From assembly GCA_020831625.1 (NCBI GenBank), contig JAFIGD010000048.1:1-35653 (forward strand): a DNA stretch of 35,653 bases, given 5' to 3'. The notes under the pieces are model-generated. The model searched no databases, had not been told where the DNA came from, and was given only the letters and a program-made list of their open reading frames with translations. A program made the position numbers and the translations under genes. Shown here piece by piece: positions 1 through 35,653 of the stretch; within the stretch, counting starts at the first letter, position 1; every line of letters starts with the position of its first letter. Source of the DNA: Verrucomicrobiota bacterium. GTDB taxonomy: Bacteria > Verrucomicrobiota > Kiritimatiellia > SS1-B-03-39 > UBA6053.

Positions 1-175
1 GGTCGGTGTGGTGGGGGTGGACACCTATGAATGCGGGGGCCGCCTGCTGAATTGCTTTGGTAGAGGAGACCCCCCCACGGGGGTGTTTTCGGCTCGGACC
101 TTCGGCCAGAACACATAAATCCGCGACCCCACCACCCCATCACCCCACCACCCATCACCCCACCACCCCACCAAA
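1..175. other. Window edge: possible 3' end of a gene, then C/A-rich low-complexity tract
   Basis: From base 2 the plus strand reads without a stop to TAA at 110-112 and could be the last 36 codons of a gene cut by the window edge. I recognise no family in it. Around 69-85 a C-run and a G-run flank CAC, which could form a hairpin. From about 124 to 174 the sequence is an imperfect tandem of ACCCCACC/CACCCATC units without T-rich or coding character. The tract sits at the window boundary, where a repeat may have ended the assembly. Nothing else is supported here. Confidence 0.35.
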
Positions 176-208
176 CAAAACCCCGCTTCCGGGCAACGAA
201 AGCGGGGT
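176..208 (-). terminator. Probable terminator of the minus-strand PEP-CTERM gene, perhaps bidirectional
   Basis: CCCCGCTTCCG (181-191) pairs with CGAAAGCGGGG (197-207) with one mismatch and a short loop. On the minus strand the hairpin is followed by TTTTG. It lies about 55 bases past the stop of the gene ending at 262. On the plus strand it is followed by TTCTCGATTTTT, so it could stop transcription both ways. A similar string, AACGAAAGCAGGTTCTCG, recurs at about 3966, after another PEP-CTERM gene. Confidence 0.6.
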
Positions 209-261
209 TCTCGATTTTTCCGAAGCCTGCCCGATCCGGGCGGGTTTGGAAAACGCTCGGG

Positions 262-960
262 TTACTTGCGGCGGCGCAGGAACACCAGGCTGCCAAGGGC
301 GATGCCGAAGAGCACGATCGTGGAAGGCTCGGGGACCGCGACGATATCGAATTCACGATAGAAGGCTCTTCCACCATTTGGATCAGCGCGTGGGGAGTCG
401 AAGTCAAAGAATCGAATGGCACTCACACCGGTTGCAGTAACCGTACCATTGCTGAGTGCGCTTCCATCTCCCATGGAATGGGTTACCGTCGTCCAGAATT
501 CTGCCGGGTCGTTGGGTTCCCAGCTCGTCTTCTCCTGCAAAATTCCGCTGCCGCCTCCGACAAAGAACAACTCAATTCCGTACCCTTGATTCGAACGACC
601 ACCCTGTTGAGTATTCCAGCCGGCGATGGAGGTGATGCTTGCGATGTCAAAGCCATCGGGGTTATCGGTAAGATCAAAGTTGAGGGTGAAGCTGGCGCCT
701 CCACTGATTCTCGTGGCGCCAGTGTCATTCCATGAACCTGAATTGAGAATTCCAGTAAATAAATCATCGGCGCTGTTTGAAATAGTTCCAGTGGAGGTTG
801 TACTCCCGAATGCTGTTTGACCCAGATCGTCATTGAGGATGGTGGGAGGTTCTGCTTCAGGTGATTTCGTGGTCGTGACGATGATGCCGGCGTTCAAGGG
901 CACATACATCGCAAGAAAAAGGGCGGTAAAGGCTGTGGTGGTGGTGATTATTTTTTTCAT
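262..960 (-). CDS. PEP-CTERM sorting domain protein (232 aa)
   Basis: This is a secreted protein probably anchored at the cell envelope. Residues 1-24 form a signal peptide (MKK start, hydrophobic core, ending near LNA). The C-terminus has the PEP-CTERM layout: VPEPST, a hydrophobic stretch of about 16 residues, then RRRK. In known systems an exosortase-type enzyme recognises this tail. The middle is rich in T, S, G and N and resembles the beta-sandwich-like bodies common in PEP-CTERM proteins, but I recognise no catalytic family. A clear ribosome site, AAGGAG, lies 4 bases before ATG, so the start is well supported. It is divergent from the other PEP-CTERM genes and is not a close copy of them. 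A promoter overlapping a palindrome lies 56-84 bases upstream. Confidence 0.9.
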   Translation of the reverse strand: MKKIITTTTAFTALFLAMYVPLNAGIIVTTTKSPEAEPPTILNDDLGQTAFGSTTSTGTISNSADDLFTGILNSGSWNDTGATRISGGASFTLNFDLTDNPDGFDIASITSIAGWNTQQGGRSNQGYGIELFFVGGGSGILQEKTSWEPNDPAEFWTTVTHSMGDGSALSNGTVTATGVSAIRFFDFDSPRADPNGGRAFYREFDIVAVPEPSTIVLFGIALGSLVFLRRRK

Positions 961-1015
961 GTGGCTCCTTGGGTTGTAACGTCATTGTGTTGCGTACTTT
1001 GATTGTACCCTTAAC

Positions 1016-1044
1016 AACATACCGTTATTTACATCATATGTAAA
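1016..1044 (-). promoter_or_regulatory. Putative promoter overlapping a perfect inverted repeat
   Basis: Read on the minus strand, TTTACA (1039-1044) and TATGTT (1016-1021) are spaced by 17 bases and fit -35 and -10 boxes. The -35 box lies inside TTTACATCATATGTAAA (1028-1044), which has 7-base perfect arms around a 3-base centre. A regulator bound there would block the polymerase. The rest of 1045-1223 shows no recognisable element beyond AT-rich sequence. Confidence 0.5.
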
Positions 1045-1223
1045 ACTTTTTTTTCAGTAAAGTTCTCTCCCTGCCTGCGGTGTAAATTAAACGTCGATTT
1101 GGTAAGCTTTATTTTGCCAAAAACATCAGTAAAATAGGGTTTTTCTTGCCGAGAAGTGTCCCTGCTTACAGGAAGGGGAGGCAGGCAATTAATGACAGTC
1201 CGTACGGATTTCCAGTAAAAATT

Positions 1224-1291
1224 AGCCTCAAAAGTATAAAAAACGAATCAAAAAATACATAGAACTAAAGGTGATTATGCTGTACAGTTTA
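1224..1291 (+). promoter_or_regulatory. Conserved upstream block A of the PEP-CTERM paralogs
   Basis: TTAGCCTCAAAAGT opens an A-rich stretch that ends in TACAT at 1256-1260. From CAAAAGT to TACAT is exactly 27 bases, as in the two sister blocks at 2974 and 4624. It continues into GCTGTACAGTTTAGAG. The block lies about 100 bases before the coding start. It could be a promoter with its upstream element or a regulator site; the exact boxes cannot be assigned by eye. Confidence 0.55.
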
Positions 1292-1357
1292 GAGTGTAGG
1301 ATGATTGTTACAGTTCCAAATCAAGGATTTAAAATGATACTGAGACAGAAACATAAC

Positions 1358-2239
1358 ATGGAGAACAAAGACATGAAGATACGAACCAATAAACTCGCAA
1401 CCCTGATGACCGCAGGGTTTATCCTGGCAGCAGGTGCCGCGGCACATGCGGCCGTTTTACCTGTAAGCTATGACTTCGGGTCCGGTACGGGCCAAACGAC
1501 CTACCAGGATGCTGGATTTACCTGGAGCGGAGATACGGGTCTAACGATCTCCAATGAATCAGACCACGTCTCCCTGCGCAGAACTGGGGGCGGTAATAAT
1601 GTTCGTGGCGGCATGACCCAAACCTTTGACGGGCTTGGCAATGGGGCCACAAATAATTTCACCATCACCACGCAATTTACCTATGCTACATTGAATCGAA
1701 ACCGGCAAAACGTGCCCAGCAGTCTCATTTTGTTTGCCTCTGGTCAAACTGTAGACGAGCTTAGAGGCATCACATCTGGCAGCAGCGGTATAGGGATTCA
1801 CTTCTTTGCGCAGAATAATACTACTGGCCTAGAAGATTCACTTAGGATTTCTACAGGTCAATCCATTACAGAAGGTGATGCTCCTGGAACGCTTTGGGAT
1901 TCGACTGGCGATAGTAATACATTAGTGCGATCCGGTGACGTGTTTCAGATGACGGTTGATGTCAGCTTTATCGGAGCTGATATGAACATCGACGCAACGC
2001 TTTCCCGCATTGGCGGAACGTTTGACCGTACCAGCGAGGAACTTTTGAGAAGCGTGACCCTTTCTCAAACTGTCCTTGCTGCCGACTACATTGATAATGA
2101 GTTCTTCGGGTTTGGCGGCCGTTGGAGTGGTAATTCAGATACGCATTTGGACACGTTCGCCGTCATCCCCGAGCCCTCCACCCTGGCTCTGCTGGGCATT
2201 GCGCTGGGATCAGTGGTTCTCTTCCGCCGCCGCCGATAA
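1358..2239 (+). CDS. PEP-CTERM sorting domain protein (about 293 aa)
   Basis: This is a secreted, envelope-sorted protein. The signal peptide is KIRTNKLATLMTAGF followed by LAAGAAAHA, with cleavage after AHA likely. The body is a G/S/T/N-rich presumed beta-sandwich with no enzyme motif I know. The tail is IPEPSTLALLGIALG, hydrophobic residues, then RRRR, a complete PEP-CTERM signal. Two starts are possible: ATG 1358 (MENKDMK) or ATG 1373 (MKIRTNK), the latter with GGAG 9 bases upstream. The codons between them are kept with mostly synonymous changes in the sister genes, which favours 1358. The frame stays open upstream to 1271 but without homology. A strong terminator follows at 2293. Confidence 0.88.
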   Translation: MENKDMKIRTNKLATLMTAGFILAAGAAAHAAVLPVSYDFGSGTGQTTYQDAGFTWSGDTGLTISNESDHVSLRRTGGGNNVRGGMTQTFDGLGNGATNNFTITTQFTYATLNRNRQNVPSSLILFASGQTVDELRGITSGSSGIGIHFFAQNNTTGLEDSLRISTGQSITEGDAPGTLWDSTGDSNTLVRSGDVFQMTVDVSFIGADMNIDATLSRIGGTFDRTSEELLRSVTLSQTVLAADYIDNEFFGFGGRWSGNSDTHLDTFAVIPEPSTLALLGIALGSVVLFRRRR

Positions 2240-2292
2240 ATCGGCTAAAGACCGCAAGACAGCGTTTTTCCGAGATTCGGAAAACTCAAAGC

Positions 2293-2325
2293 CCCCGTTT
2301 CCGTTCATCGGAAACGGGGTTTTTC
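2293..2325 (+). terminator. Rho-independent terminator
   Basis: CCCCGTTTCCG (2293-2303) and CGGAAACGGGG (2309-2319) form a perfect 11-base-pair stem with loop TTCAT, followed directly by TTTTTC. It lies 54 bases after the stop of the PEP-CTERM gene. Its core, TTTCCG...CGGAAA, resembles the twin palindromes at 26332-26380. Confidence 0.92.
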
Positions 2326-2973
2326 TGTTCTTGTTCTGCTCCACCGTGTTTTTACAGAAGGAAAGGAAGGGAACGAAGGCTTTTGGACAGGATAACCGGA
2401 TGGACGGGATTCGCTTTTAGGAGACTTGGGAGGAGCGTGTGATGGGGTGATGAAATTCCCATCAACGCATCCGCCATTGCCCTGTTGCCTCCGCCGCCGG
2501 GTCTGACCCGCGAATCCCTCATAATCTTAATCTTAATCTTAATCTTAATCTTAATCTTAATCGTAATCCTAATCCTCATCCTAATCGATCCCGATCCCGA
2601 TTACGATTTGTGGGCTCATATCGCATCCAAAATCAGGCGGTCCCTTGGGGCGACGCGGTATTTGTGCGACGGCATCCCCAACGGGGAGACTCACCGTAGC
2701 CGAGGGCAATGGGGTGTCTCACACCCCGCCGCCCACGGAACCAAATCAAACCGCTCCGCCAACCCTGAAGGGGTTGTTCACCGGTTTGTGGATGGGGGAG
2801 GGCTCCCTTCAGGATGCGATATTTCAGTTGTGTTTGCACCTGTGTTTTACAGAAGGAAGCGAAATGCACGTCTATCCTTCGGATGATCCTGCGATCCGGG
2901 TCAGAATATGGGGAATCTCCCGGGTTGATGAAACGGGTTGATGAAAACGGTCCGGACGGCTTCGCTACAAACT
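2326..2973. other. Gene-free, repeat-rich intergenic region
   Basis: No convincing gene is present. The region holds short strings of a kind I recall as scattered in intergenic DNA of many environmental bacteria: TTTTTACAGAAGGAAAGGAA (from 2350), a GGACAGGATAACCGGATG-type stretch (2389-2406), and a second TTTTACAGAAGGAAGCGAA (from 2846). A hexamer array occupies 2522-2607. From about 2638 to 2800 a GC-rich stretch has the flavour of a dispersed repeat. The part at 2893-2935 has a diverged second copy at 10428-10472, inside a sulfatase reading frame. Open frames on both strands here are low-complexity and lack start signals or homology. Confidence 0.55.
2522..2607. repeat. Hexanucleotide tandem repeat (TAATCT and variants)
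   Basis: Six perfect TAATCT units (2522-2557) are followed by variants TAATCG, TAATCC, TAATCC, TCATCC, TAATCG, then ATCCCG, ATCCCG and ATTACG in the same six-base rhythm. The minus strand would encode a Lys-Ile dipeptide run, which is an artefact of the repeat. A second array of the same TNATCN type lies at 21282-21323. Confidence 0.95.
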
Positions 2974-3050
2974 TTAGCCTCAAAAGTGTAATAAAAGAAA
3001 CAAAAAGTACATTGCGGTGAAGCTGGTATTGCTGTATGATTTAGTAAATA
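2974..3050 (+). promoter_or_regulatory. Conserved upstream block B of the PEP-CTERM paralogs
   Basis: It starts TTAGCCTCAAAAGTGTA, identical to block A over its first 14 bases, and reaches TACAT (3008-3012) 27 bases after CAAAAGT (2981). It continues into GCTGTATGATTTAG, matching GCTGTACAGTTTAG of block A. It lies about 100 bases before the next PEP-CTERM gene. It is probably the promoter region of that gene. Confidence 0.55.
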
Positions 3051-3113
3051 AATCAAAAAGATTCCTTTGCCATCCCACGGAATCTCTAAAACAAAAGTAT
3101 ACATAAACCCTGC

Positions 3114-3893
3114 ATGGAGACGAAAGACATGAAGACACTAACGAATAAAATCGGAACCCTCATGACTGCCGGGTTTATCCTGGGAGCAGGTGCCATGGCG
3201 CATGCGTCTTTCATCGACGTGAGATTTGGTTCGAACTTTGACGGATTTGGCGGGTTTTCCCCTGGAGGGAATGGAGATTGGACTGAACTTGCCGGGGGAA
3301 TCAATTTCCTCAGAGCCAGTGGCAGCAATTCAAATGGAGCTCTTTTGACCCAACTGTCCGGTGATGATGCCTTAAGTCAGGAAGCCGGCAGCAGATATGT
3401 CTTCACGTCCATGGTGCAATACAACAATGTCGGCAGCGGTGGCAGTGCAAACGTTTCCATGTCCCTGTTTAGCGGCCAAACAAATGCGGCATTTGGGATT
3501 ACGCTGAAAATGTTTGGAGCGGATAACACCTTTCAGATTGATACCGGGCTCAATCAATTTAATGCTGTTGGCGATGCTATAAAAACGTGGGAGGGTGAAG
3601 CCTTTGGATCCGGGGCCTTGTTTACGCTGGAGGGCATGCTGGATTTCACAGAAGACAACGTGGATGTTTTGTTCAGGTTGACAGATGAAAACGGCTATTC
3701 AGACACCGTGAGTCGAACGCTGGCAAAAGGGGATTGGTCCGGTGGCAATTATCATGGTATCGGTACCCGAAATGCGGGGGGGAACGCGAATTTCGATGTC
3801 ATCACCTTTACCGCGGCGATCCCCGAGCCCTCCACCCTGGCTCTGCTGGGCATTGCGCTGGGGTATGTGTTTTACCGCCGTCGTCGTCGATAA
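3114..3893 (+). CDS. PEP-CTERM sorting domain protein (259 aa)
   Basis: This is a secreted, envelope-sorted protein and a paralog of the gene at 4723; both share FGSN.DGFGGF near the mature N-terminus and FALFTLEG-like and TLTD-like segments later. The signal peptide ends near AHA. The C-terminus is complete: IPEPSTLALLGIALG, a short hydrophobic stretch, then a run of R. Start choice is ambiguous: ATG 3114 (METKDMK) or ATG 3129, which has GGAG 9 bases upstream. The MENKD/METKD lead is kept between paralogs, so I use 3114. The body looks like a lectin-like beta-sandwich, but no binding motif is identifiable, so its role is unknown. Confidence 0.88.
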   Translation: METKDMKTLTNKIGTLMTAGFILGAGAMAHASFIDVRFGSNFDGFGGFSPGGNGDWTELAGGINFLRASGSNSNGALLTQLSGDDALSQEAGSRYVFTSMVQYNNVGSGGSANVSMSLFSGQTNAAFGITLKMFGADNTFQIDTGLNQFNAVGDAIKTWEGEAFGSGALFTLEGMLDFTEDNVDVLFRLTDENGYSDTVSRTLAKGDWSGGNYHGIGTRNAGGNANFDVITFTAAIPEPSTLALLGIALGYVFYRRRRR

Positions 3894-3965
3894 ATCGGCA
3901 TACGACCGCAAGGTTATTCCGAAGCATCGGTTCAGTCGGTCCGGACGGATGCGCGGAGATTGATA

Positions 3966-3989
3966 AACGAAAGCAGGTTCTCGTTTTCC
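3966..3989 (+). terminator. Decayed terminator-like string
   Basis: AACGAAAGCAGGTTCTCG followed by TTTTCC resembles the right arm and tail of the hairpin at 181-216, but the left arm is not intact here. It lies about 70 bases past the PEP-CTERM stop and is probably a degenerate terminator. Whether it still works is doubtful. Confidence 0.3.
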
Positions 3990-4043
3990 TGACCGGGCCG
4001 TACGTTGTTTCCTCCCCAGGTTCGGCTGTGGATGGCTTCCGCC

Positions 4044-4555
4044 TTAGAAAGAGCCCCGGCGCACCACTATTGGCGGGACCCGTTCCAGCAATCCTGTTTC
4101 TTTGTCTCCGGAAGCGATCCTCCGTATGCGGGAAACGGCATGCTGGGCAATCCGGTCCATGTCCTGCTGGATTGTAGTCATCGGCGGGTCGGTATGTTCG
4201 CCGCGCTGCGCACCGTCATAGCCGATCAATCTGACGGTTTCCGGGACTTGGACGCCCAAATACGCCAGCACCTCAACAAAATTTGTGGCCAGCCGACCGT
4301 CCGTGACAAAAGTTTATTCGGGAGCGCTTCGAGCCAGTCGTCTTCGTTCAGCTGCCGCAAGGCGCGCCAGACCGAGTCCCGGCTCAGTCCGAAATGATCG
4401 GAGAGCTTGCGGACGGGAGGGAGCTTCCCGCCGGGTTGGAGCTGATTGGCCTGGATAAAATGCTGTATCCGGGAGTACGCGGCATCCCGGCGGCGGGTAT
4501 CCGTGTCGATTTTCAGAGGTTTTTCAATATTGAGAATGGTGCTCATTTTCTTCAT
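4044..4555 (-). pseudogene. Relic of a GntR-LacI type transcriptional regulator
   Basis: The first frame (4555 down to about 4300) encodes a GntR-type winged helix: residues about 22-75 include QLQPGGKLPPVRKLSDHFGL and SRDSVWRALRQL. It should continue into a LacI-like sugar-sensing domain of about 270 residues. Instead, after LEALPNKL the reading shifts frame and only the very end of such a domain follows (down to 4044): FVTDGRLATNFVEVLAYLGV, RLIGYDG, PPMTTIQQD, ending in VVRRGSF. So most of the sensor is deleted and the remaining end is out of frame (apparent -1 shift at a run of four T). The intact frame would give a 109-aa DNA-binding stub. It may once have controlled sugar genes nearby; it could still bind DNA without responding to a sugar. 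Confidence 0.85.
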
Positions 4556-4623
4556 CTACTCTACCTGAAGTCTGTGAATACAGTCTGGACCGCTTCGGTG
4601 ACATAACGGTCAGTCACAAAACA

Positions 4624-4712
4624 CAAAAGTATAAAAAAGAAAATGAAAAATACATAGCCGTGATGATGATTTCTTCATAGAATGTACTGTAATATTTCAG
4701 AGTCCTCCAGGG
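4624..4712 (+). promoter_or_regulatory. Conserved upstream block C of the PEP-CTERM paralogs
   Basis: CAAAAGTATAAAAAAGAAAA begins the block and TACAT (4651-4655) follows 27 bases after CAAAAGT, the same spacing as in blocks A and B. Downstream, TACTGTAATATTTCAGAG (4685-4702) parallels GCTGTACAGTTTAGAG of block A. The block sits 68 bases before the gene start, between it and the divergent regulator relic. Confidence 0.55.
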
Positions 4713-4722
4713 CGCGGATCGT

Positions 4723-5448
4723 ATGAACAAAGAGAATAAGGATATGCAGACTATACTGAAAAAAATTGGAATCCTTTTGAGTGCGGGATGTATACTGGGA
4801 GCGGGCGGCACGGCACACGCGTCCAGCATCGAGGTGAATTTCGGGTCGAACCGCGATGGTTTCGGCGGTTTTACCCCGTTGGGATGGGGATCGTTTACGG
4901 AGGAAACCGATTCAATCCTCTACCAGGGTCCCGGCAGTAACCGCAACCGAAACTCAACGCTTATGACGGGCGCGCTGACGGGAGAGAACGCATTGAGTCG
5001 GGCCGAGGGCAGCAGCCACACCTTCGTTTCGGTGATACAGTTCAACAGCACAACGGGTAGCGGCGCCAGTCGAAACGTTTCCATGGTTCTGTTTGGCGAT
5101 CAAGTCGGGACAAACGGCATTTCGCTTAAGCTGCATGAAGCGCGGAACAGCTTTCAAATCGATCTTGGGCTCAATAACTTCAGTTCTGAATCGACTCCGG
5201 GAGCGACAAAAACGTGGGGTGGGGCACCTTTTGCATCCGGGGCCGTTTTTACTCTGGAGGGTACGGTGCGTTTCACCGCAGACGACGTGTTTGTGACGTT
5301 TACGCTGACCGATCATGCCGAGGCTCCCTTTTCGGACACAGTCGCCCGAACCATCCCGATCTCCTCGCTTTCGGGTGATTTTCATGGTTTTGGCTCTCGT
5401 AACCGGGGGCTGAACTTTGAGGCGCAGCGCTTCACCACGCTTCCCTGA
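4723..5448 (+). pseudogene. PEP-CTERM paralog that has lost its sorting tail (241 aa)
   Basis: The protein is a clear paralog of the gene at 3114 (signal peptide ending AHA, then VNFGSNRDGFGGF, FTLEGTVRF, FTLTDHAE). It stops at TTLP with no PEP motif, helix or arginine cluster. The DNA just before and after the stop (5441-5470) still lines up with the sister gene's IPEPSTLALL codons: removing one C in TTCCCTGATCC gives LPDPAPRLCP. So a frameshift seems to have ended the frame, and the tail then decayed. If expressed, the product would be secreted but not sorted to the envelope. Whether to call it a gene or a pseudogene is open; the main body is intact and may still function as a soluble protein. 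Confidence 0.75.
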
Positions 5449-5550
5449 TCCTGCACCCCGGCTCTGCCCCCTTTCAATCCTCTCAATCCTCACAACCCCG
5501 AAACCGCCTTCCGCCTCTCAGTGCAAAACGCGATTTCCCTTCCCTCTATA

Positions 5551-7560
5551 ATGACTATGATTAAAAATACCCGACGTCTCCCCATCCTCTTTTGTTGCCT
5601 CCTTTCGCTGCTGATCCTCCCCGCTGCCCATGCGGTCCATGAGGATATCATGACCGGTCCGCTGATCACCCGGGGGCCGGACGGGAAACTGGTGTACCGC
5701 CCCTTCACCAACCGGGGTGACAAAATCATCGACTTCTCTTATGCGGGCTACAAAGCCAATGAGCAGCCGATTCCCGATGTTCCGGTGGTGAAGACCCTGG
5801 AGCCGCTTCCGGATTCGCCCACCCCCGCACTGCGCAGGGAACAGGTCTTTATGGATCCGGAGGGTCTCGACCTCGACGACGGATCGCCGATTCTCGCGAC
5901 TCCGGGCGGGAGAAGAGCCCACGCCCTGGACTGCCCGGTGATCCTCGAGGCGGAGCGTGAGGGGCGGCCGGTCGTCAAAATGACCCGGCGGATGGCGGTG
6001 CGCACCTGGGTGTATTGCGATCAATGTCCGGCAGAGAGCCGCGAAGAATACGATAATCCACACTGGATCCGGGGGGGATCCCCGGTGGAAGGCAGGGAAA
6101 TGGCCTATCCGGAAGGCCCCGACAGCCATGCGCGCATCCAGGCGGCCCTCGATGCGATTGCGGCGATGGAGCCGGATGCCGACGGGATCCGCGGTGCACT
6201 GCTGCTGAAGCGGGGCACCTACTATGTGAACGGCACGCTCACCCTCCACGACGGCGTGGTCCTGCGCGGGGAGGGGCAGGGGGAGGATGGCACGGTCCTG
6301 ATCTTCAACAATCCGAGGGGGGCCGGGATTCAGGGACGTCCCGCCGGTGACAGCGGCAATCAGACGGAGGAGGGCGAGGCCTTTGAATCCCGGATCGCAG
6401 ATGCCTACGTCCCGGCGGGCAGCACGGAGCTGACCCTGGAGGATGTCAGCGGGTTCGCGGTCGGCGACGAAATCCGGGTCATGAAGCGGGTCAACGACAC
6501 GTGGATCGACACCCTCGACATGAGACGGTTCGGGTGGCGGGCTGCGGCGTATGCCCGGCAGTTGATGCATTTTCGGGAAATCACCCAGATCGAGGGCAAC
6601 CGAATCCATTTCCGTGTTCCGCTGCCGCAGTCGATCGTGGCGGAGCACGGGGGCGGAAGCGTCCTCGGGGGGGAGACCTGGGCGCGCGCCCGGCAGATCG
6701 GCGTCGAGGATCTCAGCGTGGTGTCCAACTACAACACCCTGGTGCCCGGCATCATTCGCATGGAGCCCGGCATGATTTACGAAAGCGATATGTGGGACAA
6801 CCTCTCGCACGGGATTAGCTTGAACTGGTGTGAGGACAGCTGGGTGCGGCGGGTCACGGTGATGCACACCTCCAGTTCTTCCGTGATGTTAAGCTGGAGC
6901 CGCTACATTACGGTCCGCGACGCGGAGTCGATCAACCCGGTCTCGCCGATTACGGGCACGATGCGGTATTCCTTCCGAAACAACAATTCCCAGATGGTGC
7001 TTTACTACAACTGCTTTGCCGAGCGGGGGCGGCACGACTTTGTCACCGGCGCCCGCGAGAGCGGACCGATCGCGTTTGTCAACGGGCGGACCGAGGGGGC
7101 GCTGGGTCCCAGCGAGACGCATCACCGCTGGTCGACCGGGGTTCTGTTTGACACGATCACCATGGAGAACGGCACCGGGGGGCTGCAGGTTGTCAACCGC
7201 GGCGGTTCGGGCAGCGGTCACGGATGGAGCGGGGCCAACGGGGTGATCTGGAATTCCTACGCGCCGTATATCCGGGTTCAGAACCCACCCACCCCCGAGC
7301 AGAATTTTGCCATTGGCAGCCTGACATCGAATGTGAGCGGCAACGGGTTTATTGGGACCTCCGGCGATCCGGTGGAATCCCGGAGTCTGTTTGTCCAGCA
7401 GCTCGTTGACCGGACGGGTCTTCAAAACGTCCTGGATCTGGGATTCGGCGGGTCACTTGAAGCCCGCGCGGTGCACCGTCCGTCTCCGGGGGCGGGGAGG
7501 GCAGGGGCAGCTCCGGTTGCCGATGAGGATTTCGATGACGATTCGGAGGATGATTTTTGA
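5551..7560 (+). CDS. Secreted right-handed beta-helix protein, possible polysaccharide lyase or hydrolase (669 aa)
   Basis: The signal peptide is MTMIKNTRRLPILFCC with a leucine-rich core, cleaved near AHA. After an N-terminal region I do not recognise (about residues 30-185, with CDQC), there is a pectate-lyase-like start (SHARIQAALDAIAAM, GALLLKRGTYYVNGTLTL, VVLRGEGQGEDGTVLIF) and then beta-helix coils with repeating D/N motifs such as GISLNWCEDSWVRRVTVMH. The family name is uncertain: the fold suggests lyase, epimerase or hydrolase, but I cannot assign catalytic residues. The C-terminus is acidic (DEDFDDDSEDDF). No clear ribosome site precedes ATG 5551, ATG 5557 or GTG 5521. It heads the plus-strand cluster and its tail resembles the N-terminal part of the protein at 30882-33788 in general layout only. 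Confidence 0.75.
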   Translation: MTMIKNTRRLPILFCCLLSLLILPAAHAVHEDIMTGPLITRGPDGKLVYRPFTNRGDKIIDFSYAGYKANEQPIPDVPVVKTLEPLPDSPTPALRREQVFMDPEGLDLDDGSPILATPGGRRAHALDCPVILEAEREGRPVVKMTRRMAVRTWVYCDQCPAESREEYDNPHWIRGGSPVEGREMAYPEGPDSHARIQAALDAIAAMEPDADGIRGALLLKRGTYYVNGTLTLHDGVVLRGEGQGEDGTVLIFNNPRGAGIQGRPAGDSGNQTEEGEAFESRIADAYVPAGSTELTLEDVSGFAVGDEIRVMKRVNDTWIDTLDMRRFGWRAAAYARQLMHFREITQIEGNRIHFRVPLPQSIVAEHGGGSVLGGETWARARQIGVEDLSVVSNYNTLVPGIIRMEPGMIYESDMWDNLSHGISLNWCEDSWVRRVTVMHTSSSSVMLSWSRYITVRDAESINPVSPITGTMRYSFRNNNSQMVLYYNCFAERGRHDFVTGARESGPIAFVNGRTEGALGPSETHHRWSTGVLFDTITMENGTGGLQVVNRGGSGSGHGWSGANGVIWNSYAPYIRVQNPPTPEQNFAIGSLTSNVSGNGFIGTSGDPVESRSLFVQQLVDRTGLQNVLDLGFGGSLEARAVHRPSPGAGRAGAAPVADEDFDDDSEDDF

Positions 7561-7707
7561 ATTTAGCTCTTGATGTTACTTGAAAAGACGTGGTAAACTC
7601 ATGTAAATTACACAAACATTTGAAATACGACAACTCTCTGAATTGTGATCGGAAAGAAATCTTCCCGACATTTTGAAAACCCTGAAATCCTACCCCCCCA
7701 TTAAGCT

Positions 7708-8451
7708 ATGAATCCACTAAAATATATCTCCGCATTTAGACACTCCGGAAAAGTTGCCGCGGCGACAACCATGATGATTGCGCTTGCCTGTGGCGCGTAC
7801 GGACAATCCGAGCCAAAAGTTCCCTTTGATCTGGAGAAGTTCCAATCCGTGCTTTCGGAATCCCGGCTGCACAGCCCCCGGACCCGAAATCCTATTGCGG
7901 TAAGAACAGGGCAGTTCGACGGCTATGAACTTCCCGGGCGGTTCTACCTGGGGGAAAACGGGACGACGATGGTGCTGGCGACAACCCGCAGTGACCGTGA
8001 CCGGAGTGAACTTCGTCATAGAACCTGGCCGGTGACCGAAGGGGAAATACACTACTCCGCACGGTTGCGGCTCGACGCGCTCGTCCCGGAAGGAGAGGGA
8101 TGGAAAAGAAGACGTCTTAACTTCGTGCAGATCTATGTTCCGGGTATTCCGCTGGGGCCGGTGGTGTTGATTAGCGGGAGGGTCCTGTGGGATGACAAAG
8201 AAGACCATCTTTGGGTCTCGGTGCAAAGAGGCGGGGAGTACGATCTTGGGCCCCGGCCGGATGGCTTCTTCGATTTGGATGTCCGTGTAAAGGATGGGGT
8301 CCTGCGGGTATACATGAATAACGAGTTGAAGGCTGAGGATAACCTGTCTTCGTTTGAAGGGAGACGAGCCTTTTTTAAGACCGGCGCCTATCACAGGGGC
8401 ATCGAACCCCATGTGGTTGAGTTTGAACGACTGACAATTACCACGCCGTAA
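7708..8451 (+). CDS. PL7-like polysaccharide lyase fold protein, copy 1 (247 aa)
   Basis: It is likely a secreted alginate-lyase-2 (PL7) superfamily jelly-roll protein acting on a uronic-acid polymer. Residues about 1-33 are a signal peptide. Family landmarks are RSEL (99-102), Q-I-Y (141-143) at the site of the usual Q-I/V-H, and FFKTGAYHRG (222-231) at the site of YFKAGxYNQ. The conserved Arg, Gln and final Tyr are present, but the His is replaced by Tyr. The length fits a single-domain PL7 enzyme. It is the first of three tandem paralogs and may cleave a different substrate from alginate, or bind rather than cut. No strong ribosome site is seen. Confidence 0.75.
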   Translation: MNPLKYISAFRHSGKVAAATTMMIALACGAYGQSEPKVPFDLEKFQSVLSESRLHSPRTRNPIAVRTGQFDGYELPGRFYLGENGTTMVLATTRSDRDRSELRHRTWPVTEGEIHYSARLRLDALVPEGEGWKRRRLNFVQIYVPGIPLGPVVLISGRVLWDDKEDHLWVSVQRGGEYDLGPRPDGFFDLDVRVKDGVLRVYMNNELKAEDNLSSFEGRRAFFKTGAYHRGIEPHVVEFERLTITTP

Positions 8452-8478
8452 GGGAGGACCCTAAACCCTCATAAACTT

Positions 8479-9228
8479 ATGAAAACACATCCCTTGTTCA
8501 CACCCGCGGTAAAGTGTGCCGCAATGGCATCCATGGTTCTTGCGCTGACCTGCAGCGTGTACGGGCAGTCCAACCGCGCGAATGTCCCGTTTGACTTGCC
8601 GCAGTTCCAGCCGGTGCTTTCCGAATCCCGGCTGCACAGTCCCCGCACCAGCAACCCGATTGCGGTAAGGAGAGGGCAATTCAGGGGCTATGAGCTTCCC
8701 GGACGGTTTTACCTGGGGGAAGGCGGGACGACGATGGTGCTGGGGACGCTGAATGTCACACCCAACGGGCGTGAGCGGACGGAGCTTCGCCACAACGTCA
8801 GCTGGTCCGTGGGGGCCGGAGAGAAACACCTTTCCGCGCGGTTGCAGTTCGACAAGCCGACCGCTCTTGAGGGAAGATCGCGTCTTCACCTTGTGCAGGT
8901 CTATGGCGTGGGGGATGACAAGGGGCCAATGGTTCTGGTCTCCTGGGCGGGCAGCCGGGAGGCTGGCGGCAGGGAAGACAATCTTACGGCCTACGTGCGG
9001 GGTGGCAAGTCGCACAACCTCGGCCGCCGTCCGGAGGGTTTCTTCGACCTGGACGTGAAAATCAATGACGGGAAAGTCCGCTTTTACGTAAATAATCAGC
9101 TGAAAGCCGAGGATGATGTGTCCTCTCTTGGAAGCGCAAACGCATTTTTCAAAGTCGGCAACTACAGCCGGGGCATCGCACACCCCCAGACCGTTGAGTT
9201 TGAAAGGCTGACGATCGTCACCCCATAG
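8479..9228 (+). CDS. PL7-like polysaccharide lyase fold protein, copy 2 (249 aa)
   Basis: This is a tandem paralog of the previous gene, 27 bases after its stop. The signal peptide covers residues 1-30 (ends VYGQ). Landmarks are RTEL (100-103), Q-V-Y (140-142) where PL7 has QIH or QVH, and FFKVGNYSRG (223-232). The catalytic His position is again Tyr. The mature start VPFDLPQFQPVLSESRLHSP is nearly the same in all three copies. The close spacing suggests cotranscription. It is probably secreted and acts on the same or a related polymer as its neighbours. Confidence 0.75.
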   Translation: MKTHPLFTPAVKCAAMASMVLALTCSVYGQSNRANVPFDLPQFQPVLSESRLHSPRTSNPIAVRRGQFRGYELPGRFYLGEGGTTMVLGTLNVTPNGRERTELRHNVSWSVGAGEKHLSARLQFDKPTALEGRSRLHLVQVYGVGDDKGPMVLVSWAGSREAGGREDNLTAYVRGGKSHNLGRRPEGFFDLDVKINDGKVRFYVNNQLKAEDDVSSLGSANAFFKVGNYSRGIAHPQTVEFERLTIVTP

Positions 9229-9249
9229 GAAGGCACGCCGGTTTTCTGC

Positions 9250-10398
9250 ATGAAGTGTATCCATCGCCATTCCGTATTCACATCCGCTGAAAAATGTGCC
9301 GGAATGGTTTCGATGGTCCTTGCGCTGATCTGCGGCGGATGCCTGCCGGCAAGGGACGATTTCCTGCATGATTTCGAATCCGCTGAGGAGCATCTTCCGG
9401 CCGCCCCGTCCGAAGACATCGATTCGGTTGAACGCCAGTCCGATGAGCAGCACCTCCCGGCTGAGCTGCCGGACGACAGCGTTTCGGATGAACGGGCCTC
9501 CGCTGAGGATTCTGCCCCGGCCCTGCCAACGCTGGAGAGCCTTCTGGATGACATGCATCTCCCTGCCGATTTTGCTGCGGCCCCGCCATCTGTTGAGGAC
9601 ATTGCGAATGATCTGCGATCCATTGCGCATTTAGGGGCCCTGCCAACCAGGGACAACCAGGCCACAGACAACCAGGTCGCAGACAACCAGGTCGCAGACA
9701 ACCAGGTTATAGACCGCCAGGCCCGTCGTGCCAGGGTTCCCTTTGATCTGGAGACATTTCAGCCGGTGCTGTCGCAGTCCAGGCTGCACAGTCCCCGGAC
9801 CAGTGGGGATATTGCGGTCAGAAGAGGGCGGTTCAGCGGCTACGAACTTCCAAATCGTTTTCACTTGGGGGAGGACGGGACGACGTTGGTGATGGGGACA
9901 ACCAACCGGGGACGTGACCGGACGGAACTCCGGCATAATTCCAACTGGTCGGTCATGGGTGAGGAAAAACGACTTTCGGCACGATTGCGGTTCGACAGGC
10001 CCTCCGCTCTTGAGGGAAGATCGCGTCTTCACGTCGTGCAGATTTTCAGCACGGGTCAGACCAGAGGGCCCATGGTGTTGGTCAGTTGGTCGGGCGACAG
10101 AAACAGAGACCGCCTTCAGGCTTATGTGCGGGGCAGTACGACGCATGATCTTGGCCGCCGTCCCCGTGGATACTTTGACCTGGACATCCGTCTCGAGGAA
10201 GGTGTTTTAAGAATATACATTGATAATCAATTAAAGGTTGAGGATGATGTGTCCCGGTACGCGGCCTCCAGAGCTTACTTCAAAACCGGGGCCTACCACC
10301 GGGGGATCGAACCCCATGCGGTTGAGTTTGAAAGACTGACGATTACCGTTGATGCCGGAAAAGAAGACGATACGGATGATGCAACAGAAGTGGAGTAA
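9250..10398 (+). CDS. PL7-like polysaccharide lyase fold protein, copy 3, with acidic repeat spacer (382 aa)
   Basis: The gene follows copy 2 by 21 bases. After a signal peptide (residues about 1-34) there is an acidic spacer made of five 20-residue repeats (38-137), then four DNQ(V/A)-type 5-residue repeats, then the lyase-fold domain from about 161. Landmarks are RTEL (224-227), Q-I-F (264-266) in place of QIH, and YFKTGAYHRG (343-352). Here the His position is Phe, the most extreme change of the three. The tail KEDDTDDATEVE is acidic. The spacer may keep the domain away from the membrane or matrix; no lipobox or sorting signal is convincing. Its 3' end overlaps the possible start of the sulfatase frame by 50 bases. 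Confidence 0.75.
   Translation: MKCIHRHSVFTSAEKCAGMVSMVLALICGGCLPARDDFLHDFESAEEHLPAAPSEDIDSVERQSDEQHLPAELPDDSVSDERASAEDSAPALPTLESLLDDMHLPADFAAAPPSVEDIANDLRSIAHLGALPTRDNQATDNQVADNQVADNQVIDRQARRARVPFDLETFQPVLSQSRLHSPRTSGDIAVRRGRFSGYELPNRFHLGEDGTTLVMGTTNRGRDRTELRHNSNWSVMGEEKRLSARLRFDRPSALEGRSRLHVVQIFSTGQTRGPMVLVSWSGDRNRDRLQAYVRGSTTHDLGRRPRGYFDLDIRLEEGVLRIYIDNQLKVEDDVSRYAASRAYFKTGAYHRGIEPHAVEFERLTITVDAGKEDDTDDATEVE
9361..9660 (+). repeat. Five imperfect 60-nt tandem repeats inside a coding region
   Basis: Five consecutive 60-base units lie in register with no length changes. Recurring elements are GA(T/C)-rich openings, a CCGCTGAGGA-type core, and a CTGCCGG/CCGGCC-type end. They encode 20-residue units with a D/E-rich front and an L-P/A-rich back (HLPAAPSED, HLPAELPDD, SAPALPTLE, FAAAPPSVE). 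The last unit is the most diverged and runs into the 15-base repeats. Confidence 0.75.
9652..9711 (+). repeat. Four 15-nt tandem repeats
   Basis: GACAACCAGGYCRCA-type units repeat four times: the second and third are identical, and the first and fourth differ by a few bases. They encode DNQAT, DNQVA, DNQVA, DNQVI. A fifth degenerate unit follows. Such short arrays change length readily by slippage. Confidence 0.92.
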
Positions 10399-11824
10399 AA
10401 CAGGTCCACCTCTGCGAACTGCGGCAGGGTCCGGATTCAAGACCGGGGAAGCCCCGGGGTTGACGAGACCGCGGGGCGCCGGAGCGGCGGATCCGGTGCG
10501 GCCAAACATCGTTTTCATTCTTACCGATGATCTGGGGCCGGGAGATCTCAGCTTTCTCGGGCAGACGGGGTTCAACACGCCCAATATCGACCGCCTGGCC
10601 GCAGAGGGAATGGTTTTGGCGCGGCACTACGCTGGTTCCGCTGTATGCGCGCCGTCCCGCTCGACCCTGATGACCGGACAGCATACGGGGCACACCCATG
10701 TGCGCGCCAACGGCCCCTGCCAACTGCGGACCGGAGATCAGGACGTCACCGTGGCGCAGGTGCTCCAGTCCGCCGGATACCGCACCGGGATGGTCGGCAA
10801 GGCGAGCACGGGCTGCAGTGTGGATCCGGGCCAACCGAAAGAAAAGGGATTCGATTTCTTCTACGGATTCAACAGCCACGGGGCCGCCCACCATTACTAT
10901 CCGCCTAAAATGTACCGAAACAGCGAGGAAATCCTCTTTCCCAACAATCACAAACACACCGGCGACACCTACAGCCACGACCTGTTTCTTGAGGAGGTCC
11001 TGTCCTTCATCCGCGGGAACAAAGACGAACCTTTTTTTCTTCACTACACCGCACTGCTTCCGCACGCCAGTCTGGTGGTGCCGGAGGAATGGATTGCGCC
11101 TTTTCGCGGAAAATTCGAGGAGCGGACGACCACAAATATTGGGAGCTATGCCCCCACGGACGAACCCATGGCCATCTTCGCGGGAATGGTCACCCGCCTG
11201 GACTGGGAGGTCGGACAGATCATGGACCAGCTGAAGGCCCTGGGACTGGATGAGAACACCCTCGTCATGTTCACCAGTGACCACGGTCCCCACAGTGCCG
11301 GGGGACACCTGCAAACGGATTTCAATTCTTCCGGCGGTCTGCGCGGGGAGAAACGGGACCTCTACGAAGGCGGCATCCGCGTGCCGATGATTGCCCGCTG
11401 GCCGGGCCGGATTGCGCCCGGAAGCCGCAGCGATCATGTGAGCGCCTTTTGGGACTTTCTGCCGACGGCGGGAGAACTTGCCGGAGTGTCCGGCCTGCCC
11501 GACGACATCGACGGGATCAGCTACCTGCCGACCCTGCTTGGCAAACCGGAAGAGCAGAAGAAACACGACTATCTTTATTGGGAATTCTATGAACAGGGGG
11601 GCAAGCGCGCCGCCCTGTTTGGGGACGACATCAAGGCCGTCCAGCTGGACGTGGCCACCGCGCAGGACGGACCGGTCGAAATTTATGACCTCAAGCGGGA
11701 CCCCGCCGAGGAGACCGACATTGGCGGGGACCATCCCGATCTTGTCCAGCGGGCGCGCGAAATTTTCGAGGAAGCGCACACCCCCAATGAGACCATACAG
11801 TGGAGTCGCGCGAAAAGCAGTTAA
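10349..11824 (+). CDS. S1-family sulfatase 1 (arylsulfatase type, 491 aa or shorter)
   Basis: It hydrolyses sulfate esters, probably on polysaccharide fragments. Seen are TDDLG metal-binding Asp residues near 59-63, the formylglycine signature CAPSRSTLMTG with Cys100, the Lys region VGKASTG, TSDHGPHSAGG, and NSSGGLRGEKRDLYEGGIRVP. The product is very close to the sulfatase at 12884. Unlike that one it has no export signal: the first 49 residues are a charged, G/P/R-rich stretch partly matching an intergenic repeat. A GTG at 10496 (VRPNIVF), with GGAG 11 bases upstream, could be the real start. That would give a compact cytoplasmic enzyme of 442 residues. Activity needs Cys-to-formylglycine maturation by an enzyme not found here. 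Confidence 0.92.
   Translation: MMPEKKTIRMMQQKWSKTGPPLRTAAGSGFKTGEAPGLTRPRGAGAADPVRPNIVFILTDDLGPGDLSFLGQTGFNTPNIDRLAAEGMVLARHYAGSAVCAPSRSTLMTGQHTGHTHVRANGPCQLRTGDQDVTVAQVLQSAGYRTGMVGKASTGCSVDPGQPKEKGFDFFYGFNSHGAAHHYYPPKMYRNSEEILFPNNHKHTGDTYSHDLFLEEVLSFIRGNKDEPFFLHYTALLPHASLVVPEEWIAPFRGKFEERTTTNIGSYAPTDEPMAIFAGMVTRLDWEVGQIMDQLKALGLDENTLVMFTSDHGPHSAGGHLQTDFNSSGGLRGEKRDLYEGGIRVPMIARWPGRIAPGSRSDHVSAFWDFLPTAGELAGVSGLPDDIDGISYLPTLLGKPEEQKKHDYLYWEFYEQGGKRAALFGDDIKAVQLDVATAQDGPVEIYDLKRDPAEETDIGGDHPDLVQRAREIFEEAHTPNETIQWSRAKSS
10428..10472 (+). repeat. Diverged copy of an intergenic repeat inside the sulfatase 5' region
   Basis: This stretch lines up with 2893-2935: both carry a TCCGG.TC opening, GGGGAA, a C-rich step, then GGGTTGAYGARAC. 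The earlier copy is intergenic. Here it falls within the first 42 codons of the sulfatase frame, where the sister gene has its Tat signal. This suggests the original 5' end was lost. Confidence 0.45.
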
Positions 11825-11851
11825 TGTTTTAAATTTAAAGGAGAAAAGAAT

Positions 11852-12805
11852 ATGCCCGCAATTGACTGGATGCAAAAAGGCCCGTTTGGACTGATGGTAC
11901 ATTGGCTTTCGGATATCGCCCCCCCGCCGGGGCATCCGGGGTTCAAGGATTTCAATGAGGCGGTGGATGCCTTCCCGGTGGAACAGTTCTGCGATCAAAT
12001 CGCGGCCACCGGGGCCGGCTGGCTGATTTTTCCGTTTGGTCAAAACACCGGCTTCTATTGTTCTCCCAACACTTTTCTGGATGAACACCTTCCGGGTCAC
12101 TGCTCCAAACGGGATCTCTTCCGTGAAATTGCCGAAGGGATCACGAAGCGCGGGTTGAAGATGATCGCCTACCTGCCCGGCGCCGTTCCGAATCAAAAGG
12201 AGGAGGTCCGCTCCTTCTTCGGCTGGGATGCGGACCCCATTGACAAGAGGGACTTCCAGCGGAAGTATGCCCGCATGGTCCGGAGCTGGTCGGAAAGCAT
12301 GGGGACGCTGATCTCCGCCTGGTGGTTCGACGGCGCCTATGAGTGCCAGCGGACCGGCTACACCCACGGCAACGACCGCTTTGAGATTCCGGAGTGGGGA
12401 GAGGCGGTGCGCGCGGGCAATCCGGACAGTGTGTATTGTCTCAATCCCGGCGCCAACACGTTTCAGTACGTCTCGGAGGCCGAGGGGTATCTCGCCGGAG
12501 AGGCGCGGGAGCTTGCGGTCACGCCGGGACGGCCGCTGATCGGTGACAAGCAATGGCACAGCCTGGTGCCGATTGACTGCAAGTGGATGCACAAGACGCG
12601 CGGCGAGGAAATCCCGCCGCCGCGGTTTACAGACCGCGAACTGCATTCCTACGTCCACCGGATTCACGGGAACGGCGGAGGCACCACCCTGAATATCGGG
12701 ATCTATCTCGACGGCACCATGCCGGAAGCGTCCCTGGCCCAGGTCACGCGCGTCGCCGGGTGGGTGAACGCGGGTACGGCGCCCAACGAGGTCTACACGG
12801 ATTGA
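11852..12805 (+). CDS. GH29-like alpha-L-fucosidase family protein (317 aa)
   Basis: It is probably a glycoside hydrolase of the alpha-L-fucosidase (GH29) clan acting on imported oligosaccharides. FGLMVHW near the start matches the family's FGIWxHWG. ISAWWFDGAYE holds the likely nucleophile Asp160, and TTLNIGIYLDGTMPE matches the family's LLNIGPxxDG end. It is shorter than usual GH29 enzymes and lacks a C-terminal beta domain. No signal peptide is present, so it is cytoplasmic. A strong ribosome site, AAAGGAGA, lies just before ATG. It is placed between two nearly duplicate sulfatases, which suggests sulfate removal and fucose removal are coupled. Its sugar specificity cannot be told. Confidence 0.75.
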   Translation: MPAIDWMQKGPFGLMVHWLSDIAPPPGHPGFKDFNEAVDAFPVEQFCDQIAATGAGWLIFPFGQNTGFYCSPNTFLDEHLPGHCSKRDLFREIAEGITKRGLKMIAYLPGAVPNQKEEVRSFFGWDADPIDKRDFQRKYARMVRSWSESMGTLISAWWFDGAYECQRTGYTHGNDRFEIPEWGEAVRAGNPDSVYCLNPGANTFQYVSEAEGYLAGEARELAVTPGRPLIGDKQWHSLVPIDCKWMHKTRGEEIPPPRFTDRELHSYVHRIHGNGGGTTLNIGIYLDGTMPEASLAQVTRVAGWVNAGTAPNEVYTD

Positions 12806-12883
12806 GGCCGGGGCTTCCGCGAACATGAAACGGGTATTGCCCTTCAGATAAAAGAGATTTCATATCACCAATGAGTATAAACG

Positions 12884-14317
12884 ATGAAAAACATACAAAG
12901 ACGTAAATTCCTGCAGGCGGGCGCGGCCCTTGCCGCAAGCGCCATCCTTCCGACTGCTTTGGGAATGGAGGCGCCAGAGGCACGCAAACCCAATATCGTC
13001 TTCATTCTTGCCGACGACCTGGGGCAGGGAGATCTCAGTTTTCTCGGGCAGAAAAAGTTCGAGACGCCCAACATTGACCGTCTGGCCGCCCAGGGCATGT
13101 ACTTGTCGCGGCACTATTCCGGTTCAACGGTCTGCGCGCCGTCGCGCTCCTGTCTGATGACCGGTCAGCATACGGGGAACACCTATGTGCGCGCCAACGG
13201 TGCGCCCCCGCTGCGCACCGGAGAGGGGGAGGATGTGACCGTGGCCCAGGTGCTCCAGTCCGCCGGATACCGCACCGGCGTGATCGGAAAAGTCGTCACC
13301 GGCAGCAGTGTGCCTCCCGGCCATCACGAGGAGAAGGGCTTCGATACTTTCTACGGCTTCCTCAGACATTCCCCCGCCCACTTTTATTATCCGCCGATGC
13401 TGCACCGGAACAGCGAGGAAATCCATTTCCCCAACAACACCCGGCACAGCGGCGACCACTACAGCCATGACCTGTTCCTCGAGGAGGCCGTGTCCTTCCT
13501 GCGGGAGAACAAAGACCAGCCCTTTTTCCTGCTCTATTCCGCACAGATTCCGCACGCCAGCCTGGAGGTGCCGGAAGAGTGGATTGAGCCGTTCCTCGGA
13601 AAATTCGACGAGCCGCCAAATCCGTATGTCGGGCGCTATGCCTCCACGGATATACCGATGGCCATCTTTGCGGGAATGGTTACCCGCCTGGACTGGGAGG
13701 TGGGGCAGATCATGGCCGAGCTGGAGTCCCTTGGACTGGACGGGAATACGCTGGTTATTTTCACCAGTGACAACGGGGCCCACAGCGCGGGGGGACACAA
13801 GTCAACGAATTTCAATTCGTCCGGCGGTCTGCGCGGGGAGAAGCGGGATCTCTACGAGGGCGGGATCCGCGTGCCAACCGTCGCCCGCTGGCCGGGCAGG
13901 ATTGCGCCGGGAACCCGCAGTGATCACATCAGCGCCTTCTGGGACTTTCTTCCCACGGCGGCTGAACTGGCCGGGGCATCCGGCCTGCCCGACGGCATCG
14001 ACGGGATCAGCTTTGCGCCGACGCTTCTGGGCGAGCCCGAACGCCAGAAGGAGCATGAATATCTCTACTGGGAATTCTATGAACAGGGGGGCAAACGCGC
14101 CGCCCTCTTTGGCGACGACATCAAGGCGGTTCAGTTGAATGTGGCTGTCACACCGGACGGACCGGTCGAAATCTATGACCTCAAGCGGGATCCCGCCGAG
14201 ACGACGGACATTGCCGGGGAGCGTCCCGATCTGGTCCAGCGGGCCCGGGAAATTTTTGAGGAGGCGCATACGCCCCATGATCGGATAAACTGGAGCCGCG
14301 CCTTGCCGCGCCGTTAA
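12884..14317 (+). CDS. S1-family sulfatase 2, Tat-exported (477 aa)
   Basis: It removes sulfate esters from polysaccharide or oligosaccharides outside the cytoplasm. The N-terminus has a twin-arginine-type signal, RRKFLQAGAALAASA (residues 6-20). Domain landmarks are ADDLGQGD, formylglycine signature CAPSRSCLMTG with Cys84, VIGKVVTG, TSDNGAHSAGG, and GGLRGEKRDLYEGGIRVP. The canonical GKWHLG His position is not His (GKVVTG), as in its twin at 10349. Export in folded form by Tat fits with maturation of Cys84 in the cytoplasm. It is a duplicate of sulfatase 1, with the small GH29-like gene between. Confidence 0.95.
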   Translation: MKNIQRRKFLQAGAALAASAILPTALGMEAPEARKPNIVFILADDLGQGDLSFLGQKKFETPNIDRLAAQGMYLSRHYSGSTVCAPSRSCLMTGQHTGNTYVRANGAPPLRTGEGEDVTVAQVLQSAGYRTGVIGKVVTGSSVPPGHHEEKGFDTFYGFLRHSPAHFYYPPMLHRNSEEIHFPNNTRHSGDHYSHDLFLEEAVSFLRENKDQPFFLLYSAQIPHASLEVPEEWIEPFLGKFDEPPNPYVGRYASTDIPMAIFAGMVTRLDWEVGQIMAELESLGLDGNTLVIFTSDNGAHSAGGHKSTNFNSSGGLRGEKRDLYEGGIRVPTVARWPGRIAPGTRSDHISAFWDFLPTAAELAGASGLPDGIDGISFAPTLLGEPERQKEHEYLYWEFYEQGGKRAALFGDDIKAVQLNVAVTPDGPVEIYDLKRDPAETTDIAGERPDLVQRAREIFEEAHTPHDRINWSRALPRR

Positions 14318-14333
14318 TGTTCAAACCGCTCCT

Positions 14334-15887
14334 GTGAAACCGAACATCATCTACATCTACGCCGACGACCTGGGCCGCGGCATGTTGAGCTGCTACGGGC
14401 AGCCACATTTCCAGACCCCCAACATTGACCGGCTGGCCGCCGAGGGGGTTCGGTATACGAACGCCTATGGCTGTGCGGTCTGCGCGCCGGCGCGTGCCAG
14501 CCTGCTGACCGGCTGTCACGATTGTCACGCCGGCACCTGGAGCTATACCGCGGCGGGGATTTACAAAGAACTCTCCAAAGAGGACGGACTCTCCTACGCG
14601 GACATTCGCGAGCTGATCAACAACACCAGTTTCAACGAACGCTCCGACGAGGTGTTCCTCGCGGACATCGCGAAGCGCGCCGGTTTGGTGACCGGCCAGA
14701 TCGGCAAGTTGGAATGGGGCTTTGCGACCACACCCGAGCGTTTGGCTAAACATGGCTGGGACTACCACTACGGGTATTACGATCATGGCCGCTGTCACGG
14801 ATTTTACCCTCCGTTCCTCTTTGAGAACGGCGGGATGGTGAAGATTCCGGGCAATGCCCATGCAGACTGCGGCAAAACCTACAAGGTGGAAACCCCCGGG
14901 AACCGCAAACGGGAACAGGAAAAGGGTGGCAAGGCCGTCTACTCCCAGGACCTGTTCAACGAAAAAATCGAAGCGTTTATCCGTGCGAACAAGGACAAGC
15001 CCTTCTTTCTCTATCACCCCTCCCAGTTGCCGCACGGACCGACGGCGGTTCCGGAAGTCCATCCGGGCGTGAAAAACGCGGAGGGCCTCAGCCTCTGGGA
15101 GAAGGAATACGCCTCCATGATCCTGCGGCTGGATGATACCGTGGGCATGATTTACGACGTGCTGGAAGAGCTGGGGATACTGGACCGGACAATGATTGTG
15201 TTTGCCTCGGACAACGGCCATGAGTGCGGATACTACGAGGAGGCAGGCCGCTGTACCGGAGGCCGGGTGACCGTGGATGGCCGCACCATTGACGGCATGG
15301 ATGTCAGCTATACCAGCGAGCTGTGCAATGACGTCTTCAACGGCAACGACGGGTTCACCGGCAAAAAGCTTTACAGCCAGGAGGGCGGGGTGCGGATTCC
15401 GTTCATCGTCCGACTCCCCGGCGGCCGGTCCGGCGTGACCAGTGATCACCTGCTGGCAAACTACGACACCATGGCCACCGTGGCCGATCTGCTCGACGTC
15501 GAACTGCCGGAATGGAAAGACGGTCTGTCCTTCCTGCCCTCGGTCACCGGCGGGGACCAGCCGTGCCATGATTCTGTCACCTTTGCCGGCAGTCGCGGTC
15601 CGGCTCTGGTGACGCCGGACGGCTGGAAGGTGCGGTACCTCACCCCCCTTCGCCGCTTTGAGTTGTTTTACCTTCCCGACGATACCCGCGAGGAGAAGAA
15701 CCTCAAAGACACCCAGCCGGAAAAACTCAGGGAAATGGCCACGAAACTCCTCAAGGCCTGTGACGGCAACCTGTATCACGGGACCTGGGAGAATCACAAG
15801 GCGGTGCGGGTGGACGAGCTGCTTGCCGGCCGCGGTCCGGAGGATGCGTTCCCGGACATGCCGCGTTGGCAAAGACCGGGAGCCTGA
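14334..15887 (+). CDS. S1-family sulfatase 3 (517 aa, GTG start)
   Basis: This is a sulfate ester hydrolase of a different subfamily from its neighbours. The signature is CAPARASLLTG with Cys50. Other landmarks are KPNIIYIYADDLG at the very start, IGKLEWG, ASDNGHECGY and SQEGGVRIPFIVR. There is no signal peptide, because the catalytic domain begins at residue 2, so it is likely cytoplasmic. The start is GTG, 16 bases after the previous stop, without a visible ribosome site; the nearby ATG at 14317 opens only a 6-codon frame. An insertion with CTGGRVTVDGRTIDG before the second metal motif may shape its substrate pocket. It is probably cotranscribed with its neighbours. Confidence 0.93.
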   Translation: MKPNIIYIYADDLGRGMLSCYGQPHFQTPNIDRLAAEGVRYTNAYGCAVCAPARASLLTGCHDCHAGTWSYTAAGIYKELSKEDGLSYADIRELINNTSFNERSDEVFLADIAKRAGLVTGQIGKLEWGFATTPERLAKHGWDYHYGYYDHGRCHGFYPPFLFENGGMVKIPGNAHADCGKTYKVETPGNRKREQEKGGKAVYSQDLFNEKIEAFIRANKDKPFFLYHPSQLPHGPTAVPEVHPGVKNAEGLSLWEKEYASMILRLDDTVGMIYDVLEELGILDRTMIVFASDNGHECGYYEEAGRCTGGRVTVDGRTIDGMDVSYTSELCNDVFNGNDGFTGKKLYSQEGGVRIPFIVRLPGGRSGVTSDHLLANYDTMATVADLLDVELPEWKDGLSFLPSVTGGDQPCHDSVTFAGSRGPALVTPDGWKVRYLTPLRRFELFYLPDDTREEKNLKDTQPEKLREMATKLLKACDGNLYHGTWENHKAVRVDELLAGRGPEDAFPDMPRWQRPGA

Positions 15888-15910
15888 ATGAATAACCAGA
15901 AAGGAATGAT

Positions 15911-17788
15911 ATGAACCCTGAAAAGATGAGCCGCTCAGTTGGACGCCGGAATTTTTTGAAAGTTGCCGGGCTGGGGATAACCGCGGGTCTGTGCCCCCCG
16001 GCGGTCTTCGCCGCGGGGGATGCGGCCGGCGCGGATAAACGTCCGAACATCGTCTGGCTGGTCTCTGAGGACAATTCCCCCCATTACATGGACCTCTATC
16101 ACCCCGGCGGCGCGGAGACGCCGAACATCCGCGCACTGGCCAAGAAGGGGGTGGTGTTTAACCATGCTTTTTCCAATTCCCCGGTCTGTTCGGCCGCCCG
16201 GTCGACCCTGATTACCGGGAGTTACGGGGCGCGGATCGGTACGAATTATCACCGCGGCAGAGGACGCGCCCGTCTGCCCGAGGGGTTGGAACCCCTGTCG
16301 GCCTCTTTGCAAAACGCCGGGTATTACACCTCCTACCTCACAAAATCGGACTTCAATTTCCACGGGTGGGAGGTTTCGTGGGATTCCGACACGGACTGGA
16401 GCGGGCGGAGGGAGGGGCAGCCCTTCTTTCATCAGCATCTGTTCATGGTGACCCATGAATCAGAGCTGCACAGACGCTGGCAGGAGGGCTCCGACGATCA
16501 AGACACCCCGCTGCCGTCCTACTTTCCGAATACAGAAACGTTTCGAAGAACCATCAACGCCTATCGCGACATGCACCGGGAGATGGACCGGGAGCTGGGG
16601 GAAGTCATGGCGCAACTGGAGGCCGAGGGCGTGCTGGAGGACACCTTTATCTTCTACTTCGGCGATCATGGCGGCGTGCTCCCGCGCAGCAAGGGCTATC
16701 TCTACGAGAAGGGGCTGCAGGTCCCGCTGGTCGTGCGGATTCCGGAAAACTTCAAGCATCTTGTCGGATACCGGCCGGGCACACGCGCGGACGGATTTGT
16801 CAGCTTTATCGACTTTGCACCGACGATGCTGGCCCTGGCCGGACTCGAGGTTCCGGCGCTAATGGACGGCAAGCCGTTTCTCGGCCCCGGCATCGATGTG
16901 AAGGAGGTGGAGGCGCGCGACGAAACCTTCGGCATGGCCGACCGCTTTGACCAGAAGTACGACTTGGTCCGCACCCTGCGCAGGGGCAATTGGAAGTACA
17001 TGCGCAGTTACCAGCCGTTCAATTTCGACGGTCTTAATAATTCATTCCGGTACCGCTTGACTGCCTACCGGGAATGGCGGGAACTTTTTGACCAGGGTAA
17101 ACTGAACGGGGTGCAGCGCCAGTTTTTCGAGCCCCGCGCGCCGGAGGCGCTCTACGATCTCGAGAACGATCCCGATGAAACCGTGAACCTCGCTGCGGAT
17201 CCGCAACACGCTGAAACCCTCAACGTCCTGCGCAACCGGCTGACCGAATGGGTGAAAGGGATGCCGGATCTCTTGTTCTATCCGGAAAGTTACCTTGTCG
17301 CCCATGATGCGTTTGACGATCCGGTCGGCTTTGGCCTCATGCGCAGGGAACACATCGCGAAACTTGTGGAGATCGCAGATCTTCAGCTCCTTCCCTTCGA
17401 TGCCGCCAAAGAAGCCCTGGAGCAGGCTCTGGTTTCCGACCATCCGGTGGAGCGCTATTGGGGCCTGATTGTGTGCAGCGCCTTCGGCGAAGAGGCTGCC
17501 GGCTTTTACGACCGGGCGAAGGAGATGGCGGAGAGTGATCCGTCCCCCCTGAACCGGGGCCGCGCTGCCGAATTCCTGGGGCTGACCGGGGCGGCCGACC
17601 CGGTGCCGCTCATCCACGCGGCGCTGGCGGCGTGCGAAGATCCGTGGGAGGCCCTGCTGATCCTCAATACCGCAGTTATGCTGACGGAGGGGAAACCCGG
17701 ATATACATTTCATCTTACAGGGGAATCCATCCCGGTTCACAATTTCCTTACCCGGCGCCGGCTGAGTTTTTTTCGGGTGGAGAACTGA
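15911..17788 (+). CDS. S1-family sulfatase 4 with C-terminal helical repeat region, Tat-exported (625 aa)
   Basis: This is a sulfatase resembling N-sulfoglucosamine sulfohydrolase-type enzymes. The start has a Tat-type signal, GRRNFLKVAGLGITAG (11-26). The signature is of the C-x-A-x-R kind: CSAARSTLITG with Cys93. Other landmarks are SEDNSPHYMDLY, YFGDHGGVLPRSKGYLYEKG, and RRGNWKYMRSY. From about residue 475 to 595 an alpha-helical, HEAT-like region follows (EALEQALVSDHPVERYWGL and similar), which is not part of the catalytic fold and may bind partners or substrate. A ribosome site, AAAGGA, precedes ATG. It lies 23 bases after sulfatase 3. Confidence 0.93.
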   Translation: MNPEKMSRSVGRRNFLKVAGLGITAGLCPPAVFAAGDAAGADKRPNIVWLVSEDNSPHYMDLYHPGGAETPNIRALAKKGVVFNHAFSNSPVCSAARSTLITGSYGARIGTNYHRGRGRARLPEGLEPLSASLQNAGYYTSYLTKSDFNFHGWEVSWDSDTDWSGRREGQPFFHQHLFMVTHESELHRRWQEGSDDQDTPLPSYFPNTETFRRTINAYRDMHREMDRELGEVMAQLEAEGVLEDTFIFYFGDHGGVLPRSKGYLYEKGLQVPLVVRIPENFKHLVGYRPGTRADGFVSFIDFAPTMLALAGLEVPALMDGKPFLGPGIDVKEVEARDETFGMADRFDQKYDLVRTLRRGNWKYMRSYQPFNFDGLNNSFRYRLTAYREWRELFDQGKLNGVQRQFFEPRAPEALYDLENDPDETVNLAADPQHAETLNVLRNRLTEWVKGMPDLLFYPESYLVAHDAFDDPVGFGLMRREHIAKLVEIADLQLLPFDAAKEALEQALVSDHPVERYWGLIVCSAFGEEAAGFYDRAKEMAESDPSPLNRGRAAEFLGLTGAADPVPLIHAALAACEDPWEALLILNTAVMLTEGKPGYTFHLTGESIPVHNFLTRRRLSFFRVEN

Positions 17789-17801
17789 AGGAACCCCTGA
17801 C

Positions 17802-19205
17802 ATGAACACCAAGAAACCGAACGTTATTCAGATCCTGACCGATGACCAGGGCTGGGGCGATCTCGCCTCCTTTGGCCATCCGTTTATTCAATCGCCAAAC
17901 CTCGACCGCCTCGCGGGGGAGGGGATCAAATTCACCCACTGCTACGCGGCGGACTCGGTCTGTTCTCCGGCGCGGGCAGCCATCCTGACCGGCCGGACGC
18001 CGTACCGGAACGGGGTGTACCGCTGGTTTCCGCCCGAGCATTTCCTGCACCTGCCGGCGAACGAGATCACGTTGCCTCAACTCTTGCGCCAGAACGGCTA
18101 TCAGACGGCTCATTTCGGAAAGTGGCATCTCAGCCACTTCACGGAACCCCGCAGGGAGGATGGGGAATTCGATTACGAAAACTTCACCTTCTGTCAAAAC
18201 CCGGATGATCCGACCATGGAGGACTATGGGTATGACTACTGGTTTGCGTCGGCCAACGTGGCCAGACCCAGCCATAAGGATCCGGTGAACTTTTTTCTCA
18301 ACGGCAAGCTGATGGGAAAAATGGAGGGGTATTCCGCCCAGATTGTCGCCGATGAGTTCGTAAAATGGATGCGCGAGCATCGAAACAAGGATGAGCCTTT
18401 CTTCATTACCTTTTGGCTGCACGAACCGCACGGGCCCATCGAAAGCGATCCCCGCTTCATTCAGCAGTATGAGGGAATCAAGGACCCGAGTCTTTGTCAG
18501 TACATGGCCAACGTCACCCAGTTGGACGCGGCCGTGGGAACGATCGTGGAGGCGCTGAAGAAGGCGGGGCTGTACGACGACACCCTGTTGTGGTACACCA
18601 GCGACAACGGACCGGAAGGGCCTCACGAATACGGCACCTTCAACACCAGCGACGGCCCGGGCAGGAGCCGTTCCCGCGGCAGTACCGGCGGTCTGCGGGG
18701 CCGGAAGCGCCACACCCATGACGGTGGCATCCGCGTTCCCGGCATCATCAGCTGGCCGAACGGATTCAAGGAGTTCGGGGTCAAACCCGGCGCGCTCTGC
18801 GGAGAACCCATCATTGGAAGCGATGTGTTCCCGACCCTGCTGGAGCTTGCCGGGGTGCCGCCTCCGGAAGGCGTCACTCTCGACAGCACCTCAATTGTGC
18901 CGCTCTTCCGCAAGGAGCCTTTGAAGCGCGAACGGCCCCTGTACTGGCGAAACTACATCTACGACCTGCGCATCGCGCTGCGGATCGACGAATACAAGAT
19001 CATCGGCAATTCAAAACGGACGGAATTCAGCCTCTACAATCTTCACCTCGACCCGAGGGAGACCACGGATCTCTCCGCACACGAACCGGAGCGGTTTGAA
19101 GCGATGAAGCAGGCCCTGATCGACTACGACCGCGAAGTCATCGCCGAAGGCCCGGACTGGTGGAAGCGCGAGGAGGAGCAGCGGGTTGCGATGCCGGCGG
19201 ATTAG
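17802..19205 (+). CDS. S1-family sulfatase 5 (467 aa)
   Basis: This is an arylsulfatase A-like enzyme with the most canonical motifs of the five: TDDQGWGDL, formylglycine signature CSPARAAILTG (Cys54), FGKWHLSH with the usual Lys and His, TSDNGPEG, and GGLRGRKRHTHDGGIRVPGI. It has no signal peptide, so it is likely cytoplasmic. GAAGGA, overlapping the previous stop, serves as ribosome site, 13 bases after sulfatase 4, so translation is probably coupled. It ends the plus-strand cluster and faces the GH42 gene tail to tail with only 8 bases between stops and no visible terminator. Confidence 0.95.
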   Translation: MNTKKPNVIQILTDDQGWGDLASFGHPFIQSPNLDRLAGEGIKFTHCYAADSVCSPARAAILTGRTPYRNGVYRWFPPEHFLHLPANEITLPQLLRQNGYQTAHFGKWHLSHFTEPRREDGEFDYENFTFCQNPDDPTMEDYGYDYWFASANVARPSHKDPVNFFLNGKLMGKMEGYSAQIVADEFVKWMREHRNKDEPFFITFWLHEPHGPIESDPRFIQQYEGIKDPSLCQYMANVTQLDAAVGTIVEALKKAGLYDDTLLWYTSDNGPEGPHEYGTFNTSDGPGRSRSRGSTGGLRGRKRHTHDGGIRVPGIISWPNGFKEFGVKPGALCGEPIIGSDVFPTLLELAGVPPPEGVTLDSTSIVPLFRKEPLKRERPLYWRNYIYDLRIALRIDEYKIIGNSKRTEFSLYNLHLDPRETTDLSAHEPERFEAMKQALIDYDREVIAEGPDWWKREEEQRVAMPAD

Positions 19206-19213
19206 ACTCCACG

Positions 19214-21139
19214 TTACTTCCCGGACCGCAGGATGCGGAGATCGTTCGCGGGAACTTCAGCAACCGCAACCGATTCTCCGGTGAACGCGTCGATCCAGCC
19301 CTCTCCGACCTGCACGTTCTGCGGATCGTCGCGGTAATTGATGAAAAACAGAAGGGTGTAGTCGTCACATGCGCGCTCGCAGGCACTGACCCCGTTCGGA
19401 AGTTCAAAGGGTTTGGGAAAGCCCGTGGTTTCGCAGAGCCAGTTTGTCAGGGTCTGGACGGCTTCGGGACTCAGGCGGACTCCCACGTACACGACGCGGC
19501 CTTTTCCGACGGTGTGCATGGTGATCGCAGGGCTTCCCTTTCGCCATCCCGCCGCATGGGTGGCAATCACCGTTGCTCCCGTCGGATGCACCTCGTCGGC
19601 AAGCAGGGACCCCTCTTCCCCGTCCAAATCCGGGATGACGTCGCTGGCCAACGGCAGGCGCAGCGCTTTATCGAAGGCGAGATCACTTACGGTGACACCG
19701 GCGAGATCCTGAAGGCGTCCCGGGCGCGGCGTATCGAAGCTTTTGCTGTATTCATCCACCACCCCCGAGGCCGTGGTGAGGCAGAGGGTGCCTCCCTGCC
19801 CGACAAACGAACGCAGGTTGTCGGCAATACGTTGATCCACCATCCATAAACGGGGGGCAATGACCAGTCGATATGCGGAAAGATTCTCGCGCGGATCCAT
19901 GGCGTCGATGGCGGTGAGACGGCGGGAAAGCGCCTTGTGGAAATCCACGGCTTCCGTCACTGGGCCCAAGCCTCGGTCAAAACCCGAGGCCTCAAAACTC
20001 CAGCGCGACTCGTAACTGAAGACAATCGCGGCCTTGGCCCGGGGGCGCGTCGGCGCAAGCATGTCCCCCAGATGCTTGATTTCAGCGCCGATGCGCGAGA
20101 GGTCCCCGTAGAATCGGTTCTCCTCCCCGGAATGAGGCAGGAGCCCGTCGCCGAACTGCTCCTGGCCCCAGCGGCATTGACGCCAGCGGAAGTAAACGAT
20201 TCCGGTGGCCCCGTGCGCGATTGCCATCCAGGCCCAGAGACGCATGCGCCCCGCCGGGGTGTCGTGGTGCTGGAGGCGGGTGTGCTGCTCAAGACACCAC
20301 ACTTCCCCCCGCGCACCCCGATAGTAGTCAATCGCAAGTTCCGGCGTGCGGGCCGGATAATGGTTCATGCCGTTGACATCGACAGTCCTGCCCAACGCAT
20401 GGCAATCGGTATGCTGGGCATGGATGTTTTGATAATTCGTCGTGACAAGCTTTCCGGGATCCAGTTCGCGGATCAGATCGGCACGCCAGCGGGAAAACTC
20501 CACATTCAGGCCGGACATGAAACGCCGGTACTCCACCAGGGGCTGAGCGCGCTTGTGGGGCGTGGGAACTTCACTGAAATCCTCAATGTTGTAAGACCAG
20601 AAGTGGGATCCCCACGCCTCGTTCAGCGCCCCGGGTGTGCTGTACTTCTGACGCAGGTGCTCCTGAAATTTTTCACGGCAACGCGGGCAAAAACAATCAT
20701 TCGAGGCCCCGATCTCGTTGTCGACTTGCCACCCGACGATATGCTTGTTGCCGGCGAAGTGGCGGATCACGGCCCCGTCGATCCGCTGGGCTTCCGCGAT
20801 GAATTCCCCGTGCGCAAGACCCACCCGATACCGCTCATCGGTGGGTTGAGTGTTGCCATTCAGCGCACAGTTCACGATGCCCGGGTGTTTTTGATACAGC
20901 CAGGGGGGAGGGGTGCGCGAGCAGGTGCAGAGGATGGTGCGGATGCCATGGCTGCTCAGCAGCGCGATGGCCTCTTCCATCCAGGTGAAATCCAGTGCGC
21001 CCTCCTTCGGCTCGTACGCGCTCCAGGCGAATTCGCCCATCCTCACCACATTCACACCAGCACGCTGCATCATTTTGGCGTCAACCGCCCAGCGGTCACG
21101 GGGCCAATGCTCGGGATAATACTGTACGCCAAATTTCAT
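19214..21139 (-). CDS. GH42 beta-galactosidase (641 aa)
   Basis: It cleaves terminal beta-galactosides (or similar) from oligosaccharides in the cytoplasm; no signal peptide is present. The start MKFGVQYYPEHWPRDRW is typical of the family. WQVDNEIG holds the acid/base Glu142, and EVWCLEQH the nucleophile Glu284. Cysteines in the CFCPRC segment at 149-154 fit the metal site of GH42. The trimerisation domain and small C-terminal domain follow, and the length is normal. ATG 21139 is chosen over an upstream ATG 21181 because the family start lies there and GAGGAA sits 5 bases before it. It runs opposite to the sulfatase cluster and is divergent from the GH2 gene. Confidence 0.96.
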   Translation of the reverse strand: MKFGVQYYPEHWPRDRWAVDAKMMQRAGVNVVRMGEFAWSAYEPKEGALDFTWMEEAIALLSSHGIRTILCTCSRTPPPWLYQKHPGIVNCALNGNTQPTDERYRVGLAHGEFIAEAQRIDGAVIRHFAGNKHIVGWQVDNEIGASNDCFCPRCREKFQEHLRQKYSTPGALNEAWGSHFWSYNIEDFSEVPTPHKRAQPLVEYRRFMSGLNVEFSRWRADLIRELDPGKLVTTNYQNIHAQHTDCHALGRTVDVNGMNHYPARTPELAIDYYRGARGEVWCLEQHTRLQHHDTPAGRMRLWAWMAIAHGATGIVYFRWRQCRWGQEQFGDGLLPHSGEENRFYGDLSRIGAEIKHLGDMLAPTRPRAKAAIVFSYESRWSFEASGFDRGLGPVTEAVDFHKALSRRLTAIDAMDPRENLSAYRLVIAPRLWMVDQRIADNLRSFVGQGGTLCLTTASGVVDEYSKSFDTPRPGRLQDLAGVTVSDLAFDKALRLPLASDVIPDLDGEEGSLLADEVHPTGATVIATHAAGWRKGSPAITMHTVGKGRVVYVGVRLSPEAVQTLTNWLCETTGFPKPFELPNGVSACERACDDYTLLFFINYRDDPQNVQVGEGWIDAFTGESVAVAEVPANDLRILRSGK

Positions 21140-21211
21140 ATGCTTCCTCTTGTCAAGCGGGTTGGCTGCGCACTGTAGCAAAGCGGCGGGTGACTCTGCA
21201 ATCTTTTTCAG

Positions 21212-21237
21212 TATTTACATGTACGGTGTACAGTTTA
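21212..21237. promoter_or_regulatory. Possible regulator site between GH42 and GH2 genes
   Basis: TATTTACAT is followed by TGTACGGTGTACA, which has perfect 5-base arms around GGT. TGTACAGTTTA at 21227-21237 also occurs at 1281-1291 in PEP-CTERM block A. On the minus strand ATGTAAATA lies 72 bases before the GH42 start. The promoter boxes themselves are not clear. Confidence 0.4.
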
Positions 21238-21281
21238 AGTGAAAATTAGGGTATTCCAAAGGAAGATGATATAAAAGGCGT

Positions 21282-21323
21282 TCATCTTGATCGTAATCGT
21301 AATCCTGATCGGTATCGTGATCG
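21282..21323. repeat. Hexanucleotide repeat (TNATCN units)
   Basis: Seven six-base units in a row: TCATCT, TGATCG, TAATCG, TAATCC, TGATCG, GTATCG, TGATCG. A further GATCGATCACGATCACG lies at 21339-21355. It is of the same type as the array at 2522. It sits upstream of the GH2 gene without coding. Confidence 0.85.
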
Positions 21324-21417
21324 AAAAACCGAGTCTGGGGATCGATCACGATCACGCAAAAAGCCCCTGCTGAACTCAATTGAGAAAATTTTCAACCCCC
21401 TTAAATCAGGAAAAACA

Positions 21418-23805
21418 ATGAGCAGAACCGTGACCCGACTTCGTGACGGCTGGAAATTCACCCGGACGGACAATCCCGCCCATCCGAACCCGGATTTTGA
21501 TGATTCCGCGTGGACATCCGTGCGTGTGCCCCACGACTGGGCCATCGCCGGTCCGTTCGACCGGGAGCATGACCGGATGACCCAGGCCAGGAAGCAGGCC
21601 GATGTCGAGGCCGGCGTCCAGGAAATCACCGGACGCACAGGGGGTCTTCCGCATGTGGGGGTTGGCTGGTACCGGCTGAGGTTCAATGTCCCGGCGGAGG
21701 CCGCGGGCAAACAGTTCCGTCTCGAAGTGGACGGCTCCATGAGCAACTGCACCGTTTACTGCAACGGAACACACGTGGGCGGGTGGCCCTGCGGGTATAC
21801 CTCCTTTGCGCTGGATCTTACTTCTGTTGTTCAGCTCGGCCGGGAGAACGTGCTGGCTGTCCGGCTGGAGAATCTGCCGGAGTCCTCCCGCTGGTATCCG
21901 GGCGCCGGGCTGTACCGGAATGTCCGCCTGGTTGTTTTGCACCCGGTTCACGTGGCCCATTGGGGCACCTATTTGACGACACCAACGCTCACGGACAAAG
22001 AGGGCACGGTCTCTCTCGAAACCACGATCCGGAATGCGGGACCCGAGACGGCGGTCACACTCAGAACCGCGATTCACGACCGCAACGGCACGATGGTCTG
22101 CATGGAGGAAACCACCCGGAGCCTGTCCGGTGTGGAGACGATCCGGCAGGACTTCATAGTCCCCGATCCGCAACGCTGGGATCCGGAGGCACCGAACCTT
22201 TACACAGCGGTCAGCACCGTGCGGGTGGCGGGTGAAACCGTGGACCGCTATGAAACCCCCTTCGGGTTCCGCAGCTTGGATTTCGACCCGGATAAAGGGT
22301 TTTTCATCAACGGCCGGTCCTTGAAACTGAAGGGCGTGTGTATGCATCATGACCTGGGTCCCCTGGGTGCCGCGGTCAACGTTGCGGCGCTCCGGCGTCA
22401 GCTCCACATGCTGCAGGACATGGGCTGCAACGCCATCCGAACCAGCCACAATCCGCCCACGCCGGAGCTGCTGGATCTGTGTGACCGGATGGGGCTGCTG
22501 GTCATTGACGAGGCCTTTGATGAGTGGGCGCTCCCGAAAATGACAAACGGGTACAACCTGTTGTTTCAGGACTGGGCCGAGAAAGATCTGCGCGCCATGA
22601 TCAAGCGGGACCGGAATCACCCCTGCCTGATTCTCTGGAGCATCGGCAATGAGATTCCCGAGCAGAATTCTCCGCAGGGCGCGGATGTGGCGCAATTCCT
22701 CTGCGACATCTGTAAGGACGAGGATCCCACCCGGTTGACCACCGCCGGTTTCAACCAGGCCGACGGAGCCATCCGGAACGGTCTCGCCGCCGCGGTCGAT
22801 GTTCCGGGCTGGAACTACAAGGCCAACTGCTACGTGGAATTTCACACGCTTTTCCCCGACAAACCCACCTATGGCAGCGAGACGGAGTCAACCTACAGCT
22901 CCCGCGGCGAGTATTTTTTTCCGGCGAATGAGGAAATCGGTCCCTTTCGCGTCCCCCATCACGTCAGCAGTTATGACAATGAATTCCCCAACTGGGGCTA
23001 CAGCCCCGACGTGGAATTCCGTGCACAGGATGAGTGTCCGTTCAGTTTGGGCGCTTTTGTCTGGACCGGTTTCGACTATCTGGGAGAGCCCACTCCTTTT
23101 TCCGAAGCCTGGCCAAGCCGCAGTTCGTATTTCGGCATCATCGACCTGGCGGGTCTTCCCAAGGACCGCTACTTCCTCTATCAAAGCACATGGAGTCAAA
23201 CCCCGGTGCTGCACCTGCTGCCCCACTGGACCTGGCCCGGGCGGGAGGGGGAGACCACTCCGGTCCACTGCTATACGAACTTTTCATCGGCGGAATTGTT
23301 TGTGAACGGGGTTTCACAGGGCCGTCGGCGGAAGTCTGTGAAGATGGTCACGGGCGCGTACCGCCTGGTCTGGCCGGGCGTGCGCTACCAACCCGGGGAA
23401 CTGAAGGTTGTGGCGTATGACCGGGACGGTGCGGTCGCGGCGGAGACTGTGATCCGCACCGCCGGGGAGGCGGCGGCGGTCGAACTCCTCCCGGACCGGC
23501 AGGCGATGGCCGCAGACGGGGACGGGATGATTTTCATCACCGCGCAGATTGTCGACAAGGACGGCAACCCCTGTCCGCGAGCCGATCACGGGCTGAGCGT
23601 CGAGATCGAGGGCCCCGGAACCCTTGAAGGACTTTGCAACGGCGACCCCACCTCGCTCGAGTCGTTCAAGGGGTCCCGGATGCGGGCATTCAATGGCAAG
23701 TGTGTCCTGTATCTGGGTTCGGTGGACGGCCGTCCCGGGGACATCCGGGTCACCGTGTCCGCAGACGGGTTGCGGAGCGGACAGATCTCACTGGAAAGCC
23801 GGTAG
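21418..23805 (+). CDS. GH2 beta-galactosidase (795 aa)
   Basis: It hydrolyses beta-galactosides or related sugars, likely in the cytoplasm as no signal peptide is seen. Domains in order: sugar-binding jelly roll (about 1-175, VPHDWAIAGPF, GVGWYRLRF), Ig-like domain (about 180-285), TIM barrel (about 290-580), and C-terminal Ig-like domains including a DUF4982-type part (ELFVNGVSQGRR). SIGNEIPEQ holds acid/base Glu412 and YGSETESTYSSRG the nucleophile Glu488. RTSHNPP is the usual barrel motif. AGGAAA precedes ATG at good distance. It pairs divergently with GH42, so two beta-galactosidase families serve one locus, perhaps for different linkages. Confidence 0.96.
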   Translation: MSRTVTRLRDGWKFTRTDNPAHPNPDFDDSAWTSVRVPHDWAIAGPFDREHDRMTQARKQADVEAGVQEITGRTGGLPHVGVGWYRLRFNVPAEAAGKQFRLEVDGSMSNCTVYCNGTHVGGWPCGYTSFALDLTSVVQLGRENVLAVRLENLPESSRWYPGAGLYRNVRLVVLHPVHVAHWGTYLTTPTLTDKEGTVSLETTIRNAGPETAVTLRTAIHDRNGTMVCMEETTRSLSGVETIRQDFIVPDPQRWDPEAPNLYTAVSTVRVAGETVDRYETPFGFRSLDFDPDKGFFINGRSLKLKGVCMHHDLGPLGAAVNVAALRRQLHMLQDMGCNAIRTSHNPPTPELLDLCDRMGLLVIDEAFDEWALPKMTNGYNLLFQDWAEKDLRAMIKRDRNHPCLILWSIGNEIPEQNSPQGADVAQFLCDICKDEDPTRLTTAGFNQADGAIRNGLAAAVDVPGWNYKANCYVEFHTLFPDKPTYGSETESTYSSRGEYFFPANEEIGPFRVPHHVSSYDNEFPNWGYSPDVEFRAQDECPFSLGAFVWTGFDYLGEPTPFSEAWPSRSSYFGIIDLAGLPKDRYFLYQSTWSQTPVLHLLPHWTWPGREGETTPVHCYTNFSSAELFVNGVSQGRRRKSVKMVTGAYRLVWPGVRYQPGELKVVAYDRDGAVAAETVIRTAGEAAAVELLPDRQAMAADGDGMIFITAQIVDKDGNPCPRADHGLSVEIEGPGTLEGLCNGDPTSLESFKGSRMRAFNGKCVLYLGSVDGRPGDIRVTVSADGLRSGQISLESR

Positions 23806-23916
23806 GCCGTTGCGCGGGCTATCCTCCAAGCGCAGCGATCTGATCCTGCACCCATTCTGGCGGAGAATCCCGCGCAAGGGAATTGACTATTGTTATGTCT
23901 TGGATATTGAAAATAC

Positions 23917-24582
23917 ATGAACATTCCACCCAACGCCACCATTCTTTTTCAGGGTGATTCGATCACCGATTGCAACCGTGAACGGCAATTTCCGGATCAA
24001 ATGCCGCCCGCCAATCAGCCCCCGGCGCTGGGGCATGGCTATGCGGGGCGGGCCGCGGCCAAGCTGCTGGCCCGTTTCCCGGATCAGAACTACAGCATCT
24101 TTAACCGCGGGATCTCCGGGAACCGCATCATCCAGCTCCGGGACCGGTGGGAAACCGGCTTCAACCTGATCCGTCCGGACGTGGTGTCCATTCTGATCGG
24201 CGTGAATGACACCTGGCACGGGGTTGCCAAGGGGACGCCGGAAAATGGCGTGGGGCTGGAGGAGTATGACCGGGTCTACCGTGAGTTGCTGGAGAAACTG
24301 AAAGAAACCTTTCCGAAGATCAAGCTGGTGCTGTGTGAGCCGTTTGTGGTGGAATGCGGGGCGGTGCTTCGGATGAATTTTCATCCGGATATTGACCGGC
24401 GGCGTGAACTGGCCCGGAAGGTGGCAGACGAGTACGCCGATGTGTGGGTGCCGTTTCAGGAGCTGTTTGACGGGCTGGTGCAGGAGGCTCCTCCGGAGTA
24501 CTGGGCACATGACGGCGTGCACCCCAGTCTGGCGGGCCATGAGCGGATGGCGGAGTTCTGGCTGGAAAAGGTGCTGGGGTAA
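23917..24582 (+). CDS. SGNH/GDSL family hydrolase (221 aa)
   Basis: It is probably a carbohydrate esterase removing acetyl or other acyl groups from sugars. Block I is ILFQGDSITD with Ser15. Gly is in FNRGISGNR (block II), Asn in IGVND (block III), and Asp199/His202 in DGVHP (block V). All four SGNH positions are present. The length fits a single catalytic domain, and no signal peptide is present. It lies between GH2 and GH29 genes on the same strand. Its acyl substrate is unknown. No strong ribosome site precedes the ATG. Confidence 0.93.
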   Translation: MNIPPNATILFQGDSITDCNRERQFPDQMPPANQPPALGHGYAGRAAAKLLARFPDQNYSIFNRGISGNRIIQLRDRWETGFNLIRPDVVSILIGVNDTWHGVAKGTPENGVGLEEYDRVYRELLEKLKETFPKIKLVLCEPFVVECGAVLRMNFHPDIDRRRELARKVADEYADVWVPFQELFDGLVQEAPPEYWAHDGVHPSLAGHERMAEFWLEKVLG

Positions 24583-24637
24583 AGCGGTTTCAAAAATTAT
24601 GTGGCCGGAGCAGGCAATATTGGAAACGAAACGTTTT

Positions 24638-24659
24638 GAACCACGGATTCACACGGATA
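24638..24659 (+). repeat. GAACCACGGATTCACACGGA-type dispersed repeat fragment
   Basis: This short string belongs to a type I recall as common in intergenic DNA of many environmental bacteria (CCACGGAT followed by ACACGGAT). It is non-coding. The rest of 24583-24730 shows no terminator or promoter that I can defend. Confidence 0.4.
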
Positions 24660-24730
24660 TTTCATTTTAACGAGTTAACGTGCCTGGCTAATTGACTCCA
24701 AGGTTAAAGAGCAAAAAGAAGGCGCAAACA

Positions 24731-24808
24731 ATGTGTTTTTATTCCTTTATTCCGGAGGCCTCCAGGGAGTTCGCGGTGCTTCAACAAGATCGGGACATGT
24801 GCCAATGA
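24731..24808 (+). CDS. Possible 25-codon leader frame overlapping the fucosidase start
   Basis: ATG at 24731 has GAAGG about 8 bases upstream. It reads MCFYSFIPEASREFAVLQQD then RDMCQ, and stops at TGA 24806-24808, overlapping the ATG of the GH29 gene as ATGA. The GH29 ATG has no ribosome site of its own, so translation could be coupled. The same stretch may simply be a repeat remnant, and an alternative GTG at 24733 would extend GH29 by 24 residues instead. Confidence 0.3.
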   Translation: MCFYSFIPEASREFAVLQQDRDMCQ

Positions 24809-26328
24809 CGGGCGGTGATGAAACGCTGGCGTACCAGCCGGGTCTTTTTACGCCGGACTGGGACAGTTTCCGGGAGCATTACCGGGTTCCGGACTGGTTT
24901 CGGGAGGCGCGCTTTGGGATTTGGGTTCATGCCGGACCGCAGGACGCGGGGATGAAGGGGGACTGGTATGCCCGGGGGCTCTATGAGGAGGGCACGAAGA
25001 TGTACGCCCACCACCTTGAGCACTTCGGCCATCCCAGCGTGTTTGGCTACAAGGATCTCTGCAATGAATGGACGCTGAATGAGTGGGACCCCGACGCCAT
25101 GATGGCGCTCTACAAACATGCCGGGGCCGCGTTCTTTGTCGCCATGGCCAATCACCACTGCAATTTCGACATGTGGGACAGCCGCCACCAGGAATGGAAC
25201 AGCGTGAACATCGGTCCCAAACGCGATGTGCTGGGCGACTGGAAGGCGGCGGCCGACAAACACGGCCTGCGTTTCGGCACCTCCGTACATGCCATTAACT
25301 CCTGGGGCTGGTTTGATCCGGGACGGACGGCGGACACCACAGGCCCTCTCAAGGGTGTGCCCTACGACGTGGACGCCGCCACCAAGGCTGACGGAGCGGG
25401 GAAAGGATGGGAAGGTTTCGATCCGCACGAACTGTACGGACCTCCCCATGCGACGGGTGAGGACGGCGATCCCCCCAGCCGGGCGTTCATGCTCAAGTTC
25501 TATCACCGAACCCTGGATCTGATTGCGCGCTACGATATCGACTATCTGTACTGGGACTGTCATTACGAGGGCGCGCGGTGGCGTCAGTTTCTGCGCTTTG
25601 AGGACACGCTGCCCGCCGATGCGAAGCGGTCGCTGCGGGAGACCCCGTACCGGGCGATGGCGAAGACGGTGATCGCCCACCTCTACAACCTCAGCATGAA
25701 ACGACACGGAGGAACTCTGGAGGCGGTGACCACGCTCAAGAGTGTTCCCGAGGCATACCGCGGCGCACTGGTGGAGGACTACGAACACCACACGCCCGAC
25801 AGCATTTTGCCCCATGTGTGGGAGCGCGGCTATGGTCTGGGAGGCTGGCACTATGCTCCCGGCCAGTACAGGGAAAAGCGCACCCGTGAAGCCCTGACCC
25901 TCCTGATCGACGTGGTGTCCAAGAACGGCGTTTTTCTGATGAACGTGCCCATGTCCCCCCGGGGCCGGCACGATCCGCTCGCGGTCGAGACCCTCCGGGA
26001 GATTGGCGACTGGATGGCGGTCAACGGCGGGGCCATCCGCGGCTCCAGCCCCTGGACACACTTCGGACGCGGAAATCTCCGCTACACCCGCAATGGCGAC
26101 TCCGTTTACGTCTTCGTTCCTGCGGACGAGTTGGAGGCGGAAATGCGTTTGGTGGATTTCGGCAGCCATACGGTCAGCATCCGCGCCTGCGAAGCGTTGG
26201 GCACGGAGGCGACCCTGAGCTGGGAACAGACGCCGGACGCCCTGCGGATCACGCTGCCCGAAGGCATGTCCGCCGAATATTTCCAGGTGTTCCGCCTGGG
26301 GCTAACCGACGTTCCTTCGGGATTCTGA
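24805..26328 (+). CDS. GH29 alpha-L-fucosidase (507 aa)
   Basis: It removes alpha-L-fucose from oligosaccharides. Landmarks are FREARFGIWVHAGPQ, FVAMANHHCNFDMWDS, GLRFGTSVH, DIDYLYWDCHYEG with likely nucleophile Asp251, and VSKNGVFLMNVPMSPRGRHD closing the barrel. A short C-terminal beta region follows (VYVFVPADE). No convincing signal peptide exists, even with the alternative GTG start at 24733 (a 24-residue extension), so it is probably cytoplasmic. ATG 24805 is chosen because the family homology begins soon after it. It differs clearly from the small GH29-like protein at 11852, so two fucosidase types are present, suggesting different fucose linkages or sulfated versus plain fucose. Confidence 0.93.
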   Translation: MTGGDETLAYQPGLFTPDWDSFREHYRVPDWFREARFGIWVHAGPQDAGMKGDWYARGLYEEGTKMYAHHLEHFGHPSVFGYKDLCNEWTLNEWDPDAMMALYKHAGAAFFVAMANHHCNFDMWDSRHQEWNSVNIGPKRDVLGDWKAAADKHGLRFGTSVHAINSWGWFDPGRTADTTGPLKGVPYDVDAATKADGAGKGWEGFDPHELYGPPHATGEDGDPPSRAFMLKFYHRTLDLIARYDIDYLYWDCHYEGARWRQFLRFEDTLPADAKRSLRETPYRAMAKTVIAHLYNLSMKRHGGTLEAVTTLKSVPEAYRGALVEDYEHHTPDSILPHVWERGYGLGGWHYAPGQYREKRTREALTLLIDVVSKNGVFLMNVPMSPRGRHDPLAVETLREIGDWMAVNGGAIRGSSPWTHFGRGNLRYTRNGDSVYVFVPADELEAEMRLVDFGSHTVSIRACEALGTEATLSWEQTPDALRITLPEGMSAEYFQVFRLGLTDVPSGF

Positions 26329-26331
26329 CCG

Positions 26332-26380
26332 TTTTCCGATCGTCGGAAAATCTCCCGGGCGCTTTTCCGATCATCGGAAA
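26332..26380. repeat. Twin palindromes (TTTTCCGA...TCGGAAAA)
   Basis: The first is TTTTCCGATCGTCGGAAAA (26332-26350), with 8-base arms. The second is TTTCCGATCATCGGAAA (26364-26380), with 7-base arms. Both have a 3-base centre, and 13 bases separate them. They begin 3 bases after the GH29 stop. There is no T-run after either, so they are not standard terminators, though a role in ending or protecting the transcript is possible. The core resembles the terminator at 2293. Confidence 0.85.
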
Positions 26381-26409
26381 CGGCTGCGAAAATCTTCTTT
26401 CATTTCAAA

Positions 26410-26444
26410 TTGCATAAAACAAGGAATTAAATTATCTTCCTTGT
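26410..26444 (+). promoter_or_regulatory. Promoter with inverted repeat abutting the antitoxin start codon
   Basis: TTGCAT (26410-26415) and TATCTT (26433-26438) are 17 bases apart and fit -35 and -10 boxes. ACAAGGAA (26419-26426) and TTCCTTGT (26437-26444) form perfect 8-base arms around 10 bases, and the right arm ends exactly at the ATG. Transcription would begin at or near the start codon. The repeat is a likely operator for the antitoxin. Confidence 0.55.
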
Positions 26445-26708
26445 ATGATCGCCACATCAAAGGTCACAAGCAAAAATCAAACCACGCTCCCCAAGGTGGT
26501 GGTGGAGGCCTTGAATCTTCAAGCGGGGTCCCGCCTGGTTTATGAAATGGGCAAAGAAGGCATACATCTCTATGCAAGAACGGGAACGTTGGGCGATTTG
26601 CTGGAGGATGATTCTCTGGTTCCGCCGCCCGCCTCTCCGGTGACCCTGGAAGAGATGAACGCCTGTGTGGCCGAGTCCGCCGCCGGTTACGGCAAGAACC
26701 GAACATGA
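26445..26708 (+). CDS. AbrB/SpoVT-type antitoxin (VapB-like, 87 aa)
   Basis: It is likely the DNA-binding antitoxin of the following toxin. Residues 1-45 match the swapped-hairpin AbrB fold: SKVTSKNQTTLPKVVVEALN, then AGSRLVYEMGKEGIHLYAR. Residues 46-87 are the presumed toxin-binding tail. No ribosome site is seen in the usual place; AAGGAA is 18 bases away and inside an inverted repeat arm, so a leaderless transcript is possible. The stop overlaps the toxin start as ATGA. The pair lies between two CAZyme blocks and does not belong to the sugar pathway. Confidence 0.9.
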   Translation: MIATSKVTSKNQTTLPKVVVEALNLQAGSRLVYEMGKEGIHLYARTGTLGDLLEDDSLVPPPASPVTLEEMNACVAESAAGYGKNRT

Positions 26709-27094
26709 TCGCATTGGACACCAATGTTCTGGTTCGGTTTTTCACCCGGGATGATCCGGAGCAGTTTGCCAAGGTGCGCGCGCTGGTTTCCAAAGAGGAC
26801 GAATCTTTTTTTATACCCGACATTGCGGCGGTGGAAATGGTCTGGGTGCTTGCGGGGAGTTATGAATGGCCACGGGATAGAATTGTTGCAGCACTGCGGC
26901 AGTTGATTACCAGGACAAACACGGAATTTCAAAACCGGGCTGGCTTTTCCCGTGCCGTGATGGCCTATGAGAACGGAGCCGATTTTGCGGACGCGTTGAT
27001 TCATGAAATATGCCTGTCGGCGGGTTGTGACTCCCTCGCCACCTTCGATAATAAGATGCGGCGGATTTTCCCGGAAACCACATTTGAGCCTTAG
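26705..27094 (+). CDS. PIN-domain toxin (VapC-like, 129 aa)
   Basis: It is probably a metal-dependent ribonuclease that cuts RNA when not held by its antitoxin. The acidic residues expected of a PIN domain are present: Asp5 in LDTN, Glu44 in AAVEMVW, Asp93/Asp96 in GADFADALI, and Asp115 in TFDNK. The length is typical. It starts inside the antitoxin stop (4-base overlap), so the two are translated together. It faces the minus-strand beta-helix gene with 34 bases between stops. Confidence 0.94.
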   Translation: MIALDTNVLVRFFTRDDPEQFAKVRALVSKEDESFFIPDIAAVEMVWVLAGSYEWPRDRIVAALRQLITRTNTEFQNRAGFSRAVMAYENGADFADALIHEICLSAGCDSLATFDNKMRRIFPETTFEP

Positions 27095-27128
27095 ACTCAG
27101 CGGTTTGCCAGAAATATTTCAGGCTGAA

Positions 27129-28670
27129 TTATTTCACCACCTGAACAGACTTCACCATGTCCGCGTGTTCACTTACCCGCAGGGAGTTTCCGCTGTCGGT
27201 TTCGATCCCCTTGAGAATGACCTTGCTGGTCACGGTGTAGGGATAGTCTGCGTCCGGGGGCGAGGGTATCAGGCTGGAGGCGAAGAGGGTCGGACTGTTT
27301 GGGTTGGATGCTTGGGCTTTGTCCCGGATTTTCAGCCCGTCCAGAGTGACCGTGTGGGGCATTTGGCAGTCATAGCCGAAATCGTGGGTGCCGTCGTTAT
27401 TCCCGATAATCAGTGTGACAACCCTGTTCACAGGCCCGGTGGGTTCGAAAACACTGTTCCGGATAATGAAGTCGCCTTCCCAGGTGCTGCCGTAGTCGTT
27501 CCGCAAAGCCACCAGACGTCCGGCGCGGACGGTCGTGTTCTCAATCAGCAGGGTTCCCGCTCCAATCGCGTTGATGCCGGCGTGGCCGATGGTGGCGTTG
27601 CGGATCGTGGCGTTGTAGACACCTTTGTGCGCATCGAAGCGGGAGAGTGTGCAGCTGTCGTAGACCAGGTTCTTGCAGTAGTTGGAGGCCATAATGCCCC
27701 AGCGGGAGCGGTCATGGATATCGTTGACCTGGGTGCAGTTCAGAAAGGTCACATTGTTGGCCCTATTGACGTTGATACCATAAGACCCCATGGAGACCGG
27801 TTTCCCGGCTCTCCCGGTGGTGGTGTAGGTTTTGCGTCCGGACAGTCTGGCGTTTTGAATCCGCACGTTGTTGCAGGCACTGATGTGCAGAAAGCCGATA
27901 TACGGCGCGCCGGTTTCGCCCTCGCCGGTGACGTGATGTTCGAGGCCGTCCACCACCACGTTGGACCTCTGCACGGAAAATCCCCGGCTGTAGTAGGTGT
28001 ACTGTGACGGCGCGCGGTTGGCGATCGTGGTGAAATGCCCTCCCGTGATGGTCAGGGGTTTGTCATTTACCGGCCTGGCCGTTGCCCGGGTGACCTGTTC
28101 GAAATCCCAAAGGACCGGCGTGTCCGGGTCGATACTTCCGTCCGGTTCGACGAGGATGATATCGGTTTGATCTGCCCCGGCATCCACATTGAGGCCCTTC
28201 CGAATGTAGTGTCTGACGTCGGAATTCCATACCTGCACCATGCTCCGCTCCGGCAGGGGGATGCCCAGGTTCTCCTGGCCTTTGCGGAGGGATGAAATGC
28301 CCTCCAGATCAACGGCCCCGTGGTCTGACCGCACGACAAAAACATGCGAACCCCGGTTTTCGACATCGGTGTCATCAAGGATGAACCGGGCGCTGCCGAA
28401 GTCGGTGTCGGTCTGGATGACCGCAGTTCTGTCTGTCCCGCCAATATAATACGTCGCGCCGTCTTTGGCTCTCACCGGAAGCTTGTGGGCATTGGCGTGC
28501 GCGTGAGCCTTGACGATGGCCTCGATGTCATCCGTTTTACCGTCGCCCGCGGCGCCGAAATCTTCATAGTGTACCATGTTCAATTCCTTGTTTTGTAATT
28601 CAGTTCCCAAAGTGGGAAGGCCGGCCGCAGCCATCAGCAGCATCAGTCCGATTTTGTGTCTTTTTGTCAT
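27129..28670 (-). CDS. Secreted pectate_lyase_3-like beta-helix protein (513 aa)
   Basis: It is probably a polysaccharide lyase or hydrolase, or a related beta-helix enzyme, acting outside the cytoplasm. The signal peptide covers residues 1-23 (MTKRHKIGLMLLMAAAG, then LPTLGTE). The mature start VHYEDFGAAGDGKTDDIEAI is the hallmark of the pectate lyase 3 / GH28-related N-terminal motif. Coils of a right-handed beta-helix follow (about 200-480), with repeats such as NVRIQNARLSG, NNVTFLNCTQVND and KNLVYDSCTLSRFD. I cannot place catalytic residues, so the substrate is unknown. It is the last gene of the minus-strand lyase group, 97 bases after the PL8 gene. Confidence 0.85.
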   Translation of the reverse strand: MTKRHKIGLMLLMAAAGLPTLGTELQNKELNMVHYEDFGAAGDGKTDDIEAIVKAHAHANAHKLPVRAKDGATYYIGGTDRTAVIQTDTDFGSARFILDDTDVENRGSHVFVVRSDHGAVDLEGISSLRKGQENLGIPLPERSMVQVWNSDVRHYIRKGLNVDAGADQTDIILVEPDGSIDPDTPVLWDFEQVTRATARPVNDKPLTITGGHFTTIANRAPSQYTYYSRGFSVQRSNVVVDGLEHHVTGEGETGAPYIGFLHISACNNVRIQNARLSGRKTYTTTGRAGKPVSMGSYGINVNRANNVTFLNCTQVNDIHDRSRWGIMASNYCKNLVYDSCTLSRFDAHKGVYNATIRNATIGHAGINAIGAGTLLIENTTVRAGRLVALRNDYGSTWEGDFIIRNSVFEPTGPVNRVVTLIIGNNDGTHDFGYDCQMPHTVTLDGLKIRDKAQASNPNSPTLFASSLIPSPPDADYPYTVTSKVILKGIETDSGNSLRVSEHADMVKSVQVVK

Positions 28671-28767
28671 GCGGTTTACTCTTTAGTTCTGAAGGGTCTT
28701 GTCAAGAATTGACAGCACGTTTTCTATATAACCATCTGTATTCAATGGAGCTGGTTATGACACTCCC

Positions 28768-30789
28768 TTATTCATTGAGTGCGGTCGTCCTGCCGCGAAA
28801 GAGCTTTTCGCCGTGTTTCAGGGTGTAGGTCCGTGGCGCATCGCCGTAATGGACCTCGATGCGGGTTTCCGGATGTTCCCCGTTGTAGCCGTAGGGGGCG
28901 GCCGCATAGACGCCCTCTCCGGGTTTGTACATCAGAACGACCGGCTCCGACACCGTCAGAAGATCCGTTTCATTGTAGCGCAGGGTTCCGGGCTCGTAAA
29001 AGACCGCGAGGAGGGTTCCGTCGGCCAGCCGGACCGCCTGCACGGTCCCGGTGTTGGCCACAAGGAGAAAGTCGGGTTGCCATGCGTTGAAATCCTGCTC
29101 CGCCATCGCCGGCAGCACCGCATACGCATAGCTGGCATCCCCGGGTTTGCTTCCGTGATCCAGCGCGATGTCGGTGCTCTTTGCCGAGTGGCTGACGGTG
29201 AAGCGGTCCTGCAGGGCCACGTAGCCGATTTGGTTGTGGTGGATGCGTTCCGCGCTTGCCGGCAGCGTCCCCGCGGGTGCGAACTGGTTGACCGTGGTCT
29301 GAACCCTGGCCGTTTTTTCGCTGTGGATACCGGCACCCAGAGCGACAAAGCCGTCCTCAAAGAAGAACCAGCTCTTTTTGCCCTCCACGCCGCCCCGCTT
29401 GAGATGGAAGCCCGAGACCGCGACCGTGCCGTCGGACGCGGAACCCGCGAAATTGGTGCCGTTGGTTCCCCGTTGGCCCCAGTTCACGAGGGGCAGCCTT
29501 CCGCTTTCCTGGGCCACCGTGGTGCCGGGCAGCCTCCGCCAGTTCCACGCCTCGAGGAAGGAGCGGGGATATTCCGTTCCGTCCACCATGATCCACATGG
29601 CCCCGGCGCCGGTGTAGTAATTCATGTCGCCGTTCCCGTGGCCGGACGAGTTGCAGACCGTGCGGAACGAGGTCATGCGCAGAGAAACGTAGTAGTCCTT
29701 CCGCCGGTGGATCAGCATGTCGTAAAAATAGAACGGCTTGGTTCCGGCAAAATAATTCCCGTCGCTCTTGCCGTCGGTATAGCGGTCCAGATAGTTCTGC
29801 AGCTCCTGCTTCCGGGGCGGGTCGAAGGTGAGGAAATTCTCGAGATTACTTCTGACGCCTCTTTCCTGCACAATAAAGCGGCCGTTGGTGAAGGGGTCGA
29901 GGCGTTGATTATAGACAAAATACCGGGTTCCCTCCAGATAGGCGTCCGAGATGATCTGCAGCTGGTCCCCGCCGAATTCGTATTCCGACCCCCTGAAGAT
30001 ATGAATCCACCAGTTGATCACTCCGAGATAGACGTTCCCGTAGTTGCCCCAGTAGATCTGGTTGCCATGCCCGGCATGTTGATTGAAACCGTAATCAGGG
30101 GTAATCCCTTCTTTCAGGGAATTCCTGCCCTCCCGCAAGGAGTCCACAATTCCGAACAGATTGTCCCGGGCGGCTTCGGCAATCGCCAGGACTCTGGATT
30201 CATTGCGGCTCAGCGCCGCGCCGATCAGCCTGTTCGCGTACATTTCGGCACTGTTTGCTTCCGGACCGAATACGGAAGGCTTGATCGTGGCGATGTCTTC
30301 GAAATAGCGGCCCAGCTTGAGGCGCACCTCCAACGTGTCTTTGATGTCCGGGTACATCATGGCAATCGAGCCTTGAAACCGGTTCGGGTACCCGATGGCC
30401 CGCCACCACCAGTTCGAGTCGCGCGCATCCAGTTCCGCCCAAAAGACCATGGAGGTGATGATCTTCTCCCGCAGTGACGCGTTGCGGTGGAATCTGGAAG
30501 CGGGGCTGGCATAGGCGCCGGAGATCGTCCGAAGGCGCTCGGGATGTAACCGCAAGGACTGGCTGTTTCCATTCCCGCCCTTGCGGGGGTAATTGACATC
30601 ACGGAACCTGCCCTCATCGTCCATCAAGTCGATCAGCCTCCCGATCTCCCCGTCGTTCACGGATTCCGGAATTCCGAAACGCTGCTGCAAATTCAACAGA
30701 ATCTGTTCCGACGCCTCACCCGCGCGCACGGTTCCGGATGTGAGAAAAACGAGGGCGGTTATTTTGAGGATGGAGCGTGTTTTGAGCAT
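28768..30789 (-). CDS. Polysaccharide lyase family 8 (673 aa)
   Basis: PL8 enzymes (chondroitin AC, hyaluronan, xanthan lyases) cleave uronic-acid-containing chains by beta-elimination. The signal peptide is MLKTRSILKITALVFLTSGT, cleaved near VRAG. The alpha/alpha toroid spans about 30-340, with NWWWRAIGYP (126-135), Asn186 in ANR, and DYGFNQHAGHGNQIYWGNYG holding His238 and Tyr246. RRKDYYVSLRM starts the central beta region, with HGNGDMNYYTGAG later, and a beta-sandwich C-terminus follows. All usual catalytic positions seem present. The length is normal for the family. The exact substrate cannot be read from the sequence; with sulfatases and fucosidases around, a sulfated glycosaminoglycan-like polymer is plausible. 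Its leader resembles that of the gene at 30882-33788. Confidence 0.94.
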   Translation of the reverse strand: MLKTRSILKITALVFLTSGTVRAGEASEQILLNLQQRFGIPESVNDGEIGRLIDLMDDEGRFRDVNYPRKGGNGNSQSLRLHPERLRTISGAYASPASRFHRNASLREKIITSMVFWAELDARDSNWWWRAIGYPNRFQGSIAMMYPDIKDTLEVRLKLGRYFEDIATIKPSVFGPEANSAEMYANRLIGAALSRNESRVLAIAEAARDNLFGIVDSLREGRNSLKEGITPDYGFNQHAGHGNQIYWGNYGNVYLGVINWWIHIFRGSEYEFGGDQLQIISDAYLEGTRYFVYNQRLDPFTNGRFIVQERGVRSNLENFLTFDPPRKQELQNYLDRYTDGKSDGNYFAGTKPFYFYDMLIHRRKDYYVSLRMTSFRTVCNSSGHGNGDMNYYTGAGAMWIMVDGTEYPRSFLEAWNWRRLPGTTVAQESGRLPLVNWGQRGTNGTNFAGSASDGTVAVSGFHLKRGGVEGKKSWFFFEDGFVALGAGIHSEKTARVQTTVNQFAPAGTLPASAERIHHNQIGYVALQDRFTVSHSAKSTDIALDHGSKPGDASYAYAVLPAMAEQDFNAWQPDFLLVANTGTVQAVRLADGTLLAVFYEPGTLRYNETDLLTVSEPVVLMYKPGEGVYAAAPYGYNGEHPETRIEVHYGDAPRTYTLKHGEKLFRGRTTALNE

Positions 30790-30820
30790 GTTTTTCCATT
30801 TCGATGAGATATGTCAATAA
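30781..30820 (-). promoter_or_regulatory. Leader of the PL8 gene, shared with the next lyase gene
   Basis: Read on minus: TATTGACATATCTCATCGAA then ATGGAAA and the start codon. The gene at 33788 has TATTGTCAAATCTTATCAAA then GTGGAAAC and its start codon. Position by position the two agree for about 40 bases with one gap, including the GGAAA ribosome site. It suggests a common origin or a shared control. Confidence 0.6.
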
Positions 30821-30881
30821 GGGTTTTCTTTTGTGCGAATAGAGAGGTGTTTTCATTATCATCACGATCACGAAAAGAATG

Positions 30882-33788
30882 TCACCAGGCTTCGGCCCGA
30901 ACCGCGATCATATAGAAGCGTGTTCCGGCAGGGTTGTCCTCAATCCGAAGCGGGTTGTCATCGCCGTTCCGGTCTTCGTACCCCGGCAGGATCAGCCAGT
31001 CCCCCGTGACCAGCGAGTCCCGGTAATACACCCGGTAATGCTTGCCAGGGGCTGTTTGGGATTCGAAGGCGACAGCGCCTCCACTAACCGGAGTGGCGGT
31101 GACGAGCCGGAAGGTGGACGCCGGATCCGTGGGATCGAGTCCGGCAATGTAGGCCTCGCGGATGGTGTTGACGCCATTGGCGGACGGCACCGAGTCGTCT
31201 ACCGCCGTTGTGCCGTAATGCTCCTCGAGCCAGGCCGCGTACTCCGGGGTGACCGGTTCTGAAATCGTGATCGTAACGTCATCCATGGTTTGGGAAATGC
31301 CATCGTCGGAGGTCAGGCGAAGCACGTAGGTGCCGGGAATGAAGAAGGTGGCGGTGGTCTCAAGAGCGGACGCATCGGCAAAGACAACGTTGCCGGGACC
31401 GGACAGTTTGCTCCAGGTGTTCGTGAGGGGATCGCCGTCCGCATCCGTCGCTGTGGCGGAAAGGGTGACGGCCACTTCAGATGTGTCGGGCACGCTGACC
31501 CTGTAGGGATGATCTCCGGGCAGGGTGTCAGCCAATCCCCATTTATGCGCCAAATAGCCTTCGATTTTTTGACGGAGTTCGACGGACTGGATTCCGCTTA
31601 CGATCAGGACTTCACCAATATTGCAGTTTGAATACCGGTTCCAGGTCGGGCTTTCCGTTACATCTCCACCCAACACAAAGGGGTGAGTCGAATCGACATA
31701 GGCAAGACCCGTTTTAGATCCTCGGCTGTTTCCATCCCTCCAGGCGGAGGTTGTGCTCGTGGCGTCGTCAAACACAGCGCTCACCAAGGCGTTCGTGTCG
31801 TTGGGAATGCCCAGACTCACATGTCCGTCCTGGGTGAGCTTGACGTTGTTGTAGATACCATATTCATGCGCATCATTCTGAACGGGTCCTTTGCCAAGCA
31901 GCGCGTTGATCCCGCTGCCCACCGTCACATGAGCGCCTTTGTTATACACCGCGTACAGCCCGTAGCCCCCCCCGCTGTTTGCCCGGAGGGAAGGACTGTC
32001 CGGGGCTTTCAGGTGCTCCAGATTTGCTTTTTGAAAGTTGATGACATTCACGCCGCCAATCGTGTTCAACCCGGTCGTCGGCCGTTTGGTGTCGGTGGCC
32101 TGCGTGGCGTGGTTGCCATTGCCGCTTTTATCGGCCCACTGGCTGACCGCGCCGCCGCTGGCGGTGAGGGTGGAGGCGTCCCCCGCGTCATACCAGGCGG
32201 CGGTGGGGATCTCCGCCGGGGTCCAGGGACCCAGGCCCTGAATCATTGCGGCCGACTGGTCCGCACCGGCGTTGACGACCGGCGGCGTGTTCACCCTGAT
32301 GGTCACCGTCACCGTGTTGCCGGTATCCGTGCCGTCATGGGCCGCGTAGGTGAAACTGTCCTCGCCGGCAAAACCCGCGTTCGGGGTGTAGTGAAACGAT
32401 CCGTCCGGATGAAGCGTCAGGCTGCCGTGAGAGACATCCGACTGGAGCTGTGCGGTCAACACGTCGTCGTTGGCGTCGAAATCGTTCGCCAGCACGCCGG
32501 GCGCATCCGCGTTCAGCGTTTCTCCGGCGTTCATTGAATAGGTGTTCCCGGTTGAAACCGGCGGTATTTGCGGGATGACAACCGGATAAAACGTGCCGTG
32601 GAGCGGGACCTCCGTCGTCGTGGCAAAAGTTGGGTTCGGTCTGTTCTCGTGGTTTCTGGCCCCGAGGTAGACGACATTGGGGTCCGAGAATGATATCAGG
32701 CCATCGTTGTTCAACTCGATACAACGGTTGTTGAAAACAAAATTATCGTTGTGGGAAACATAGTGGATGACCGACCAGGGCCCCATCAGCGGATGCCAGC
32801 CTGGGCGCAGCGTGGTGGGCAAAACGATGCGGTTGGCTTCGACCAGCGTGTTGCCGCTGTCGCTGTCGTGAAAGTTGATGTCCTGCTCCAAATAGTTTCC
32901 GATCACGACGTTGTGTTCAGCGTGGACCTTCTGTATGGCAAAATGCCGCAACTGCCGCATATGATTCCGTGTGATCAGAAAGTGGTCCGCCATGATTTGA
33001 ACGTATCCGCTCCCCCCCCCGCCTTTGTTCCAGGCGCCATCCACATAGCAGTCGCGGATGGTGATGTGGCTGGCGCGCCAGGCATTGATGGGATGGTTGC
33101 CGCTGTCGATGATGTTCACACCGTCCAGCCAGCAGTTCACGGCATAATTAAAGTTCACGGACGTGACATAAAACTCCGGCTTGAGGTTCTCCAAATTGTA
33201 CGGATCCGGGGTCCCGTGGCTGCCGCGGAGGGTCAGGTTGACGAGCCCGGCATTGTGGATGTTGTTGTTAAAGCGAATGGCTGCGGCCGAGCTGCCGATG
33301 TCCGTCTCGATCGTAATCAAGAGCACAACACCCTCCCGGCTTTCGCCGACAAGCCGGACATGATTCTGCATATTGACCGTGGCATCGATGGTGTAGGTGC
33401 CGTTTCGCAGCAAAATCGTGCCCCCGCCCATATTTTGGGCCGCCGCCGCGTGGGCGCTGATCGCGGCATTGAGGCCCGCACTGTCGGTCGGCTCCAGCTC
33501 TGCGAGCACATTTTCCGGGGAAACCAGCTCCTCCAGCCTCGGGATGCCGCCCTGAACCCCGGCGGTTTGCCACTTCAGCATCTGCGCTTCATACCTCGGG
33601 TCCATCCGGGACGTGTCAAATTCCATCCCTTTGTAGCCGATGTGATCAAAATAGGAGGTCCGGGCGAAATACCCCCCCGCATTCATCACATCGGGAGGCC
33701 GCACCGGCACCTGCTGGGCCGGGACGACTGCGGGAAATACGAGAAAGGCGTAAGCGATTCCTTTGAGGATTGAGGGTATTTTGATCAT
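30882..33788 (-). CDS. Large secreted multidomain beta-helix protein, possible lyase (968 aa)
   Basis: A signal peptide, MIKIPSILKGIAYAFLVFPA, is followed by mature VPAQQ. Domains in order: a right-handed beta-helix (about 50-400, with GGGTILLRNGTYTIDATVNM, NHVRLVGESREGVVL, and HITIRDCYVDGAW); a cadherin-like module with ADAPGVLANDFDANDD (about 405-500); a LamG/concanavalin-like module with VSQWADKSGNGNHATQ (about 525-760); a PKD-like module (about 765-840); and a C-terminal domain (about 850-966). The start is ATG 33788 with GTGGAAAC before it; an open frame extends to 33872 but the signal peptide begins here. The extra modules probably bind sugar or cell surface. The catalytic function is a guess. 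It is divergent from the AraC gene. Confidence 0.85.
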   Translation of the reverse strand: MIKIPSILKGIAYAFLVFPAVVPAQQVPVRPPDVMNAGGYFARTSYFDHIGYKGMEFDTSRMDPRYEAQMLKWQTAGVQGGIPRLEELVSPENVLAELEPTDSAGLNAAISAHAAAAQNMGGGTILLRNGTYTIDATVNMQNHVRLVGESREGVVLLITIETDIGSSAAAIRFNNNIHNAGLVNLTLRGSHGTPDPYNLENLKPEFYVTSVNFNYAVNCWLDGVNIIDSGNHPINAWRASHITIRDCYVDGAWNKGGGGSGYVQIMADHFLITRNHMRQLRHFAIQKVHAEHNVVIGNYLEQDINFHDSDSGNTLVEANRIVLPTTLRPGWHPLMGPWSVIHYVSHNDNFVFNNRCIELNNDGLISFSDPNVVYLGARNHENRPNPTFATTTEVPLHGTFYPVVIPQIPPVSTGNTYSMNAGETLNADAPGVLANDFDANDDVLTAQLQSDVSHGSLTLHPDGSFHYTPNAGFAGEDSFTYAAHDGTDTGNTVTVTIRVNTPPVVNAGADQSAAMIQGLGPWTPAEIPTAAWYDAGDASTLTASGGAVSQWADKSGNGNHATQATDTKRPTTGLNTIGGVNVINFQKANLEHLKAPDSPSLRANSGGGYGLYAVYNKGAHVTVGSGINALLGKGPVQNDAHEYGIYNNVKLTQDGHVSLGIPNDTNALVSAVFDDATSTTSAWRDGNSRGSKTGLAYVDSTHPFVLGGDVTESPTWNRYSNCNIGEVLIVSGIQSVELRQKIEGYLAHKWGLADTLPGDHPYRVSVPDTSEVAVTLSATATDADGDPLTNTWSKLSGPGNVVFADASALETTATFFIPGTYVLRLTSDDGISQTMDDVTITISEPVTPEYAAWLEEHYGTTAVDDSVPSANGVNTIREAYIAGLDPTDPASTFRLVTATPVSGGAVAFESQTAPGKHYRVYYRDSLVTGDWLILPGYEDRNGDDNPLRIEDNPAGTRFYMIAVRAEAW

Positions 33789-33820
33789 GTTTGTTTCCAC
33801 TTTGATAAGATTTGACAATA
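33781..33820 (-). promoter_or_regulatory. Leader of the large beta-helix gene, matching the PL8 leader
   Basis: This is the partner of the leader at 30781-30820. The similarity runs from the TATTGTCA string through the GGAAA ribosome site and start codon into the first codons (MIKIPSILK versus MLKTRSILK). Confidence 0.6.
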
Positions 33821-33852
33821 CTGAATAATATTCCATACAGTATAACTTATTA

Positions 33853-33869
33853 TTATTTACATGAAATAA
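33853..33869. promoter_or_regulatory. Palindromic site between lyase and AraC genes
   Basis: TTATTTACATGAAATAA has 6-base perfect arms around ACATG. It lies 65 bases before the lyase start and 15 before the AraC start. On the minus strand TTTCAT and TATACT, 17 bases apart, could be promoter boxes for the lyase gene, with the site over the -35. It is a natural place for the AraC protein to act. Confidence 0.5.
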
Positions 33870-33883
33870 CATAACTGAAATTA

Positions 33884-34744
33884 ATGTTTAGCGATTTTGA
33901 AAACCAGAAAGATCGATTATCCCGATGGCGCCGGCGGGAAGGGCGCACGCGCAGTGTGGGCGGTCCGTCGGGGGCGACTCTTCTTGGCTATGGGTTCTAC
34001 CCCAAGACCGGGCAGAACCAGGCCGACTTCTGTTTCTCCGACCGCCTCTCCGTGGTTTATCTTCTCGAAGGGGAGGGGGTGTACAGCGATGAGCACACGG
34101 GGCGCATAGCGCTCAAGGCCGGGGACCTGGTGTTCCGCATTCCGAACCGCCCCCATCAGACTCTGACGGCAAAGGACTCTCCCTGGCTGGAATTTTATAT
34201 TGATCTGCCGCCGGCCACAGTCGATTTGCTTGCCCAGACAGGGATTGACGTGTCCACAAAGCCGGTCTGGTCCGCGGGACTGGACGGCAGGCTTATGCTG
34301 CGTATCGAGGAGATCCGCCGGAAGTTTTCACTGGAGGAGCACACGTCGCCCGTCCACCTGCTGCTGGCCCTGCAGTCCTTTTTACTGGAGGGGATCGAAC
34401 TGGCCCGCGCGGCCGCCTCCGGCCATTTTGGCACCACGATGCAGAGGCTTTGCCGGGAGATGGCCCAGGGGCTGCACTGGGGGCGCAGCATGCCGGACAT
34501 CGCAACGGGCGCCGGTCTCGATTATGATGTGTTCCGCAGGCTGTTCAAAGCCCACACGGGCGAGTCGCCGGCGACGTACCTCAACCGCATGCGCATCGAC
34601 GAGGCTCGCTCACTGCTTTTGCAGTCCACGCTCAGCGTGACCGCCATCGCCGAGTATCTGGAATACACCTCTGTCTATGTTTTCTCCCGCGCATTCAAGC
34701 AGGCCACCGGCCTCTCCCCCCAAGCCTACCGGTTGATGACGTAA
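33884..34744 (+). CDS. AraC-family transcriptional regulator (286 aa)
   Basis: It probably senses a sugar released from the polymer and controls the divergent lyase genes. Residues about 30-115 form a cupin-like sensor (SVVYLLEGEGVYSD, IALKAGDLVFRIPNRPHQT). Residues about 190-286 hold two helix-turn-helix motifs: MPDIATGAGLDYDVFRRLFK and VTAIAEYLEYTSVYVFSRAF, ending GLSPQAYR. The length is typical. No ribosome site is visible before ATG. It is transcribed away from the minus-strand lyase cluster, with the shared control region in 95 bases. Confidence 0.94.
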   Translation: MFSDFENQKDRLSRWRRREGRTRSVGGPSGATLLGYGFYPKTGQNQADFCFSDRLSVVYLLEGEGVYSDEHTGRIALKAGDLVFRIPNRPHQTLTAKDSPWLEFYIDLPPATVDLLAQTGIDVSTKPVWSAGLDGRLMLRIEEIRRKFSLEEHTSPVHLLLALQSFLLEGIELARAAASGHFGTTMQRLCREMAQGLHWGRSMPDIATGAGLDYDVFRRLFKAHTGESPATYLNRMRIDEARSLLLQSTLSVTAIAEYLEYTSVYVFSRAFKQATGLSPQAYRLMT

Positions 34745-34791
34745 CTCTGAAATACCCTAATCCCATCTCACCCTTTACAGGAGAACTGATT

Positions 34792-35463
34792 TTGAGACTC
34801 TATTTAATTCGTCATGGACACCCGGACTATTCCACAGACTCACTCACCCCCCGGGGGAAAGGTGAGGCGCAGGCGTTGTCCGAATATCTCAGCACATTGA
34901 ACCTGGACCGCATCTACACCTCGCCAATGGGCCGGGCGCGGGAAACCGCGTCGTTCACCTCCGCGAAAACCGGCATTCCGCCCGTGGTGCTGGACTGGAC
35001 CGCGGAACTCCGGCTTCGTGCCTGTGATGGAACGGATTTTCCGGCCTGGGAGATGAGTCCGGAGAATTTGAGACGGCCGGAATTCCAGGAGCCTCCGTCA
35101 TGGATGCCCGCGTTGAACCAACTGGCAGGCGAAAGTGATGCGTGGGTCGAGTCGCTGGGATGGCGGCGGGACGGAATCTCATACGTGCACATGCCGGAGC
35201 GCGGGGTGCCTAAACAAATCTAGGTGGCGCTGTTTTGCCATGGAGGCTTCGGCCTCGCCTGGCTGGCCCACCTTCTGGCCATTCCCACAGAGGTTCTATG
35301 GTCCTCCTTTTTTCTGCAAACCTCCTCGGTTACCACGGTGTTGTTTGAGGAGCGGGTCGAGGGAAAAGCGACCCCGAGGATTCTCGCGATGTCGCAACTT
35401 CCGCATCTCTATAAAGCCGGTCTGGAACACTCCACCGCCGGAATGAAATGGAATTATATTTAA
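34792..35463 (+). pseudogene. Histidine phosphatase gene interrupted by an in-frame TAG
   Basis: The first part (34792-35223) starts with TTG preceded by AGGAG at 8 bases and reads LYLIRHGHPDYSTDSLTPRG, with the RHG phosphate-binding motif, then IYTSPMGRARETA. It ends at TAG 35221-35223 after VPKQI. The same frame continues at once as VALFCHGGFGLAWLAHLLAI, with the second catalytic His, to 35463. Together they make a full 223-codon phosphoglycerate-mutase-like phosphatase. Alone, the first part (143 aa) lacks the second His. So the gene is likely dead, or the stop is a read error or read through. It is not obviously part of the sugar pathway. Confidence 0.85.
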
Positions 35464-35653
35464 CCCGTCCCGCAGACCCCGGCAGGCATACGCGTCAAGC
35501 TAAGGAATTTCCGCAGACATGAAGTCGGGTTTCCCGCTGTGTTTGCCACCCCTCCGCTTGTCGGAGGGGAGCAATGACTCTGTGCACGAAGCGTCACCAT
35601 AAGCCCGAATCGCCGCCCCTGTGCTTGCCACGGGGGTGTCGCGACGACTGAGA
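35464..35653. other. Repeat-like tail at the window edge
   Basis: No gene is supported. The stretch GCGTCAAGCTAAGGAATTTC followed by CGCAGACATGAAGTCGGG, then CTCCGCTTGTCGGAGGGGAG (a possible stem), and a GC-rich end resemble dispersed repeats or mobile-element edges that I have a sense of from environmental genomes. A short frame, MTLCTKRHHKPESPPLCLPR then GCRDD, from 35574 to a stop at 35649-35651, is likely incidental. The end of the window here fits an assembly break at a repeat. Confidence 0.35.

Follow-up and report, generated by a model that had tools for sequence, protein, structure and literature searches.

The window, the whole 35,653-nucleotide stretch of DNA analysed here, contains three neighbouring related genes that are each preceded by an A-rich block of fixed internal spacing. 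The question raised by this locus is whether the block belongs to a regulatory system for PEP-CTERM surface proteins, whether it serves these genes only, or whether it is a relic of their common descent. The evidence points to a real, local and probably functional promoter feature of the three paralogs, which probably boosts the transcription of these genes for secreted proteins. The elements involved are the following.

1229 to 1260, forward strand: A-rich block copy 1, occupying −66 to −35 of the predicted promoter.
1260 to 1288, forward strand: predicted sigma-70-type promoter of gene 1, with −35 TAGAAC (1260-1265), a 17-bp spacer and −10 TACAGT (1283-1288); weak alone and called by alignment.
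1373 to 2239, forward strand: gene 1, encoding a secreted PEP-CTERM protein; start revised from 1358, with a GGAGA ribosome-binding site upstream.
2981 to 3012, forward strand: A-rich block copy 2.
3012 to 3040, forward strand: predicted promoter of gene 2, with −35 TTGCGG (3012-3017), a 17-bp spacer and −10 TATGAT (3035-3040).
3129 to 3893, forward strand: gene 2, encoding a secreted PEP-CTERM protein; start revised from 3114.
4624 to 4655, forward strand: A-rich block copy 3.
4655 to 4683, forward strand: predicted promoter of gene 3, with −35 TAGCCG (4655-4660), a 17-bp spacer and −10 TAGAAT (4678-4683).
4744 to 5448, forward strand: gene 3, secreted paralog without the PEP-CTERM tail, its frame being closed by a stop codon at the expected beginning of the motif.

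The starts originally predicted for these genes (1358, 3114 and 4723) give way to likelier ones, namely 1373 and 3129, which both lie about 8 nt 3′ of a GGAGA, and 4744, chosen by homology. The PEP-CTERM motif (Pfam PF07589, TIGR02595) is present in genes 1 and 2 and absent from gene 3, whose frame ends with RFTTLP and a stop codon where the other two have IPEPSTLALLG; the description of all three as PEP-CTERM genes does not hold for the third. Gene 3 has apparently lost the tail, and its protein would be released instead of being sorted by exosortase. Degraded PEP-CTERM-like coding persists after its stop codon, at 5420-5480 (LP-stop-SCTPALP). Genes 3 and 2 are 52% identical, a fourth closely related gene lies on contig 11 at 15392 (40% identical), and the domain of these paralogs is also found within a large protein on contig 6. 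A sequence search of solved structures gave no match, and the AlphaFold model of gene 2 (pLDDT 53) is too poor for use.

The block itself is exactly as first described. It is 32 bp long, with CAAAAGT at one end and TACAT at the other, and in all three copies (starting at 1229, 2981 and 4624) the distance between the starts of these two motifs is 27 bp. TTAGCCT in front of the block and GCTGTA...TTTAG behind it are common to copies 1 and 2, also as described. Twenty-four of the 32 columns are identical in all copies, and 7 of these are not A. Composition-preserving shuffles of each copy average 9.2 invariant columns and do not exceed 16 (20,000 shuffles), so the likeness goes beyond mere A-richness. 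Searched with up to 3 mismatches, a degenerate 31-mer of the block matches the 4.89-Mb assembly three times, always at these genes. The pattern CAAAAGT-N20-TACAT likewise occurs without mismatch only at the three block sites; one mismatch adds five further places in the genome, all lacking the A-rich filling, and a reversed control pattern yields more chance matches genome-wide. Among 96 relatives, three of them of the same genus, the block is absent except for one poor match with 3 mismatches. An Rfam search gave no match, and contig scans for relatives found none.

Directly behind the block lies a sigma-70-type promoter, located by a joint scan in which fixed sigma-70 matrices were applied at every offset from the block with spacers of 16-19, the score being summed over the three copies (520 combinations). 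The best placement (offset +31, spacer 17) scores 16.6, and its one-base neighbour comes next with 4.0. For random triples drawn from other upstream regions the highest score is 5.3 (60 trials). When the columns of the three-way alignment are shuffled as units, which preserves the relatedness of the copies, the mean is 2.2 and the maximum 16.4, and none of 2000 shuffles attains the observed score. A pair of sigma-70-type hexamers 16-18 bp apart is thus found at one shared place in all copies, and in each of the three the first base of the promoter is the last base of the block. All three −10 hexamers share their first, second and sixth letters, which are the most constrained ones of TATAAT, and vary in the remaining positions. 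The −35 hexamers match TTGACA poorly, at 3/6 positions. Scanned singly, genes 2 and 3 select the aligned promoter, and gene 1 scores better elsewhere. In this region a generic consensus scan predicts promoters no more often than chance would, and the aligned three are not among them, so the call rests on the three-way alignment. Fixed matrices were used because expectation-maximization for a general sigma-70 motif on 52 upstream regions drifted to an uninformative T-rich motif.

With the −10 hexamer set at −12 to −7, the block spans −66 to −35 and can be compared with the UP element of E. coli, whose consensus has A-tracts at −57 to −54 and −44 to −41 and a T-tract at −53 to −47 (as quoted in PMC5664571). 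At the two A-tract positions the copies together carry 11/12 and 12/12 A, and the A-tract sum is highest in the register of the aligned promoter (25 registers tried). The block thus resembles the E. coli element in being A-rich, in lying immediately 5′ of the −35 hexamer and in having its A-tracts, including the proximal one, at the same positions in 3/3 copies. It differs in reaching to −66, in having conserved letters other than A (C, G and T) at both ends and in having T at only 1/21 positions from −53 to −47, and contact with the alpha subunit is a prediction. Since the T-tract is missing, the block is termed UP-like and not an UP element; the match is one of place, incomplete in sequence. 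An A/T excess before the −35 hexamer of other predicted PEP-CTERM promoters in this genome seemed real against shuffles but disappeared against a position-matched control, so the architecture cannot be called usual here.

The explanation favoured, with somewhat better than even confidence in the reading as a whole, takes the block as the 5′, UP-like portion of a sigma-70-type promoter. This promoter would have been copied with the gene in a local duplication, and selection would since have preserved the block, the leader and the gene bodies having meanwhile diverged. The −35 (TWGMVS) and −10 (TAnnnT) hexamers, with their 17-bp spacing, would be bound by RNA polymerase carrying the housekeeping sigma factor. 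The A-tracts near −57 and −44 would strengthen this binding, most likely through the C-terminal domains of the alpha subunits, as an UP element does. Both transcription from this promoter and the effect of the A-tracts are deduced from DNA sequence. Counting against the UP-like reading, the block has more conserved non-A letters at its ends than A-tracts need.

These letters (CAAAAGT, TACAT) speak for another reading, in which a sequence-specific activator peculiar to the gene family would bind the block at two sites (AAAARTRYA) about 21 bp apart, just 5′ of the −35 hexamer. The exact length of the block in all copies agrees with such a site, as does its position, which is typical of activators, and the best internal repeat falls at a shift of 21 in 3/3 copies. 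The 21-bp direct repeat is nevertheless not significant overall, being equalled in 32% of column shuffles, and the genome holds no further site of the family. The sole adjacent candidate regulator is broken: between genes 2 and 3, at 4060-4555 on the reverse strand, lies a GntR-family gene with the remnant of a LacI-like sensor in another frame. It was rejected as the regulator of the block since it is truncated and its intact-looking relative in a same-genus genome (79% identical, 271-aa open frame, L099) adjoins another gene, with no block seen upstream. A private activator is therefore unlikely, though it merits consideration. The further proposal that a private regulator of the 32-bp block co-regulates the tandem secreted-protein set, as a local surface-protein switch apart from the other PEP-CTERM genes, is decidedly improbable; if true, the set might perhaps act in concert with the polysaccharide-degradation genes nearby. 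These form an adjoining cluster at 7708-33872 that comprises two alginate-lyase-like proteins, four sulfatases, a GH2 enzyme, an alpha-L-fucosidase, a GDSL esterase and a family 8 polysaccharide lyase.

A promoter preserved by selection must also be weighed against a block without function, similar only because the copies share ancestry or because a 5′ module made of promoter and signal peptide recently underwent gene conversion. The three genes are indeed neighbouring paralogs, and the signal-peptide codons of genes 1 and 2 show unusually little divergence (dS 0.41, compared with 2.55 for the mature part). For the three pairs, dS is 0.41, 1.02 and 0.89 in the signal-peptide codons (28 codons; rough values) and 2.55, saturated and 1.17 in the mature part. 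The neutral identities predicted from the signal-peptide dS (Jukes-Cantor) are about 0.68, 0.44 and 0.48, against ungapped identities of 0.84, 0.84 and 0.78 for the block. DNA flanking the block within the module is more diverged, with ungapped identities of 0.58, 0.35 and 0.28 in the 60 bp before it and 0.31, 0.28 and 0.44 in the 32 bp from +59, although gapped alignment raises flank identity to 0.55-0.71 and narrows the contrast. The promoter offset has been preserved, and copy 3 retains 78-84% block identity despite a signal-peptide dS of 0.9-1.0. Descent or conversion by itself is thus improbable, and selection on a common promoter region, as originally proposed, is supported by the fixed-offset sigma-70-type promoter and by block identity above the neutral prediction. 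The accompanying argument from diverged gene bodies stands for copy 3 and carries less weight for copies 1 and 2, given the likeness of their signal-peptide codons; as genes 1 and 2 may share a younger, possibly converted 5′ module, the case for selection lies mainly with copy 3.

Genes 1 and 2 are alike at both ends, in the signal peptide and in a 44-nt identical stretch coding for PEP-CTERM, and their bodies are only distantly related, a pattern that would fit exchange of a body or conversion of the ends. Another PEP-CTERM gene matches the 3′ stretch to within 4 bases, so the likeness there is partly common usage.

The remaining alternative, a dedicated PEP-CTERM regulatory site, draws on the PrsK/PrsR/RpoN-type regulation reported in Proteobacteria (PMC9850573), where the RpoN-dependent pepA promoter of Aquincola tertiaricarbonis carries TGGCAC and CTGCTT (PMC9850573). 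As with pepA, the block sits upstream of PEP-CTERM genes, two of the three here; unlike pepA, it belongs to one local family with one gene that is not PEP-CTERM, no sigma-54 −24/−12 element (GG-N10-GC) occurs in the three upstream regions, and none of the PrsR-like response regulators of the genome scores above the curated cut-off. The genome has 64 PEP-CTERM motif matches and two exosortase-family matches. The search for the block before other PEP-CTERM genes, proposed with the original prediction, returned matches at these three genes only: it is absent upstream of the 49 further PEP-CTERM genes with a credible start, where the best score is 14.6 against 45-48 for the three. Shuffle p is below 0.05 for 6/49 of these upstream regions (mean p 0.47), and one of the 49 has a 31-nt stretch with at least 20 A. 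The fourth paralog also lacks the block, and its upstream region has an A/T-rich stretch of other sequence. A PEP-CTERM site of the PrsK/PrsR and sigma-54 kind, or an equivalent, can be set aside as very improbable.

The block is restricted to three genes and does not serve as a general PEP-CTERM surface-protein switch. A literature search found nothing on the control of PEP-CTERM genes in this kind of bacterium, and the case argues against a single shared site for the whole PEP-CTERM set of this genome while supplying a concrete, testable promoter; it is otherwise an ordinary case of promoter conservation among tandem paralogs. Other short sequences also occur between the genes. A tandem run of TAATCT-like hexamers lies at 2521-2590, between genes 1 and 2, and a compressed likeness of both block ends, CAAAAGTATACAT, at 3092-3104, about 25 bp 5′ of the start of gene 2; the genome has just two occurrences of AAAAGTNTACAT.
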